Shown: in pieces, positions 1-64,000 of the stretch
Layout: the number at the start of each line of letters is the position of its first letter
Numbering within the stretch: the first letter of the stretch is position 1
NCBI RefSeq assembly: GCF_946481145.1
Contig: NZ_CAMLMJ010000013.1
Location: forward strand, 41,263 to 105,262
DNA length: 64,000 nt
Reading direction: 5' to 3'
Origin: an uncultured Sediminibacterium sp.
GTDB taxonomy: Bacteria; Bacteroidota; Bacteroidia; Chitinophagales; Chitinophagaceae
The notes under the pieces: model-generated
The model's input: only the letters and a program-made list of their open reading frames with translations
Database searches by the model: none
What the model was told of the DNA's origin: nothing
Position numbers and translations under genes: made by a program

Positions 1-652
1 CAAACCAAGGGTTGCAATCGGGTCCAAACTTATAGCAACTCTGTTGGAAGCAGCCGGAGCGGATAGGGTGATAACGATGGACTTACACGCAGCACAGATT
101 CAGGCCTTTTTTGACGTGCCTGTGGACCATCTTGACAGTTCGGCAATTTTCATCCCATACATAGAACAATTAAAACTGCAAAACCTCACTTTCGCTGCAC
201 CGGATGTAGGAAGTACAAACAGGGTGCGCGAAATAGCCAGCTATTTTAATGCAGAAATGGTTATTTGCGACAAACACCGTAAGCGTGCCAATGAAATAGC
301 CAGTATGGTGGTGATAGGAGAGGTTACTGGAAGAGATATTGTTCTGGTTGATGATATCTGCGATACAGGTGGTACCCTCGCTAAAGCAGCAGGGTTATTA
401 AAAGAAAAGGGAGCAAGAAGCGTACGTGCCCTGATTACCCACCCTGTACTGAGCGGTAAAGCCTACGAGAATATCGAGAACAGTGTGCTGGAAGAATTAG
501 TAGTATGCGACACCATTCCTCTAAAACACGATTCTCCAAAAATAAAAGTCATTTCAGTTGCCGACCTCTTCGCCATTGCAATCAGAAATGCCTACGAAAA
601 TAAAAGTATAACCAGCCTCTTTATCCATTCACAATTGAAGGGGAGAGGATGA
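1..652 (+). CDS. prs: Ribose-phosphate pyrophosphokinase, C-terminal two thirds (cut by window edge)
   Basis: Makes PRPP from ribose 5-phosphate and ATP in the cytoplasm, for purine, pyrimidine, His, Trp and NAD synthesis. The reading frame is open from base 2 (KPRVAIGSKLIATLLEAAGA) and runs to TGA at 650-652, so the start lies upstream of the window; roughly the first 100 residues are missing. Visible family signatures are DLHAAQIQAFFD, the stretch CDKHRKRANE, and the PRPP-binding loop VLVDDICDTGGTL. The C-terminal end is the normal one for the family. The gene is followed by a hairpin-forming heptamer array instead of a classical T-run terminator, and then by rplY, a neighbour often seen with prs and pth in this phylum (from memory). 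Function is near certain. Confidence 0.96.
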   Translation, partial: KPRVAIGSKLIATLLEAAGADRVITMDLHAAQIQAFFDVPVDHLDSSAIFIPYIEQLKLQNLTFAAPDVGSTNRVREIASYFNAEMVICDKHRKRANEIASMVVIGEVTGRDIVLVDDICDTGGTLAKAAGLLKEKGARSVRALITHPVLSGKAYENIENSVLEELVVCDTIPLKHDSPKIKVISVADLFAIAIRNAYENKSITSLFIHSQLKGRG

Positions 653-656
653 TGAG

Positions 657-728
657 TAAGCTTTAAGCTGCAAGCCATTGCTGTCCGGGAAAAATAGGCT
701 GCGAGCTTTTAGCCTCTAGCTTCTAGCC
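657..728. repeat. Heptamer array A1 (AGCTTnn words), imperfect inverted arms
   Basis: Two arms of phased 7-nt words related to AGCTTTA and AGCTTCT lie at 657-676 and 697-728, 20 nt apart. The reverse complement of the left arm matches the right arm at roughly 13 of 19 positions, so a weak hairpin is possible. It begins 4 nt after the prs stop codon, where a terminator would be expected. It belongs to the same word family as the arrays at 1066-1096 and 54168-54294. Confidence 0.7.
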
Positions 729-857
729 ATGATTGGTGCTTGTTTTAGTTTTTTTGCTATTATTTGAATAAATGGCAGGGCTTGCGAATTAGAAAATTTT
801 AAGTCAGTTACTTAAAGAAATATTTGGTTGTCATAAATGCACTATCTGCTATTAATA

Positions 858-925
858 GAACACGGATCTCCATGATTTTCAAGAACTATCATGATAAATC
901 CTGAAAATCATGAAAATCTGTGTTC
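858..925. repeat. 68-nt hairpin element with 27-nt arms (CATGATTTTC type)
   Basis: Left arm 858-884 and right arm 899-925 are reverse complements at 23 of 27 positions, with a 14-nt loop that itself contains the palindrome ATCATGAT. Core words are CATGATTTTCA and TGAAAATCATG, and the outer ends are GAACAC and GTGTTC. It has no coding capacity and no T-run. It could be a small non-autonomous mobile element or a structured RNA; the sequence alone does not decide. Confidence 0.8.
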
Positions 926-1065
926 CAACATACGCTACACCTATGACTCGCTGTTAAATTTCCCCGGACATCATTGGCCCTAACTTTCATCTGAAAAAAC
1001 TATATAATACTAAATTATCAGATTGATAATCAATAGTTTATATTCTATTTTGATATTATTTATTT

Positions 1066-1096
1066 GCTAGTAGCTAGAAGCTGGCAGCTAGTAGCC
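1066..1096. repeat. Heptamer array A2 (GCTAGTA words), single arm
   Basis: Four consecutive 7-nt units GCTAGTA, GCTAGAA, GCTGGCA and GCTAGTA, then a partial GCC, in strict phase. It sits 20 nt upstream of the rplY -7 box, so it could affect that promoter. Same word family as 54264-54294. Confidence 0.75.
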
Positions 1097-1116
1097 AAAA
1101 ATCGAAGATTTTCCCG

Positions 1117-1124
1117 TACTTTTG
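1117..1124 (+). promoter_or_regulatory. Bacteroidota -7 box for rplY
   Basis: TACTTTTG matches the phylum's TAnnTTTG consensus and lies 18 nt before the chosen ATG at 1143. I see no clear TTG at the -33 position. Confidence 0.65.
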
Positions 1125-1142
1125 CCGTCCAAAATTTTAAAC

Positions 1143-1733
1143 ATGAAAACAATTACAATCGAAGGACAACTGAGGACCGAACATGGCAAAAAAGCCGCCC
1201 GCCAGATTCGCTCTCAGGAAAACGTGCCAGGTGTAATTTACGGGGGTGCACAGGAGATTAATTTCTACGCTCCTGCAAAGGCTTTCAAGCCCTTAGTTTA
1301 CACAAGCGAATTCCAACTGGCAGAAGTTAAAGTAGACGGCAAAACTTTTAAATGTATTCTGAAAGATCTTCAGTTCGACAAAGTGGATGATTCATTGATC
1401 CACGTTGACCTGCTTGAACTCGTAGACGACAAAAAAGTAGTTGCTACTTTACCACTCAAATTTGTTGGTACTTCTGTAGGTGTTAAAGAAGGTGGTAAAC
1501 TGGTTACCAAAATGAAAGCACTGAAAGTAAAAACACTTCCTAAAGACCTGAGAGAGAACATCTCTGTTGATATTACCTCACTTGAACTGAATGGCAATAT
1601 CCGTGTAGAAGATGTAATCGCAGAAAACATGGAAATCCTCAACTCTCCACGTATTCCTATCGCTTCGGTGGTAATGACACGTCAGTTAAAGCAGGAAGAA
1701 GCTTCTGCTGCTAAAGAAGAGAAGAAAAAATAA
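1143..1733 (+). CDS. rplY: 50S ribosomal protein L25/general stress protein CTC
   Basis: Binds 5S rRNA in the large ribosomal subunit. The 196-residue product has the N-terminal L25 domain (MKTITIEGQLRTEHGKKAAR, with VPGVIYGG around residue 35) followed by the longer TL5/CTC C-terminal beta domain, and ends in a charged Lys/Glu-rich tail. That makes it the long CTC form rather than the roughly 95-residue E. coli form. An in-frame extension to 1122 exists, but its first codon overlaps the TACTTTTG promoter box, so ATG 1143 is the better start. A strong intrinsic terminator follows immediately, so it is probably transcribed alone. Confidence 0.95.
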   Translation: MKTITIEGQLRTEHGKKAARQIRSQENVPGVIYGGAQEINFYAPAKAFKPLVYTSEFQLAEVKVDGKTFKCILKDLQFDKVDDSLIHVDLLELVDDKKVVATLPLKFVGTSVGVKEGGKLVTKMKALKVKTLPKDLRENISVDITSLELNGNIRVEDVIAENMEILNSPRIPIASVVMTRQLKQEEASAAKEEKKK

Positions 1734-1755
1734 TGGGTATCTACTCCAATATTTT

Positions 1756-1788
1756 AACCCCGGTACAAAATGCCGGGGTTATTTTTTT
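1756..1788 (+). terminator. Intrinsic terminator of rplY
   Basis: Stem AACCCCGG (1756-1763) and CCGGGGTT (1773-1780) with a 9-nt loop, followed by a run of seven T. It overlaps the last bases of the convergent histidine kinase gene. Confidence 0.93.
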
Positions 1789-3115
1789 ATATAGTAGCTG
1801 GTATGGAAACATAAAAAACGGTACCCTTGGGTATATTCGTTTCTACCCATATCCGGCCATTGTTTTTTTCTACAAACTCTTTACAAAGTTTTAAACCAAG
1901 ACCGGTCCCTTTTTCATTCAAAGTACCTCTTCGTGAAATGATATTTGCTGCGGAGAACAACGCATCGCGGGTTGCTTTATCCATGCCATCACCTTCATCT
2001 GCAATGGCAATAATTGATTCGTGGTTTAAAGTGCGGTGATTTATGTGAATTGTTCCATTTTTATAACTGTACTTAATTGCATTAGACAATAAGTTTCTTA
2101 AGATAATCTGCAGGTGATTTGGATCTACCCATATCGGGCCACCTTCCGCACTAATTTCCACCTTCAAGCCTTTATTTTCAATCTCAGCCTGAAGCATGGA
2201 AAGCACCTGGTCCAAACCCTGCCGGAAATCTATTTTTTGAGCAGCAACCTCAATGCCCTCCAATTGACTATTACTCCATTGCAGTAGGTTGTCAAGGCCA
2301 CCCTGTAATTGTTTTACATTAAGTGAGATATGATCCGTTATTTTAGTGAATTGCTCATGCGTAAGTTGCTGCTGCTTCAACAGATCTAGTGTACTTTTTA
2401 ATTGGGCAATCGGTGATCTTAAATCATGCGCAATAATAGAGAAGAGTTTTTCTTTTGTCGTGTTTGAATCAGTCAGCTCATGATTTTTCTTTTCTAAACT
2501 TAGCTGACTCTGCTCAAGCTGGGTCTCGTAAAATTTTTGCTCAGAACGATAAAACATCAACCCCAGAAAAGAAAGGATAATAGCACTGGTCATATTAATC
2601 AATACCCTCGAATGAGGTAATTGCTCTAACATCCAGGGAGTAGTATCGGTAAAACGGAGAAAAATAAAGCAGGCAATGGTAAGTATAGAAAGCCATATTA
2701 TGGTTGAACTTTTCTTGAAAATTAAACTAATAACTACCAGGTTGGTTATAAGATAATACTCATTGCCATTTTGAAATTTTATGGCGCTAAGACATAACAC
2801 ACTGGTAGATAAAATAGTTAAGACAATGCGGGCTATATGAGCAAAACGAAAATAATTGATGACCAAAAAAATCATTCCTCCTATAAAGTTTAAACTCAAC
2901 AATCCCGAATTCCAGTAATGCCCTTCAGACAGATTAATAAAAATAAAAACAAGACTATGTAATGAGCCTAGCATCACCATGAAGTTCAATACGCGGGTCT
3001 TTTTTCTCTCAATCGCATCAAACTCCACGAGCACACCAATATTGATGATCTTGTTAAAAAGAGGAGGAAATTTCATAGAAAGGGGTACTTCGGATTGAAA
3101 ATTATAATATATCAT
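1787..3115 (-). CDS. Membrane sensor histidine kinase
   Basis: Probable two-component sensor of 442 residues. Residues about 40-190 form a set of hydrophobic segments (about five or six membrane helices) with no recognisable periplasmic domain, then a short coiled coil, then the kinase core. The core has an H box (FSIIAHDLRSPIAQ, phospho-acceptor His230), an N box (NLLSNAIKYSYKNG), a G1 box (DEGDGM) and a G2 box (GTGLGLKLCKEF), so it should be active. No response regulator gene is adjacent, so the partner is unknown. It lies on the opposite strand between rplY and pth. An alternative start is Met14 (MKFPPLF). The stimulus cannot be inferred. Confidence 0.9.
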   Translation of the reverse strand: MIYYNFQSEVPLSMKFPPLFNKIINIGVLVEFDAIERKKTRVLNFMVMLGSLHSLVFIFINLSEGHYWNSGLLSLNFIGGMIFLVINYFRFAHIARIVLTILSTSVLCLSAIKFQNGNEYYLITNLVVISLIFKKSSTIIWLSILTIACFIFLRFTDTTPWMLEQLPHSRVLINMTSAIILSFLGLMFYRSEQKFYETQLEQSQLSLEKKNHELTDSNTTKEKLFSIIAHDLRSPIAQLKSTLDLLKQQQLTHEQFTKITDHISLNVKQLQGGLDNLLQWSNSQLEGIEVAAQKIDFRQGLDQVLSMLQAEIENKGLKVEISAEGGPIWVDPNHLQIILRNLLSNAIKYSYKNGTIHINHRTLNHESIIAIADEGDGMDKATRDALFSAANIISRRGTLNEKGTGLGLKLCKEFVEKNNGRIWVETNIPKGTVFYVSIPATI

Positions 3116-3133
3116 TGAAATCCCTTCTTTTTA

Positions 3134-3168
3134 TTTGAGTTACGGATCAAATGGTTGGGTTATTTTTG
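3134..3168 (+). promoter_or_regulatory. Promoter of pth (-33 TTTG, -7 TATTTTTG)
   Basis: TTTG at 3134-3137 and TATTTTTG at 3161-3168, 23 nt apart, fit the Bacteroidota TTG/TAnnTTTG pattern. The box ends 8 nt before the pth ATG, so the 5' leader must be very short. Confidence 0.7.
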
Positions 3169-3176
3169 TATATACT

Positions 3177-3752
3177 ATGAACAAGTTTCTGATAATCGGG
3201 TTAGGCAATATTGGTGATGAATACAAGCATACCAGACATAATATCGGGTTCGATGTACTTAGTGCCTTCGTATTAAAACACAATGGCTTATTTAAATTAG
3301 ACAGGTTGGCCGAAATAGCCGAAGTAAAGTGGAAGGGTAGAACATTTATCTGTATCAAACCAACTACCTACATGAACCTGAGCGGTAAAGCATTTAAATA
3401 TTGGATGGATCGCGAAAAAATTGAACTGTCTAATACTTTAACCATTGTTGATGACCTTGCCCTGCCATTAAGTAAACTCAGGTTGAGAGGTTCGGGATCC
3501 GATGCGGGTCATAATGGGCTAAAAGACATTCAGCTAACATTGGGTACCGACCAGTACCCCAAACTTCGGTTTGGTATTGGAAATGAGTATCCTAAGGGCA
3601 AACAGGTCGATTTTGTATTGGGTAAATGGTTGCCTGCAGAACAGCCTGTTGTACAGCAGAAAATCGATAAATCTGTTGAAATAATCGAGTCGTTTGCTAC
3701 AATTGGACTGGAAAAAACAATGAATATGGCAAATAACCTCAATTTTTTATAA
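3177..3752 (+). CDS. pth: Peptidyl-tRNA hydrolase
   Basis: Recycles tRNA by cutting peptidyl-tRNA that has dropped off ribosomes. The 191-residue product is of normal family length. Family motifs are present: IIGLGNIGDEY with Asn11, the catalytic His21 in TRHNIGFD, KPTTYMNLSG with the Met-Asn pair, the Asp in VDDLALP, and DAGHNGL. The upstream in-frame extension to 3135 overlaps the promoter, and MNKFLIIGLGN is the usual family N terminus, so ATG 3177 is chosen. It is a single-gene unit between the divergent kinase and the FAH-family gene. Confidence 0.96.
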   Translation: MNKFLIIGLGNIGDEYKHTRHNIGFDVLSAFVLKHNGLFKLDRLAEIAEVKWKGRTFICIKPTTYMNLSGKAFKYWMDREKIELSNTLTIVDDLALPLSKLRLRGSGSDAGHNGLKDIQLTLGTDQYPKLRFGIGNEYPKGKQVDFVLGKWLPAEQPVVQQKIDKSVEIIESFATIGLEKTMNMANNLNFL

Positions 3753-3870
3753 TATACATTTGCGTTTATTCGTTCTCAGTTTCAATATTATCCTTAATCC
3801 TCTTTTGAAAAGCCCAACCCTATTCAGTCAGGGTATTTGATTGATTTCTGGTAATATTAAATTAATGTGT

Positions 3871-4482
3871 ATGAAAATTTTTTGTGTAGGCAGGAACTAT
3901 GTGGCGCATGCAGCAGAATTGGGAAACGCTGTTCCTGAAGAGCCGGTGATTTTTATGAAACCTAAATCGGCACTACTTCAACCCAACACACCTTTTTATT
4001 ATCCGGCATTTACCAATGAACTTCATTATGAAGGTGAACTGGTATTGCGGATTTCTAAAAATGGTAAATACATCCAGGAACATCAGGCAAATCGTTATTA
4101 CGATGCGGTTACAGTTGGTATTGATTTTACCGCACGCGACCTGCAGGCTGAACTTAAGAAAAAAGGATTACCCTGGGAAAAAGCGAAAGCCTGGGACCAG
4201 TCTGCCGTAATAGGTAAATGGACACCCATTCAACCCGATACATTAAAATCGCCCTTGCAGTTTTCCCTGCATAAGAATAAAGAAGTGGTGCAAAATGGGG
4301 ATACTGCTAATATGATTTTCAATTGCGATTTTATCATCGCACATATCAGCCAATATTTTTCTTTAAATATCGGCGACATGATATTTACCGGCACACCTGC
4401 GGGTGTAGGTGAATGTGTAGTTGGTGATATACTGGAAGGTTATCTGAAAGAAGAAAAAATGTTTGAATTGGAAATCAAATAA
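3871..4482 (+). CDS. Fumarylacetoacetate hydrolase family protein (acylpyruvate-hydrolase-like)
   Basis: Short FAH-fold metal-dependent enzyme (203 residues from the chosen MKIFCVGRNY start). Family members of this size split C-C bonds in acylpyruvates or decarboxylate oxaloacetate. Metal ligands are visible in HYEGELV (Glu-x-Glu), with the conserved GIDFTARDLQ and KAWDQSAVIG, and the C-terminal signature GDMIFTGTPAGVG. In-frame ATGs at 3865 and 3871 are equally possible starts; 3871 fits the family alignment best. The fused E1 dehydrogenase starts 25 nt downstream, so the two may be co-transcribed, but the substrate is not given by the context. Confidence 0.88.
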   Translation: MKIFCVGRNYVAHAAELGNAVPEEPVIFMKPKSALLQPNTPFYYPAFTNELHYEGELVLRISKNGKYIQEHQANRYYDAVTVGIDFTARDLQAELKKKGLPWEKAKAWDQSAVIGKWTPIQPDTLKSPLQFSLHKNKEVVQNGDTANMIFNCDFIIAHISQYFSLNIGDMIFTGTPAGVGECVVGDILEGYLKEEKMFELEIK

Positions 4483-4507
4483 CAAAACCCACCAGTTAAT
4501 ACGATTG

Positions 4508-6571
4508 ATGCTTACGCCAGAAATATTATTGCAGGCATATAAATACATGGTAACTGCCAAAGCCATGTGCGACACTTATGATGCCAACCGAACGATTTGT
4601 AAATATGTACATTCCACCTCACGCGGGCATGAAGCCATTCAACTGGCTACCGGTATGCAGTTATTGCCCTGCGATTGGGTGAGCCCTTATTACCGCGACG
4701 ACAGCATTATGCTTTCAATAGGGTTTCAACCTTATGAACTAATGCTTCAACTCCTGGCAAAAAAAGAAGACCCGTTTTCAGGAGGTCGTTCTTATTATTG
4801 TCACCCCAGCAGTCGCGATGAAAAACGCCCTTTTATCATTCACCAGAGTAGTGCAACAGGTATGCAAACCATACCTACTACCGGACTGGCACAGGGAATA
4901 CAGTATCTGGAGCTAACTGCTTCTGATAAATTGCCTAAAGCTGATGGACAATTACCCATTGTTGTTTGTTCATTGGGAGATGGAAGCGTGACAGAAGGTG
5001 AAGTAAGTGAAGCATTACAGTTTGCTGTACTAAAGCAATTACCTATTATATACCTCGTACAGGATAATCAATGGAGCATCAGTGCATCTGCTGAAGAAGT
5101 AAGGGCTATGAATGCCTATGATTATGCTGCAGGATTTAAAGGGTTGAAAAGATGGCAATGTGATGGCAGCGATTTTATCAGGAGTTATGAAACGATGGCT
5201 GAAGCCATAGAATATACGCGTACTGAGAGAAAACCAGCATTGGTTCATGCTAAAGTACCCTTATTGGGTCACCATACCAGTGGGGTACGCAGAGAGTTTT
5301 ACCGGAACAGGGAAGACCTGCTGAAACATGGCTCTTATGATCCCCTTCCAAAACTTCGCCTCTTATTGGCAGATGTTGGAATAGCCGAACACCAGATCAG
5401 TATCATCGAAAAAGAAACAACAGAAAAAGTGCTGGCCGATTTTCAACGAGCACAGTTATCTCCTGAACCAGACCCGTCAACAGTTGAAGAACATGTATTT
5501 GCACCAACGCCGGTACGCGAGGAGAAAGGCCAGCGAGCCCCAAAAAATGGCGAGAAGGTATTGATGGTTGATGCGGCACTTCATGCCATTGAAGAGTTGA
5601 TGGAAGCTCATCCTGAAGCCATATTGTATGGTCAGGATGTAGGAGCCCGCTTAGGTGGTGTGTTTAGGGAAGCTGCGACGCTTGCAGATAAGTTTGGTGA
5701 TCACCGGGTATTCAATACCGCTATTCAGGAAGCATATATAGTTGGTTCAACAACTGGCCTTTCGGCACTGGGTATAAAGCCAATGGTAGAAGTACAGTTT
5801 GCGGATTATATATATCCAGGTTTTAATCAGTTGGTAACAGAATTATCGAAATCATGCTATTTATCGAACGGTAAGTTTCCGGTGAGCATGGTTTTAAGGG
5901 TGCCTATTGGTGCTTATGGTGGCGGTGGTCCTTACCATAGCGGAAGTGTAGAAAGCACATTATTAACGATTAAAGGCATCAAAGTAGCCTATCCTTCTAA
6001 TGCAGCCGATATGAAGGGCCTGATGAAAGCTGCTTACCATGATCCAAATCCGGTAATTATGCTGGAACATAAGGGACTCTATTGGAGCAAAGTGCCAGGT
6101 ACAGAAGAGGCTAAAACAGTGGAACCTGATAAAGAATATATTTTACCTTTTGGTAAAGCAAATGTGGTATTGGCTGCAGATCCGGAAAAAGTGAAGAAAG
6201 GGGAAACGGTTTGCGTAATTACCTATGGGATGGGTGTTTACTGGGCCAAATCTGCGGCCCAAAATTTTGCCGGCCAGGTTGAAATACTTGACCTGAGAAC
6301 CCTGTTTCCATTGGATGAGGAGCAGATATACCAAATGGTTAAAAAGCATGGAAAAGTATTGGTATTGAGCGAAGAACAGCAGAATAACTCATTTGCCGAA
6401 GCACTGGCACTACGGATAAGTAACCAATGCTACCATTTCCTGGATGCCCGGGTGGAGGTATTAGGCTCACTAAATTTACCGGCAGTACCCATAAATCTGG
6501 CCCTTGAAGCTGCCATGTTGCCCAATGCAAATACTGTATCGAATAGGATTGCGAAAATGTTGGCATACTAA
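4508..6571 (+). CDS. Fused alpha+beta E1 of a 2-oxoacid dehydrogenase (branched-chain type)
   Basis: Thiamine-diphosphate-dependent decarboxylase subunit of a 2-oxoacid dehydrogenase complex, probably branched-chain or pyruvate type. The 687-residue product joins an alpha part (about 1-340, with TPP motif GDGSVTEG from Gly157 through DNQW) to a beta part (about 355-687, beginning EKVLMVDAALHAIEELM and containing LYGQDVGARLGGVF and the transketolase C-terminal domain). In many bacteria these are separate genes; the fusion is common in Bacteroidota. E2 and E3 are not nearby. An upstream TTG extension would overlap the FAH-family gene, so ATG 4508 is preferred. A second, more distant E1 fusion lies at 51159. 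Confidence 0.9.
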   Translation: MLTPEILLQAYKYMVTAKAMCDTYDANRTICKYVHSTSRGHEAIQLATGMQLLPCDWVSPYYRDDSIMLSIGFQPYELMLQLLAKKEDPFSGGRSYYCHPSSRDEKRPFIIHQSSATGMQTIPTTGLAQGIQYLELTASDKLPKADGQLPIVVCSLGDGSVTEGEVSEALQFAVLKQLPIIYLVQDNQWSISASAEEVRAMNAYDYAAGFKGLKRWQCDGSDFIRSYETMAEAIEYTRTERKPALVHAKVPLLGHHTSGVRREFYRNREDLLKHGSYDPLPKLRLLLADVGIAEHQISIIEKETTEKVLADFQRAQLSPEPDPSTVEEHVFAPTPVREEKGQRAPKNGEKVLMVDAALHAIEELMEAHPEAILYGQDVGARLGGVFREAATLADKFGDHRVFNTAIQEAYIVGSTTGLSALGIKPMVEVQFADYIYPGFNQLVTELSKSCYLSNGKFPVSMVLRVPIGAYGGGGPYHSGSVESTLLTIKGIKVAYPSNAADMKGLMKAAYHDPNPVIMLEHKGLYWSKVPGTEEAKTVEPDKEYILPFGKANVVLAADPEKVKKGETVCVITYGMGVYWAKSAAQNFAGQVEILDLRTLFPLDEEQIYQMVKKHGKVLVLSEEQQNNSFAEALALRISNQCYHFLDARVEVLGSLNLPAVPINLALEAAMLPNANTVSNRIAKMLAY

Positions 6572-6590
6572 GACCAAACCCCTATATTTG
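6560..6590 (+). promoter_or_regulatory. Promoter of the tRNA gene
   Basis: TTG at 6560-6562 and TATATTTG at 6583-6590, 20 nt apart, are a textbook Bacteroidota promoter. It overlaps the end of the E1 gene and is 26 nt upstream of the mature tRNA. A small hairpin (GTAAAT/ATTTAC, 6597-6612) sits in the leader to be removed. Confidence 0.8.
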
Positions 6591-6616
6591 CACCCCGTAA
6601 ATGAAAATTTACAAAT

Positions 6617-6690
6617 GGCGGGGTAGCTCAGGTGGTTAGAGCGTTGGATTCATAACCCAAAGGTCTCGGGTTCAACTCCCGATCCCGCTA
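6617..6690 (+). tRNA. tRNA with CAT anticodon (elongator tRNA-Met, or tRNA-Ile2)
   Basis: A 74-nt cloverleaf. The acceptor stem is GGCGGGG with TCCCGCT (terminal G-U pairs), followed by T8 A9, a D arm GCTC-GAGC, an anticodon loop TTCATAA, a T arm TCGGG-TTCAACT-CCCGA and discriminator A; CCA is not encoded. The anticodon stem has an A31-C39 mismatch. It lacks the three consecutive G-C pairs of initiator tRNA, so it is the elongator tRNA-Met or the lysidine-modified tRNA-Ile2, which share the CAT anticodon. Confidence 0.95.
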
Positions 6691-6714
6691 CTCGTTATTT
6701 TCAAAAATAATAAA

Positions 6715-6748
6715 GAAGCCCCTACACAATGTAGGGGCTTCTTTATTA
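6715..6748 (+). terminator. Terminator after the tRNA
   Basis: A perfect 12-bp stem GAAGCCCCTACA / TGTAGGGGCTTC (6715-6726, 6730-6741) with a 3-nt loop, followed by a T-rich stretch. Confidence 0.93.
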
Positions 6749-6816
6749 TAACCATCCTTCTAGAGATACTTACAATTTAAAATATACGTTCAAAAATCAT
6801 TATATAAGTGATCCAT

Positions 6817-6841
6817 AAAAAAGGGCCTGACTTGCAGGCCC
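6817..6841 (-). terminator. Terminator of the large GH128-like gene
   Basis: Stem GGGCCTG/CAGGCCC (6823-6829, 6835-6841) with a 5-nt loop. The A-run at 6817-6822 reads as a T-run on the minus strand, 25 nt beyond the stop codon of the minus-strand gene. Confidence 0.88.
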
Positions 6842-6865
6842 CTTTATTGCTTAATACACAAACCA

Positions 6866-9800
6866 CTATAGAACAATCATTTTTCTGGTAATGGTCGCTG
6901 TTCCATTTGAAATAGTAACAGTATACATACCTCTGTTAAATCCTTGCTGCAGCCTGATTTGTCTGTTTACAGCCTGTAATTTTTCAGCAGTATAAGTTGC
7001 CCTGCCTCCGATGTCTGTTACTCTCACTGATAGAGACTGTCCGTGAAATACTTCCGGTACTATCAGCGTAACAGTTGTGTTCGCGTTCACTGGATTAGGG
7101 TACAGTATAAATTCTTTATCATTAGTATTTTCTGTTATTGTTTCTTTGGTTGTTACTGCTACTGTTTCTTTAGTATTGTTTGTTTGTTGTACCGCTTGTC
7201 TGAAAACAATTCTATCAATAAATGGTGCATCAGAACCTGTAGGGCGGAGTTCAATGGAATTGATACCTTGTATCAGACTTACCTCAATGGTTTTCATTTT
7301 TGGAGCTCCTCCATTAAAACACCATGCACCTGATGTGATAAAGCTTTGTGTAGTAAACGGCTGTGCATTCACAGATAAACGAAGATTACGGTCTACTGCT
7401 GTGATGTAATAAACATCCATCAGATAATTACCACCCTCAGCTGCCAGTATATTGTTGAAACGAATTGCATTTCCTGTAGCTGCCAGCATATTCACCAATG
7501 CGCCATTTGAAGAAGTGTTGCAAGTAACGATAGCGCTAGCACCTGCCAATTCTGCTGTTTCAGCTTCGAGTGACAATCCATTTACGTCTGCTCTTTCTAA
7601 TTTTATTTTATCGATGAATGGAGCATCACCACTAAATGGTGTAATATCAATATTGTTGTTGCCTCTTTTCAGGATCACAGTTGTTTCATAAATAGCAGGA
7701 GCACCTCCATTGAAACACCATGCACCGGATATAGCCACTTGTTGTCTACCCATTATGGTTCCATTCACAATCAATCTGAATGATCTAACTGCTGCACTGA
7801 TATAAGACACTTTCAATTTATATGCACCTGCAGATTCAGCTACGATCTGATTAAACCTCACACCATTGGTATTCACGTTAAATGGATTCACCAATTTACC
7901 ATTTGATGAAGTTGAACAGGTGACAATACTTGCATTACCTAGAATAACAGCATCTTCTGCTTCAAATTCAAGCTTTGCAGACAATAATAATACGTTCGGA
8001 TCTGTGTTCTCAGGATTTTTTCCTTTGCTTACAACCGCTAATCTATCTACCTGCACACCGCCACTAGCAATAGCTATTCTTACATTATGATCGCCGGGCT
8101 CTAAGAAATAGCTAAAGCCTCTTTCTTCACTACCATAACTGTAATGAAATTTTTTCCAATACCATTCGAAAGTGCTATTCGTTAAATTATTCCATTTTCT
8201 GAATGATTCATGATCAACAGAGATCCATAAGCCTGCACCAGTGTTTAATGCTTGTATCTTAGCCCAAATATCATACTCATCAGCAGTAGTAACATTCACT
8301 GTGAATGACAATACTTGATCAATTCCTTGCGGAGCATCGGTTGAGGTAACACCGGTTTCGCTTTCTGTATAAGCACCGCCTTTTGCGTTCGTTGTAGTTT
8401 TGGTTTGCCAATGAACACCTTTAACTGCTGCTTCTGCTTCATAGAAAGTTTCAATATTCGTTGTGGTTAAACCCCATCTTAATTCAGAAGGTGTGCAATG
8501 ACCTACTTCTTTTTTCAGGGAATCAAAATCAGGTAGATCATTGGTGATTACTACTTGATCTAAGAGAATATTACTATTGGGAAATTCGAGTGTAAGTCTA
8601 TGTTTCCCTTCACCCAGATCATAAAAACGCGGTATTTGAAACCATGTAAATGATGCACTGGTGAGTGGCGTGATATTTTCTACTGTTTGGCCATCAACAG
8701 CTATGCGAATAGATCCTGTTCCTACCGATGCAGCGTTCAGCCAAACACGGTATGTACCTGCAGTTGCCAGATCAAATTCAAAATGTACTTGTTTAGCAAG
8801 CGCGCTTTCTCCTACTAAATTATCATCACCGCGAATATATAGTCCATTAGATACAGTCTCCTGTGCATGGATGGTCCATTTATTTCCTAAAGACTTTCCA
8901 CACTCAGCTTCAAACGCAAGCGTATTGCCTGATACAGCAACAACAGGTAACGTAAGATCAAGATTGTTACTACATTCCAATGTAGCTTGTGGAATAGATG
9001 GAACAGAAGTATGATTTTTATATACCTCACCAATATTAGTTAAACTTCCATCCGCATTTAAATAATTTGCACTCTCCACCGGATTCTGTGAGTTGGCTGC
9101 ATTGGGCTGGAAATAGGCATAACGTTCTACAAAACGAAGTGTATCCAAGTAAGGTAAAGCCAGTTTTAAAAAGTCTTCTTGAATAGAATTCGTACGATTT
9201 GGATTGGCATTGAACTCTGTGATCCAGATCGGTAGTTTATAAATGTTATAAACGTTATTTAAGTACGTTTTGAATCGAGCAAAAATTTGTTGTGCACTTG
9301 CATTTGGACTGGTAGCCGGATTGCTCCCCCAATCGTACCAATGTACTGCTACAAAATCAAAGCGAACATTTTTCTCTTTGGCAATGCGTGCAAACTCAAG
9401 TAGCCAGGTAGTAGGTCCGTTTTCTCTCGGTGCCGGAGTACCCAGTCTCAATCCCATTGACATTAGATTTTCATAATAAGCAACTGCAACAGCAGGCTGA
9501 CAAAGGTTATTGTATTGTCCGGATTCGCCACTACAGTTATCAGATTCATTAAATCCAAGAGCATGTGTTGTTTTTTTCTTCGCAATCATTTGGTTGATTG
9601 AAGCGGGTGAGGCACCACCTGCACCCCATGCCATAGGTATATACTCATAATTAGGTTGTGAACTACTTCCAAGTCCCCAATTGTAATACCATCCTGCATC
9701 TAACTGCGGATAGCTGCCACCGGTCCCTTTTTTTGTTACCCAATTCCAGGGTACTACTCGAATGAAACTGATATTACCTTGTAAAGCAATATCAATATTA

Positions 9801-10726
9801 TTGATGACCATATCTGCTTCAGAAGCAATGTACACTTTACCCTTGCCGGTTCCATTTACATTGTTAGCGAAACTAGCCATATAACCTCTTTTCAAAATAA
9901 ATGATGATATCGCATTATCTAGACCACCGGGTATAGTTGCTCCCTTGTAAATAATATCTTCTTTGATCTCAGCAGCATTACCTAGTTGTTGTGAGCCACT
10001 AAAGATTTTTAGTACAGTAAAATTGCTTGCATAAGGTCTGATCACCGCACCTGTTTGATAGTATTGTTGTATTCTGAAATTCTGATCCAATGTGCCTGCA
10101 ACATTTTTAACGAGGATACTGCCTGTTTTCGTAGCGAGCTGATCAGGATTTTGTTGGTGCATATATACCCATGAGGCGGTATCTAAAAAATTCAGTACCA
10201 GTTGAGATGAAAAAGCTCCGGTTCTGAAATGTACAGTACTCTCACTTAATAAAGAAAGTACACCTTGATTGAGACTTCCTCCATTGATAGACAATTGCGT
10301 AGAAGATATTGTCAACCCTTTCTGTGCACACGCAAATACGATCGACCCATTGGCATTTACTTGTCCGGACTCGATCAGCATATTGTAATCGATCGGCATT
10401 CCAGGTTCAATACTGCCAGCTTTGGGATACTTATCTTTTGTAGGTTCGTGTTGACCTCTGCAAATAGCGTATGGGAAAGAATTTGCGCCGGGTAAACAAA
10501 TCGGGCTTACTCCCGGATTACCAGGTGGATTTGGTTTTTCATTGGTAATGCGCCAGTTCTTTTCATTAAAGAAATCCTGGTTCTCTTCACCTGTCCAATA
10601 AAGGTATTGTGAAGAAGCATTGCAAGGATTCCCTTTTTGTGCTTGAACAGTAATAGTGCATAAGAGTAAGCAACAAAAAGTGAACAAGACGAAAAGAGTT
10701 CGTTTAGGGGTGTAAAGAGGATACAT
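6866..10726 (-). CDS. Secreted GH128-like glycoside hydrolase with four CBM-like modules and T9SS C-terminal domain
   Basis: Predicted surface or extracellular polysaccharide hydrolase (1286 residues from ATG 10726; an upstream in-frame ATG at 10777 gives 1303, and positions below use that numbering). A signal peptide ends at TVQAQ. After a beta-rich N-terminal region comes a PF11790/GH128-type barrel at about 335-600, with candidate catalytic Glu411 in GFNESDN and Glu521 in WITEFN, plus HWYDWG. Four FEAE-type CBM6/35-like modules start near 620, 776, 936 and 1068; the last two are close copies, both containing SGAWCFNGGAP. The end (about 1221-1303, YPNPVNANTTV to RKMIVL) is a type IX secretion sorting domain. 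Known GH128 enzymes are endo-beta-1,3-glucanases, but the PUL points to galactans, so specificity is open. Confidence 0.85.
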   Translation of the reverse strand: MYPLYTPKRTLFVLFTFCCLLLCTITVQAQKGNPCNASSQYLYWTGEENQDFFNEKNWRITNEKPNPPGNPGVSPICLPGANSFPYAICRGQHEPTKDKYPKAGSIEPGMPIDYNMLIESGQVNANGSIVFACAQKGLTISSTQLSINGGSLNQGVLSLLSESTVHFRTGAFSSQLVLNFLDTASWVYMHQQNPDQLATKTGSILVKNVAGTLDQNFRIQQYYQTGAVIRPYASNFTVLKIFSGSQQLGNAAEIKEDIIYKGATIPGGLDNAISSFILKRGYMASFANNVNGTGKGKVYIASEADMVINNIDIALQGNISFIRVVPWNWVTKKGTGGSYPQLDAGWYYNWGLGSSSQPNYEYIPMAWGAGGASPASINQMIAKKKTTHALGFNESDNCSGESGQYNNLCQPAVAVAYYENLMSMGLRLGTPAPRENGPTTWLLEFARIAKEKNVRFDFVAVHWYDWGSNPATSPNASAQQIFARFKTYLNNVYNIYKLPIWITEFNANPNRTNSIQEDFLKLALPYLDTLRFVERYAYFQPNAANSQNPVESANYLNADGSLTNIGEVYKNHTSVPSIPQATLECSNNLDLTLPVVAVSGNTLAFEAECGKSLGNKWTIHAQETVSNGLYIRGDDNLVGESALAKQVHFEFDLATAGTYRVWLNAASVGTGSIRIAVDGQTVENITPLTSASFTWFQIPRFYDLGEGKHRLTLEFPNSNILLDQVVITNDLPDFDSLKKEVGHCTPSELRWGLTTTNIETFYEAEAAVKGVHWQTKTTTNAKGGAYTESETGVTSTDAPQGIDQVLSFTVNVTTADEYDIWAKIQALNTGAGLWISVDHESFRKWNNLTNSTFEWYWKKFHYSYGSEERGFSYFLEPGDHNVRIAIASGGVQVDRLAVVSKGKNPENTDPNVLLLSAKLEFEAEDAVILGNASIVTCSTSSNGKLVNPFNVNTNGVRFNQIVAESAGAYKLKVSYISAAVRSFRLIVNGTIMGRQQVAISGAWCFNGGAPAIYETTVILKRGNNNIDITPFSGDAPFIDKIKLERADVNGLSLEAETAELAGASAIVTCNTSSNGALVNMLAATGNAIRFNNILAAEGGNYLMDVYYITAVDRNLRLSVNAQPFTTQSFITSGAWCFNGGAPKMKTIEVSLIQGINSIELRPTGSDAPFIDRIVFRQAVQQTNNTKETVAVTTKETITENTNDKEFILYPNPVNANTTVTLIVPEVFHGQSLSVRVTDIGGRATYTAEKLQAVNRQIRLQQGFNRGMYTVTISNGTATITRKMIVL

Positions 10727-11022
10727 GGCAAGTTTAGTTTTGGTGAATTTTGCTTGTATCAAATTTATTTTAGCCATTTCTTAGTACTGAGGGCTTATTT
10801 GGTCAGAAAAGAGGTCCATTTGTTTTTTTATTGAAACTTATCTTTTGGGTATGTGTTTATGCGGTTTTATTCATGAACTGAAACATTTGTGCCCCTTGAA
10901 TGAATGTTTATTTTCCTAAAACTGGTTTCTGTTAGGCTAATTTTAAAGTACGATTCAAAAATTTAAACAGAACCTGCAACTGGCAGCAAAGTCTTGCAGG
11001 ATTGTACATACAATTGTCACTT

Positions 11023-12426
11023 ATGATCATTCGAAATGTAGTAGTGCTTCTTATAATAATGGCCTCTTTGTCTGTTGTAGATGCACAAACAAAACTTCCT
11101 TCTTTTTTTTCTGATAATATGGTATTACAGCAAAAAGACTCTGTAGCTATTTGGGGAACCGATGCTCCCGGAAAAAAAATTACAGTAACGGGTAGTTGGG
11201 GAGCATCTGTAACCACAGTAACAAATACAAGCGGGCATTGGAAACTAAAATTACTTACAACTCAAGCAGGAGGACCTCATATTGTCAACGTTAAAGGAAG
11301 TTCAGAACTGACTTTTCAAAATGTGCTCTTAGGGGAAGTATGGTTTTGTTCTGGACAATCAAATATGGAAATGCCAATGAAAGGTTTTGCGGGACAGCCA
11401 ATTATAGGCAGTAATGAAGCCGTCTTGCAATCGCGTAATGATCAGATTCGTTTCTTTCACACACCTAAAACGCCGAGTTTATTACCTGTAACAGATGTAA
11501 AGTCTACCTGGAAAAAAGCAGAACCTGCTAACACATCGGAGTTCAGTGCCGCTGCTTATTTCTTTGCAAAAAAAGTACAATCTGTTTTAGGTGTACCTGT
11601 AGGCATCATTCAGTCTTCGTGGGGTGCATCTACGATTGAAAGCTGGATGGATAAAGAGTCATTGGCATCATTTCCTCATGCTATCATTCCTGATACGCTT
11701 CCAAAGATTACGCCGAATAGAGAACCTACTATTATGTTCAATGCTATGTTATATCCCTATATCGGTTACACTATTAAAGGTGTATTATGGTATCAAGGAG
11801 AAGCCAACAGAGAGAATGCTCATCAATATCAGGCATTGTTCAGCACCATGATTCAGTCATGGAGGGCACATTGGAAGCAAGGCGATTTCCCTTTTTATTT
11901 CGTACAGATCGCGCCATTTGAAATGGGAAAAACCAATGCTGCATTTTTACGTGAAGCTCAACTTAAAACCATGCAATCCGTTTCCAACACAGGTATGGTA
12001 GTAACCTTAGATATCGGTGATAGAACAGTGATTCATCCTCCGCAAAAAGAGCAAGTAGGAAATCGATTGGCTTATTGGGCATTGGCAAAAACATATCAAA
12101 TCAAAGGCATTGGTTTTGCCGGTCCGGTGGTAAAAATAGCAATGCCAAATAAAGAAGGCAGGATGGTATTAACTTTTGAAAATTGTCCGAATGGCTTATC
12201 TAATTTTAATAAGCCCATGACTCAATTTGAAATTGCTGGTGAAGACAGTGTGTTTCATCCCGCTACTGCTATGATCAATAGGGATAATCCTAAAGTGTTA
12301 GTGGTGTGGAGTGAACAGGTAAAAAGCCCCAAAAGCGTACGCTATGCTTTCAAAAGCTGGACAGATGCTTCACTGTTTAATACTGAAGGGTTGCCAGCAT
12401 CTTCTTTTAGAACAGATGATTGGTAG
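11023..12426 (+). CDS. Sialate O-acetylesterase family SGNH esterase
   Basis: Predicted periplasmic carbohydrate O-acetylesterase (467 residues) that removes acetyl groups from sugar chains. ATG 11023 gives a clean signal peptide (MIIRNVVVLLIIMASLSVVDAQ). A beta-sandwich domain (about 25-110) is followed by the SGNH domain with the nucleophile serine in CSGQSNMEMP, the block VLWYQGEANRENA, and the late Asp-His region DIGDRTVIHPPQKEQVG. The family name covers esterases acting on many acetylated glycans, so sialic acid is not implied. It is divergent from the GH128-like gene and is probably the first gene of a run with the beta-helix protein and the sulfatase. Confidence 0.9.
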   Translation: MIIRNVVVLLIIMASLSVVDAQTKLPSFFSDNMVLQQKDSVAIWGTDAPGKKITVTGSWGASVTTVTNTSGHWKLKLLTTQAGGPHIVNVKGSSELTFQNVLLGEVWFCSGQSNMEMPMKGFAGQPIIGSNEAVLQSRNDQIRFFHTPKTPSLLPVTDVKSTWKKAEPANTSEFSAAAYFFAKKVQSVLGVPVGIIQSSWGASTIESWMDKESLASFPHAIIPDTLPKITPNREPTIMFNAMLYPYIGYTIKGVLWYQGEANRENAHQYQALFSTMIQSWRAHWKQGDFPFYFVQIAPFEMGKTNAAFLREAQLKTMQSVSNTGMVVTLDIGDRTVIHPPQKEQVGNRLAYWALAKTYQIKGIGFAGPVVKIAMPNKEGRMVLTFENCPNGLSNFNKPMTQFEIAGEDSVFHPATAMINRDNPKVLVVWSEQVKSPKSVRYAFKSWTDASLFNTEGLPASSFRTDDW

Positions 12427-12576
12427 TCTTAGCAACTGATTTGCCATAAATCCCCCTCATTTTTGAAATATCCGTTGCTATAAAGGTGATTCTTATCAAA
12501 TAAATTTGATATCTGTGATACTATTGATTGTTGGTTTAATAACAGTCATATTCATCAACCACTTCAACCACTTGCC

Positions 12577-14208
12577 ATGAAGATCAAAGGGTTCCTTTTT
12601 TTATTATTAGCGATGATGATTGGAGTATCTTCTTCAGCAACGAATTATTATATCAATTCTCAATCCGGTAGTGATACCAATGATGGCAAGAGTAAGCATC
12701 GACCTTTTAAAACAGCAATTCCTTTACGTGCAATCCCATTACAGCCGGGTGATTCTATTTTGTTTGCAACCGGATTGCGATACACCGGTATGTTGTCTTT
12801 ATCGGATGTGAACGGAACGCAGGATCGTCCTATTGTTATCAGCAACTATCGTTTTAGAAGCGATACTACAAAACCTATACTAGATGCAGGTAATGATCTT
12901 AATACAATACACCTTAAGAATACTTCACATATTCAGGTAACACAACTTGAGTTAACAGCGATGACTCCATATGGAAAAAGTGAAACAGGTAAGGCTGAAT
13001 TAAGATGTGGTATTCTGGTAGAAACAACCAAAGAAGAAATATTTCAGAATATTGTGTTGAAACATTTGGTAGTACATGATGTGTATTACAATGAGCCCGG
13101 TTTCAAACGTTCCGAAGCTGAAACAAAGTCAGCGAATGGCACACAAAGCTATGGTTGGGGTATTCGTTTTATCAACCAATCAAAGAAGGGAGTGATGAAA
13201 CAATTATCTGTATCCTTTTGTAAAGTCTACAATGTTAGTCATACAGGGATCAAGATTACGGCACCTGCTGAAGGTATCAAGGGTATGGAAGTTAATAACA
13301 ACGAAGTATTTGATACGGGAGGTCCGGGTATGCAATTTTCTGGTGTGAATGACGGACATATTCATCACAACAATATTCATCATTCAGGTTCTATAAAGGA
13401 TACGCGTAACTGGGGCCGAGGCAGTGGTCTATGGACCTGGAGTTGTTCTGATATTTTAATCGAACATAATCGTTTTGAATATGCCAATGGTCCGGGTGAT
13501 TCAGCCGGTGTCCATATTGATTTCAATTGTAGTCATGTAGTGGTACAATATAATTTCAGTGCCAATAACGCCGGTGGATTTTGTGAAATACTCGGAAATA
13601 ATTACAACTGCTCTTATCGATATAATATCAGCGTGAATGATGGATATCGTGTTAAAGGAAAAGATGGTGCTTTTCAGGAAGGAAAGATATTCTGGTTGAG
13701 TGGGTATCAAGGCGATAAACAAAAACCTACAGGTCCATTCAATAGCTACTTTTATAATAATACTATGTATGTTGGATCGGGCATTGTTCCCAAAGTAGCG
13801 ATCAGTGCTACTGCCAGCGGAATACTGATCATGAATAATATCTTTTATTTTGAAGATTCTGCTGTAATGGTTGCTGGTGATCAATTCAAAACCGATGCTA
13901 ATCTCCTGCAATCAGGTAATACCATCTTCAATAATAACTTGTTTTTGTACGCACATAATTGGCCAGCTGCTTTTCCCATTCAGGATGCACGTCCTTTAAT
14001 TGGTGATCCGCAGTTTCGAAAAAAAGCGGGTTTTGCATTGGTGGACTATCACCCAAGAAATACGAAAATGATTAAGGATAAAGGTATGGTGATACCGAAA
14101 ATACCGGGAGATAATGTTGGTATTAAAATAGGGTTGGATATGGCAGTTGACATTTTAGGAAATAAGATCAAAGGCAAGCCTGATATCGGGGCTATTGAAT
14201 TGCAATAA
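12577..14208 (+). CDS. Secreted right-handed parallel beta-helix protein (possible polysaccharide lyase)
   Basis: A 543-residue exported protein with a signal peptide (MKIKGFLFLLLAMMIGVSSSA). The N terminus has the pattern seen in beta-helix enzymes of the DUF1565/lyase group (YYINSQSGSDTNDGKSKHRP), followed by Asn/Gly-rich turns typical of stacked beta-helix rungs (for example HIHHNNIHHSG and NNEVFDTGGPGMQFSG). Such proteins are usually polysaccharide lyases or hydrolases. I cannot assign a PL or GH family or catalytic residues from sequence alone. It lies 150 nt after the esterase and 28 nt before a sulfatase, inside the PUL, which supports a role in glycan breakdown. Confidence 0.75.
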   Translation: MKIKGFLFLLLAMMIGVSSSATNYYINSQSGSDTNDGKSKHRPFKTAIPLRAIPLQPGDSILFATGLRYTGMLSLSDVNGTQDRPIVISNYRFRSDTTKPILDAGNDLNTIHLKNTSHIQVTQLELTAMTPYGKSETGKAELRCGILVETTKEEIFQNIVLKHLVVHDVYYNEPGFKRSEAETKSANGTQSYGWGIRFINQSKKGVMKQLSVSFCKVYNVSHTGIKITAPAEGIKGMEVNNNEVFDTGGPGMQFSGVNDGHIHHNNIHHSGSIKDTRNWGRGSGLWTWSCSDILIEHNRFEYANGPGDSAGVHIDFNCSHVVVQYNFSANNAGGFCEILGNNYNCSYRYNISVNDGYRVKGKDGAFQEGKIFWLSGYQGDKQKPTGPFNSYFYNNTMYVGSGIVPKVAISATASGILIMNNIFYFEDSAVMVAGDQFKTDANLLQSGNTIFNNNLFLYAHNWPAAFPIQDARPLIGDPQFRKKAGFALVDYHPRNTKMIKDKGMVIPKIPGDNVGIKIGLDMAVDILGNKIKGKPDIGAIELQ

Positions 14209-14236
14209 TAAAGGAGTATCACTTTAGACCTAGCAT

Positions 14237-15703
14237 ATGAAAAAAGTACAGCGATATTCTATTCATACTTGTTTACGTAAAGTTTCTCATCAGTTGGTGA
14301 TATTGATCCTTTGTGGAATATTCATGTTAGGTAATACAAGTTTTAAAATCACAACTAATTTATCAAAGCCTAATATCATTGTAATACTTATTGATGATGC
14401 AGGGTATGCTGATTTTGGTTTCATGGGCTCCAAAGATTTATTAACACCTAGGCTCGATGAACTAGCTAAAAAATCTTTTCGTTTTACTGATGCCCATGTT
14501 TCAGCTTCTGTTTGCAGTCCGTCAAGAGCCGGGTTATTAACAGGCAGATATCAGCAGCGTTTTGGTTATGAATGTAATGAAGGAGAAGGTTATACAGGAA
14601 TTGATATTCAACAAACACTACTTCCCAAGAGATTAGTAACAGCAGGTTATGTAACAGCCGCATTTGGCAAATGGCATCTAGGTTTCAAACAGGAACAACA
14701 CCCCTTGTCTAATGGCTTCCAATATTATTATGGATTTTTGAGTGGTGGCAGAAGCTATTTTTATAAACCGGATAAGGATGATCGCCCGGGTGTGCCAACT
14801 GCTTTATTAGAGAATCGTAAACAGGTAGCATTTGAGGGGTATTTAACGGATGTGTTAGGAGATAAAGCAGCTGACTTTATTCATGAAAATAAAAGCAAGC
14901 CATTCTTTATGTACTGGGCACCCAATGCAGTACATACTCCTCTAGATGCTGATCAAAAAGATTTAGAGAAGTTTCTGGGTCATCCTCGTCAAAAGTTAGC
15001 CGCAATGACTTTTGCGTTGGACAGAGCAGTAGGAAAATTATTGGATGCATTGCAGCAAGATCAATTACTCGATAATACCCTTATCTTCTTTTTAAGTGAT
15101 AATGGAGGAGCACATAATAATCAATCTGATAATTTTCCACTAAAAGGATTTAAAGGCAATAAATATGAAGCAGGGCATCGTATTCCATTCCTTGTTCATT
15201 GGCCTGCTAAGTGGAAGGGGGGCACCAACTTTACCGGACTTAGTTCATCACTTGATATTTTTCCAACTGTTCTGGATGCGGCAGGAGCTAAGAGTGATGC
15301 ATTCGCCGGCTTAGATGGTGTAAGTCTGATTCCTTTTTTAACAGGTACAAAGAAAGGCTCACCACATGAAGAATTGGTTTGGCGTAAAGATGGAGCTACT
15401 GCAATCAGAAAAGGAAATCATAAGCTGATACAGTTTCGTGGATTGGAAGATCGCTTATATGATCTAAGCAGTGATCTTGGAGAAACACGTGATATCAAAT
15501 CAACGAAGCCCGATGTTTACAGTGATCTAAAAGCAAGATTTGCGCTTTGGGAAAAAGATAAAATGAACCCTATTTGGACTGAAGGAGCATTGTGGGATAG
15601 TATTACGTTGATGATTCATGATGATCTTATGAACAATCGAAAGGTACGCGTTCGTAATCCTGAAGAATTAGAAAGGTTTCGTTCAATAAAAAATAAATAT
15701 TAG
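14237..15703 (+). CDS. Exported sulfatase (formylglycine-dependent)
   Basis: Hydrolyses sulfate esters on glycans in the periplasm (488 residues). After a signal-anchor-like hydrophobic stretch (about 20-36), the family start KPNIIVILIDDAGYADFGF provides metal-binding Asp residues. The signature CSPSRAGLLTGR has Cys93 as the residue converted to formylglycine. The conserved GKWHLGF and FFLSDNGGAHNNQ follow. It is the first of three sulfatases here, each with a different flanking sequence, which suggests different sulfate positions or linkages. The converting enzyme is probably the FGE at 24830. The exact substrate is not deducible. Confidence 0.92.
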   Translation: MKKVQRYSIHTCLRKVSHQLVILILCGIFMLGNTSFKITTNLSKPNIIVILIDDAGYADFGFMGSKDLLTPRLDELAKKSFRFTDAHVSASVCSPSRAGLLTGRYQQRFGYECNEGEGYTGIDIQQTLLPKRLVTAGYVTAAFGKWHLGFKQEQHPLSNGFQYYYGFLSGGRSYFYKPDKDDRPGVPTALLENRKQVAFEGYLTDVLGDKAADFIHENKSKPFFMYWAPNAVHTPLDADQKDLEKFLGHPRQKLAAMTFALDRAVGKLLDALQQDQLLDNTLIFFLSDNGGAHNNQSDNFPLKGFKGNKYEAGHRIPFLVHWPAKWKGGTNFTGLSSSLDIFPTVLDAAGAKSDAFAGLDGVSLIPFLTGTKKGSPHEELVWRKDGATAIRKGNHKLIQFRGLEDRLYDLSSDLGETRDIKSTKPDVYSDLKARFALWEKDKMNPIWTEGALWDSITLMIHDDLMNNRKVRVRNPEELERFRSIKNKY

Positions 15704-15724
15704 CCCTGATAAATACAAAAAATC

Positions 15725-15844
15725 ATGTTTACAAAGCCAAAACATGAAAGAATTTCAAAACATAATCAACGCCTGAGTATAAAACTGGCTATTATTTATA
15801 TGTTATTGATTCTTTTATTTATTTTTCTGATCGTTTTGATCTGA
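15725..15844 (+). CDS. Putative 39-residue single-span membrane peptide
   Basis: An ATG at 15725 opens a 39-codon frame ending in TGA at 15842-15844. The product has a basic N-terminal half (MFTKPKHERISKHNQRLSIK) and a C-terminal half that is almost entirely hydrophobic (LAIIYMLLILLFIFLIVLI), the pattern of a small membrane protein with one helix. It fills the gap between the sulfatase and the hybrid sensor gene, 21 nt after the sulfatase stop. A chance ORF in AT-rich DNA would be less likely to show such a clear split, but there is no homology evidence. Confidence 0.4.
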   Translation: MFTKPKHERISKHNQRLSIKLAIIYMLLILLFIFLIVLI

Positions 15845-15911
15845 TAAGTCACGAAGGCTGGATCTGAAATTTAGATGACTGTTAGATCTATATGAACTTA
15901 ACTCTGAAGAT

Positions 15912-18900
15912 TTGCTTGCTGCTATTGCCAAATATACTTGTGCATTATTACTATGTGTATGGTCATTGTATCCCTATGCACAAACGAGTAGTTCCTTTAT
16001 CAGTATTTCTGATGAGTTGGTCAACAATGAAGTAACTTCTGTTATTCAAGACAAAAATGGTTTCATCTGGTTTGGCACCAGAGGTGGTTTACAACGATTT
16101 GATGGTTATGATATGAGCTTACTCAAGAACAATTTTGAGCAAGGTAATAATCTATTGAGTCAATCCATTGAAGTCTTACAAAATGGTAAACAGAATACGA
16201 TTTGGATCGGTACTAAGTCGGGTGGATTGAGTTCTTATGATCTGAAGACAGGTAAGATTACCAATCATGTCAATCAGATTAAAAGTGCGGCAGGATTTAA
16301 TAGTGATTATATACTATCGATATTGGATGCAGATGATGAAAAATTATTTATTGGAACCTGGAAAGGATTTCAATACATGGATAAAAAAACGGGAAAGTTT
16401 TTCATCATTAATACCAATTGGAAAACTTTCGATATCCAATCTGATGGGCAATTGGGTTACTGGGTAGCGACCAGCAGTGGTTTAAAGCATTTGAATCGCG
16501 AGTTAAAAAATGATGCATCATACAACTTTGATAAAACCGGTATCAACATTACATCCATTGTTAGAGATACGAAGCGAAATTGTTTATGGTTAGGTAGCTG
16601 GGATCAGGGGTTGATACGTTTTGATCTAGAGACAAAGAATTATACCAACTATCGCCATCAGAAAAGTGATCCGCTCTCGCTAAGTTCAAATAATACGTAT
16701 CGATTGGTATTGGATTCAAAAGGTATGTTATGGGTAGGTACTTGGGGTGGAGGACTTAATAAATTCAATCCGGAAACAACGAGATTCGAAAAGATTGAGT
16801 TGATTATTCCCGGATTATACACGAATGACAATCAGATCATTCTAACCATTATGGAAGACCCATCCGGTTTATTATGGATTGGGACAGATGGTGCAGGTGT
16901 ATTCAAATTTGATCTCAATCAAAAAAGGTTTATCAATATTGGCTATGATCAAAGAGGGAATGGGTTACAAGCCAGTACACATGTATTATCTGTATTTGTG
17001 GATCGGTACAATAAACTTTGGTTAGGAACAAAGGGTGGGGGGATTCATTATTCCAAAGATTGGAAACAGTTCAAGACTGTGTCATTCACGGAAAAATCAT
17101 TTGCACAATCAGGATCAGGTGTTTATGAGTGTCGTTCTTTCATGGAAGACAATGATTTTCTGTGGATCGCTACTAATAAAGGATTGATTAGAATATTGAA
17201 TCGCTCAACAGCCGTTGGTAACTATGATATTTACACACCTGATGCACAGAATGCGTCACTTGCAAGCAGAAAAAAAATTAATGCAGTAGTAAAAGACAGT
17301 AAGGGGAAAATTTGGATTGGTACGCAAGAAAATGGTTTAAGTTGTATCATTGGATTTGATAAGAATCAACAACCCATATTTAAAAATTATTTACCTGATT
17401 TTGGGAATAAAACTGCGCTTCAAAATGAACGTATTAGTTGTTTGTTGATCGATTCTAAACAAAGATTGTGGATCGGTACCTATAAAGGACTTCATCTCTA
17501 TCATCCTGAAACTGATCAGTTTCAAGCTTTTATTCAAAATATAACGCCGGGTAAAAGTATCAGTAATAATACAATCCTTTGTTTGTCTGAAGATTTGCAA
17601 GGAAATATTTGGGCGGGCACACAATCAGGATTGAACAAGATAACAGGCATTGACGGTGATCAATTAAATGTGATTCCTTTTACTGTTAAAGATGGACTGC
17701 CTAGTGATTATATCCATGCTATTCAACCTGATCAGCGAGATTATATTTGGGCTAGCACCAATAAAGGAATCATTCGTTTCCATACCACTAAACATTCTTT
17801 TGGTGTATTTGATAAAAGAGATGGTATACGATCAGTAGTGTTTTCTGAGAATGCTTCTTATAAACACAAACAGGGAAAACTATTTTTTGGCGGATTGGAA
17901 GGACTTACTTTTTTTGACCCGGATAGTATCAGGATCAATCGCTTTGTTCCTCCCATCTATTTCACGAGTCTGACTATCAATAATCGTCCGTATGAATTTG
18001 GAAAAACAAGAGCAGACAGTGCCATTCTGGATCGGCCATTTTATGAAACAGATGCAATTACACTTACTTATGAAGAGAATATTTTTTCTATTGGCTTCTC
18101 TGCACTTGACTATCATGCCCCTGATAAAAATGAATACATGTATAAGCTGGAAGGCTTTAATAAAGACTGGGTGTATGCAGGGAGTAGTCGTTTGGTGTCT
18201 TTCACCAATTTAAAAGCAGGTACGTATTATTTAAAGGTAAAAGCTACTAACAGTGACAAAATATGGAATGACCAATATCGAGAATTGAAGATCACGATTC
18301 TGCCTCCACCTTGGAAAACATGGTGGGCTTATTCTATTTATGTGGGTATTTTCCTTTCCTTATTATGGGCTACCAGATACCTAGGTTTAAGACAAGCTGC
18401 ATTAAAGAATCAGCTAATGATTTCCCGAATGGAGAGAAATCAAGAAAAGAATTTGTCTGACTATAAAGAACGATTGTTTACCAATATATCACACGAGTTT
18501 CGAACGCCATTGACATTGATTCTAGGCCCACTGGAAGATTTATTGCAAAGAAAAAAAATGGATGGTATTGTAGAAAAAAATCTGAAGTTGATTCAAAAAC
18601 AATCCAAGCGAATGCTGAGAATGGTGAATCAATTGTTAGATTTTCAAAAAGCAGAAGCTGGAAGTATTATTCTAACACCTCAGCCGGGAGAAATAATTTC
18701 TTTTTGTTATAACGTATTCTCGCTTTTCGAAGATGAAGCTAAGCGAAAAAATATGCACTACACTTTTCATTCAGATGAAAGGTATTTCTCATTCTCTTTC
18801 GATCCGGATAAACTTGAGATCGTGATCTTCAATATACTTTCCAATGCTTTTAAATTCACACCTAATGGTGAAAATATTAGTGTAACCGTGAAGCGTTTGG

Positions 18901-20012
18901 GGGAAAAGAATTGTCAAATCATTATTCAGGATACAGGCTCAGGAATTGCATCAAATGAGCTGAACGATATCTTTAACCGGTTTTACAGAGGTAAGAAACA
19001 TGATGCTACTACCATTTCCGGTACAGGTATTGGACTTTCCTTTGTGAAGGAGTTGGTAGAATTACATGGGGGTAACATTCAGGTAGAGAGTGATGGGGTG
19101 AAAGGCAGTACTTTTACTGTCACGCTACCTCATATACCGATCCATGAAACTACTTTAATGTATAATGATGAATCGCTGAATCCCATAATGAATCCATTAC
19201 AGGAAATACTTGTAAACCCCATACCTATGCAAGAAGAACAGGAACAAATCTCCACTGAAACAGAACAGCCCATTATTCTCATTGTTGAAGATGAGTCTGA
19301 CATGCTGCAATATGTTTATGATATCATCAGTCCGTCATTTAGTGTGGTAACAGCTACCAACGGTAAAGAAGGATTACAAAAAGCACTAGAAGTAATTCCT
19401 GATCTCGTTGTAAGTGATGTAATGATGCCGGAGATGGACGGTATTGAATTGTGTAAGCAACTAAAATCAGATAAAGGGACTTCACATATTCCCATCATTT
19501 TGCTCACAGCTTTATCTGATATGACCCATCATGTACAAGGGATTAGAGAGGGAGCGGATGTATATCTTCCTAAACCATTTAATTCGCAATTATTATTGGT
19601 GCACATACATAACCTGATCAATTCTCGAAACATGTTGAAGGAATTGTATGCTAAGAAGGTTTTTCTTGGTTCCGGGAATTTTGAGATCAAATCTTTTGAA
19701 GAAGAATTTTTATTCAAGTTGGTAAAACTGGTAGAAGATAATATATCAAATAGTCAATTCAACAATGACGAACTAGCTAATATGATGTTTATGAGTAGGT
19801 CAACATTTTATCGTAAACTAAAAGCAGTGACCGGTATGTCAGGAAATGAATTTATTAGAACTACAAGACTGAACTATGCTTCTAAATTATTAGCCAGTGG
19901 CAAATATTCGGTAACAGAAGCAGCCTTTGAATCAGGGTTTAATGATATCAAATACTTCAGAAAGCGTTTTCAGGATCAGTTTGGAGTAACACCTTCGGAG
20001 TACAAACATTAA
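15912..20012 (+). CDS. Hybrid two-component system sensor/regulator of the PUL (HTCS)
   Basis: One-protein signalling system that senses a glycan fragment in the periplasm and switches on the PUL (1366 residues). Order: signal sequence (to about 24); two-bladed-propeller-type Reg_prop repeats (about 30-700, many D-x-x-G-x-[IL]-W-[IV]-G motifs); Y_Y_Y domain (about 725-797); membrane helix (about 804-825); kinase with His861 in NISHEFRTPLTL; ATPase domain with NILSNAFKFTP and SGTGIGLSF; receiver domain (about 1118-1240) with Asp1169 in VVSDVMMPEMDG; and an AraC-type DNA-binding domain (about 1262-1366). All phospho-sites are intact. No in-frame ATG precedes the signal sequence, so TTG 15912 is taken as start. 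A strong terminator follows. Confidence 0.94.
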   Translation: MLAAIAKYTCALLLCVWSLYPYAQTSSSFISISDELVNNEVTSVIQDKNGFIWFGTRGGLQRFDGYDMSLLKNNFEQGNNLLSQSIEVLQNGKQNTIWIGTKSGGLSSYDLKTGKITNHVNQIKSAAGFNSDYILSILDADDEKLFIGTWKGFQYMDKKTGKFFIINTNWKTFDIQSDGQLGYWVATSSGLKHLNRELKNDASYNFDKTGINITSIVRDTKRNCLWLGSWDQGLIRFDLETKNYTNYRHQKSDPLSLSSNNTYRLVLDSKGMLWVGTWGGGLNKFNPETTRFEKIELIIPGLYTNDNQIILTIMEDPSGLLWIGTDGAGVFKFDLNQKRFINIGYDQRGNGLQASTHVLSVFVDRYNKLWLGTKGGGIHYSKDWKQFKTVSFTEKSFAQSGSGVYECRSFMEDNDFLWIATNKGLIRILNRSTAVGNYDIYTPDAQNASLASRKKINAVVKDSKGKIWIGTQENGLSCIIGFDKNQQPIFKNYLPDFGNKTALQNERISCLLIDSKQRLWIGTYKGLHLYHPETDQFQAFIQNITPGKSISNNTILCLSEDLQGNIWAGTQSGLNKITGIDGDQLNVIPFTVKDGLPSDYIHAIQPDQRDYIWASTNKGIIRFHTTKHSFGVFDKRDGIRSVVFSENASYKHKQGKLFFGGLEGLTFFDPDSIRINRFVPPIYFTSLTINNRPYEFGKTRADSAILDRPFYETDAITLTYEENIFSIGFSALDYHAPDKNEYMYKLEGFNKDWVYAGSSRLVSFTNLKAGTYYLKVKATNSDKIWNDQYRELKITILPPPWKTWWAYSIYVGIFLSLLWATRYLGLRQAALKNQLMISRMERNQEKNLSDYKERLFTNISHEFRTPLTLILGPLEDLLQRKKMDGIVEKNLKLIQKQSKRMLRMVNQLLDFQKAEAGSIILTPQPGEIISFCYNVFSLFEDEAKRKNMHYTFHSDERYFSFSFDPDKLEIVIFNILSNAFKFTPNGENISVTVKRLGEKNCQIIIQDTGSGIASNELNDIFNRFYRGKKHDATTISGTGIGLSFVKELVELHGGNIQVESDGVKGSTFTVTLPHIPIHETTLMYNDESLNPIMNPLQEILVNPIPMQEEQEQISTETEQPIILIVEDESDMLQYVYDIISPSFSVVTATNGKEGLQKALEVIPDLVVSDVMMPEMDGIELCKQLKSDKGTSHIPIILLTALSDMTHHVQGIREGADVYLPKPFNSQLLLVHIHNLINSRNMLKELYAKKVFLGSGNFEIKSFEEEFLFKLVKLVEDNISNSQFNNDELANMMFMSRSTFYRKLKAVTGMSGNEFIRTTRLNYASKLLASGKYSVTEAAFESGFNDIKYFRKRFQDQFGVTPSEYKH

Positions 20013-20026
20013 TCACACATTATTAT

Positions 20027-20057
20027 AGGGGGCTGCTACAAAAGCCCCCTTTTTTTG
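20027..20057 (+). terminator. Terminator of the HTCS gene
   Basis: Stem AGGGGGCT/AGCCCCCT (20027-20034, 20043-20050) with an 8-nt loop and a run of seven T. It separates regulator transcription from the GH2 operon. Confidence 0.95.
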
Positions 20058-20139
20058 GAAATTATAGGTCTTCTCAAAGCGATATTTTAGCTATGTGTTC
20101 TTTTCCCTAAAGGAATGAACGATTGTAGAAGTCATATAA

Positions 20140-24829
<4,690 letters not shown>

Positions 24830-24830
<1 letters not shown>

Positions 24831-25987
24831 TGCAATTCAAATGCTCTTTTCAGAACTATCAGCAGTTGGGGCCATATATGTTGCTTTTGATATTATTAAG
24901 CCTTTCAGCTTGTGATACTCCTAAAGACAAAGAGCAGTCTGAAATTGTAAAAGAAGAAGCTGTTAGCTGTCTTCAGGTGCCGGTAAGATTTGGTGCAAAG
25001 TCAGGAGATGCAGGTCTGCTTGTATTTGACGATGACCCATCTGCGGCAGAAATGGTATTGGTTCCTGCCGGGGCTTTTGATATGGGTGCGGATAATGATC
25101 AGGCAGCTCAGGATGAATATCCTAAACATCGTGTCGAGGTTGATTCATTTTATATGGATGCAACAGAAGTGACGAATGCACAATTTAAAAAGTTTGTAGA
25201 TGCAACAGGTTATATTACAACAGCAGAAAGAAAGCCTGATTGGAATGAATTAAAAAAGACATTACCTCCCGGAACACCTAAGCCTGATGAATCATTATTA
25301 GTGCCAGCATCATTGGTATTTAAAGCCACAGGAGGTCCGGTAGATCTTCAAGATTATTCTCAGTGGTGGAATTGGAAAGAAGGCGCTAATTGGAAACATC
25401 CTGAAGGTCCGGGAAGTGATTTGAAAGGAAAAGAAAATCATCCCGTAGTTCATGTGAGTTGGTATGATGCGATGGCATATTGTGAATGGGCAGGTAAGCG
25501 TTTGCCAACAGAAGCCGAGTGGGAATATGCTGCAAGAGGAGGGGTATTGAACAATATTTATCCATGGGGTAATGAACCTGTTAACAATGGAAAATCTAAG
25601 ACAAATAGCTGGGAGGGGAATTTCCCTTATCATAATGAACAAAAAGATGGGTTCTTTAAAATGGGGCCTGTAAAAAACTATGCCTGTAATGGTTATGGAT
25701 TATTTGATATGGCAGGTAATGTGTGGGAATGGTGTAGTGATTGGTATGATCATGATTATTATCGTGCACTTGAAAAAACAACTACACGTAATCCAAAAGG
25801 TCCCGCTAAAAGTAATGATCCTGCAGAACCCTTTGCAGTTAAAAAGGTATTACGTGGTGGAAGCTTTTTATGTAATGATAGTTATTGCAGTGGTTACCGA
25901 GTTGCAAGAAGAATGAAAAGTAGTCCGGATACAGGATTGGAACATACAGGCTTTCGTTGTGTAAAAGATATCAAATCTTCATCCTGA
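24830..25987 (+). CDS. Formylglycine-generating enzyme, predicted lipoprotein
   Basis: Converts the sulfatase active-site Cys to formylglycine (385 residues). Unlike the many SUMF1-fold proteins that lack catalytic residues, this one keeps both cysteines of true FGE: Cys348 and Cys353 in GGSFLCNDSYCSGYRVARR, matching the C-x4-C copper site of human FGE (Cys336/341). Other FGE blocks are MVLVPAGAFDMG, HPVVHVSWYDAMAYC, KRLPTEAEWEYAARGG and AGNVWEWCSDWYD. The N terminus has a lipobox (LSLSAC, Cys28), placing the enzyme outside the cytoplasm, on the same side as its exported substrates. It sits between two sulfatases, with stop/start overlaps upstream and a 4-nt gap downstream. Confidence 0.93.
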
Positions 25988-25991
25988 ATTT

Positions 25992-27473
25992 ATGTTTAGA
26001 GCCATCTTATTAGGTATTATTTGTTGTTTATGTTTTTCTCTAGTGATCGCACAGAAAAATACAGTTAAACCCAATATACTGATCATACTGGCAGATGATC
26101 TTGGCTGGGCTGATCTTTCTTGTTATGGGAGCAGTTTTTATGAAACACCTCATCTTGATAAGTTAGCAAAAGAAGGTACAAGATTTACACAGTTTTATGC
26201 TGCTAGTCCGGTTTGTAGTCCAACCCGTGCAAGTGTACTCACAGGAAAATATCCCAATAAAACGGGTGTTACAGATTGGATCACAGGAAGACAAGCAGGA
26301 GGTAAGGCAAAACCTTATGAAAGATTGATTGGCCCTGAAACAGCATATCAGTTATCATCGGAAGAAAAAACCATTGCACAATATGCTTTGCAAAATGGAT
26401 ACACTACTTTTTTTGCGGGTAAATGGCATTTGGGAGAAACCGAAAACGATTGGCCTGAATCTTTTGGGTTTCAAACCAATAAAGGAGGATGGAGTAAAGG
26501 ATCTCCTACTGGAAGAATGAATGATAGTACAGGTGGTTTTTTTGTTCCATATAAAAACCCACGTTTGTCTGACGGCCCCACAGGTGAATACCTAACCGAT
26601 CGTTTGACAAACGAGTGTTTAAATTTCTTGGATCAACAAAAAGATCAACCTTTCTTTTTGTTCTATTCATTATATGCAGTTCATAATCCACTTCAAGCTC
26701 CCGATAGTTTGATAAAAAAGTATAAAGTCAAACAACAAACATTAGGGCTCACTCCCGCACAAAGATTTGCAAAAGATGAACCTTGGATGCAAAATGAAAA
26801 TGAATGGAAAAGAAGATTGGTACAGGATCATCCTGTCTATGCAGCCATGATGGAAAATATGGATCAGAACATCGGGAAGATACTTGCAAAATTGGAGCAA
26901 TTGGGACTGGATAAAAATACCCTCATCATTTTTACATCTGATAATGGCGGACTAAGTACAGCAGAAGGTAGCCCCACAAGTAATGCTCCGTTACGAGCAG
27001 GTAAGGGGTGGCTGTATGAAGGCGGTATTCGTGTTCCTATGATTATGCGATGGCAAGGAAAAGTTCCGGAAAACAAGGAAATTGATTGGCCGGCTATCAG
27101 TAATGATATCTATCCAACAGTAGCGGGGATCATGAATGCGCGATACAAAACTGAATCTGCGATCGATGGGATCGATCTTTTACAATTAATGCAGAGGAAA
27201 AAATCAGATCGAACTTTATTTTGGCATTATCCGCATTATAGTAATCAAGGGGGTAAGCCGGGATCGGCCATCAGAAAAGGACATTATAAAATGGTCTACG
27301 ATTATGAGACAGACAGTATGGAACTTTTTGACCTATCTAAAGATCCATATGAAAAGGAAAATATTATAGCCAAAGAACAAGATCTAGCGATAGACATGAA
27401 GAAAGAACTATTCCAATGGCTACAAAAAACAAAGTCTGCTTTCCCGAAGAAAAATCCTTTATATCAAGAATAA
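25992..27473 (+). CDS. Exported sulfatase, last gene of the GH2-FGE operon
   Basis: Third sulfatase of the locus (493 residues). A signal peptide (MFRAILLGIICCLCFSLVIAQ) is followed by KPNILIILADDLGWADLSC, the formylglycine motif CSPTRASVLTGKYP (Cys75), GKWHLGET and FTSDNGGLSTAEG. The Cys-Ser-Pro-Thr-Arg form differs from the CSPSR and CTPSR forms of the other two. It starts 4 nt after the FGE stop, so the four genes from the GH2 enzyme to here form one operon. A gap of 222 nt then precedes susC, where a new promoter is likely, but I could not identify one with confidence. Confidence 0.93.
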   Translation: MFRAILLGIICCLCFSLVIAQKNTVKPNILIILADDLGWADLSCYGSSFYETPHLDKLAKEGTRFTQFYAASPVCSPTRASVLTGKYPNKTGVTDWITGRQAGGKAKPYERLIGPETAYQLSSEEKTIAQYALQNGYTTFFAGKWHLGETENDWPESFGFQTNKGGWSKGSPTGRMNDSTGGFFVPYKNPRLSDGPTGEYLTDRLTNECLNFLDQQKDQPFFLFYSLYAVHNPLQAPDSLIKKYKVKQQTLGLTPAQRFAKDEPWMQNENEWKRRLVQDHPVYAAMMENMDQNIGKILAKLEQLGLDKNTLIIFTSDNGGLSTAEGSPTSNAPLRAGKGWLYEGGIRVPMIMRWQGKVPENKEIDWPAISNDIYPTVAGIMNARYKTESAIDGIDLLQLMQRKKSDRTLFWHYPHYSNQGGKPGSAIRKGHYKMVYDYETDSMELFDLSKDPYEKENIIAKEQDLAIDMKKELFQWLQKTKSAFPKKNPLYQE

Positions 27474-27695
27474 GGTTAAGTTATCGTTCGAATCACCTTC
27501 TTTGTTTAATCATCTCTGTTAAAGTGTAATACAAATCTGAACTTTTGCTTGTTTTTGCAATTTTATGCGACTATTCGGACTATAAATCCTTGAACTGATT
27601 ATACCTCTTTTTTGAAGCAAGCGTATACCTGATAAGCGAAATAATGTTACTTACTTAGTACTTGTAATAAAAAACCTAAACCAAAACAAATAACG

Positions 27696-30600
27696 ATGCT
27701 TTTGCCAAAGAGAAATCTGCTTACACGTATAGGTTTATTTATCTTTCTCCTATTCACTATGACCGTTTCTGTTTTTGCACAAACGACCACTGTAAGTGGT
27801 ACTGTTGTGAATGCATCAGATAATACTCCATTAGCGGGTGTTTCTGTTGTTGAATCAGGTGTGAATAAGGGTACTACTACCAATCAGAAAGGTGAATTCA
27901 AACTAACCGTGTCGAAATCAAACCCTGTATTAGTCTTTAGCTATGTAGGATTTCAAGACTATACCGTAACCTGGGATGGTTCTGCTACTATTAAAGTATC
28001 GATGGAACAAGCTGCATCTGCTTTGCAAGATGTAGTAGTGGTTGGTTATGGTACACAGAAGAAAATTAATCAGACCGGTGCCGTACAAACCATGCGACTG
28101 GATGATGCGGTAAACCAGCCGGTAACCAATTCAGGTCAATTAATGTATGGTAAATTCTCCGGTGTACAAATTACACAGGGTAGTGGTTTGCCGGGTGCAG
28201 ATGCTTCTTCAGTAACCATCAGAGGTGTGGGAACTTTTGGTTCTACAGCACCATTAGTAGTCATTGATAATATTCAGTATACTGGTTTAGAAACTTTCAA
28301 TAATCTTTCTCCCGCAGATATTGAATCTATTTCTGTATTAAAAGATGCATCTGCAAGTGCAATCTATGGTGCGAGAGCAGCGAATGGAGTGATCGTTGTT
28401 ACTACTAAAAAAGGTAAGAGCGGATCTATGAGTGTTGTATACAATAGTTATACAGGATTCCAAAAAGCAACAGTGGTGCCAGAATATCTTGATGCAGTAA
28501 ATTATGCAAAGCTGAAAAATGAAAGAGATGTCAATCAGAATGGAACAGGCACCCCTATTCGTTATTCTGATGCGGATATAGTGGCTATGCAAAGTGGCAG
28601 TAACCGTGATCAATATGCCAATACCAATTGGGCAAAAGAGATCCTCAGAAATGCACCTATTCAGAGTCATTATGTAGCATTCTCCGGCGGTAATGATAGA
28701 ACTACTTATCGCGCTTCTTTAGCCTACTTAGGACAGGAAGCTATTGTAAAAGGAAAGTTCAAGAATGATCGCTTTAATATCTCTTTGAATATTAATTCTA
28801 AAGTGAAAGATTGGTTGACCATTTCTAATGTGACCAATGCTTATTGGACAAAATTTAAAGGCCCTGTAGGTGGTGCTGATGCTATTACCGGTGAGAACGG
28901 TATTATCAATCAGTTTCAGCGTTCTGCACCTACAGTTCCTGTTTTTTACTCGAATGGCGCATACGGAATTGTGGATGGTTCTTATTTAAAAGTGAATGCA
29001 AGTTTCCCAATTCAGAATCCGATTAGAAGAGGTTTTCTTGGGGATTATATCAGTGATGAGATTAATATTTCAGATCGCTTTGGTATTAAAGTTGATTTTA
29101 CCAAAAATCTCTCATTCGAAACCAGTGGAAGTATCAATTTGAATTATACCAATGTTTCCAATTTTAATCCTGCAGAGAACACTTTTGATTGGGCAGGAAA
29201 TATTGTTCAGCAGAATACTGTAAACTCTTTGACCAATAGTACCAATTTTAATTATCGTTTACTGAATGAAAATATCTTACGTTATAGCAAGCGTTTTAAC
29301 AGTAAGCATGATCTGACAGTTTTATTGGGTCATTCTCTGATCTATAATCGCAATGATGGATTCTCAGGAAATTTACAAGGGTTCCCTTCTAATGCTATTC
29401 AGGAATTCGATGGCGGTGGTGTATTGAATCCAAGTGTTTCCGGTAGTGCTTCAGAAGAAGCTGTTCAGTCATTCTTCTCTAGGATCAACTATGTATACAA
29501 TGGTAAATATCTTTTTGAATTCAATATCAGAAGAGATGGGTCTTCCAAATTCGGTCCTAATAATCGTTATGCAACTTTCCCTTCTGCTTCTGCAGGATGG
29601 AGAATCAGTGAAGAGCCTTTCATGAAAAAAGTAGATTGGATCTCTGATCTGAAATTGAGAGGTAGCTGGGGTATTACCGGTAATGATAATATTGGCAACT
29701 ATATTTTTGATCAAACATATAATAGCGGACTCGATTATTATCTTGGAACCAGCAATATCGTAGGAGCTGTAGCCATTACCAGATTAGCTAATCAGACCAT
29801 TACATGGGAAACCGTAAAACAATATGATATTGGTTTAGATGCGGGATTATTTAAAAATAGATTGACATTGTCAGCAGATTATTTTGAGCGCTTGAGTTCA
29901 GATGTGTTATATGCAAACTTCCCGATTCCAAGTACTATTGGTGTTACCAACCTTGCTGCACAGAATGCTGCGAGCATGGTAAATAGAGGTCTTGAGATCA
30001 CTGCCAACTATCGTGGTGTTATTAAGAAGGCAGTTAACTATAGCATAGGAGCTAGCTTGAGCAAATTCGCAGACAATAATGTAACTGGTTTGGGTGATAG
30101 AGGTCTCGAAACCATTAATGCCGAGAGTATTATTAGAATTGGTGCACCTTTCAATGCGTATTATGGTTATCAGGTAATAGGCATCTTCCAATCAGCTGCT
30201 GAAGTAGCTGCTGCTCCTAGACAATTTGGTAGCGTAAGAACTGCACCGGGTGATTTCCAATACGCTGATTTATCAGGTCCCGGAGGAAAACCGGATGGTG
30301 TGATCGATGCATTCGACAGAACTATCATTGGTAACCCATTCCCTAAAATGCTGTACAATTTTAATGGAACCCTCAATTATAAGAACATAGACATGAGCAT
30401 CCTATTTGAAGGGGTAAGTGGAATTGACAGATTACTAAATGACAATGGTCAATTACCATTCGAGGGTGACAGAAACAATGTATTGACTTATTGGATCGAC
30501 AGATGGACTCCTACTGCACCCTCTACTAAACTTCCACGTGTGGGTGGACAAAATAATCAAGTAGTATCTACTTTCTATGTGGAGGATGCCTCTTACTTGC

Positions 30601-30812
30601 GCCTAAAGAATCTAGAAATAGGATATTCTATACCAACATCTTTCACACAGAAGTATGGCATATCTAAATTAAGAGTGTATTTGGGAGCACAAAATCTGTT
30701 AACATTTACCAAGATGAAAAACTTTGATCCTGAAAGAGCTCGTGGTGGTAATAGTGATCAATTGGTTCCTCTATATAAAGTTTACACATTTGGCGTAAAT
30801 CTTAAATTTTAA
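27696..30812 (+). CDS. SusC-family TonB-dependent outer-membrane transporter
   Basis: Imports oligosaccharides across the outer membrane using TonB energy (1038 residues). A signal peptide ends at SVFAQ. Then come a carboxypeptidase-D-like regulatory domain (about 28-110, VSGTVVNASDNTPLAGVSV), the SusC junction LQDVVVVGYGTQKK, a plug domain (about 125-235, ending in AIYGARAANGVIVVTTKKGK) and a long beta-barrel ending in YTFGVNLKF with the terminal aromatic residue expected for barrel insertion. SusD starts 5 nt later. The pair is the import core of the PUL and is probably induced by the HTCS. Confidence 0.96.
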   Translation: MLLPKRNLLTRIGLFIFLLFTMTVSVFAQTTTVSGTVVNASDNTPLAGVSVVESGVNKGTTTNQKGEFKLTVSKSNPVLVFSYVGFQDYTVTWDGSATIKVSMEQAASALQDVVVVGYGTQKKINQTGAVQTMRLDDAVNQPVTNSGQLMYGKFSGVQITQGSGLPGADASSVTIRGVGTFGSTAPLVVIDNIQYTGLETFNNLSPADIESISVLKDASASAIYGARAANGVIVVTTKKGKSGSMSVVYNSYTGFQKATVVPEYLDAVNYAKLKNERDVNQNGTGTPIRYSDADIVAMQSGSNRDQYANTNWAKEILRNAPIQSHYVAFSGGNDRTTYRASLAYLGQEAIVKGKFKNDRFNISLNINSKVKDWLTISNVTNAYWTKFKGPVGGADAITGENGIINQFQRSAPTVPVFYSNGAYGIVDGSYLKVNASFPIQNPIRRGFLGDYISDEINISDRFGIKVDFTKNLSFETSGSINLNYTNVSNFNPAENTFDWAGNIVQQNTVNSLTNSTNFNYRLLNENILRYSKRFNSKHDLTVLLGHSLIYNRNDGFSGNLQGFPSNAIQEFDGGGVLNPSVSGSASEEAVQSFFSRINYVYNGKYLFEFNIRRDGSSKFGPNNRYATFPSASAGWRISEEPFMKKVDWISDLKLRGSWGITGNDNIGNYIFDQTYNSGLDYYLGTSNIVGAVAITRLANQTITWETVKQYDIGLDAGLFKNRLTLSADYFERLSSDVLYANFPIPSTIGVTNLAAQNAASMVNRGLEITANYRGVIKKAVNYSIGASLSKFADNNVTGLGDRGLETINAESIIRIGAPFNAYYGYQVIGIFQSAAEVAAAPRQFGSVRTAPGDFQYADLSGPGGKPDGVIDAFDRTIIGNPFPKMLYNFNGTLNYKNIDMSILFEGVSGIDRLLNDNGQLPFEGDRNNVLTYWIDRWTPTAPSTKLPRVGGQNNQVVSTFYVEDASYLRLKNLEIGYSIPTSFTQKYGISKLRVYLGAQNLLTFTKMKNFDPERARGGNSDQLVPLYKVYTFGVNLKF

Positions 30813-30817
30813 TCAGC

Positions 30818-32353
30818 ATGAAAAAGTTTATCATATTTATATACATTGTTGCAGTAGCAACCGGATGTTCGAAAAGCTTTCTTGATAAGCGCTCTTTGAC
30901 ACAGTTGGGAGAGGCTAGTTTCTGGAAAACAGAACAGGATGCAGTATTAGGCGTTAATGGTATTTACGAGGTATTACAAGATCGAGTATTATTCAGTGGA
31001 AACTTGAATGGAACAGCCGGTTTACCTATGTATGATACTTTTGGTGATAATGCCTATAACTCATTCAAGTTTGAAGGACCCGGCAATTTCATGTCGGCTA
31101 ATATTGATCCTTCCAATGCTTTCTTTAGTTCATTATGGGTATCCTTGTACAAAGGGATAGCCAGAGCAAATAATGCTTTGGAGAACATGGATAAAATTCC
31201 AACAACGGCAATGTCGGATTCCAGTCGTAAAGCATTGCGTGGACAAGCACTCTTCCTTCGTTCATTATTTTATATGCACCTGGCAATGTATTTTGAAGAT
31301 GCTCCATTGATCTTGAAAGTACAGACATTGGCAGAATCTTATGTACCTAAGAATACATATCAGCAGTTGTCTACTCAGATTATTAATGATCTTAAAGAGG
31401 CAATTACTTTATTACCTGTTAGATATTCAGCAGCACAATATGGTTACGCAACCAGAGGTGCGGCACTCGGCATGTTGGCTCGATTCCAATTATACAATAA
31501 GGATTATCAAGGTGTGATGGATGCGACTGCCACTTTGTTAACAATGGGATATGCATTGAATACAAATTATTCACAACTGTTTACAGAAGCAGGAGAGTTT
31601 TCAAATGAGATTTTATTTTCTGTAAGATTTTCTCAGGATGCTTCGAATAATGGCGAACTATTTTCAGGCACTTTCCTAGCGGCACCGAAGGTAGATCAGC
31701 AACCGATGCCTAATCTGGTAAGAGATTATTATTGTACAGATGGAAGGCCAATCACAACTTCTCCATTATATAGTGCTGCAAATCCAAAAAATAACAGAGA
31801 TCCTCGTCTTACAGCATCTGTTTATTTCAGAAATGATATTTTCATTACAGATCTTAATAGGGCCTTTACAGGTAACACAGCTACAGGTTTTGGATTGAAA
31901 AAATACATTCGTACTGCTGCTTCAGCTGCAGGTATTGGAGTGTTCAATCCGGGTGGACAAGATTTTATCGTGTTGAGATATGCTGATGTATTATTGATGC
32001 GTGCAGAAGCTATGGTAGAATTAAATCAATTAGCTGGCGCTTATGCATTGGTAAATCAGGTGAGAGCGCGTGTGGGTATGCCTACAGTACAGGCTGTAGA
32101 AGGTAGTGCTTTAACACAAGCTGCATTCAGAGATGTAATTAGACATGAAAGACGAGTTGAACTTGCATTTGAAGGATTGAGATTTTATGATCTGAAGCGT
32201 TGGGGAGCAGTTCAAGCAGCATTTCAGCGTGTAGCAGTGGATAATATCGCAGGATACGGTGCTACTTTCCGCAATAAACGATCTGAAGTTTTCCCGATAC
32301 CGTTGAGTGAGTTGAATGCAAACTCTCAACTAACACAGCATCCGGCATGGTAG
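30818..32353 (+). CDS. SusD/RagB-family surface glycan-binding lipoprotein
   Basis: Forms the hinged lid of the SusC channel and binds the glycan outside the cell (511 residues). Lipobox VAVATGC gives lipidated Cys17. SusD-family blocks are present: the N-terminal helix pair with DKRSLTQLGEASFWKTEQDA, the TPR-like segments ARANNALENMDKIP and RGQALFLRSLFYMHLAMYF, the block ADVLLMRAEAMVELN, and the C-terminal ERRVELAFEGLRFYDLKRWG and EVFPIPLSELNANSQLTQ. Gap to susC is 5 nt, so they are co-transcribed. The sugar ligand is not readable from sequence. Confidence 0.96.
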   Translation: MKKFIIFIYIVAVATGCSKSFLDKRSLTQLGEASFWKTEQDAVLGVNGIYEVLQDRVLFSGNLNGTAGLPMYDTFGDNAYNSFKFEGPGNFMSANIDPSNAFFSSLWVSLYKGIARANNALENMDKIPTTAMSDSSRKALRGQALFLRSLFYMHLAMYFEDAPLILKVQTLAESYVPKNTYQQLSTQIINDLKEAITLLPVRYSAAQYGYATRGAALGMLARFQLYNKDYQGVMDATATLLTMGYALNTNYSQLFTEAGEFSNEILFSVRFSQDASNNGELFSGTFLAAPKVDQQPMPNLVRDYYCTDGRPITTSPLYSAANPKNNRDPRLTASVYFRNDIFITDLNRAFTGNTATGFGLKKYIRTAASAAGIGVFNPGGQDFIVLRYADVLLMRAEAMVELNQLAGAYALVNQVRARVGMPTVQAVEGSALTQAAFRDVIRHERRVELAFEGLRFYDLKRWGAVQAAFQRVAVDNIAGYGATFRNKRSEVFPIPLSELNANSQLTQHPAW

Positions 32354-32407
32354 GGTAGCCAGCTCATTTGTATAAACAATAAAATTTATCTGGATCTGTT
32401 CGGTTTT

Positions 32408-32437
32408 GTACGAGGAATTCAACAAAATTCCTCGTAC
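32408..32437. terminator. Strong hairpin between susD and galK
   Basis: A perfect 12-bp stem GTACGAGGAATT / AATTCCTCGTAC with a 6-nt loop. No T-run follows directly, so it may be a partial terminator, an RNA-stabilising 3' structure for the susCD message, or a regulator binding palindrome. Confidence 0.6.
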
Positions 32438-32506
32438 GCTAAACCTTTTGCTTATTCCGAAAAGATAATAAGAGGTTTACAGCTGTACTAAATAAATATA
32501 TTCATC

Positions 32507-33682
32507 ATGAACCTAGCTGCTTCACAACTGACATCTCTGTTTCAGGAAGCTTTCAATAGCACTGAAACACCCTTGATCGTCAGATCGCCGGGTCGTGTGA
32601 ATATTATTGGTGAGCATACCGATTACAATGAAGGCTTTGTATTGCCTGCAGCTATAGATAAAGCTGCATATATCGCTATTACGTTGAGATACGATGACGA
32701 AATACACCTTTTAGCGCATGATCTGAATGAAAGATTCACTATCAAATTAAATGAACTGAAACCTATTGGTGATGTAAGTTGGCCAAATTATATTTTAGGA
32801 GCAGCAGCACAATTTCAGAATATTACTGGTACACAACTTAAGGGGTTTAATGCGTTGCTGACAAGTGATGTACCTATTGGTGCTGGTTTATCTTCTTCTG
32901 CAGCAGTAGAATGTGCCACTGTTTTTGCATTAAATACATTACTGTCTTCTGGCATTGACCGGGTATCCATGGTAAAAATGGCACAAAAGGCTGAACATGA
33001 ATATGCAGGTGTACTCTGTGGAATTATGGATCAGTTTGCTTCTATGATGGGTAAGAAAGACCATGTAATTAAGCTCGATTGTCGCTCGTTGGATTATACT
33101 TATGTACCCTTCCAGTTACAAGATATCAAAGTGGTTTTACTGAATACCAATGTCAAACATTCTCTTGCTTCTTCAGAATATAACACTCGCAGACAAGAAT
33201 GTAATCAAGCAGTTTCGATCATTCAACAGTATATTCCTTCTGTTCGGTCTTTACGAGATGTTACAGAAACAATGTTAAATCAATATGTCCAAGATGATCA
33301 TCCATTGGTCTATCAACGGAGCTTATTTATTGTACAGGAGATACAAAGGCTACAGGATGCTTGTATCGATCTTCAGAAAGGTGATTTGTTTGCACTTGGG
33401 AAAAAAATGTATGCTACGCATCACGGACTTAGTGCTATGTATGACGTGAGCTGTAAAGAGTTGGATTGGCTGATTCAATTTGTAGAGGCAAGAAAAGAAG
33501 TGATTGGGGCCCGAATGATGGGCGGAGGATTCGGAGGGTGTACAATCAATTTGATTAAAGAAAATGAAATTGAAAAATTACTTACTGAAATAAAGCCTGC
33601 ATACGAGACAGCCATGGAACTTCCATTGACTTATTACATCTCTTCTATTGAAAACGGAACTGAAATTGTTCAACACAGATAG
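32507..33682 (+). CDS. galK: Galactokinase
   Basis: Phosphorylates galactose to galactose 1-phosphate, the first Leloir step (391 residues, normal length). GHMP-kinase motifs are intact: the galactokinase signature SPGRVNIIGEHTDYNEGFVL near the N terminus, the ATP loop PIGAGLSSSAAVECA, the region CGIMDQFASMMGKK, and the C-terminal ARMMGGGFGGCTINL. It is the first gene of a galK-galT-galE-symporter-small protein operon with almost no spacing. Placement right after susCD ties intracellular galactose use to the glycan locus. Confidence 0.97.
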   Translation: MNLAASQLTSLFQEAFNSTETPLIVRSPGRVNIIGEHTDYNEGFVLPAAIDKAAYIAITLRYDDEIHLLAHDLNERFTIKLNELKPIGDVSWPNYILGAAAQFQNITGTQLKGFNALLTSDVPIGAGLSSSAAVECATVFALNTLLSSGIDRVSMVKMAQKAEHEYAGVLCGIMDQFASMMGKKDHVIKLDCRSLDYTYVPFQLQDIKVVLLNTNVKHSLASSEYNTRRQECNQAVSIIQQYIPSVRSLRDVTETMLNQYVQDDHPLVYQRSLFIVQEIQRLQDACIDLQKGDLFALGKKMYATHHGLSAMYDVSCKELDWLIQFVEARKEVIGARMMGGGFGGCTINLIKENEIEKLLTEIKPAYETAMELPLTYYISSIENGTEIVQHR

Positions 33683-33683
33683 T

Positions 33684-34748
33684 ATGGAACATTTTGATCT
33701 TAAAGAACATTCACACACTCGGTATAATATTCTTACCGGAGAATGGGTTTTGGTATCTCCTCATCGTACTAAAAGACCCTGGCAGGGAAAAGTAGAAGCA
33801 GTGTCTGTCAATGACCGACCTGCTTATGAGCCAGAATGTTATTTGTGTCCCGGAAATAAAAGAGCAGATGGTAGCTTGAATCCTGTTTATGAAGACCCGT
33901 TTGTTTTCACCAATGATTTTTCGGCTTTACTTCCTGATACACCAAGCGGTAGCATCAATTTGCAGGGACTTATCAAAGCAGAAAGTACAAAAGGGAGGTG
34001 CAGGGTTATTAGTTTTTCTCCTAATCATAGTCTTACGTTGCCACAATTGAGTGAGCAACAAATACAAAAAGTAATCGAACTCTGGTGTGATGAGTTTGGC
34101 AATATTGCAGCTGATCCATCGATTAGATATATACAGATATTCGAAAATAAAGGGGATATCATGGGGTGCTCTAATCCACACCCACATGGACAAATATGGT
34201 CTCAAAATACCATACCGGTTGAAATTCATAAAGAAACTATATCGCAATATTCATTTTACAATGAAAATGGACATAGTCTACTACAGGCTTATTTGAATCT
34301 TGAATTAGAGCTGAAAGAAAGAATCGTTATAGAGAATGAAGATTTTGTGGCACTGGTTCCTTTTTGGGCAATCTGGCCTTTTGAAACAATGATCATTAGT
34401 AAAAGACATGTTTCTTATATCACAGATCTTACAAACAATGAAAAAAAATCTTTTAGTGATGTTATTAAGAGATTGACAACGAAATATGACAACCTTTTTG
34501 ATATCTCATTTCCTTATTCAGCAGGGATACATCAGGCGCCGGTAAATGATGGGGATCATCCCGAATGGCATTTACATATGCATTTTTATCCGCCTTTGCT
34601 TAGATCATCAACAGTAAAAAAGTTCATGGTGGGTTATGAAATGATGGCAAATGCTCAAAGAGATATCACACCCGAATATGCTGCGGAGAGGTTGAAAGAA
34701 CTCAGTGAAGTACATTATAAAGAAAGAAAAAGTGGAAGCCATGTCTAA
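33684..34748 (+). CDS. galT: Galactose-1-phosphate uridylyltransferase
   Basis: Exchanges UMP between UDP-glucose and galactose 1-phosphate (354 residues). The active-site motif HPHGQIWSQ carries the His that forms the uridylylated intermediate; CYLCPGNKRA supplies the metal-binding cysteines, and EWHLHMHFYPPLLR is a second His cluster. The frame is open upstream to 33648 inside galK, but ATG 33684, one base after the galK stop, gives the family N terminus. It overlaps galE by 8 nt. Confidence 0.96.
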   Translation: MEHFDLKEHSHTRYNILTGEWVLVSPHRTKRPWQGKVEAVSVNDRPAYEPECYLCPGNKRADGSLNPVYEDPFVFTNDFSALLPDTPSGSINLQGLIKAESTKGRCRVISFSPNHSLTLPQLSEQQIQKVIELWCDEFGNIAADPSIRYIQIFENKGDIMGCSNPHPHGQIWSQNTIPVEIHKETISQYSFYNENGHSLLQAYLNLELELKERIVIENEDFVALVPFWAIWPFETMIISKRHVSYITDLTNNEKKSFSDVIKRLTTKYDNLFDISFPYSAGIHQAPVNDGDHPEWHLHMHFYPPLLRSSTVKKFMVGYEMMANAQRDITPEYAAERLKELSEVHYKERKSGSHV

Positions 34749-35763
34749 AGTGCTAGTAACAGGAGGTATGGGATTCATCGGCTCTCATACTGTTGTTGAA
34801 CTAATACAATCAGGATATGAACCTGTGATAGCGGATGATCTCAGCAATGCTGAACTGTTCATACTAGATAATATTCAGACTATAACAGGAAAGCGCCCTG
34901 CTTTTTATGAGATTGATGTTGCTGATACAAATTCTTTATCTCATGTTTTTCAAAAAGAAAAAAATATAACACAGGTCATACACTTTGCTGCTTTTAAGGC
35001 AGTAGGAGAATCGTATCATCAGCCTTTAAAATACTTCAGGAATAATTTATTGTCATTGATCAACTTATTGGAAGTGATGAGCTCTCATGGTTGTAAGAGA
35101 ATCGTTTTTTCATCTTCTGCAACTGTATATGGAGATCCTGATGAAGTTCCCGTAAAAGAAACAGCGACTATTAAGAAAGCTCTTTCCTCTTATGGTAGTA
35201 CAAAACAAATGGGTGAAGATATATTAGATAAAGTGGTACAAGCAGGTGGATTAAATGCGATTGCTTTACGTTATTTCAATCCGGTAGGAGCGCATGAATC
35301 CGGCTTATTAGGCGAGTTACCCAAAGGAATTCCGAATAATCTGATGCCTTATATCACTCAGGTGGCAGCAGGTATACGAGAGCAACTGACCGTATTTGGA
35401 GATGATTATGATACACCGGATGGTACTTGTATACGCGATTATATCCATGTGGTAGATCTCGCAAAAGCCCATGTGGCTGCTTGTAATCGACTAGCTGCTT
35501 TATCGTTATCAGACTCGTATGAAGTATTCAATATTGCCACTGGTAACGGAGTTTCAGTAAAAGAGTTGATCGAATGCTTTGAGACATCAAATGATATAAA
35601 ATTGAACTATGCCATCGGAGCGCGACGAATGGGCGATACGCCTGTATTATTTGCTGATCCAACGAATGCTAATCAAGTACTTCAGTGGCAGGCGACATTA
35701 GGAATTGAAGCAATGGTAACATCTGCTTGGAACTGGCAAAAAAATATTACCACACAACTGTAA
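34741..35763 (+). CDS. galE: UDP-glucose 4-epimerase
   Basis: Interconverts UDP-galactose and UDP-glucose with bound NAD, closing the Leloir cycle (340 residues). Rossmann motif VTGGMGFIGSHTVVELI at the N terminus, catalytic SSSATVYGDP and Tyr-x3-Lys in SSYGSTKQMGED, and the family block RYFNPVGAHESG. ATG 34741 is preferred over the longer frame inside galT because it places the GxxGxxG motif at the usual position. It overlaps galT by 8 nt and is followed 12 nt later by the symporter. No aldose 1-epimerase (galM) is seen in the cluster. Confidence 0.96.
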   Translation: MSKVLVTGGMGFIGSHTVVELIQSGYEPVIADDLSNAELFILDNIQTITGKRPAFYEIDVADTNSLSHVFQKEKNITQVIHFAAFKAVGESYHQPLKYFRNNLLSLINLLEVMSSHGCKRIVFSSSATVYGDPDEVPVKETATIKKALSSYGSTKQMGEDILDKVVQAGGLNAIALRYFNPVGAHESGLLGELPKGIPNNLMPYITQVAAGIREQLTVFGDDYDTPDGTCIRDYIHVVDLAKAHVAACNRLAALSLSDSYEVFNIATGNGVSVKELIECFETSNDIKLNYAIGARRMGDTPVLFADPTNANQVLQWQATLGIEAMVTSAWNWQKNITTQL

Positions 35764-35775
35764 TACCCAATCAAT

Positions 35776-37428
35776 ATGAAACTAGAAATCATTGATTACA
35801 TCATTATTGCCATCTACTTTCTTTTTGTAGTTGCTATTGGCTATATGCTGAAAAAGAAAGTAAAAACAGGAAATGATTTCCTGATGAGTAATCGTAATAT
35901 TCCATTGTGGATCACCTCACTTGCTTTCATTTCAGCGAACTTGGGTGCACAGGAAGTTTTGGGGATGGCGGCAAATGGAGTGAAATATGGATTGTACACG
36001 GTACATTTCTACTGGCTCGGAGCAGCATTGGCCATGATCTTTTTGGGCATTTTTATGATGCCGTTTTACTATGGTAGTAAAGCCAGATCTGTACCTGAGT
36101 ATTTGGCTCTGCGTTTTGATGAAAAGACCAGAGGACTAAATGCTGTTTCATTCGCTGTGATGACGGTATTCTCTTCGGGTGTATCCTTGTATGCACTAGC
36201 GATGCTCCTACAGATTACGTTAGGATGGGATTTTGACCTCTCTATTTTCTTGGCAGCGGGTATTGTATTGGTATATACATTTTTAGGAGGATTGACGAGT
36301 GCTGTTTACAACGAAGTATTACAATTTTTCCTGATTGTATTAGGTATCGCTCCATTGATCATATTAGGGATGGATAAGGCATGTGGCGTAGAAGGTATCA
36401 TTGCTAATGTAGAAGATGCCAAGCTCCATGTTTGGAAGGGAATGGGAAGCGCATCCACCAATCCGATGGGAGTTGATGCTTTTAGTTTAGTATTTGGATT
36501 GGGATTTGTACTAGCATTTGGATATTGGTGTACAGATTTTCTAGTGGTGCAACGTGCTATGATCGCAAGAAACCTTAATGAAGCACAGCGAACACCTATC
36601 ATTGCCAGTATCCCTAAAATATTGATGCCTGCTATCGTGATCATGCCCGGAATTATCTTATTGGCATTGCAAGGTCAATTTTCGGGCTACGATCTGCCGG
36701 TAAATGCTGCGGGGGAAAAGGATTATAATATGGCATTGCCCGTTTTGTTATCCAATTTGTATCCAAACGGAATATTGGGTATTGGGGTTACAGCCTTGAT
36801 CGCATCTTTCATGTCAGGTATGGCGGGGAATGTGACTGCCTTTAATACGGTTTTTACTTTTGATATTTATCAAGCATATATCAAAAAGAATGCGTCTGAT
36901 AAACATTATCTCTTTGTCGGAAAAGCATCAACGATTGTAGGTATTGTGATCTCTATTGGAACTGCGTATATCGCAAGAAGCTTTAACAGTATCATGGATT
37001 TGCTGCAACTCGTATTTAGTTTTGTGAATGCACCATTGTTCGCCACTTTCTTTTTAGGAATGTTCTGGAAGCGCACCACTGCAAATGGTGCATTCTTTGG
37101 ATTGTTGGGAGGAACTTTAGCTGCTGCATTTACTCATGGACTAACAACAGCAGAAGGTAAAGGTGGATGGATTGCACAATTACATGAATATTACTCAGGC
37201 ACTAGTCATGCCTTTAATATTGCTTGGATTTCTTTTGTTGCTTGTTTTGTGATTACTTTTCTGGTAAGTCTATTTACTAAGCCGAAACCGGAAGATAGTT
37301 TAATAGGACTGGTATATAGTTTGACTAAACGAGAAAAGACTAAGGAAAAGATCTGGTATAAAAATCCTTTGATAATTGGCATGATACTGTTGGTTGTTAC
37401 ATTGGCATTAAACATTATTTTTTATTAA
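35776..37428 (+). CDS. Sodium/sugar symporter (SSS family, SGLT-like)
   Basis: Inner-membrane transporter of 550 residues with about 14 hydrophobic helices, of the solute:sodium symporter family. Recognisable pieces are the first helix (IDYIIIAIYFLFVVAIGYML), the block SLAFISANLGAQEVLGMA, VYTFLGGLTSAVYNEVLQFF (close to the family signature) and FGYWCTDFLVVQRAM. The Leloir operon context makes galactose, or a galactose-containing sugar released in the periplasm, the likely cargo. It completes the path: SusCD across the outer membrane, GH2 and sulfatases in the periplasm, this protein across the inner membrane, then GalK. Confidence 0.93.
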   Translation: MKLEIIDYIIIAIYFLFVVAIGYMLKKKVKTGNDFLMSNRNIPLWITSLAFISANLGAQEVLGMAANGVKYGLYTVHFYWLGAALAMIFLGIFMMPFYYGSKARSVPEYLALRFDEKTRGLNAVSFAVMTVFSSGVSLYALAMLLQITLGWDFDLSIFLAAGIVLVYTFLGGLTSAVYNEVLQFFLIVLGIAPLIILGMDKACGVEGIIANVEDAKLHVWKGMGSASTNPMGVDAFSLVFGLGFVLAFGYWCTDFLVVQRAMIARNLNEAQRTPIIASIPKILMPAIVIMPGIILLALQGQFSGYDLPVNAAGEKDYNMALPVLLSNLYPNGILGIGVTALIASFMSGMAGNVTAFNTVFTFDIYQAYIKKNASDKHYLFVGKASTIVGIVISIGTAYIARSFNSIMDLLQLVFSFVNAPLFATFFLGMFWKRTTANGAFFGLLGGTLAAAFTHGLTTAEGKGGWIAQLHEYYSGTSHAFNIAWISFVACFVITFLVSLFTKPKPEDSLIGLVYSLTKREKTKEKIWYKNPLIIGMILLVVTLALNIIFY

Positions 37429-37444
37429 TCCATAATTACAGTTT

Positions 37445-37648
37445 ATGAAAAAGCTTTTCGATTTGCGATTCGTCATTGGTCTTTTTTTTCTGAGTATGGG
37501 TGTGATATTAATCGGGTATTATTTTCTGACCGATATCAACCTCGAAATGCATCTTACTGTTAATAAATGGAGTGGTTTGGTATACTTGATTTTTGGGGTA
37601 GTTATGTTGAGACTTTCATACAGTAGCTCTGATCCAAATGATGAATAG
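37445..37648 (+). CDS. Small two-helix membrane protein (67 residues)
   Basis: Unknown function. Two hydrophobic segments are visible (about 9-28, FVIGLFFLSMGVILIGYYFL, and about 43-58), joined by a short polar stretch, with a Ser/Asp-rich tail (SYSSSDPNDE). It starts 16 nt after the symporter stop, so it is in the same operon; small membrane proteins next to SSS transporters are often accessory subunits, but I have no family match to support that here. Confidence 0.75.
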   Translation: MKKLFDLRFVIGLFFLSMGVILIGYYFLTDINLEMHLTVNKWSGLVYLIFGVVMLRLSYSSSDPNDE

Positions 37649-37939
37649 AATAGAAGCGTGAATGATAGGGTTGTGATAAATATTTTAAAATGCAATATAC
37701 TTACGGTATAGAATGATCGCTTTTGGATGATTCTTCGATATTATTATTCCTACACCCACTATCACAGGTAAACGACCTGCCAATTACCTATTCCATATAC
37801 ACAGAAAAAAATAGCATATATGATGTGTAAATCATTAGTCTATTAATAGGGGAAAGTCTTTAATTATATCATTAGATAAGTTTCCCATTATCGCTACTTG
37901 TCCGACGAAGTTTCAACGAAGTCGGGCTCATCATAAGGA

Positions 37940-37967
37940 AAGCCCATAGACCTTACTCTATGGGCTT
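37940..37967. terminator. Terminator-like hairpin after the galactose operon
   Basis: An 11-bp stem AAGCCCATAGA/TCTATGGGCTT with a 6-nt loop, followed by TTA and a T-rich stretch. Likely 3' end of the PUL transcript, about 290 nt after the last gene. Confidence 0.7.
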
Positions 37968-37999
37968 TTATATTTCAAACTATTCTCAATTGTTGCATT

Positions 38000-38006
38000 T
38001 ATTTTG
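38000..38006 (+). promoter_or_regulatory. -7-like box TATTTTG 4 nt before the VOC gene
   Basis: TAnnTTG (one T shorter than the canonical TAnnTTTG) ends 4 nt before the ATG at 38011, the same geometry as at 50373, 51147 and 60211. Confidence 0.45.
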
Positions 38007-38010
38007 CACT

Positions 38011-38409
38011 ATGCAACAATTTTTAGCCCAAATTTCCCTGGTTGTAAAAGAATATGACGAAGCAATTGACTTCTATGTAAATAAACTTGGCTTTGAGTTA
38101 ATTGAGGACACCGTTTTAAGTCCTGATAAAAGATGGGTTCGAATTAAACCTGCAAATGCTCCAACCCAAACTTGTCATTTATTATTGGCAAAAGCTTCAT
38201 CAACCGAACAGCTAAATGTAATCGGCAATCAAACCGGTGGCAGGGTGTTTTTATTTCTTTATACAGACAACTTCAATAAATACTATGAATTACTATTGAA
38301 GAATAATGTAAAGATAGTAAGACCTCCAAGTGAGGAGAGCTATGGCAGGGTGCTCGTATTTAGTGACCTGTATGGAAATTTATGGGATCTGATAGAACCC
38401 AAAGCTTAG
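38011..38409 (+). CDS. VOC (glyoxalase/bleomycin-resistance fold) family protein
   Basis: A 132-residue protein with the paired beta-alpha-beta-beta-beta units of the vicinal oxygen chelate family. The first unit starts LAQISLVVKEYDEAIDFYVNKLGF, and the second ends FSDLYGNLWDLIEP, where the Glu is a usual metal ligand. VOC members include glyoxalases, dioxygenases and resistance proteins, so the reaction is not predictable. The frame is open back to 37960, but that overlaps the terminator hairpin and promoter; ATG 38011 gives the standard N terminus. It is followed 37 nt later by an uncharacterised gene. Confidence 0.88.
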   Translation: MQQFLAQISLVVKEYDEAIDFYVNKLGFELIEDTVLSPDKRWVRIKPANAPTQTCHLLLAKASSTEQLNVIGNQTGGRVFLFLYTDNFNKYYELLLKNNVKIVRPPSEESYGRVLVFSDLYGNLWDLIEPKA

Positions 38410-38446
38410 CAAGTATCAAATAAGACAGAAAGTCTATCTTGAGTTT

Positions 38447-39073
38447 ATGAAACCAAGCGAAGTCTATAGTCTGAAAAGACCCATCAAACTAATTCAGGTA
38501 TTTCGAAACGCAAGCCTCTTCGCAAAGGGGGAGAAAATTTTTGAAAAAGGTCGTGATTGGCTTAACTGGCCCGACCAAAAATCTCCGGGTGGGTATGTAA
38601 AGAATGGTATACTTTATCTACCCAAAATCACAGAAGATATCGATAGTTTAAATAAGTATACTATGCTTTTTCTACTGGATGATTTTTCTGCAAAAGAAAA
38701 AGATAAACTCTTCAACTGGAAATCACAATACCATCTTTTTACCCAGTCATCAAGTTCAATTGGAATTGATTTTCTTCAAATAAAAAATGACGAAGCATTG
38801 TCGATTTTTTTCAACGGGCCGAATTATACCTGGTATCCTAGGCGAACAGCTTCTTTTAAATTGGCAGAATTCAAACAAGGAAAACCTGTTGAAATAAAAC
38901 TCAATGGAAAATCAGATGGCCACCACCAGCGTTATTATTTTGAAGAACAATTTTTGTTTGATTACCTGGGCGATTTTTCTTCCTTTACCATCTTGCCAGA
39001 CTATTCTCCACCAGTATTAAAAAAAGTTCCAACCGATAAAAAAACGGTTGATCTGAGAGAATTAATCTGGTAA
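38447..39073 (+). CDS. Uncharacterised 208-residue soluble protein
   Basis: I do not recognise a family. No signal peptide or membrane helix is visible; it is rich in aromatic residues (GPNYTWYPRR, HHQRYYFEEQFLF) and alternates beta-like stretches. Amino-acid use is ordinary, and the frame is uninterrupted between an ATG and a good terminator-like hairpin, so it is probably a real gene. It may be co-transcribed with the VOC gene (37-nt gap). Confidence 0.75.
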   Translation: MKPSEVYSLKRPIKLIQVFRNASLFAKGEKIFEKGRDWLNWPDQKSPGGYVKNGILYLPKITEDIDSLNKYTMLFLLDDFSAKEKDKLFNWKSQYHLFTQSSSSIGIDFLQIKNDEALSIFFNGPNYTWYPRRTASFKLAEFKQGKPVEIKLNGKSDGHHQRYYFEEQFLFDYLGDFSSFTILPDYSPPVLKKVPTDKKTVDLRELIW

Positions 39074-39408
39074 AATATGTACATGGAAAAGCCCCCGGTT
39101 AGGGGGGCTTTCTGGTGCTTAATAAGAACCAATATACTGCCATATAAGGTCCTCCGAATTCAGGTCCACCAAACTTGGTGGTATAATATCCGATCTCAAA
39201 AACAGAGATTCAAATTGAAGTGTCAAAATTACAATTAATATTTTGTTAAGGCTAGTTAATTATTACGATCTGATTATTTTCAATGACAAACGGTTGGCGA
39301 ATTATTACTTTTTTCTGAATCTTGAAAAACTAACAGATGTTTACTTTCAGCAGTTGCAGAACTATTTAAAGGCTTTTATGCATAAATTGTTTACCAAAGA
39401 TTGCGGCC
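39074..39408. other. Gap before the GH5 gene (335 nt)
   Basis: Contains the hairpin at 39088, a CCACCAA/TTGGTGG inverted repeat near 39167-39182, and on the minus strand at 39099-39209 a 36-codon open stretch preceded by an in-frame stop whose product (FEIGYYTTKFGGPEFGGPY..) looks like the aromatic end of a beta-strand protein, perhaps a gene remnant. Nothing else seen. Confidence 0.5.
39088..39111 (+). terminator. Terminator-like GC-rich hairpin
   Basis: Stem AAAGCCCCC/GGGGGCTTT around a GGTTA(G) loop, 14 nt after the stop of the uncharacterised gene; the T-run is short. Confidence 0.75.
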
Positions 39409-40629
39409 ATGAAACACTTATTGCTGATTGTATTTATTTGTTATTCCTTATCAATTAAAGCGCAAACATCTTTTGTAACGGTTAAAGGGAAAGAAATCAT
39501 AGCTCCTGATGGTAAACCCATGCTTATCAAAGGAACCAATCTGGGAAACTGGTTACTACCTGAAGGATACATGTTCAAATTTGAAAAAATAAATGCACCC
39601 TGGATGATTGAACAAGTGCTGTTAGAATTGGTAGGTCCAACCGCGAATACAAAATTCTGGAAACAATACCTCGAAAGCTATATAACCGAAACTGATATAC
39701 AACTCATAAAAAAAATGGGAGCGAATTCTGTGAGGCTGCCATTTGATTATCGGTTGTTTACCAATGAATCTTACCTGGGGGCTAACGACAGCACCAGGGG
39801 ATTTTTTTACTTGGATAAAGTAATTCAATGGTGCAAGAAAGCGGGTTTATATCTCTTACTTGATATGCATGGCGCACCTGGTGGACAAACCGGCGATAAT
39901 ATTGATAATAGTTATGGGTATCCTTTCCTGTATACGGATAGTGTGTGTCAACGAAAAGCGATTGATATCTGGAAATCAATAGCGCATCGGTACAGCAAAG
40001 AAACAATCATTCTTGGGTATGATTTATTAAACGAACCAATCGCACATTTTTTCGATCAGGATAAATTGAACCCCTTACTTGAACCTTTATACCGACGCAT
40101 GGTTCAGGCCATCAGACAGGTAGATAAGAATCACCTCATTTTTTTAGAAGGCTCGCAATGGGCTTCCAGGTTTGATGTTTTCTCTCCGCCTTTCGATAAA
40201 AAACTTGTGTATAGTTTTCATAAATACTGGACAGATACCACACAGGAGGTAATTAAGGATTATGTTGATTTTCGTGATAAATACAATGTGCCTATTTATG
40301 TAGGTGAAACAGGTGAAAATGACGACAATTGGATTTTAGCATTCAGAAAATTACTGGAGAATAATAATATCGGCTGGCATTACTGGCCATATAAAAAAAT
40401 GGAAAGTACGAGTTGCCTGATAACTTTTCCCAGTCCCACTTCATGGGATAGTCTTGTGGCCTATACCAAAAAACCGCGCAGCTCCTTTGAGGAAATCCGA
40501 AAAGCTCGTCCGCAGGATATCGGTTCCATTCAACAAGCACTAGACAGATTTCTCATTAATTTAAAACGACCAAATTATCGGTTTAATGAAAAGTATATAA
40601 CAGGTATCGGATTGGTTGGTACCTGGTGA
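39409..40629 (+). CDS. Secreted glycoside hydrolase family 5 enzyme (cellulase fold)
   Basis: A 406-residue exported TIM-barrel hydrolase acting on beta-linked glycans. The signal peptide MKHLLLIVFICYSLSIKAQ is followed by the GH5 start IKGTNLGNWLLPEGYM, RLPFDYRLF, LDMHGAPGG, acid/base Glu209 in DLLNEP, SFHKYW, and nucleophile Glu300 in YVGETGEND. Possible activities include glucanase and glucosidase. It lies outside the PUL. The last codons (LVGTW) and the following DNA are present as a degenerate second copy 100 bp downstream. Confidence 0.92.
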   Translation: MKHLLLIVFICYSLSIKAQTSFVTVKGKEIIAPDGKPMLIKGTNLGNWLLPEGYMFKFEKINAPWMIEQVLLELVGPTANTKFWKQYLESYITETDIQLIKKMGANSVRLPFDYRLFTNESYLGANDSTRGFFYLDKVIQWCKKAGLYLLLDMHGAPGGQTGDNIDNSYGYPFLYTDSVCQRKAIDIWKSIAHRYSKETIILGYDLLNEPIAHFFDQDKLNPLLEPLYRRMVQAIRQVDKNHLIFLEGSQWASRFDVFSPPFDKKLVYSFHKYWTDTTQEVIKDYVDFRDKYNVPIYVGETGENDDNWILAFRKLLENNNIGWHYWPYKKMESTSCLITFPSPTSWDSLVAYTKKPRSSFEEIRKARPQDIGSIQQALDRFLINLKRPNYRFNEKYITGIGLVGTW

Positions 40630-40657
40630 TCGAATCATGGGGATCGATTATGCTTAT

Positions 40658-40701
40658 AGACCTTAGACCATAGTCCATAGTCCATGGTCCATGATACATG
40701 G
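40658..40701. repeat. Heptamer array B1 (AGTCCAT words)
   Basis: Six phased 7-nt units of the type AGnCCAT or GGTCCAT in a row, 29 nt after the GH5 stop. The central part can fold on itself through CCATGG. Confidence 0.8.
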
Positions 40702-40756
40702 TTTATATGAATTGGTTGGTAACTGGTAAATGAATGAAGGAATTAGCGTATACTTA

Positions 40757-40805
40757 TAGACCATAGTCCATAGACAATGGTCCATGGACTATGGACTATG
40801 GTCTA
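40757..40805. repeat. Heptamer array B2, 17-bp perfect inverted arms
   Basis: Left arm 40757-40773 (TAGACCATAGTCCATAG) and right arm 40789-40805 are perfect reverse complements. The 15-nt centre contains the 8-nt palindrome TCCATGGA. Lies upstream of the M28 peptidase gene. Confidence 0.93.
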
Positions 40806-40868
40806 CCCGTTCATCCTAAAAAAAATGTCTGGCTTTTACTTTACAGGGGGTTTAGCTATCTTACGGAC

Positions 40869-42491
40869 ATGAAAACCAACACTAGCTTATTGCGAAATGG
40901 TCGTATCAGGTATATGGCCTCCGCACTTTTCCTTGCTGTTACATTATGCTCAGCGCAAACCGGCTTTGCACAGCGCCCCGGATTTGGAGGCCAGCAGCAG
41001 GCAATTAAAGATCCTATTGTAGATGCCATAGTGAAAGAGGGTACCGAGAATTCTCAATTAGAGAAACTTGCACATGAATTAATGGATGGTATTGGTCCTC
41101 GTTTAGTTGGTAGCCCTAAAATGAAACAGGCGAACGATTGGGCCGTATCAAAGTATGCAGGTTGGGGTATTACAGCCCGTAATGAAAAATGGGGCGAATG
41201 GCGCGGATGGGAGCGTGGTATTACTCATATTGATATGGTTGCACCCTGGACCAAATCGCTTGAAGGAACACAATTAGCCTGGAGCCCTAATACCGGCGGA
41301 AAAACGATAACCGGTGAAACCGTAATTATTCCTGACCTGGCAGATTCTATTGCTTTTCAGCAATGGTTACCTTCTGTTAAAGGAAAATTTGTCCTGGTAT
41401 CAATGGCACAGCCTACTGGCAGACCTGATTATAACTGGGATGAATTTGGTACCAAAGAGTCTGTAGAGAAAATGAAAAAAGAAAGAAGTGCGCAAACCAT
41501 GGCATGGTCAGCACGCATCGCAAAAACCGGATACAATGCCCGTACCCTTGCTGTAGCATTAGAGAATGCTGGTGCTTTAGGAGTGGTACAATCTAACTGG
41601 TCAAATGGCTTTGGCGTAAATAAAATTTTTAGCGCTAATACTAAAAAAACACCCACTGTTGACCTTGCATTGGAAGATTATGGTTTACTCTATCGTTTAA
41701 CAGAATCTGGGAGCAAGCCACAAATAAGTGTACGTGCCGATTCAAAAGAAACAGGTGTACAACCCACTTTTAATACCATTGCAGAAATAAAAGGTTCTGA
41801 AAAACCAGATGAATACGTGATGTTGTCTGCCCACTTCGATTCATGGGATGGTGGTACAGGTGCAACCGATAATGGTACAGGAACACTTACCATGATGGAA
41901 GCTATGCGTATTCTGAAGAAAATATTACCCAACCCTAAAAGAACCATCCTTGTTGGGCATTGGGGAAGTGAAGAACAGGGCTTGAACGGTTCACGTGCAT
42001 TCGTGGAAGACCATCCTGAAATTGTCAATAATCTTCAGGCTTTGTTTAACCAGGATAACGGAACTGGAAGAGTAACCAATATATCTGGCCAGGGATTCCT
42101 GCATTCTTATGAATACATTAACCGTTGGTTATCAAAAGTGCCGGGTAATATCCGTCAGCACATCACCACTAATTTCCCTGGTTCACCCGGTGGTGGTGGG
42201 TCTGATTTTGCCTCATTCCTTGCAGCAGGTGCTCCTGCTTTCTCACTAAGTTCATTAAGCTGGTCGTATGGAAACTATACATGGCATACCAATCGCGACA
42301 CTTACGATAAAATTGTTTTTGATGATGTTCGCAACAATGCCATTTTAGCCGCAATTATGGTTTATATGGCGAGTGAAGACAGCTCAAAAACTTCTCGTGA
42401 AAAAAGCGTTTTACCTATCAACCCAAGAACAGGAAAACCAGGCGAGTGGCCTAATCCTACAAAGGCAACCCGCAAAGGTGGTTTAAATTAA
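40869..42491 (+). CDS. M28-family zinc aminopeptidase/carboxypeptidase, exported
   Basis: A 540-residue secreted metallopeptidase similar in layout to plasma glutamate carboxypeptidase. The signal peptide ends at TGFAQ. A PA-type insert domain (about 150-300) precedes the catalytic domain, where zinc ligands are visible: His and Asp in SAHFDSWDGGTGATDNGTG, Glu-Glu in HWGSEEQGLNGS, Asp in FNQDNGTG and a late His in YTWHTNRDTYDKI. The frame is open upstream to 40791 but that part lies in the heptamer palindrome, so ATG 40869 is the start. It is followed by a clear terminator. Confidence 0.93.
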   Translation: MKTNTSLLRNGRIRYMASALFLAVTLCSAQTGFAQRPGFGGQQQAIKDPIVDAIVKEGTENSQLEKLAHELMDGIGPRLVGSPKMKQANDWAVSKYAGWGITARNEKWGEWRGWERGITHIDMVAPWTKSLEGTQLAWSPNTGGKTITGETVIIPDLADSIAFQQWLPSVKGKFVLVSMAQPTGRPDYNWDEFGTKESVEKMKKERSAQTMAWSARIAKTGYNARTLAVALENAGALGVVQSNWSNGFGVNKIFSANTKKTPTVDLALEDYGLLYRLTESGSKPQISVRADSKETGVQPTFNTIAEIKGSEKPDEYVMLSAHFDSWDGGTGATDNGTGTLTMMEAMRILKKILPNPKRTILVGHWGSEEQGLNGSRAFVEDHPEIVNNLQALFNQDNGTGRVTNISGQGFLHSYEYINRWLSKVPGNIRQHITTNFPGSPGGGGSDFASFLAAGAPAFSLSSLSWSYGNYTWHTNRDTYDKIVFDDVRNNAILAAIMVYMASEDSSKTSREKSVLPINPRTGKPGEWPNPTKATRKGGLN

Positions 42492-42516
42492 TCTTTGACT
42501 GTAACTATCAAAAAAG

Positions 42517-42545
42517 TCCCTGGTACATACATACCAGGGATTTTT
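42517..42545 (+). terminator. Terminator of the M28 peptidase gene
   Basis: Stem TCCCTGGTA/TACCAGGGA with a 6-nt loop followed by five T, 26 nt after the stop. Confidence 0.95.
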
Positions 42546-42604
42546 GTATATAAACACCAGTTTTGCACATCAAAGCATAAAGTAAAATCGGGAAGCTTTT
42601 TAAA

Positions 42605-42651
42605 GGTCCATAGTCCATAGTCCATGGTCCATGGACTATGGACTATGGACC
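42605..42651. repeat. Heptamer array B3: 47-nt palindrome
   Basis: 23-nt arms around a single central T at 42628, perfectly complementary, built from phased CCATAGT, CCATGGT and mirror units. It is the most perfect member of the family; it lies after the M28 terminator, not at a gene end. Confidence 0.97.
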
Positions 42652-42885
42652 CTTCGCCAATAACGCCCCCCGCTCCTGATTCACACATGTAGTGCTTCTA
42701 CTACAATTGGTATCCAAGTTCCTACCTGCTTTTAAAGGAAACCAGTATTGTTGGTGGCTGATAATCAATCGTACTTTGTTATTGGAATTAAACAATGTTT
42801 GCCGTTAGCATAGAAAATAAGCAACAGCAAATTTTGCTCTTCCTACCCTTGAAAACTGAATAATTTCTTACCTAAAACAAAGTAT

Positions 42886-43353
42886 ATGTTCCGGAAAGTA
42901 TTGGTTGTAAATGATGATGAAATTTCTTTGTTTGTTTCCAGTAGGATGATTGCTAAAACCGGTTTTGCGGCTGAAATAATTACCGCTGTAAATGGCTTGA
43001 AAGCATTGCAGGTATTTGATCAGCTTTTATTGAATAGTAAAGAACCTGCTGAAGTACCAGAACTGGTTTTCCTTGATCTGCATATGCCTGTAATGGATGG
43101 ATGGGAGTTTCTGGAACTTTTTTCTGAGAAATATGCATACATATTTCCTTCTGTGCGGTTTGCGATACTTTCTTCATCCATTGATCCGGATGACTTGTAC
43201 AAAATAAAACGATTTTCCGCTATTGTAGATATGGTGCCAACTCCACTGAGTTTTGAAATTCTTTCAGGACTAAAGGAAAAATATGCACAAAACAATTTTC
43301 AATTTCCTCCGATTAACCATGCTACAGCTTTGCAGGATCAGATGATTGCGTGA
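42886..43353 (+). CDS. Stand-alone receiver-domain protein with Lys-to-Thr change
   Basis: A 155-residue CheY-like response regulator without output domain. The acidic pocket VVNDDEIS and the phospho-acceptor Asp64 in FLDLHMPVMDGWEF are present, as is the Ser-rich ILSSSI switch region. The conserved Lys of the usual KP motif is replaced: DMVPTPLSF has Thr119 before the Pro. That Lys normally contacts the phosphoryl group, so signalling may be altered. It has a C-terminal tail of about 20 residues. No kinase gene is adjacent; the stop codon is part of a heptamer array. Confidence 0.88.
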   Translation: MFRKVLVVNDDEISLFVSSRMIAKTGFAAEIITAVNGLKALQVFDQLLLNSKEPAEVPELVFLDLHMPVMDGWEFLELFSEKYAYIFPSVRFAILSSSIDPDDLYKIKRFSAIVDMVPTPLSFEILSGLKEKYAQNNFQFPPINHATALQDQMIA

Positions 43354-43380
43354 ATGGTCAATAGTGAATAGTGAATTGGT
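43351..43380. repeat. Heptamer array E (TGAATAG words), starts at a stop codon
   Basis: Four phased 7-nt units TGAATGG, TCAATAG, TGAATAG, TGAATTG; the first three bases are the TGA stop of the receiver gene. Single arm; no clear inverted partner was found in the 40 nt that follow. Confidence 0.65.
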
Positions 43381-43422
43381 TTTAGAATTTAAATTTCATT
43401 CCATTCCATTTCATTCCTGTTA

Positions 43423-44817
43423 TTACTCTGGGCAGTCTAGTTTGCTGATTACTCTTTTCTTGTTAAATGGATGAATGCTTAGCATCAGGTAACCACCTCC
43501 GCTCAGGTTTTTAATTTGTTTCGCCCATTGAAGATTGTGTACGCCAAGTACCAAAGGCCCCGCTTTGAATGCTGCACCTATATGAAACTGTTTCTGACTA
43601 TTGTATTGTATGGGTAAATAAAATCCCCAGTTAAGTGTTTCCCATCTTGGGGTAATGGTTAGCAGGTTAATTTCACGTGTTAGCAAACGCTTATAATCTG
43701 AAGTGCCATGCAGGTTGATATTCAGGTCCGCATTGATGAATAAATTATTGCCAAATGACCGGTCAATGTTGATGATTAGTCTGGTAGGACTGCCAATCTT
43801 AAACTGTTTGTTTACGCTGTCAGCATTGGTGAATACGGTGGCCAGGCTATCACGTAAATCACGACCGTTTTGGATATTGGTGAATTTTTGATCCATTACT
43901 ATATCTGTAATTCCCGGATCTATATTCCTGAACTGAGAGCTAAACTCGCTCGATTTGTATTTGTTAGCACCTATATCCATTAACGCTACACCAATTTTCC
44001 ATTGGTAATTCAGCGAATTATTCTGTTGATAGCTATTCGTTTTTTCTTCATATAATAAATATTCCACTCCAAGACTAAGCCCAAAATTTGTCAAAGTATT
44101 TTTTAAGAAATCTTTTGTGGATGATGAAGTTCCAGAGGCGGTTTCATCATAATTTGACGAGTATCCGAAAGAACCACCACCTGTAACAAAAGTGTACAGT
44201 GTATCTGTTGTATTATGGGCTTCGAGAAAACTTAATTTGTTGATACGCGTATAAGCACCTGAAATGTTTTTCATTACCTGCAAGGTAACTCCGCCTGTAA
44301 GTCTGCTGTTATGGTTTTCACTCAGTATGGTAGAATAATTAAAATCGCCCTGTAACCACCCTGAATGGGTTACAAAACCTTCAAGGTAAGGGGTCGTTCT
44401 ATTTTGCTGCATAAAATCGTGTATACTGTAAATAGTATCACTTGCAGATAATGGGGCTGTTCGGACATGATTATAACTTCGGGCCCTTAGGTTAAATGCA
44501 AAAGCATGTTTGTTATTTGGCTTGTATAAAATATTAAACAGGCTTATATCAACGTTATTATGTAAAAACCTGCTACGATATCCACTGTTTAGTAAAACAG
44601 AATCATTGCGCATGTGCAATGAATTCGTACTCACCCTTGCCTGGGCAGTGAATAGGGTAAGATCCCATTTAAAGGCCGAGTTGATAGAGGCGGCCGGATT
44701 GTTTTTGATTGCTGTGCTCCCTGCATAAGGCGATCCATAGGTTGACTGGTAGCCCTGAGCAAGCAGTTTAAGGGTGAAAATGCTACAGGCTATGCAGGTA
44801 ATCAGGTATTTCTTCAT
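43423..44817 (-). CDS. DUF5723-type outer-membrane protein
   Basis: A 464-residue exported protein with a signal peptide (MKKYLITCIACSIFTLKLLAQ) and many alternating beta strands ending in a barrel-like C terminus. The opening (GYQSTYGSPYAGSTAIKNNPAASINS) resembles the DUF5723/PorP-like proteins of Bacteroidota, whose function is mostly unknown. ATG 44817 is chosen over an extra upstream ATG at 44826 because it gives the cleaner signal peptide. It converges with the receiver gene and is divergent from the sigma-factor operon. Confidence 0.8.
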   Translation of the reverse strand: MKKYLITCIACSIFTLKLLAQGYQSTYGSPYAGSTAIKNNPAASINSAFKWDLTLFTAQARVSTNSLHMRNDSVLLNSGYRSRFLHNNVDISLFNILYKPNNKHAFAFNLRARSYNHVRTAPLSASDTIYSIHDFMQQNRTTPYLEGFVTHSGWLQGDFNYSTILSENHNSRLTGGVTLQVMKNISGAYTRINKLSFLEAHNTTDTLYTFVTGGGSFGYSSNYDETASGTSSSTKDFLKNTLTNFGLSLGVEYLLYEEKTNSYQQNNSLNYQWKIGVALMDIGANKYKSSEFSSQFRNIDPGITDIVMDQKFTNIQNGRDLRDSLATVFTNADSVNKQFKIGSPTRLIINIDRSFGNNLFINADLNINLHGTSDYKRLLTREINLLTITPRWETLNWGFYLPIQYNSQKQFHIGAAFKAGPLVLGVHNLQWAKQIKNLSGGGYLMLSIHPFNKKRVISKLDCPE

Positions 44818-44983
44818 AATGTACACAGATACCCACTTTTCTAAGCTTGTTGCTTAAATAGGCCGGGAAAGCTGTTAAACAGTTGATAAAAGGGTTTCTG
44901 GGGCAAGTTAACAACCCTGCCCGGAATCAAAAAAATTATTGCATAGCCGAAGGATTTTGTAGGTTGGTACGTCTAATCTTCAA

Positions 44984-45556
44984 TTGATATCTTTTTTGAA
45001 CCAGGAAGACCTTATTCTACAGCTGAAGGCCCGAAATGAACAGGCTTTCCGACAACTCATTGAAAGTTGTCAGGATATGGTATTTAATACGGTTCTGGGT
45101 ATTGTTCAGGACTTTCAGGAGGCTGAAGACCTGGCCCAGGAGGTTTTTATCCAGGTTTACCATTCCATTGATGGATTCAGGGGAGAGGCCAAACTTCAAA
45201 CATGGATTTACCGAATTGCCATTACTAAAGCCCTGGATTGGCAAAGAAAGAAAAAACTCAGGGAAGGTATCCGAACAGCAGCATCCTGGCTGGGAATTGG
45301 CGATAAATCAGCAGAGCCGGCCCATTTTGTTCATCCTGGTGTTCAATTAGAGCAAAAAGAAAAGGCTGCCATAGTTTTTAAAGCCATACAAAGTCTGCCG
45401 GAAAATCAAAGGGTATGTTTTCTTTTATTACGTACCGAAGGACTTAGCTACGAAGAAGTAGCAGAGATATTGCAGATAAGTATAAAGGCTGTAGAATCAC
45501 TAATGCATAGGGCAAAAGAAAACCTCCGCAAAAAACTGGCTGATGAACGACCATAA
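44984..45556 (+). CDS. ECF-type RNA polymerase sigma factor
   Basis: A 190-residue sigma-70 family factor of the extracytoplasmic function class. Region 2 (FNTVLGIVQDFQEAEDLAQEVF, with FRGEAKLQTWIYRIAITKALDW) and region 4 (LPENQRVCFLLLRTEGLSYEEVAEIL, with KAVESLMHRAKENLRKKL) are complete. No in-frame ATG exists before the first conserved residues; TTG 44984 or TTG 44996 must be the start. It leads the Spy/YHYH/SCO operon and probably controls it. Confidence 0.92.
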   Translation: MISFLNQEDLILQLKARNEQAFRQLIESCQDMVFNTVLGIVQDFQEAEDLAQEVFIQVYHSIDGFRGEAKLQTWIYRIAITKALDWQRKKKLREGIRTAASWLGIGDKSAEPAHFVHPGVQLEQKEKAAIVFKAIQSLPENQRVCFLLLRTEGLSYEEVAEILQISIKAVESLMHRAKENLRKKLADERP

Positions 45557-45581
45557 ATATTTAACCTATTAAGTCATTAAT

Positions 45582-45902
45582 ATGTACAACGAAAACCAAA
45601 ATAGTAATGACCCGCAAGATTTTTTGGGCAATATTACCAGGGCAAAAGCACCTGATTTTTTTCAAACCAGGCTAATGGCCAGACTGGAGAAAGAAGTGAT
45701 AGCAGCGCCGCCGTCTATTTTTCAGCGGATATTAAAACCAATTCCGGTGTTTACCTTATTGGTTTTTCTGGCAGTGCTGAACCTGTACACTTTAAGCGAT
45801 ACTTTTTTGCATAAGGGAAAAACTAAAGAGCTTTCAAAGGACAATATTTCCGGATTTGCAAGCGAATACCAAATCTTTAATACCGTTGATTTCAACAACT
45901 AA
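45582..45902 (+). CDS. Small single-span membrane protein, probable anti-sigma partner
   Basis: A 106-residue protein with a cytoplasmic N-terminal half (about 1-45), one membrane helix (about 52-72) and a C-terminal tail. The block APDFFQTRLMARLEKEV resembles the short proteins encoded after ECF sigma genes in this phylum. It starts 25 nt after the sigma-factor stop. Because it lacks a recognisable zinc anti-sigma motif, the anti-sigma role rests on gene order and topology only. Confidence 0.6.
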   Translation: MYNENQNSNDPQDFLGNITRAKAPDFFQTRLMARLEKEVIAAPPSIFQRILKPIPVFTLLVFLAVLNLYTLSDTFLHKGKTKELSKDNISGFASEYQIFNTVDFNN

Positions 45903-45912
45903 ATAAATCGAC

Positions 45913-46464
45913 ATGAATTTTATCACAAAAAATAAATGGTTTGCAGCAGCTTTTCTGGTATTGATTTTACTCAATATCGCTACACTGTCGGCTTTTTGGT
46001 GGATGAAAAGAGACCGTGCACCTGAAGACCGGCCCCCACAAAACGGGGCAATGGCTTTTCTGGTTAAGGAATTAAGTCTCGACAGTCTGCAACAGGAGCA
46101 ATTAAAAGTTTTGCGGGATGAACATCGCATGGCTTCACAAGACGCAAGAAAAAATAATAGAGAAGCAAAAGAAAAATTTTTCAGCTTATTGCAAAACGAT
46201 GAAACAACCGAGGCGGCAATTGATGAAGCAGCAAAACTTTCGGTTCAATATGATCTGGTGCTTACCAGAAATACATTTGATCATTTTAAAAAAATAAGGG
46301 CAATGTGTACACCCGCCCAAAAGAAAAAATTTGATGAGATTATCAATGATGTGCTGAGAATGATGAATGGTCCGCAAGGCCCTCCTCCACCAAGAGATGG
46401 TGGTATGCATCACCCTCCTCCAGGAGGCCCGCCACCAAGGGAAATGCCGGAACCGGAAAAATAA
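45913..46464 (+). CDS. Spy/CpxP/CnrX-like membrane-anchored periplasmic protein
   Basis: A 183-residue protein with an N-terminal membrane anchor (AAAFLVLILLNIATLSAFWW) and a helical periplasmic domain with the Spy-type repeat pattern (LSLDSLQQEQLKVLRDEHR, then CTPAQKKKFDEIINDVL). Family members act as metal sensors or chaperones that guard the envelope. The C-terminal tail is very rich in Pro, Gly and His (residues about 155-180). It starts 10 nt after the small membrane protein. In CnrX-like systems such a protein controls the sigma factor, so a similar role is possible here. Confidence 0.8.
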   Translation: MNFITKNKWFAAAFLVLILLNIATLSAFWWMKRDRAPEDRPPQNGAMAFLVKELSLDSLQQEQLKVLRDEHRMASQDARKNNREAKEKFFSLLQNDETTEAAIDEAAKLSVQYDLVLTRNTFDHFKKIRAMCTPAQKKKFDEIINDVLRMMNGPQGPPPPRDGGMHHPPPGGPPPREMPEPEK

Positions 46465-46511
46465 TTTTTTTTAAGCGAAGGTTTTTTCGGTTGCAAACAT
46501 CTAATTATAAA

Positions 46512-47270
46512 ATGACAGGTATGAAACAATTTATTTTTGCAACCACAAGCCTTCTTATCGCAAGTGCAACCTTGTTCTTATCTTGTAAAAAAGATACTGC
46601 AGGTGCTGGAACAACCACGAATGCAACATTACCAGATGTGTTCAAGAAATTTAATACTACAGTTACCATTTCAGTGGAAGGTAATTATGTGGTATTAAAA
46701 AGTACCGGAATCCCTGATCATAAGAGCCCATATTTTGCAACTACAAATGCACAGTATGAAGCATACAATGGTACTAATCCTAATTATGCCAAGAATCCGA
46801 ATAGTATACAATCGCAGAGTTATGTTTTTAAAATTCCGGTAAGTCCGGTAAAAGCATCTGCTTCAACTACTACACCTTTGGGCCCAATGGGGATTTCAAT
46901 AAACGGCGTTCCACTGTTTAATCAGTATGCAGCAGGAAATGCCCCACTCACTAATGAAGTCAATAGTTTTGATCAGTACAATGGACACCCGCAACAAACT
47001 GGTCAATACCATTACCATGTTGAACCACTGTTCATCACACAACAAAAAGGAAGAAATGCACTGATAGGATTTTTACTTGATGGTTATCCCGTGTATGGAC
47101 CTATGGAAAACGGATCCATACTAACAACAAGTCAGCTAGACGGATATCATGGACATTTTGCGGTGACAGCAGATTATCCGAATGGGATTTATCATTATCA
47201 TATCACTGCTGATGCTCCTTATATAAACGGGAATGGATTTTATGGTACACCTGGAACTGTTACTCAATAA
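46512..47270 (+). CDS. YHYH-domain lipoprotein
   Basis: Exported lipoprotein of about 250 residues (start ATG 46512 or 46521). The signal sequence ends in the lipobox LFLSC followed by Lys-Lys-Asp. The family-defining motif is present twice, in GQYHYHVEP and GIYHYHITAD, with GFLLDGYPVYGPM between them. The clustered His residues suggest metal binding, but the biochemical role of the family is not established to my knowledge. It is flanked by two Spy-like proteins and followed by a SCO1-type protein, which fits a copper or redox theme. Confidence 0.88.
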   Translation: MTGMKQFIFATTSLLIASATLFLSCKKDTAGAGTTTNATLPDVFKKFNTTVTISVEGNYVVLKSTGIPDHKSPYFATTNAQYEAYNGTNPNYAKNPNSIQSQSYVFKIPVSPVKASASTTTPLGPMGISINGVPLFNQYAAGNAPLTNEVNSFDQYNGHPQQTGQYHYHVEPLFITQQKGRNALIGFLLDGYPVYGPMENGSILTTSQLDGYHGHFAVTADYPNGIYHYHITADAPYINGNGFYGTPGTVTQ

Positions 47271-47283
47271 ATAAAAAAACTGT

Positions 47284-47679
47284 ATGAAAAAATTATGCAT
47301 TTTACCCCTGGTACTGATAGCCACCTGCGGTCTGTTGCAGGCGCAACAAGCAGGTGGCCCCCCAAAACCGCCAACTTCGGCAGAACGTTTAAAGCGAGTG
47401 AATGAAAAATTAAAAGAGTCACTTAAACTAACTGCCAAGCAGCAGTCGGTTGTAAATGATGCGTATAAAATGTTTTTCACTGAAGTAGATAAGCTTCGTC
47501 CACAAGCTCCACCACCACCACCGCCCCCAGACAAGGCAAAGGTTGAACCACTTGCACAAAAACGTGATGCTGCCATCAAAGCTGCATTAACCGCAGAGCA
47601 GTATAAAAAATACCTTGAAATAGAGCAAACCCTTCGCCCCAAAGGCCCTCCCGGAGCCCCTAAACCTCCTAAAGAATAA
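47284..47679 (+). CDS. Small exported Spy-like protein, proline-rich
   Basis: A 131-residue protein with a signal peptide (MKKLCILPLVLIATCGLLQAQ), helical segments ERLKRVNEKLKESLKLTAKQ and AALTAEQYKKYLEIEQTL that resemble the LTxxQ motifs of Spy/CpxP, and Pro runs (a stretch of seven Pro near residue 80 and a Pro-Lys-rich end). It starts 13 nt after the YHYH gene. It is a second, shorter Spy-like partner in the same operon; family assignment is by motif only. Confidence 0.7.
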   Translation: MKKLCILPLVLIATCGLLQAQQAGGPPKPPTSAERLKRVNEKLKESLKLTAKQQSVVNDAYKMFFTEVDKLRPQAPPPPPPPDKAKVEPLAQKRDAAIKAALTAEQYKKYLEIEQTLRPKGPPGAPKPPKE

Positions 47680-47681
47680 TT

Positions 47682-48320
47682 ATGTGGAAGTATTGTTGTT
47701 TGATAATCGTGGTAGTTCTACAAGCTTGTGGTGGAAAAGAAAATGTGGATGAAGGTCTGCCATTTTATGTAACGGCTGATTTTACGCCGCATTGGTTCAC
47801 AGAGAAAGAATTAAAAGGACAAATACACCAGATTCCTGATTTCTCATTCGTCAACCAATCTGGACAAGCTGTAACAGCATCAACGGTCCAAAATAAAATT
47901 TATGTGGCTAATTTCTTTTTCACCAATTGCCCTGGCATTTGTAAAAGACTAACCAATAATGTATCTCTGGTGCAAGATGCTTTTGTAAATGATGACGAAA
48001 TTTTGATCTTATCGCATTCGGTTACACCTGAAGCTGATTCAGTGGGCAGATTACAACAGTATGCAAAACAGTACAAGATTAACCAGTCACAATGGCATTT
48101 GCTCACCGGAAATCGTGGGGATATTTATTCAATAGCTCGAAAAGCCTATTTCGCTGATGAAGATTTGGGAGAAACACAAAATGAAAACGACTTTCTGCAT
48201 ACTGAAAATGTATTATTGATTGATAAACATCGTAGGATAAGAGGGGTTTATAAGGGAACATCAGAAACAGATATACGAAACCTCATTACCGATATAAAAC
48301 GATTGAAAAAAGAATCATGA
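47682..48320 (+). CDS. SCO1/SenC-family thioredoxin-fold lipoprotein
   Basis: Copper chaperone or thiol reductase of the SCO family, usually involved in loading the CuA site of cytochrome oxidase (212 residues). Lipobox LQAC (Cys16). Conserved features are Cys83 and Cys87 in FTNCPGICKRLT, the block ILSHSVTPEADSV, and His173 in FLHTENVLLID: the full Cys-x3-Cys plus His copper site. It starts 2 nt after the Spy-like gene and overlaps the next gene by 4 nt. Confidence 0.92.
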   Translation: MWKYCCLIIVVVLQACGGKENVDEGLPFYVTADFTPHWFTEKELKGQIHQIPDFSFVNQSGQAVTASTVQNKIYVANFFFTNCPGICKRLTNNVSLVQDAFVNDDEILILSHSVTPEADSVGRLQQYAKQYKINQSQWHLLTGNRGDIYSIARKAYFADEDLGETQNENDFLHTENVLLIDKHRRIRGVYKGTSETDIRNLITDIKRLKKES

Positions 48321-48895
48321 AGTGGTATTGGATGATAGGAGCCCTGTTAGTTTGTTCCTGCAAAGAGAACCTTAAACAAACTATTTATACAAACACCACA
48401 CCTGTAATTCCTGCAATCACTTTACGTTTGGATAACCTGCACTTAAAACTGGTAAATGGACAATGGTTTTACCATGATACGCTGTTTAGTGGCAGGTTAG
48501 AAGATTTTTATACCAGTGGTATACTGAAGAGCAGGCAGAGTTTTTACAAAGGCAGGGAAGAGGGTTGGCTAATTGAGTGGTTTGAAAGTGGACAAAGAGC
48601 TTCGCAACGATATTACCGGGCGGGTGAGAAAGAAGGAGTACACAAGGGTTGGTGGGAAAATGGGATGCCCAGATTTACTTATCATTTTTCAAGTGGTAAA
48701 TACCATGGCGATTTTTCTGAATGGATGGTGAATGGACGGCTCGCAAAGCAAATCATTTATAAAGAGGGAAATGAGGTCAGTGGCAAAGCCTGGCGGGATA
48801 ATGGAAAACTATATATGAGCTTCGAAGTTCGGGGCGGAAGACGTTATGGTTTAATGAATGCTAAGCCTTGCTATTCCCTTAAGAGCGAAAAATAA
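48317..48895 (+). CDS. MORN-repeat lipoprotein (YwqK-like)
   Basis: A 192-residue exported protein with a lipobox-like signal (ALLVCSC) and at least four MORN-type repeats with the pattern YxxGxxxGxWxxWxxxG, for example YKGREEGWLIEWFESG and KEGVHKGWWENGMP. These repeats often mediate membrane or surface contacts; the function is unknown. Its ATGA overlap with the SCO gene shows translational coupling. The last residues (RYGLMNAKPCYSLKS) look like a conserved end. It is the last gene of the sigma-factor operon. Confidence 0.82.
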   Translation: MKWYWMIGALLVCSCKENLKQTIYTNTTPVIPAITLRLDNLHLKLVNGQWFYHDTLFSGRLEDFYTSGILKSRQSFYKGREEGWLIEWFESGQRASQRYYRAGEKEGVHKGWWENGMPRFTYHFSSGKYHGDFSEWMVNGRLAKQIIYKEGNEVSGKAWRDNGKLYMSFEVRGGRRYGLMNAKPCYSLKSEK

Positions 48896-48898
48896 AAA

Positions 48899-48920
48899 GT
48901 CCCCTGTAGAAACAGGGGAC
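48899..48920. terminator. Hairpin after the MORN gene
   Basis: A perfect 9-bp stem GTCCCCTGT/ACAGGGGAC with a 4-nt loop, 3 nt after the stop. There is no T-run on the plus strand; an A-run precedes it, so it is a better minus-strand terminator, but it may still protect the mRNA end. Confidence 0.6.
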
Positions 48921-49056
48921 GTCTTCGATTGCTTGCCATATAAGAAAAAAGATAATTCGGTGTTTGTTCCTTCTCCTCTGATTCAATTACCAATCAAAAA
49001 TAAGTGTTTATTTGATTTCAAAGTAATTTTTTTTATAATTAATATATTTTTTTCTT

Positions 49057-49089
49057 TTTTATGCAAAAAATAGCATGTTTTGCATAAAA
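49057..49089. repeat. AT-rich palindrome, 12-bp arms
   Basis: TTTTATGCAAAA and TTTTGCATAAAA are perfect reverse complements around a 9-nt loop, inside the roughly 100-nt extremely AT-rich stretch 49020-49125 between convergent genes. It could be a curved-DNA or protein-binding site. Confidence 0.75.
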
Positions 49090-49123
49090 TTACAAATATT
49101 TAATTATTTATTAATATTAAAAT

Positions 49124-49159
49124 AATAATGGGCTGTATTGGTGAATATAGCCCATTATT
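49124..49159. terminator. Terminator of the aminotransferase gene
   Basis: An 11-bp stem AATAATGGGCT/AGCCCATTATT, 15 nt beyond the minus-strand stop codon; the minus strand continues with T-rich DNA. Confidence 0.75.
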
Positions 49160-49174
49160 GTATTGAAAATCAGC

Positions 49175-50368
49175 TTATTGTTTGCCTGGGTAAACTTTTA
49201 GTGCAGCTTCCAGACAATCCATAGCAGAATCTATATCTTTTAAATTTAATACGTATGCAAGCCTAACTTCCTGCTTACCTAAACCAGGGGTTCCATAAAA
49301 CCCGGTTGCTGGTGCAAGCATGACAGTTTGATGCTCATGTTCAAAGCTTTCCAGTAACCACTGGCAGAAAATATCTGCGTCATCAATAGGTAATTTGGCT
49401 ATTGCATAGAAGGCCCCTCCTGGATTTGGACAGAATACACCCGGCATCGCATTCAGTCTTTTTACCAGTAAATCTCTCCTCGAACGATATTCTGCTTTGG
49501 TAGTATCGAAGTAATCAGCCGGCAAATCAATAGCTGCTTCCCCTGCAATTTGAGCAAAGCTGGGTGGGCTTAGTCTTGCCTGCGCAAATTTCATTGTTGC
49601 ATCTAATACTGATTGATTGCGGGTAATAAATGCGCCGATTCTACCACCACAGGCACTGTATCTTTTACTGATGGTATCCATAATAACTACGTGGTCGTCT
49701 ACACCTTTCAGGTGTAATGCGCTTACCTGGCTGCCATCATAACAAAATTCGCGATAGGCTTCATCAGAAAAAAGATAGAGATTATGACGAATGATGATAT
49801 CTTTTAGTTGCTCCATTTCAGCAGCGCTGTATAAATAACCGGTTGGGTTATTGGGATTACAGATTACGATTGCCTTGGTTTTGGCGGTTATTTTTTTCTC
49901 AAATTCTTCAATTGGGGGGAGGGCAAAACCATTTTCAATATGAGATGTTACCGGCACAACGGTTACGCCTGCAGCAACTGCAAAGCCATTATAGTTTGCA
50001 TAAAAGGGTTCAGGAATAATAACCTCATCACCAGCATCCAGACAGGCCATAAAACCAAATAAGATGGCCTCACTCCCGCCTGTAGTAATGATAATTTGCT
50101 GAGGGGTTACGTCTATCCCAACCGATTTGTAATAACCAACCAATTTCTTACGATAGCTCTCGTTACCCGCACTATGACTATATTCCAGCACTTTGAAATC
50201 GCTGTTTCGCACGGCGTCCAGTACCAGTTTGGGGGTTTCAATATCGGGTTGGCCAATATTTAGATGGTATACTTTGGTGCCTTTTTTCTTTGCAGCTTCT
50301 GCGTAAGGTACCAGCTTTCTGATGGGGGATGCAGGCATTGCCTGTCCACGTTGACTAATCGATAACAT
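49175..50368 (-). CDS. PLP-dependent aminotransferase class I/II (aspartate-aminotransferase-like)
   Basis: A 397-residue fold-type I aminotransferase. The PLP site is seen in DTISKRYSACGGRIG (Schiff-base Lys), with the conserved ICNPNNPTGYLYS and SDEAYREF, and Arg in the late block KQEVRLAYVL for the carboxylate. The length is normal. The donor and acceptor are not fixed by sequence; AspC-like and branched-chain enzymes share these motifs. Its -7 box lies only 4 nt before the ATG, so the mRNA may be leaderless. Single-gene unit. Confidence 0.9.
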   Translation of the reverse strand: MLSISQRGQAMPASPIRKLVPYAEAAKKKGTKVYHLNIGQPDIETPKLVLDAVRNSDFKVLEYSHSAGNESYRKKLVGYYKSVGIDVTPQQIIITTGGSEAILFGFMACLDAGDEVIIPEPFYANYNGFAVAAGVTVVPVTSHIENGFALPPIEEFEKKITAKTKAIVICNPNNPTGYLYSAAEMEQLKDIIIRHNLYLFSDEAYREFCYDGSQVSALHLKGVDDHVVIMDTISKRYSACGGRIGAFITRNQSVLDATMKFAQARLSPPSFAQIAGEAAIDLPADYFDTTKAEYRSRRDLLVKRLNAMPGVFCPNPGGAFYAIAKLPIDDADIFCQWLLESFEHEHQTVMLAPATGFYGTPGLGKQEVRLAYVLNLKDIDSAMDCLEAALKVYPGKQ

Positions 50369-50372
50369 GCCG

Positions 50373-50380
50373 CAAAGATA
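50373..50380 (-). promoter_or_regulatory. -7 box of the aminotransferase gene, 4 nt from ATG
   Basis: On the minus strand TATCTTTG (TAnnTTTG) ends 4 nt before the ATG at 50368. With transcription starting a few nt after the box, the message would begin at or near the start codon. Confidence 0.75.
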
Positions 50381-50397
50381 GGGTGCAGTACTACATC

Positions 50398-50429
50398 AAA
50401 ACAAAAGCGGTCCCTTGATGGGACCGCTT
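50398..50429 (-). terminator. Terminator of the DUF1573 gene
   Basis: Stem AAGCGGTCCC/GGGACCGCTT (50405-50414, 50420-50429) with a 5-nt loop; the minus strand continues TTTGTTTTG. About 40 nt past the stop. Confidence 0.92.
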
Positions 50430-50467
50430 GCATAAATATCAACTATCAATCAGGGTATGGAAAACAA

Positions 50468-50851
50468 TTATTTGCCCGGTTTACCCGCTACTACCTCACC
50501 CTCAATAGTTAAAATTACGGGATCATTAATGCCCGCAAACTTAACAGTAACACGCTTGCTGAAAGCACCCAGGGCCGCAGCATTATAAGTTACTTTTATG
50601 GTGCTTGATTTTCCTTTCAATAAAGCTTCTTTTTTGTACTCTGGTGTTGTGCAACCACATTCTGCGCTTGCAAATTCAACCACAAGCGGTTTTGAGCCAT
50701 TATTGGTATAAGTGAAAATATGGGTAACAGGTTTGTTTTGTTCAATTTTGCCAAACTTGTATGAACCTTCAGCGAATTTAATGTCCTGCTGCGCCATAAC
50801 ACTAACCGTACTTATTAGACCAATGATGGCCAGGAATAAAAACTTCTTCAT
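50468..50851 (-). CDS. DUF1573 exported protein
   Basis: A 127-residue protein with signal peptide (MKKFLFLAIIGLISTVSVMAQ) and a single Ig-like beta domain of the DUF1573 type: FAEGSYKFGKIEQNKPVTHIFTYTNNG, the Cys-Gly-Cys motif in SAECGCTTPEYKKE, and SKRVTVKFAG. The family is common in Bacteroidota; its function is unknown. It has its own promoter-like box and terminator, so it is probably monocistronic. Confidence 0.88.
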   Translation of the reverse strand: MKKFLFLAIIGLISTVSVMAQQDIKFAEGSYKFGKIEQNKPVTHIFTYTNNGSKPLVVEFASAECGCTTPEYKKEALLKGKSSTIKVTYNAAALGAFSKRVTVKFAGINDPVILTIEGEVVAGKPGK

Positions 50852-50876
50852 ATAATATTTATTTAATTTTCATTTC

Positions 50877-50884
50877 AAAGTTAC
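50877..50884 (-). promoter_or_regulatory. -7 box of the DUF1573 gene
   Basis: TAACTTTG on the minus strand matches TAnnTTTG, 25 nt before the ATG at 50851. Confidence 0.6.
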
Positions 50885-50930
50885 AACAGAAACTAAAATA
50901 CACCATTTAGAGAACCTTAAATTTTATAAG

Positions 50931-51038
50931 ATGGTCCATGGGCCGTGGTCCATAGTCCATGGTCGATAGTCCATAGTAAAAACAATTTCGGCTCTCTGGC
51001 TCTCCTATGGACCATGGTCTATGGACTATGGTCTCCAT
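50931..51038. repeat. Heptamer array B4 (ATGGTCC words), inverted arms around a 29-nt loop
   Basis: Left arm of seven phased 7-nt units (50931-50979), right arm of about four units (51009-51038). The words are the same as in B1-B3 but the arms are degenerate. It fills the 307-nt gap between the divergent DUF1573 and E1 genes, so here it is in a promoter region, not at a gene end. The rest of the gap (51040-51146) shows nothing else. Confidence 0.85.
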
Positions 51039-51146
51039 CAACATCAACCCTGGTATCTACTACTGCTAATATCATGCCTTTTTTTGCAATAAATCCACAA
51101 TTTATCCGAAAAACTAATTTCCGTTAGTCCATTCAATTGGTAATGT

Positions 51147-51154
51147 TATTTTTG
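51147..51154 (+). promoter_or_regulatory. -7 box of the second E1 gene, 4 nt from ATG
   Basis: TATTTTTG ends 4 nt before ATG 51159, the same geometry as at 50373, suggesting a leaderless message (or use of the next in-frame ATG at 51195). Confidence 0.75.
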
Positions 51155-51158
51155 TCGC

Positions 51159-53549
51159 ATGGAATCAACTTCTACCCTCGGGTATAAAAACGACATGCTG
51201 TCATTCGATGGATTCAGGAATGCAGTGATAGAAGATTACAGGACTGCTGTAGTTAGCAGGGAAGTTAGCCTATTGGGGCGTCGCGAAGTTTTAACGGGTA
51301 AGGCCAAATTTGGCATTTTTGGTGATGGTAAGGAAGTAGCCCAAATTGCGATGGCTAAATTTTTTCAACCCGGTGATTTCCGTAGTGGATATTATAGAGA
51401 TCAGACTTTCATGTTTGCAGCCGGATTAGCAAGCGTTGAACAATATTTTGCTCAACTATATGCCGATCCGGATCCAATGCATGAACCATTCAGTTCAGGT
51501 CGTCAAATGAATGCCCATTTTTCCACCCGATTTGTTGATGAACATGGTAACTGGCTCGATCTGGCGAATAGAAAAAATATATCTTCTGATATAGCCCCTA
51601 CTGCCGGACAAATGCCGCGCGGATTAGGACTAGCTTTTGCTTCACGATGTTTTAGGGCAAGCAAACACCAGGACCAACTCGAGCAACTTAGTCATAATGG
51701 AAATGAAATCTGCTTCACCACTATCGGTGATGCAAGTACTAGTGAAGGACATTTTTGGGAAACAATAAATGCTGCAGGTGTATTACAAGTGCCTTTGGCT
51801 GTATTTGTATGGGATGATGGATATGGTATTTCAGTACCGAAAAATTTCCAGACTACGAAGGGATCTATCTCTGCTGCTTTAAAAGGTTTTCAAAAACAAG
51901 CAGATACAAATGGTATACATATTTATAAAGTGAAAGCGTGGGATTATGCAGGCATGTGTGAAGTATTTGAGGAAGCCCTTGCTAAAGTGCGTGAAACACA
52001 TGAACCCGCTTTATTTCATGTAGAAGAAGTTACGCAACCACAAGGTCATTCAACCAGTGGAAGTCATGAGAGATATAAAACACCTGAAAGATTGGAATGG
52101 GAGAAGGAGTGGGATTGTATCAAAAAGATGAAAGAGTGGATGATCGAAAATGGGCTCGCATCTGTTGATGAACTCGCGGCTGTTGAGGCAGAAGCAAAAG
52201 AAATGGTTAAAACAGGCCGTAACCTTGCGTGGGAAAAATATAGTGCTCCTATTAAGGCCCAGGCAGCTCAGGCAAGTGAACTTATTCGCCAGTCTATGGT
52301 GAATGATATTGATAAGTATAACCAGTTGCAACAAATGGCCAATGAACTGGCCGCTAACAAAGAGCCACTTCGCAGAGATGTTTTACGCACCATTGCATTG
52401 GCCATTGAAGTAGCACCAGGTTCACCAACTGCACAAGACCTGAAAGCCTTACGCAGTGCATTATTAGAAGAAAGTAAAGGTTTATATAATAGTCATCTTT
52501 ATAATGAAGGTGTTAAAAGCGCATTGAAGGTTCCTGAAATTAAACCCATGATACCTTTTGATGCTGCTAATATGAATGGCTATGAGATACTAAACAAATA
52601 TTTCGACAACCTATTCAGTAGCAATCCTAAAGTATATGCATTTGGGGAAGATGTGGGATATATTGGTGATGTTAACCAGGGCTTCGCAGGGTTACAGGAA
52701 AAACATGGTAAGGATAGAATATTAGATACAGGTATTCGTGAACTAACGATTGTTGGACAAGCCATTGGTATGGCATTGCGTGGGTTGAGACCTATTGCAG
52801 AAATCCAGTACCTGGATTACCTGCTCTATGGTTTACAACCATTAAGTGATGATGTTTGTACAACCCATTTCAGAACCGGCGGACAACAAAGCTGTCCTGT
52901 AATTATTCGCACAAGGGGCCATCGTTTGGAGGGAATCTGGCATAGTGGATCGCCCATGGGAATGGTGATTAACGCCTTAAGAGGTATGCATGTTTGTGTA
53001 CCAAGAAATATGGTTCAGGCTGTAGGTATGTATAATACATTATTACAGGCTAATGATCCTGCTATTGTGATAGAATGTTTGAATGGATACCGACTCAAAG
53101 AGAAAATGCCGGAAAACCTGCTTGAATATACAGTTCCATTAGGTGTTCCTGAAATCATCAGACCTGGTGAAGATGTAACCATTGTTTCTTATGGTTCTAC
53201 TTTGCGTATAATCCAGGATGCTGTTGAAAGATTAGACAAAGATGACATTAGTTGTGAAATCATTGATGTACAAACCTTGCTACCGTTTGATACAGGTCAT
53301 GTAATTCTTTCTTCCCTTCAAAAAACCAATCGAATTATTTTCATTGATGAAGATGTGCCCGGTGGCGCTGCTGCATACATGTTTAACAAAGTAATGGAAG
53401 AGCAGGGAGGATATAGATGGCTGGATGCCAGTCCGAGAACACTAACCGCAAAAGCACATAGACCAGGTTATGGTAGTGATGGCGATTATTTCTCTAAGCC
53501 TAATGCAGAAGATGTAATCGATGCTGTTCAATCATTAATGGCGGAGTAG
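51159..53549 (+). CDS. Fused alpha+beta E1 2-oxoacid dehydrogenase, second copy
   Basis: A 796-residue thiamine-diphosphate enzyme with alpha part (about 1-330), a long linker (about 330-450) and beta part (about 470-796: VYAFGEDVGYIGDVNQGFAG, DTGIRELTIVGQAIGMALRG, and the transketolase C-terminal domain with VTIVSYGSTLRI). The TPP motif is GDASTSEG from Gly190 to WDDGYG, so the usual GDG and NN positions read GDA and DD. It is about 110 residues longer than the E1 fusion at 4508 and clearly divergent from it. No E2 or E3 gene is close. Its TAG stop is the beginning of heptamer array C. Confidence 0.9.
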   Translation: MESTSTLGYKNDMLSFDGFRNAVIEDYRTAVVSREVSLLGRREVLTGKAKFGIFGDGKEVAQIAMAKFFQPGDFRSGYYRDQTFMFAAGLASVEQYFAQLYADPDPMHEPFSSGRQMNAHFSTRFVDEHGNWLDLANRKNISSDIAPTAGQMPRGLGLAFASRCFRASKHQDQLEQLSHNGNEICFTTIGDASTSEGHFWETINAAGVLQVPLAVFVWDDGYGISVPKNFQTTKGSISAALKGFQKQADTNGIHIYKVKAWDYAGMCEVFEEALAKVRETHEPALFHVEEVTQPQGHSTSGSHERYKTPERLEWEKEWDCIKKMKEWMIENGLASVDELAAVEAEAKEMVKTGRNLAWEKYSAPIKAQAAQASELIRQSMVNDIDKYNQLQQMANELAANKEPLRRDVLRTIALAIEVAPGSPTAQDLKALRSALLEESKGLYNSHLYNEGVKSALKVPEIKPMIPFDAANMNGYEILNKYFDNLFSSNPKVYAFGEDVGYIGDVNQGFAGLQEKHGKDRILDTGIRELTIVGQAIGMALRGLRPIAEIQYLDYLLYGLQPLSDDVCTTHFRTGGQQSCPVIIRTRGHRLEGIWHSGSPMGMVINALRGMHVCVPRNMVQAVGMYNTLLQANDPAIVIECLNGYRLKEKMPENLLEYTVPLGVPEIIRPGEDVTIVSYGSTLRIIQDAVERLDKDDISCEIIDVQTLLPFDTGHVILSSLQKTNRIIFIDEDVPGGAAAYMFNKVMEEQGGYRWLDASPRTLTAKAHRPGYGSDGDYFSKPNAEDVIDAVQSLMAE

Positions 53550-53701
53550 GGTATTAGGTGTTAGGTATTAGGTGTTAGGTGTTAGGTGTGTGGTATTGGG
53601 TGTGTGGTATTGGGTATTAGGGTTGTCAATAAACCCTTTTAATACCGAAACTTAATACCTTACACCTAATACCTAACACCTAATACCTAACCCCTAACCC
53701 C
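53547..53701. repeat. Heptamer array C (TTAGGTG words), 11 + 7 units in inverted arms
   Basis: The left arm 53547-53623 has eleven uninterrupted 7-nt units (TTAGGTG, TTAGGTA, TGTGGTA, TTGGGTG and similar) and the right arm 53653-53701 has seven (TAATACC, TAACACC, TAACCCC). The arms are inverted relative to each other around a 29-nt loop. The first three bases are the TAG stop codon of the E1 gene; the right arm ends 12 nt before the end of the convergent DCC gene. It occupies the whole gap between convergent genes. Confidence 0.97.
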
Positions 53702-53713
53702 TCTAATTGCTGA

Positions 53714-54133
53714 TTAATTATAAAATAATGCTTTTAATTCAGGTGTAGGAACCCAGCATGCTTCTTGTTTACCGAACCATTTATATCGGTTACGTGCTAT
53801 GAAGTCGTAAAAGAAATTGCGGATAAAAGTTGGGATAAGGATGAGTGGGTAATACAAGATTCCCCATCCACCGCGCATATACTTCATTACTTTAAGTGCG
53901 GCAGTTGATTTAGTGTAGAGTTGCCCATTCTCTAATAAAAGAAAGGAATTAAATGTTGTTGCAGGAAGCGTAAAATGGTCCAACACTTGCTGTCCCAATT
54001 CTCCCTGTAAAGATGCAAAACGAAACCTACGTGAAGGATCATGTTTAATCACACGCTGTATACTGGCGTTACATAAATTACATACACCATCAAATAAGAT
54101 CACTGGATGCTGAAGATCCTTTAGCGTTTGCAT
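53714..54133 (-). CDS. DCC family (DUF393) thiol-disulfide protein
   Basis: A 139-residue member of the DUF393/DCC family, named for the N-terminal motif seen here as FDGVCNLCNASIQRVI (Asp-Cys-Cys spacing). Such proteins are predicted thioredoxin-like oxidoreductases; the reaction is unknown. The C terminus has a hydrophobic stretch (GILYYPLILIPTFIRNFFYDF), suggesting membrane contact. ATG 54133 follows a TAnnTTTG box by 3 nt, which argues against the longer TTG start at 54139. Converges with the second E1 gene across array C. Confidence 0.85.
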   Translation of the reverse strand: MQTLKDLQHPVILFDGVCNLCNASIQRVIKHDPSRRFRFASLQGELGQQVLDHFTLPATTFNSFLLLENGQLYTKSTAALKVMKYMRGGWGILYYPLILIPTFIRNFFYDFIARNRYKWFGKQEACWVPTPELKALFYN

Positions 54134-54136
54134 ATG

Positions 54137-54144
54137 CAAAGGTA
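54137..54144 (-). promoter_or_regulatory. -7 box of the DCC gene, 3 nt from ATG
   Basis: On the minus strand TACCTTTG ends 3 nt before the ATG at 54133; leaderless transcription is likely. Confidence 0.7.
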
Positions 54145-54167
54145 CTGAAATTGTATGGCTCTGGTTT

Positions 54168-54294
54168 AGCTCCTAGCTGCTAGAGGGTATAAAAATACGA
54201 TCTGCCCATCCTTCGAATAAGCAGATCGTTCAATATTCTAAGCCTTAATTTCTTATGTATTTTCTAGCAGCTAGCAGCTAGTGGCTAGAAGCTC
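54168..54294. repeat. Heptamer array A3 (CTAGCAG words) framing a terminator
   Basis: Left arm 54168-54187 (AGCTCCT, AGCTGCT) and right arm 54264-54294 (CTAGCAG twice, CTAGTGG, CTAGAAG). Segments 54168-54183 and 54264-54279 are complementary at 15 of 16 positions. The terminator hairpin of yebC (54197-54229) sits between them, and the right arm reaches the first base of the yebC stop codon. Confidence 0.9.
54197..54229 (-). terminator. Terminator of yebC
   Basis: Stem ACGATCTGC/GCAGATCGT with a 15-nt loop; the minus strand continues with TATTTTTAT. It is 65 nt beyond the yebC stop, nested inside array A3. Confidence 0.85.
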
Positions 54295-55016
54295 TATCCC
54301 ATATTATGAAACACCTTATTCACGTCCTCATCCTGCTCCAGTCTTTCGATAAGTTTACTCACATCTTCTGCCTGTTCATCGGAAACAGGTACCGTTGTGG
54401 TAGGTATCCATTCCAGCTCTGCGCTGATAGGGGTAAGGTTTTTGTCTTCAAGGGCTTTTTGCAGGTTGCCGAAATCTACAAATGCGCACCTTAGTACGAT
54501 GATAGGGTTGCCATTATCATCGTTACTTTCACCCAATTCTTCTAATCCAAAATCAATCAGCTCAAGTTCCAGGTCATCGATGTTTAGTCCTTCAGGTTTT
54601 AATTTAAAAACCCCCATTTTTTTGAACTGAAAGCTCACGCTGCCACTGGTACCCATTGCGCCATTCCCTTTATTGAAATGACTTTTTACATTGGCTACTG
54701 TTCTTACATGGTTGTCTGTAGCTGTTTCAACCAAGAGAGCCACGCCATGCGGGCCATATCCTTCATATAAAATTTCTTCGTAGTTGGAAGTGTCTTTTCC
54801 CTGAGCGCGTTTGATAGCGGCTTCTACCCGGTCTTTAGGCATACCAACGCTCCTCGCATTCTGAAAACAACGACGGAGGGCCGGATTCGTTGCTGGGTCG
54901 GGGCCACCAGCTTTCACTGCAATTACAATCTCTTTACCAACACGGGTAAACTGTTTGGCCATCCTGTCCCAACGGGCAAACATGGTAGCTTTACGAACTT
55001 CAAATATCCTTCCCAT
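54294..55016 (-). CDS. yebC: YebC/PmpR-family protein
   Basis: A 240-residue cytoplasmic protein of the TACO1/YebC family, described as a transcriptional regulator or as a factor helping ribosomes through proline stretches. The conserved start ([27 protein letters not shown]) and [19 protein letters not shown] are clear, and the length is normal for the family. A TATTTTTG box 25 nt upstream is a good promoter. Its stop codon abuts heptamer array A3. Confidence 0.94.
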
Positions 55017-55041
55017 AATAATTGTTTAAATGAACGGGCTG

Positions 55042-55049
55042 CAAAAATA
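55042..55049 (-). promoter_or_regulatory. -7 box of yebC
   Basis: TATTTTTG on the minus strand, 25 nt before the ATG at 55016. Confidence 0.65.
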
Positions 55050-55063
55050 AGCCTATTGGTCAT

Positions 55064-55091
55064 AAAAAAACCCGCTACTTGAGCGGGTTTT
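55064..55091 (-). terminator. Terminator of the APC permease gene
   Basis: Stem AAAACCCGCT/AGCGGGTTTT with a 5-nt loop and a T-run on the minus strand, 19 nt past the stop of the permease gene. Confidence 0.93.
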
Positions 55092-55109
55092 AAAATCGGG
55101 TACTTCGTA

Positions 55110-56609
55110 TTATGATTCTTTACGGAGTTTACTGTTCTTTTTGCTGTATAGGAAGTACACAACCAGACCAATTGCCATCCAGGCAAAAGCCACTTTAAGG
55201 GTTTGTCCATCCAAGGCAACGATCATGCCCAAACATACAACCGCACCAAGGATAGGTACGATAGGTACAAGAGGGGTTTTGAATGGCCTTTCAATATCTG
55301 GCGATTTCATACGCAGAATCCACACACCAATACTTACCAGTACAAATGCAAACAGGGTACCGAAACTTGTTAAGTCGCCCGCCACATGTCCGGGAACAAA
55401 GGCTGAAAACAGACCTACAAATACAAATAGAATCCAGTTTGCTTTATAAGGAGTTTTATATTTAGGGTGCAATTCTCCAAAAGCTTTAGGAATTAAGCCA
55501 TCATTACTCATGGTATAGAAAATACGGCTTTGTCCCATTAACATCACCAGAATTACTGAAGAGAAGCCTGCAAGGATAGCTACCGTCACTGCTGTAGACA
55601 GCCATGCGTATTTAGTCATGTAGGTAGATATCGCATATGCTACAGAAGCTTCACGTCCTTTTTCCGGATCAACAAATTCCTGCCAGTTGGCTACACCCGT
55701 TAAAACGTGACCAAAAAGGATGTACAAAATTGTACATACAACCAATGATCCGAGGATACCAATTGGCATGTCGCGCTTAGGGTTTTTAGCTTCCTGCGCT
55801 GCGGTACTTACTGCGTCGAAACCAATAAAGGCAAAGAATACAATAGCTGCACCACCAAGAACTCCACCCCATCCATGTTTGAAGGTACCTGAGTAGTCTG
55901 CAATTACTTTACCCGCACTATCGGTAACGGCTGCAGTTCCTTCAGGAATCATATATGGGGTATGGTTTTCAGGACGAATATATTGCCATCCTAATATGAT
56001 AAAGAGGATCACAATGGCAACTTTAATAAATACAATGATGGCATTTACAATAGCTGATTCCTGCGTACCCTTGATCAGTAACATGGTTAATAATAAAAGG
56101 ATCACTAATGCCGGTGCATTGATAATACCTTTATGTAATACCCCGGCTGAGTCGGTAAAACTCTCGAAGGGGCTATGCGACCATTCATAGGGTATACCTC
56201 CATCTAATAGTTTATTGAGATACTCACTCCAGGCAATAGATACCGTTGCAGCACCCAGGGCATATTCCATAATAAGAGCCCAGCCAATGATCCAGGCAAC
56301 CAGTTCACCCATGGTTACATAACTGTAAGCATAGGCACTACCGGCAATAGGAATCATTGCTGCAAATTCTGCATAACATAAACCTGCAAAAGCACAACCA
56401 ATAGCGGCAACAATAAATGAAATGGTTACAGCAGGTCCGGCAGCTTGTCCGGCAGCAGCGGCTGTTCTCACAAACAATCCCGCACCGATAATGGCGCCAA
56501 TACCAAGGGCTATCAGGTTACCGGCACCCAGGGTCCGTTTTAATCCTTTATCGCCCTGATCTGCTTGTGCCAGTAATTGGCCCAAAGGTTTCTTTACAAA
56601 TAAACTCAT
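55110..56609 (-). CDS. APC-superfamily amino acid permease (cationic amino acid transporter type)
   Basis: A 499-residue inner-membrane protein with 12 or more hydrophobic helices. The first helices carry the family signatures LIALGIGAIIGAGLFVRTA and YAEFAAMIPIAGSAYAYSYV, typical of the CAT/YfnA-like amino acid transporters. The substrate is not predictable. The C terminus is basic (YSKKNSKLRKES). It ends in a strong terminator and is divergent from the next transporter gene, with about 150 nt between them. Confidence 0.92.
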   Translation of the reverse strand: MSLFVKKPLGQLLAQADQGDKGLKRTLGAGNLIALGIGAIIGAGLFVRTAAAAGQAAGPAVTISFIVAAIGCAFAGLCYAEFAAMIPIAGSAYAYSYVTMGELVAWIIGWALIMEYALGAATVSIAWSEYLNKLLDGGIPYEWSHSPFESFTDSAGVLHKGIINAPALVILLLLTMLLIKGTQESAIVNAIIVFIKVAIVILFIILGWQYIRPENHTPYMIPEGTAAVTDSAGKVIADYSGTFKHGWGGVLGGAAIVFFAFIGFDAVSTAAQEAKNPKRDMPIGILGSLVVCTILYILFGHVLTGVANWQEFVDPEKGREASVAYAISTYMTKYAWLSTAVTVAILAGFSSVILVMLMGQSRIFYTMSNDGLIPKAFGELHPKYKTPYKANWILFVFVGLFSAFVPGHVAGDLTSFGTLFAFVLVSIGVWILRMKSPDIERPFKTPLVPIVPILGAVVCLGMIVALDGQTLKVAFAWMAIGLVVYFLYSKKNSKLRKES

Positions 56610-56761
56610 AATACAGTTTGGTTAAGTTTCTGAATAGAAAAGTTTTGGCAAAATAGGTATTTATTGCTTTCAGCCCCCAAAACTTTTAAGAATCGGTGAT
56701 TTACCACTCTATATAGGCCATTTCACCAGAAATACTATATTGCGGCACTAATAGAGCCCCA

Positions 56762-58009
56762 ATGAAACAATCGAACAAGCTCACCTTGTATATTGTGATT
56801 GCGATGATTGCCGGTGTTATCCTTGGCTATTTTGTACATGAAAATGCCGAAACCGCAACCATACAGTCTTTTTCTACCAACCTCAAACTCCTTACTACCA
56901 TATTCTTACGCCTGGTGCAAATGATTATTGCCCCATTGGTATTTTCAACCCTCGTTGTTGGTATCGCCAAACTAGGCGATCTCAAAACTGTTGGTCGAGT
57001 AGGGGGGAAAGCATTACTCTGGTTTGTATCTGCATCATTAGTGAGCCTTTTATTAGGAATGCTCTTGGTGAATCTGTTTCAACCCGGACAGGGAATTGAT
57101 CTTCAAAATGCGGATGTAACTGGTGCCAAAGACCTGGTTGGTAAAACGCAGGAGTTCAGTATTCAGAAATTTGTGGAACACGTATTCCCCAAGAGTGTGA
57201 TTGAAGCCATGGCCACCAATGAGATTTTACAACTGGTGGTTTTCAGTATATTTTTTGGTGTAGCTACCGCCGCTTTGGGTGAAAAAGCCAAAATTGTGGT
57301 TAAAGGCCTGGATGCCGTTGCGCATGTAATCCTTAAAATGGTTGGATATGTAATGAACTTTGCACCTATTGGTGTATTTGGTGCTATTGCTGCCGTAATT
57401 GCAGCCAAAGGATTAGATGTATTTGTTTTTTATGGCAAATACCTGCTTTACTTCCTAATGGGTATTGCGGCCCTCTGGGCTATTTTGCTCACAGTTGGTT
57501 TTATTATCCTGGGCAAACGATTGCCAGAATTATTGAAAAGAATATTCCCGCCGCTGATTATTGCATTTAGTACAACCAGCAGTGAAGCAGTTTTTCCAAA
57601 ACTTACAGAAGAGTTGGAAAGGTTCGGTTGTAAAGACAAAATCGTTTCTTTTATCCTGCCACTCGGTTATTCTTTTAACCTGGATGGAAGTATGATGTAT
57701 ATGACTTTTGCCAGTATCGCCATTGCTCAGGCTTATGGCATTCAACTTGATCTCGGGACACAATTAACCATGCTTATAGTGCTGATGCTTACCAGCAAAG
57801 GTATCGCAGGTGTGCCAAGAGCCTCATTGGTTGTAGTTACCGCAACCTGCGCCATGTTTAATATTCCACCTGAAGGTATTGCACTAATATTGCCTATCGA
57901 CCATTTCTGTGATATGTTCAGAACAGCTACTAATGTGGTTGGAAATGCACTTGCTACAAGTGTGGTGAGCAAATGGGAAGGTGCATTAGATGAGCCTGTT
58001 GAAATTTAA
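56762..58009 (+). CDS. Dicarboxylate/amino acid:cation symporter (GltP/DctA family)
   Basis: A 415-residue transporter of the glutamate/dicarboxylate family. Eight helices and two re-entrant hairpins are suggested by the family motifs: the serine-rich tip in IAFSTTSSEAVFPKLTEEL, the helix 7 motif YSFNLDGSMMYMTF, the second tip GIAGVPRASLVVVTA, and the helix 8 region FRTATNVVGNALAT with the substrate-binding Asp and Asn. Cargo could be glutamate, aspartate or C4 acids. A TAnnTTG-like box lies further upstream, but no strong promoter call is made. Confidence 0.94.
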   Translation: MKQSNKLTLYIVIAMIAGVILGYFVHENAETATIQSFSTNLKLLTTIFLRLVQMIIAPLVFSTLVVGIAKLGDLKTVGRVGGKALLWFVSASLVSLLLGMLLVNLFQPGQGIDLQNADVTGAKDLVGKTQEFSIQKFVEHVFPKSVIEAMATNEILQLVVFSIFFGVATAALGEKAKIVVKGLDAVAHVILKMVGYVMNFAPIGVFGAIAAVIAAKGLDVFVFYGKYLLYFLMGIAALWAILLTVGFIILGKRLPELLKRIFPPLIIAFSTTSSEAVFPKLTEELERFGCKDKIVSFILPLGYSFNLDGSMMYMTFASIAIAQAYGIQLDLGTQLTMLIVLMLTSKGIAGVPRASLVVVTATCAMFNIPPEGIALILPIDHFCDMFRTATNVVGNALATSVVSKWEGALDEPVEI

Positions 58010-58031
58010 TTGACCCTTAAGCATTGTTTGC

Positions 58032-58718
58032 ATGTTACAATTATTATTATCCGACTTTCACTGGAGCCAGTTATTGCAACCTCAGTTTTATATTGAACAT
58101 GGTGGCTTATGGTTAATCCTGTTTGTAGTGTTTGCAGAAACAGGATTGTTTGTAGGCTTCTTTTTACCAGGCGATAGTTTGCTTTTTGTAGCAGGCATTT
58201 ATAGTTCTAACCTTGCCAAAGAATTTATTCCTACCGGAAATGAATACCTTGATTTGTTTTCTTTAATGCTGCTAATATCTGCTGCAGGTATTGCCGGAAA
58301 TACGGTTGGTTACTGGTTCGGAAAAAGAGTTGGACCAGCCATGTATAACTGGAAAGAAAATATGCTCTTTAAAAGAAAATACCTCGAACAGGCTCATGCA
58401 TTTTATGAGAAACATGGCGGCGGTGCAATTATTGTAGCCCGTTTTATACCTATCATAAGAACATTTGCACCTATTGTTGCAGGTATCGTTTCAATGGAAA
58501 AAAAGAAATTCGTATTCTTTAATATTATTGGTTGTGTAGCCTGGGTTTTCAGTATGTTATTTGCCGGACACTTTCTCCAGAAATGGATACTGAATGAATT
58601 TGGTTTTGATCTGAAAGATCATTTAGAAGTTATAGTAATAGGTATTGTACTGGTAACAACTGCACCAGTAATTATTAAACTTTTCTCCGGGAAAAAGAAA
58701 AATAATAACGAAGCATAA
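58032..58718 (+). CDS. DedA-family membrane protein
   Basis: A 228-residue inner-membrane protein of the DedA/VTT family; relatives are thought to move undecaprenyl phosphate or other lipids across the membrane. Characteristic blocks are EHGGLWLILFVVFAETGLFV, FLPGDSLLFVAG and ARFIPIIRTFAPIVAG (the Arg and Pro residues are family hallmarks). It starts 22 nt after the symporter gene, so it may share its transcript. An octamer array starts 7 nt after its stop. Confidence 0.9.
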   Translation: MLQLLLSDFHWSQLLQPQFYIEHGGLWLILFVVFAETGLFVGFFLPGDSLLFVAGIYSSNLAKEFIPTGNEYLDLFSLMLLISAAGIAGNTVGYWFGKRVGPAMYNWKENMLFKRKYLEQAHAFYEKHGGGAIIVARFIPIIRTFAPIVAGIVSMEKKKFVFFNIIGCVAWVFSMLFAGHFLQKWILNEFGFDLKDHLEVIVIGIVLVTTAPVIIKLFSGKKKNNNEA

Positions 58719-58725
58719 ATAATTT

Positions 58726-58759
58726 TCTTTCAGACTTCCGGTCTTCCGGACGCTCTGAC
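58726..58759. repeat. Octamer array D1 (ACTTCCGG words), single arm
   Basis: Four consecutive 8-nt units TCTTTCAG, ACTTCCGG, TCTTCCGG, ACGCTCTG. It fills most of the 61-nt gap between the DedA and MFS genes and shares words with array D2. Confidence 0.85.
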
Positions 58760-58779
58760 TAAAATGCAAACCTGCTGCC

Positions 58780-60012
58780 ATGACCGAAAAAAAATACGGA
58801 ATCCTGTCATTGCCGGTAATCGTAGCCGCATTAGGATATTTCGTTGATATCTACGATCTCTTACTCTTTACCATCGTGAAAAAAACCAGCATGCTTGGTG
58901 TAGGCGCAACAGACGCAACCATGCTGGTTGATAGTACCCGCGTAATCAATTGGCAAATGACAGGGTTATTATTAGGAGGCATTTTATGGGGAGTGCTTGC
59001 CGATAAAAAAGGAAGGCTAAGTGTATTATTTGGTTCAATCATATTATACTCACTCGCGAATTTCGCTACAGGATTTGTTCAAACCGTAAACCAATACGCA
59101 ACTTGCCGTTTTATAGGAGGTCTGGGTCTTGCAGGAGAACTTGGTGCCGGAATTACACTAGTTAGCGAATTATTGCCCAAAAATAAACGAGGAATCGGCA
59201 CATCGCTGGTTGCTGGTATAGGATTGAGTGGGGCCGTAGCAGCCTATTTTACTTACCAGTTTACCGACGACTGGCGTCTTTGTTACAAAATTGGAGGAGC
59301 ATTAGGGATTGCATTATTGTTATTGCGTGTTAGTGTAGCAGAATCAGGAATGTTCAGGGAAGCAAAAGAACAAAAGGTAAAACGCGGTAATTTCTGGATG
59401 TTGATCAACAATGGCAAGAGATTGAAAAAATATGTTTTTGCTATTTTAATTGGTCTGCCTACCTGGTACGTAATCGGTATCCTGGTAAACCAAAGTGATC
59501 GATTTGGTAAGTCCATGTTCGGAAGCACTACTATCGACTCAGGTCGGTCTATCATGTTTGCCTATGCGGCAATTGCGATAGGTGATATGCTCGTGGGTTT
59601 AGTGAGCCAATATTTCAAAAGCAGGAAGAAAGCTTTGCTATTATATTATCTGTTGACTATTGTTGGACTTATCCTCTTCTTCAGCGGGTATAATAATTCT
59701 GATACTTCGATGTATGCTATCTGTACATTACTCGGATTCAGCACAGGTTTCTGGGCCATCTTTGTAACTATGGGTGCAGAACAGTTTGGCACAAACCTGC
59801 GAGGTACCGCAGCAACAACAATTCCCAATATGGTCAGGGGCGCATTACCACTGATCAATATGCTTTTCCTTGATCTATTCCAGAAATCATGGGGGTGGAA
59901 CTTAATCAATAGTGGCATTATCACCGGCCTGCTCGTAATGGGCGTTACATTGGTTGCCTTTTATTTCACAGAAGAAACTTTTCATAAGGATTTGAATTAT
60001 GTGGAGGAGTGA
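58780..60012 (+). CDS. MFS transporter
   Basis: A 410-residue major facilitator with about 12 helices. The loop 2-3 motif appears as GGILWGVLADKKGRLSVLFGS, and the fifth helix region GGLGLAGELGAGITLVSELLPKNKRG resembles the sugar or metabolite:proton symporter group. No substrate can be inferred from the neighbours. An octamer array lies on both sides of the gene. Confidence 0.9.
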   Translation: MTEKKYGILSLPVIVAALGYFVDIYDLLLFTIVKKTSMLGVGATDATMLVDSTRVINWQMTGLLLGGILWGVLADKKGRLSVLFGSIILYSLANFATGFVQTVNQYATCRFIGGLGLAGELGAGITLVSELLPKNKRGIGTSLVAGIGLSGAVAAYFTYQFTDDWRLCYKIGGALGIALLLLRVSVAESGMFREAKEQKVKRGNFWMLINNGKRLKKYVFAILIGLPTWYVIGILVNQSDRFGKSMFGSTTIDSGRSIMFAYAAIAIGDMLVGLVSQYFKSRKKALLLYYLLTIVGLILFFSGYNNSDTSMYAICTLLGFSTGFWAIFVTMGAEQFGTNLRGTAATTIPNMVRGALPLINMLFLDLFQKSWGWNLINSGIITGLLVMGVTLVAFYFTEETFHKDLNYVEE

Positions 60013-60019
60013 GGTTTGA

Positions 60020-60208
60020 TAGTCCGGGGTCCGAAAGTCTGGAAGTCCGGAAGACAAAACCTTCTTTTGTGAGATTATTATAAAAAAATAGTACAACTCT
60101 GTGTAACTCCCGGGTTAACTACTATGTTGAACAGCTACACGCAGTTGAGTTAAAAAAATAACTTCCGGACTTCCGGACTTTCGGTCTTTCAGTCTTTCAG
60201 ACTTTCCT
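60020..60208. repeat. Octamer array D2 (AGTCCGGA / ACTTCCGG words), inverted arms
   Basis: Left arm 60020-60055 (AGTCCGGA-type units at 7, 8 and 8-nt spacing) and right arm 60161-60208 (six 8-nt units: ACTTCCGG twice, ACTTTCGG, TCTTTCAG twice, ACTTTCCT) are inverted relative to each other, 105 nt apart. The left arm starts 8 nt after the MFS stop; the right arm ends 13 nt before the GT9 ATG, next to its -7-like box. The space between shows no gene. Confidence 0.92.
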
Positions 60209-60210
60209 CC

Positions 60211-60217
60211 TAAATTG
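60211..60217 (+). promoter_or_regulatory. -7-like box TAAATTG, 4 nt before the GT9 gene
   Basis: TAnnTTG ends 4 nt before ATG 60222, directly after array D2. Weaker than the TAnnTTTG boxes but with the same spacing. Confidence 0.4.
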
Positions 60218-60221
60218 TGCC

Positions 60222-61223
60222 ATGAAATTTCTGGTAATCCGTTTTTCTTCTATTGGTGATATTGTACTTACCACACCAGCCATCCGTTGCCTTAAGCAAC
60301 AGGTGGAGAATGCAGAAATACATTTTCTTACAAAGCAATCAATGAAAGCGGTAACGGAAGCGAATCCATACATCGATCGTTTTCATTATTTTAATGGTAA
60401 CCTGGATCAACTTATTAAAAACTTACAGGCAGAACAATTCGATTATATCATAGACTTTCATAAAAACTTCAGAACCTGGCGTATCAAAAAGGCTTTGAAA
60501 GTGCCTGTATTATCCTATAACAAAGAAGTGATCGAAAAAGTATTGCTTACCCGTTTGCACATCAATAAAATGGCGGGAAGGCATATTGTCGATCGTTGTA
60601 TTGATACACTAGCCCCTTTAGGAGTGGTAAATGATGGGAAAGGGATGGATTATTTTATTCCGGCAGATGTTCGTGTAAAAGCGGAAGATTTGCCTCTTTC
60701 GCACAGCGCAGGATTTGTAGCGATTGTAATTGGGGCATCTTATTATACCAAGAAATTACCTGTTTATAAACTCCGTGAACTTTGTCATAAAATTCAATTT
60801 CCAATTGTACTGGTGGGAGGGAAGGAGGATAAAATAGAAGGTGAAAAAATTGCAGAAACCGATCCGGTAAAAATCTATAATGCCTGTGGCAAATTCAGTC
60901 TGCATGAATCGGCTGAAATCATCCGGCAATCTAAACTGGTTATTTCACACGATACAGGGTTGCAATACATAGCCTGTGCATTAAATAAACCTGTGCTGGC
61001 TATCTGGGGTGGTACATCACCAGCTTTGGATGTAGAACCCTATTATGGTAAAGATCAAATGCCTCACCAAACTCAACCAGCCTATCAAAATTTTATCGTG
61101 AAAGGATTGGCATGTCAGCCATGTTCCAATTATGGTACTAAAGCTTGTCCGCGTGCGCATTTTAAATGTATGCAAGACCAAGATATCAATCTGATAGCGT
61201 CAACTGCGCACAGCTATTTATAG
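60222..61223 (+). CDS. Glycosyltransferase family 9 (heptosyltransferase-like)
   Basis: A 333-residue enzyme of the ADP-heptose:LPS heptosyltransferase family (GT-B fold). The start FLVIRFSSIGDIVLTTPAIR and the C-terminal nucleotide-sugar site HDTGLQYIACALNKPVLAIWGG are typical. It probably adds a sugar to the lipopolysaccharide core on the cytoplasmic side of the inner membrane. A Cys cluster near the end (CQPCSNYGTKACPRAHFKC) is a feature also seen in other GT9 proteins of this phylum. Single gene, ending in a convergent terminator. Confidence 0.9.
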   Translation: MKFLVIRFSSIGDIVLTTPAIRCLKQQVENAEIHFLTKQSMKAVTEANPYIDRFHYFNGNLDQLIKNLQAEQFDYIIDFHKNFRTWRIKKALKVPVLSYNKEVIEKVLLTRLHINKMAGRHIVDRCIDTLAPLGVVNDGKGMDYFIPADVRVKAEDLPLSHSAGFVAIVIGASYYTKKLPVYKLRELCHKIQFPIVLVGGKEDKIEGEKIAETDPVKIYNACGKFSLHESAEIIRQSKLVISHDTGLQYIACALNKPVLAIWGGTSPALDVEPYYGKDQMPHQTQPAYQNFIVKGLACQPCSNYGTKACPRAHFKCMQDQDINLIASTAHSYL

Positions 61224-61262
61224 GTGATTGAGGAAGTAAAAGAATCAATTGCATAGTACGAT

Positions 61263-61299
61263 AAAAGAAGAGGCTCCGAATTTCGGAGCCTCTTCTTTT
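61263..61299. terminator. Bidirectional terminator between convergent genes
   Basis: A nearly perfect palindrome: 18-nt arms AAAAGAAGAGGCTCCGAA and mirror, around one T. A-run on the left and T-run on the right allow termination of both the GT9 and the TonB-receptor transcripts. Confidence 0.95.
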
Positions 61300-61321
61300 A
61301 TAATCAAAACCAACTGATGCC

Positions 61322-63751
61322 TTATCCTTTAATCCTCTTCGCTTCTGTTTCCAAACCTGTCTGACGTTGACGTGCCGCTTTTACCTGGCTATTACCAAAG
61401 CGCCATGAGAAGGCTAAACGAACAGTACGGCTTTCATTACGGCCAGAACCATTGATATACAATCCGCCGAAGTTGCTGGTTGCTGTCCATGGGTTGGTGA
61501 AGAATATATCTGTTACACTCAGTTTAACAGTACCCTGTTTTTTAAGTACTTGTTTCTGGAAGCCCAGATCTAATCCACCTAAAGAACGTGTTTTCCAGGT
61601 AGCACCCCATACACTAGGACCGCTAAACCATCCACTTAATTCTGCAGTATATCCGTTACCGAGTGTAAATGAATGTTGCATGTAAGCACCAAACATTGGG
61701 ATATCTGTTTTTACTTCATTCTCACCAATCTTTCCTTTAAACATCTGGTAGTTATACCAAACATTTGCATAACCATTCCACCACTTGGCAATAGGTAATG
61801 GAGAGCCAATGCTGAAACTCAATATACGCTGTGTTGCCAGGTTTTTCTGCTGAACGAATGTTGCGTTATTAGTGGTATCTGTTGTTTGTGTTGCAAAATC
61901 TTTTACATGGCTGTATCCAATAGTAGTATTCAGCATGTATTTGAATGTATGCGACAATTCAATTGTATTTGTGTACTGCGGACGTAAGAAGGCGTTTCCT
62001 TTTTCATACGTCAGCTCATCCAGTTTATTTTCAAATGGATTCAGGTCCTGGTAAGTAGGACGATCAATCCTTCTGCTGAAAGTTAGATTAAGTGTATGCT
62101 TCTGATTCACCATCCATGTCAATGCAGCACTTGGGAAGAAATCCAGGTAATTACGTTTAACGGTATTATCAGCCTGAACCGCACCATCTGCTCTTGTTAA
62201 TACACCTTCGCTGTTTGTTTGCTCCATACGTAAACCTGTTTGCAGGCTCCATTTTGCATTCAACTGACGTTGGTAGTTTACGTATGCAGCATTTACATTT
62301 TCTTTATAAGTAAAGCTGTTACTTCTGCTTAGTATTTTAACAGGAACTCCATTTACATCGTTGAAGAAGTCGAATGTGTTTGTGGTTTTAACATAAGAGA
62401 ACTTAGCACCATATCCTAATTTACCCTTCCATTTTGGTTGATCCACATCAACTTTAGCGGTGTAGATATCAATATCAGTTGGTGTATAGTTTCTATTAAC
62501 TATCTGTGAAATGCTGTTACCATTCTGATCAACATAATAGTTAGGCTGATGGCTTCTGCCAGTGCCGCGGAATAAACCATAATCGGCATCAAAATTTATC
62601 TCTTTACCTGTGGTATCAGTATAACGATAGTTTACGTTACTGTTCATATTTGTTCTGTGACCAGGTATGGTATTCAGTGCAACAAGCTTTTTTACAAACT
62701 GGTTGGTTGGTTTATAAGAAATATTGGTATTACTTTCACTGGTCCAGTCTGTATTTCCAAAATTCGAGGTAACCAGGAACCCTAAAGTACTTCTGCTATT
62801 CAGGAAAAGATCGGCACCCACTTTTGCATTCAGGCTTTTGTTATGGCTCCAGTTGGTACTTACCTGATCATATAATGTATCTCTCTGAATACGGTATAGA
62901 TTCAAGGTGTTTTCCTGTCTGCCAAGGTTTGCACCAATATTGCTAAACAGGTTCACTTTCTTGTCACGATAGTTTAAGCTTACTGAGCCATTACCCTTCG
63001 GAGTAACACCCTGAATAAATCCAAGGTTCATAGAACCATTGGTACCGAATTTTTTATTCTTCTTTAAGCGGATATTGATGATTCCTGCATTACCACTTGC
63101 ATCATAACGTGCACTTGGGTTGCTGATCATTTCAATCGCTTCAACATCATTACTATTGATGCTTTTCAGGTAAGCTGCCAAATCCTGACTGCCCAGCTGC
63201 GTCATTTTGCCATCAACATAAATACGAACACCAGTTTTTCCTTTCATACTGATATTCTCATTGTTATCTACCTGTATGCCCGGACTTTTCTGTAATAATT
63301 CCAGCGCATTGCTACCTGTAGCATTGATACTGTTTTCTACATTGAAAACCGTTTTATCGGCTTTGATTTCTATCATCGGCTTACGTGAAGTAACAGTAAC
63401 ATCCTGTAGCTTATTCGCAGCAGGTTCGAGGTTAATGGTTCCTGCGTCATAACCCTGTCCGTTTTTTACTTCAAAAGGACTTGAATAGGCTCTCTCATAT
63501 CCAATCATGGTATAGTTCAGGAGGTATTTTCCTGCCTGAGCCACTACTAATTCAAAAGCTCCGTTTGCATCAGTTACATCAGCTTTTACAAGGCTGCTGT
63601 CAGTTGCTTTTAATAAGGATACTGTTACCGACTGAATCGCTTTGCCGGTATTGTCTGTAATTTTTCCCTTAATGCTGTGGCTGTTTTGTGCAAATGCGGT
63701 ATTGAAAATCGTAGTCAATCCCAATACAGCCAATACTAAAATCCGTCTCAT
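61322..63751 (-). CDS. TonB-dependent-receptor-like outer-membrane beta-barrel protein
   Basis: An 809-residue outer-membrane protein with signal peptide (MRRILVLAVLGLTTIFNTAFAQ), a carboxypeptidase-D-like regulatory domain (about 25-110, IKGKITDNTGKAIQSVTVSL), a plug domain (about 125-220, KTVFNVENSINATGSNALELL) and a large barrel of the OMP_b-brl_3 type ending in RLAFSWRFG. It is not of the SusC type (no SusD partner, shorter). The ligand is unknown. Single gene; an extra basic tail (KAARQRQTGLETEAKRIKG) follows the barrel end. Confidence 0.92.
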   Translation of the reverse strand: MRRILVLAVLGLTTIFNTAFAQNSHSIKGKITDNTGKAIQSVTVSLLKATDSSLVKADVTDANGAFELVVAQAGKYLLNYTMIGYERAYSSPFEVKNGQGYDAGTINLEPAANKLQDVTVTSRKPMIEIKADKTVFNVENSINATGSNALELLQKSPGIQVDNNENISMKGKTGVRIYVDGKMTQLGSQDLAAYLKSINSNDVEAIEMISNPSARYDASGNAGIINIRLKKNKKFGTNGSMNLGFIQGVTPKGNGSVSLNYRDKKVNLFSNIGANLGRQENTLNLYRIQRDTLYDQVSTNWSHNKSLNAKVGADLFLNSRSTLGFLVTSNFGNTDWTSESNTNISYKPTNQFVKKLVALNTIPGHRTNMNSNVNYRYTDTTGKEINFDADYGLFRGTGRSHQPNYYVDQNGNSISQIVNRNYTPTDIDIYTAKVDVDQPKWKGKLGYGAKFSYVKTTNTFDFFNDVNGVPVKILSRSNSFTYKENVNAAYVNYQRQLNAKWSLQTGLRMEQTNSEGVLTRADGAVQADNTVKRNYLDFFPSAALTWMVNQKHTLNLTFSRRIDRPTYQDLNPFENKLDELTYEKGNAFLRPQYTNTIELSHTFKYMLNTTIGYSHVKDFATQTTDTTNNATFVQQKNLATQRILSFSIGSPLPIAKWWNGYANVWYNYQMFKGKIGENEVKTDIPMFGAYMQHSFTLGNGYTAELSGWFSGPSVWGATWKTRSLGGLDLGFQKQVLKKQGTVKLSVTDIFFTNPWTATSNFGGLYINGSGRNESRTVRLAFSWRFGNSQVKAARQRQTGLETEAKRIKG

Positions 63752-63871
63752 GTTGTTTTGTTTTAGGTCTCAAATCAGACGCAAAGCACTCATAAATGTT
63801 ACAGCACATTTATGTATTTAGGGATGAGTAGTGACATTCGCATGACGAACGGCAGCCTGTATTTATGAAAA

Positions 63872-63902
63872 AAGCCCTGTCGGTTTTTTACCAACAGGGC
63901 TT
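63872..63902 (-). terminator. Terminator of the partial gene at the right edge
   Basis: Stem AAGCCCTGT/ACAGGGCTT (63872-63880, 63894-63902) extended by GGT/ACC; the minus strand continues with six T. Supports a minus-strand gene ending at 63943. Confidence 0.9.
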
Positions 63903-63942
63903 GCTGTATAAGCGGTTTTAAAATGAGATGAACAGCGAAGTA

Positions 63943-64000
63943 TTATAAAGTCTTCAATACATCGTTCATGCTTCTAACGGCATCTGCGCTCTTATTGAAT
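63943..64000 (-). CDS. C-terminal 18 residues of an unidentified gene (cut by window edge)
   Basis: On the minus strand the last bases of the window read FNKSADAVRSMNDVLKTL then TAA at 63945-63943, followed 41 nt later by a strong terminator. The helical end would fit a malate/lactate dehydrogenase type protein, but 18 residues are too few to assign a family. Confidence 0.5.
   Translation of the reverse strand, partial: FNKSADAVRSMNDVLKTL

Follow-up and report, generated by a model that had tools for sequence, protein, structure and literature searches.

Handed hairpins built of many different heptamer words in intergenic DNA of Sediminibacterium and other Chitinophagaceae

Heptanucleotide STRR are known from heterocystous cyanobacteria, with several heptamer words in one genome, as in the DNA studied here. 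To our knowledge, a hairpin architecture is not known for them. In the survey of Mrazek, Guo and Shah 2007, as summarised in PMC4679880, heptanucleotides formed the most abundant category of long repeats in the majority of the genomes examined. Slippage of the polymerase, with a contact of 7 nt, was proposed for them. The excerpted text of PMC4692102 describes GGGAATC heptamers of Xanthomonas, with 183–186 mostly intergenic patterns of degenerate units per genome. Sense-strand patterns lie mostly close to stop codons, and antisense-strand patterns close to start codons. The inverted pairs, of which there are 70 in Xcc and 75 in Xac, are termed convergent, which by our reading is the same handedness as that of the arrays described below. 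Most patterns occupy corresponding spacers in the two species, with much variation in length and sequence. The same excerpt reports few inverted pairs for the Nostoc heptamer GGGGA(C/T)T and mentions three heptanucleotides in Calothrix. TAACTGA repeats are found in Beggiatoaceae and cyanobacteria and also in a few Bacteroidetes (PMC4679880). Heptamers have been explained either by slippage or by what one particular word can do, as a G-quadruplex or a binding site. The excerpt of PMC4060949 held nothing on heptamers in Bacteroidetes, and our literature search, which covered few subscription journals, found no precedent in Chitinophagaceae. A sequence-only reading of our DNA had known no name for such arrays. 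They are not without precedent, since heptanucleotide repeats are widely abundant and Xanthomonas has inverted heptamer pairs according to the excerpts above.

The window, which is the whole 64-kb stretch of DNA analysed, is close to Sediminibacterium goheungense. Array C fills a spacer between convergent genes:

53550..53621, plus strand: 5' arm of array C, words GGTATTA/GGTGTTA, immediately 3' of the stop codon that ends gene 51159-53549
53640..53702, plus strand: 3' arm of array C, inverted words TAATACC/TAACACC, stopping 11 nt short of the convergent gene 53714-54139
53540..53715, plus strand: entire spacer, one long predicted hairpin (RNA -98.5 kcal/mol, z -11.6; DNA -47.9, z -10.4)

Array C is indeed a heptamer array with an inverted arm, as had been read from the sequence. 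TRF reported period 7 with 10.3 copies at 53550-53621 and 7.1 copies at 53653-53702, and the arms show 91% pairing across 44 nt with 56 nt separating them. No terminator-type structure, sought as a short GC-containing stem-loop followed by a T run, was found in array C. The other arrays in the window are as follows:

698..728, plus strand: 5' arm with AGCT word, 24 of 31 nt paired with 1066-1096; 657-676 holds a shorter run, read by eye
1066..1096, plus strand: inverted arm with AGCT word, about 340 nt from 698..728
40657..40700, plus strand: 5' arm of a TAGACCA/TAGTCCA array
40756..40805, plus strand: second TAGTCCA array, a hairpin in itself that also pairs with 40657-40700
42606..42650, plus strand: TAGTCCA hairpin with a short loop
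43350..43376, plus strand: GTGAATA/GTCAATA array, partner arm not found; S. goheungense has a full GTGAGTA hairpin at the same site
50931..50977, plus strand: 5' arm with TAGTCCA word, spacer between divergent genes
51005..51034, plus strand: 3' arm of the 50931..50977 hairpin
54167..54194, plus strand: 5' arm with AGCT word
54197..54229, minus strand: terminator-like hairpin inside the core of the 54140-54293 array
54260..54293, plus strand: 3' arm with AGCT word
60021..60053, plus strand: 5' arm of an array with an 8-nt word, GAAAGTCTGGAAGTCCGGAAG
60161..60206, plus strand: 3' arm of the 8-nt word array, common to S. goheungense

The sites listed in the sequence-only reading hold heptamer arrays, six of them by TRF (1066, 40658, 40757, 42605, 43351 and 50931) and two (657 and 54168) by visual inspection and from the inverted arms they pair with. 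Their words are not entirely different from site to site, as had been stated: the window has about four word families, some of them reused, namely TAGTCCA (40.66/40.76, 42.6 and 50.93/51.0 kb), AGCT-centred words (0.7-1.1 and 54.2 kb), GTGAATA (43.35 kb) and GGTRTTA (53.55 kb). The claim that word length is kept applies mostly, at 7 nt, and not strictly, for an 8-nt word has the same architecture at 60021-60053/60161-60206. A period-7 array above threshold was present in none of the 10 orthologous spacers shown for 50931..50977, and the 60161..60206 array was missing by eye from the 8 other orthologous spacers, which have a length of 6-50 nt. The single terminator-like hairpin found in the scanned 1.1 kb equals the shuffled mean of 1.0, so there is no excess. 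At the Rfam gathering threshold the window matched tRNA alone, with no curated family on the arrays.

Self-matches of the window scoring at least 14 had periods 7, 14 and 21, and 8 once, and were almost all intergenic. At a score of at least 17 there were 6 segments at period 7, 1 at 8, 4 at 14, 1 at 21 and none at other periods from 4 to 25; a lower cut of 11 added single segments at periods 5, 9, 12, 16 and 24. One hundred second-order Markov windows gave no segment at period 7 or 8, which bears out the expectation that the arrays are more frequent than chance. In 816,581 bp of S. goheungense we found 82 segments of period 7, 24 of period 8, 2 of period 11 and 1 of period 12, with none at periods 3-6, 9, 10 or 13; the examined sequence of strain DSM 28323 thus has roughly 100 of them per Mb. 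More than half of the segment was intergenic in 71 of the 82 period-7 cases, while intergenic DNA makes up 11.3% of this sequence. Simulated sequence (1.35 Mb, periods 3-30) yielded one segment altogether and 100 kb of E. coli K-12 none. A chance origin was rejected on these counts and those of the Markov windows. Helical phasing (3 × 7 = 21 bp) was rejected as the reason for the step because it leaves the 8-nt class uncovered. Some long perfect or near-perfect arrays have no equally long partner (GTGAGTA over 105 nt, ATTGTCC over 80 nt). A perfect GTCAATG array of 97-98 nt opens five (C1, C3, C4, C5, C7) of the nine S. goheungense contigs C1-C9, all with readable first bases, and C5 and C7 have alike starts.

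Most arrays are hairpin arms whose units match in mirror order. Among array spacers of up to 520 bp (all but 4 of 79), 64 of 75 had a paired stem scoring at least 10, and 58 of these 64 stems were themselves period-7. Of the 26 stems with at least 4 units, 23 agreed better in unit order than a plain permutation did (0.893 vs 0.821), with individual significance in 3 of the 26. Under a stricter null based on the best cyclic register (48 stems), the values were 0.902 vs 0.890 (p 0.04), with 20 stems better than the null and 23 ties. Fifty-five cores, nested stems counted apart, contained one clearly duplicated element, and other matches were short. Core sequences are thus mostly local, which indicates that the hairpins are not spreading as units. 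The word TAGTSAG had 195 matches in one genome, counted in full, without shared cores.

The arms are handed, a property absent from the earlier reading. In word and stem statistics over spacers of up to 600 bp (the G-U comparison below included), the motif RGT was commoner in the 5' arm of 55 stems and in the 3' arm of 2. The 5' arm is C-poor, between divergent genes too: 5' against 3' arm, RGT stood at 7 to 1 and G over C at 9 to 3 there. R-loops or deamination on the transcribed strand were rejected as a source, because they would hand hairpins only towards gene ends, and divergent spacers are handed too. With respect to genes, the median distance from an array edge was 7 nt to the nearest stop codon (92 edges, 50 of them within 12 nt) and 61 nt on the start-codon side (66 edges). 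Array-bearing spacers were most frequent between convergent genes (33/106), followed by tandem (70/342) and divergent (19/126) spacers.

Comparison with one genome per species showed that the spelling of the word differs from species to species, and that word length, mirror pairing and direction are constant. At spacer 149020 of G1, four species have four different words, and some orthologous spacers hold unrelated words with the same handedness. Because unrelated words occupy one spacer in different species, the word is removed as an explanation, and step length, arm pairing and handedness are left to explain. Sites were retained unevenly. Three of three S. goheungense arrays lay at array sites of the window, in a comparison of 25 of 44 neighbouring gene pairs with spacers of up to 900. 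In a second region, targeted in 14 of 27 genomes with orthologous spacers of up to 700 including flanks, the association was 12/86 vs 6/101 and not significant (p 0.08). Many orthologous spacers had no array, both in a comparison of 12 of 80 loci and in that of the second region. The G1-G2 contig was not syntenic, with 11 comparable spacers. A strong period-7 segment occurred in 14 of 80 Chitinophagaceae loci of up to 22 kb each, and a Bacteroidota sample had about one eighth of the period-7 density of S. goheungense. The proposal of a general intergenic architecture is therefore sustained for several Chitinophagaceae and, at that lower density, for the Bacteroidota sample. Genomes could not be ranked by single-lag autocorrelation of 20-kb loci because of its noise.

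We favour, with about even confidence, the explanation that the hairpins are simple sequence which forms, and is formed anew, by processes acting on DNA. Slippage in spacers, probably by the polymerase, would duplicate short stretches; the period counts show that 7 nt is the preferred step, and 8 nt a less frequent one. The long perfect or near-perfect arrays that have no equally long partner, and the contigs that open with an array, speak for slippage. The array would then lie in a foldback, and one arm may be copied onto the other at replication or repair, giving mirror-image arms; the mirror order is consistent with this. Arrays would persist in places that tolerate another hairpin, chiefly downstream of stop codons and in convergent spacers, and this is where they are located. 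Words would mutate, expand and be replaced, perhaps in that order, giving the lineage-specific words that are seen. A mild role as an mRNA 3'-end hairpin is possible and is not required by this explanation. Slippage alone does not predict the handedness, nor the recurrence of one word in one genome without shared cores. The small gain over the stricter unit-order null, the uneven retention of sites and the low power of the G-U comparison also weigh against the explanation. The sequence-only reading had suggested a generating process with a 7-nt step or selection on the hairpin. The word-independent 7-nt step, the intergenic position and the inverted arms are borne out, and slippage is the best supported of the processes proposed; enzyme-templated addition and RNA-hairpin selection fared worse for the reasons given next.

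Selected RNA hairpins at mRNA 3' ends, serving as terminators, exonuclease blocks or insulators of convergent genes, are a less likely explanation. Any pairing C-poor heptamer would serve, and the word would drift. The start of arrays behind stop codons, the high share of convergent spacers, the very stable predicted stem of array C and compact hairpins in 14 of 81 cores (49 of 1620 when shuffled) argue for it. The transcribed strand of tandem spacers showed no G-U excess (68 G-U vs 85 A-C mismatches; 79 to 76 in non-periodic stems), a result of low power. Divergent spacers are handed the same way, many orthologous spacers have no array, and selection does not account for the 7-nt step. It also seems very improbable that TAG/TGA/TAA words at a step not divisible by 3 were selected to stop ribosomes in all frames from either side. 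All-frame stops occur in 27 of 60 5' arms vs 4 of 60 3' arms read the same way, yet the other 33 5' arms lack them, and words such as ATGGTCA and GATCGCA are stop-free. The bias exists in divergent spacers too (5/10 vs 2/10), where genes do not end. Steps of 4, 5 and 10 nt would suit equally well yet do not occur, and a step of 11 nt is rare, with 2 cases each in S. goheungense and in the L002 genome.

Mobile hairpins of REP/REPIN type, moved by Y1 (RAYT) transposases, are about as improbable. Words and Y1_Tnp were searched in 27 genomes out of those behind the 80 loci, and a Y1_Tnp match was present in 10 of 12 genomes with a period-7 array at the fetched locus vs 7 of 15 others. This co-occurrence is suggestive, and it is weakened by four genomes (G003, G011, G012, G013; some are MAGs, perhaps incomplete) that have arrays or array words without a match, and by the lack of heptamer concentration at RAYT genes. 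Over 20 loci, 4 period-7 segments lay within 1 kb of RAYT genes (45,825 bp) vs 17 in the other 248,505 bp, and the RAYT flanks among the loci listed carried other, GC-rich hairpins. Cores are unshared except for the one duplicated element, and words vary within and between genomes; a RAYT origin was rejected. The least probable candidate is a telomerase-like activity that would add C-poor heptamers from a template to the two 3' ends of a break, with rejoining in fused-telomere geometry. The handedness fits it exactly, and so does a C-poor strand that runs 3'-ward on either side. In the excerpt of PMC12632851, DRT10 synthesises tandem repeats of DNA, 9 nt long in one system, on variable templates. 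An RVT_1 match was missing in 12 of the 20 genomes searched (of the 27) with a model that may miss UG17 RTs. Five array-bearing genomes (G001, G002, G008, G011, G026) had no match, with the same reservation for UG-type RTs, which speaks against a reverse-transcriptase origin. Matches in G003 and G022, with arrays, were accompanied by matches in G007, G010, G014 and G015, where few or no arrays were seen. Many words per genome and mirror-ordered arms also speak against templating.

We also consider, as very improbable, an unknown end-processing activity that would add C-poor 7-8 nt repeats to both 3' ends at a nick or break, telomere-fashion, before the ends are rejoined. It would account at one stroke for a fixed step with freely chosen words, for arms that stand head to head and for a handedness with hardly an exception. 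If true, the chromosome would have been broken and healed at hundreds of sites, most of them downstream of stop codons. The old question of why the unit is 7 becomes testable in cultured S. goheungense DSM 28323.

The arrays were compared with known systems, which are cited here from excerpts. The earlier view that they are unlike REP elements stands: they have no conserved sequence, no RAYT linkage and no copying as units, whereas REPINs with RAYT (PMC3116915), likewise intergenic, inverted and hairpin-forming, have a conserved sequence and a linked transposase and spread as units. Intrinsic terminators differ in the short stem-loop and T run that array C lacks. DRT10 (PMC12632851) shares a fixed repeat length, a variable word and one defined strand; its product is a defence cDNA, whose repeats are 9 nt long in the system tested, and the five array-bearing genomes above lack an RVT_1 match. 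TAACTGA repeats are likewise intergenic heptamers and stand beside other heptamers in Bacteroidetes and Microcystis, but were studied as a single word, mostly in direct repeats upstream of start codons (PMC4679880). Long heptanucleotide simple repeats resemble our arrays in tandem 7-nt units beyond chance and in an intergenic position with a unit not divisible by 3 (71 of 82 segments); the inverted handed arms present here are unmentioned in the PMC4679880 summary. The Xanthomonas GGGAATC patterns share the 7-nt unit and inverted pairs near stop codons. Xanthomonas and Nostoc have one G-rich, G4-forming word type per genome in the excerpt of PMC4692102, whereas here there are many words with few G tracts, and unrelated words occur at one site across species. 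Judged by their letters, the main words (TAGTGAG, TGGTGAA, TAGTCCA, TAAGAAA and GATGTCT) contain no G tract, so G4 formation is not the general reason for such arrays. The class itself is known in other bacteria, and the hairpins described here are a new, many-word form of it.

Array C is a hairpin of period-7 words (GGTATTA/GGTGTTA) with an inverted arm. Its setting is as follows.

Array C spacer: 164 bp, between the stop codon of the gene 51159-53549 and the convergent gene 53714-54139
53550-53621: 5′ arm of array C, period 7 (TRF)
53653-53702: 3′ arm of array C, period 7 (TRF)

The gene 51159-53549 codes for 796 aa, and we take its product from the sequence to be probably a fused 2-oxoacid dehydrogenase E1. 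The two arms showed 91% pairing across 44 nt. Folding the spacer gave a single long hairpin, at −98.5 kcal/mol (z −11.6) for RNA and −47.9 (z −10.4) for DNA. Heptamer arrays were also confirmed at the remaining sites listed in the sequence-only reading. Its claim that the word length is kept held at those sites (7 nt), but the hairpin of this design at 60021-60206 uses an 8-nt word. The closest protein match to the window was Sediminibacterium goheungense (93% identity).

Three other elements were observed in the window. At approximately 51105-51158, ahead of the 51159 gene, the block AACTAATTTCCGTTAGTC..TTATTTTTG is conserved in a majority of 10 orthologous spacers inspected by eye, and is perhaps a promoter and regulator site. 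Located 3′ of a gene end, a stretch of approximately 65 nt at 48889-48960 (hairpin GTCCCCTGTAGAAACAGGGGAC, then GTCTTCGATTGCTTGCCATATAAG) has 82–98% identity across 18 related loci, exceeding its surroundings; none of the Rfam families fits it, and it may represent a novel RNA or regulatory element. Behind the tRNA-Met (cat) at 6617-6691 lies an ordinary terminator-like hairpin (6707-6749), a perfect inverted repeat of 20 nt.

The self-match scan used one scoring scheme (match +1, mismatch −1.5). At a score of at least 17, the window contained six period-7 segments, and all others had periods 8, 14, and 21. The arrays exceeded simulated sequence, with no segment at period 7 or 8 in 100 second-order Markov windows (cut 15). 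Across 80 related Chitinophagaceae loci (1.35 Mb, cut 15), the counts were 20 at period 7, 7 at 8, 18 at 14, 13 at 21, and 6 at 28, with at most four segments at any further period; first-order simulated sequence gave one segment in total. A period-7 segment was present in 14 of these loci. Within the 816,581 bp scanned from S. goheungense, 82 segments had period 7, of which 71 lay mostly between genes, and 24 had period 8 (18 mostly between genes); there were two at 11, one at 12, and none at 3–6, 9, 10, or 13. The 352,117 bp scanned from the genome of locus L002 had 28 at period 7, 23 of them intergenic. A Bacteroidota sample of 35 stretches (684,850 bp) gave eight at period 7, five at 14, four at 21, three at 28, and one each at 6, 8, 11, 12, and 18, indicating that 7 is the dominant step there too. 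The heptamer-segment density in S. goheungense was approximately eightfold that of this sample, and the same scan of 100 kb of E. coli K-12 returned no segments.

At a cut of 12, period-7 arrays occupied 79 spacers in a set made up of the window, 400 kb from S. goheungense, and 332 kb from the L002 genome. A paired stem scoring at least 10 was found in 64/75 array spacers of at most 520 bp and was lacking in 11/75; 58 of the 64 stems were themselves period-7 (self-match ≥0.6). Mean pairing in 53 suitable stems was 93%, a figure inflated by picking the best register, and fell to 66% after sliding by 7 or 14 and to 26% at other shifts. Permuting units within one arm lowered agreement from 0.893 to 0.821 in stems with at least four units, where the real order beat the permuted one in 23/26 (three individually significant). 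A stricter null that included shorter stems (n = 48) gave 0.902 vs. 0.890 (p 0.04). The loops are mostly local sequence: among cores of at least 25 nt (n = 55), one element was clearly duplicated and matches were otherwise short. A compact hairpin occurred in 14/81 cores of at least 20 nt, compared with 49/1620 shuffles. Arrays with 7- or 8-nt units were most frequent in convergent spacers (33/106 of those of at least 60 bp), compared with 70/342 tandem and 19/126 divergent ones. The median distance from array edge to stop codon was 7 nt (≤12 nt in 50/92 edges). To the start codon it was 61 nt (66 edges), an approximate figure, since gene calling simply took the longest ORF.

The hairpins are handed. 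RGT was richer in the 5′ arm of 55 of 90 period-7 stems and in the 3′ arm of two (33 tied or absent), and G minus C favoured the 5′ arm in 70 stems and the 3′ arm in 14, with six ties. Period-8 stems (n = 28) gave 24 to 4 for G minus C. Non-periodic stems of the same genomes gave 41 to 32 for G minus C and 23 to 13 for RGT. Dinucleotide counts (5′ vs. 3′ arm) were 301 to 65 for AG and 256 to 29 for GT. Divergent spacers showed the same bias, with RGT at 7 to 1 and G minus C at 9 to 3, so handedness does not simply follow from transcription running towards gene ends. Among the TAGTSAGTAGTSAGTAG and TRGTCSATRGTCSATRG matches listed, opposite-strand neighbours at most 300 bp apart were ordered plus-then-minus in 28/29 pairs (hand count; the exception is G002:C13:22609-22656), which by symmetry gives a C-poor 5′ half on either strand.

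The words differ by lineage across 27 whole genomes (G-numbers; overlapping matches tallied separately). TAGTSAGTAGTSAGTAG had 195 matches in S. goheungense, 78 in G003, 48 in G026, between 2 and 15 in each of five more genomes, and none in 19/27; its reversed control pattern had none in any genome. TRGTCSATRGTCSATRG had 214 in G002, 50 in G008, 25 in G022, one each in G024 and G027, and none in 22/27, S. goheungense included (control total 2). TTAGGTRTTAGGTRTTAGG, with two mismatches allowed, occurred in 14/27 genomes (G003 62, G011 38, G009 28, S. goheungense 24, G018 17, G022 13), with TTAGGAA (G011) and TTAGGAG (G009) among the forms listed; its control had 15 matches over 11 genomes, at most two each, so single hits carry little meaning.

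Different words also occupy the same site. In the spacer 3′ of the 53549 gene, the window's word is GGTRTTA. S. goheungense, L002 (in the 5′ arm alone), and L059 (by eye, below threshold) carry AGCT-centred words there, and L003, L005, L006, L007, and L026 have no array. In the following spacer, AGCT words occur in four species, those of S. goheungense being read by eye; L007 has AGTCTGGAGTTAGG, and five other orthologous spacers have no array. At S. goheungense spacer 149020, in a second region, the word differs in each of four species (S. goheungense, G002, G006, and G022); by eye, every one of these words is paired with an inverted copy, short in G006, and handedness is shared. Two further species compared have no array there. 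Spacer 153049 likewise has four words in four species (G006 by eye). The divergent window array at 50931 had no above-threshold counterpart in 10 orthologous spacers. Among 25 syntenic spacers, all three S. goheungense arrays fell at the seven window array sites (35/2300 = 0.015, hand calculation), and the second region gave 12/86 vs. 6/101 (p 0.08). Array position is thus partly retained between species.

Long perfect or nearly perfect arrays were found in one arm, and five of the S. goheungense contigs C1-C9 (C1, C3, C4, C5, and C7) start with 97–98 nt of perfect GTCAATG array, C5 and C7 beginning alike. Both findings suggest recent expansion by steps of 7 nt. Such contig starts also mean that arrays are probably undercounted in draft assemblies, the longest being truncated. 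MutS repair largely misses loops of at least 5 nt, which would account for the missing shorter steps but not for 7–8. The mirror order suggests either that the arms are copied from one another or that their pairing is under selection. Selection at the RNA level received no support: in tandem spacers, G-U mismatches on the transcribed strand did not exceed A-C mismatches (68 vs. 85). The power of this test is low, since control hairpins also show no bias (79 to 76). As for candidate enzymes, a profile search found no Y1 transposase (RAYT-type) match in array-bearing G003, G011, G012, and G013, and no concentration of heptamers was found at RAYT genes. A reverse-transcriptase (RVT_1) match was absent from array-bearing S. 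goheungense, G002, G008, G011, and G026 and was found in array-bearing G003 and G022.

Chitinophagaceae Y1_Tnp genes (L085-L104) have GC-rich REP-like hairpins of several types alongside, such as CCCTTTCAGGGCT (L102, L104) and GTCCCGTTAGGGAC (L088). The 8-nt word CCGGAAGT at 60021-60206 resembles one of these, CCGGACTTCAGTCCGG, near the S. goheungense Y1_Tnp gene (L100), and by this likeness may have been seeded by a REP.

The sequence-only reading knew no name for these arrays, but the sections of the literature available to us already describe the repeat class (PMC4679880, PMC4692102). In the literature searched, no listing or passage reported a single architecture carried by many words, unrelated words occupying the same site, a unit-by-unit mirror match, or handedness measured across many words and divergent spacers; as far as we found, these features are new here. 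Heptanucleotide repeats are reported to be the top long-repeat category in most genomes examined, and slippage was proposed for them (Mrazek 2007 via PMC4679880). In Xanthomonas, GGGAATC heptamers occur as inverted pairs close to stop codons and lie mostly in the same gene gaps in two species, with variable length and sequence (PMC4692102).
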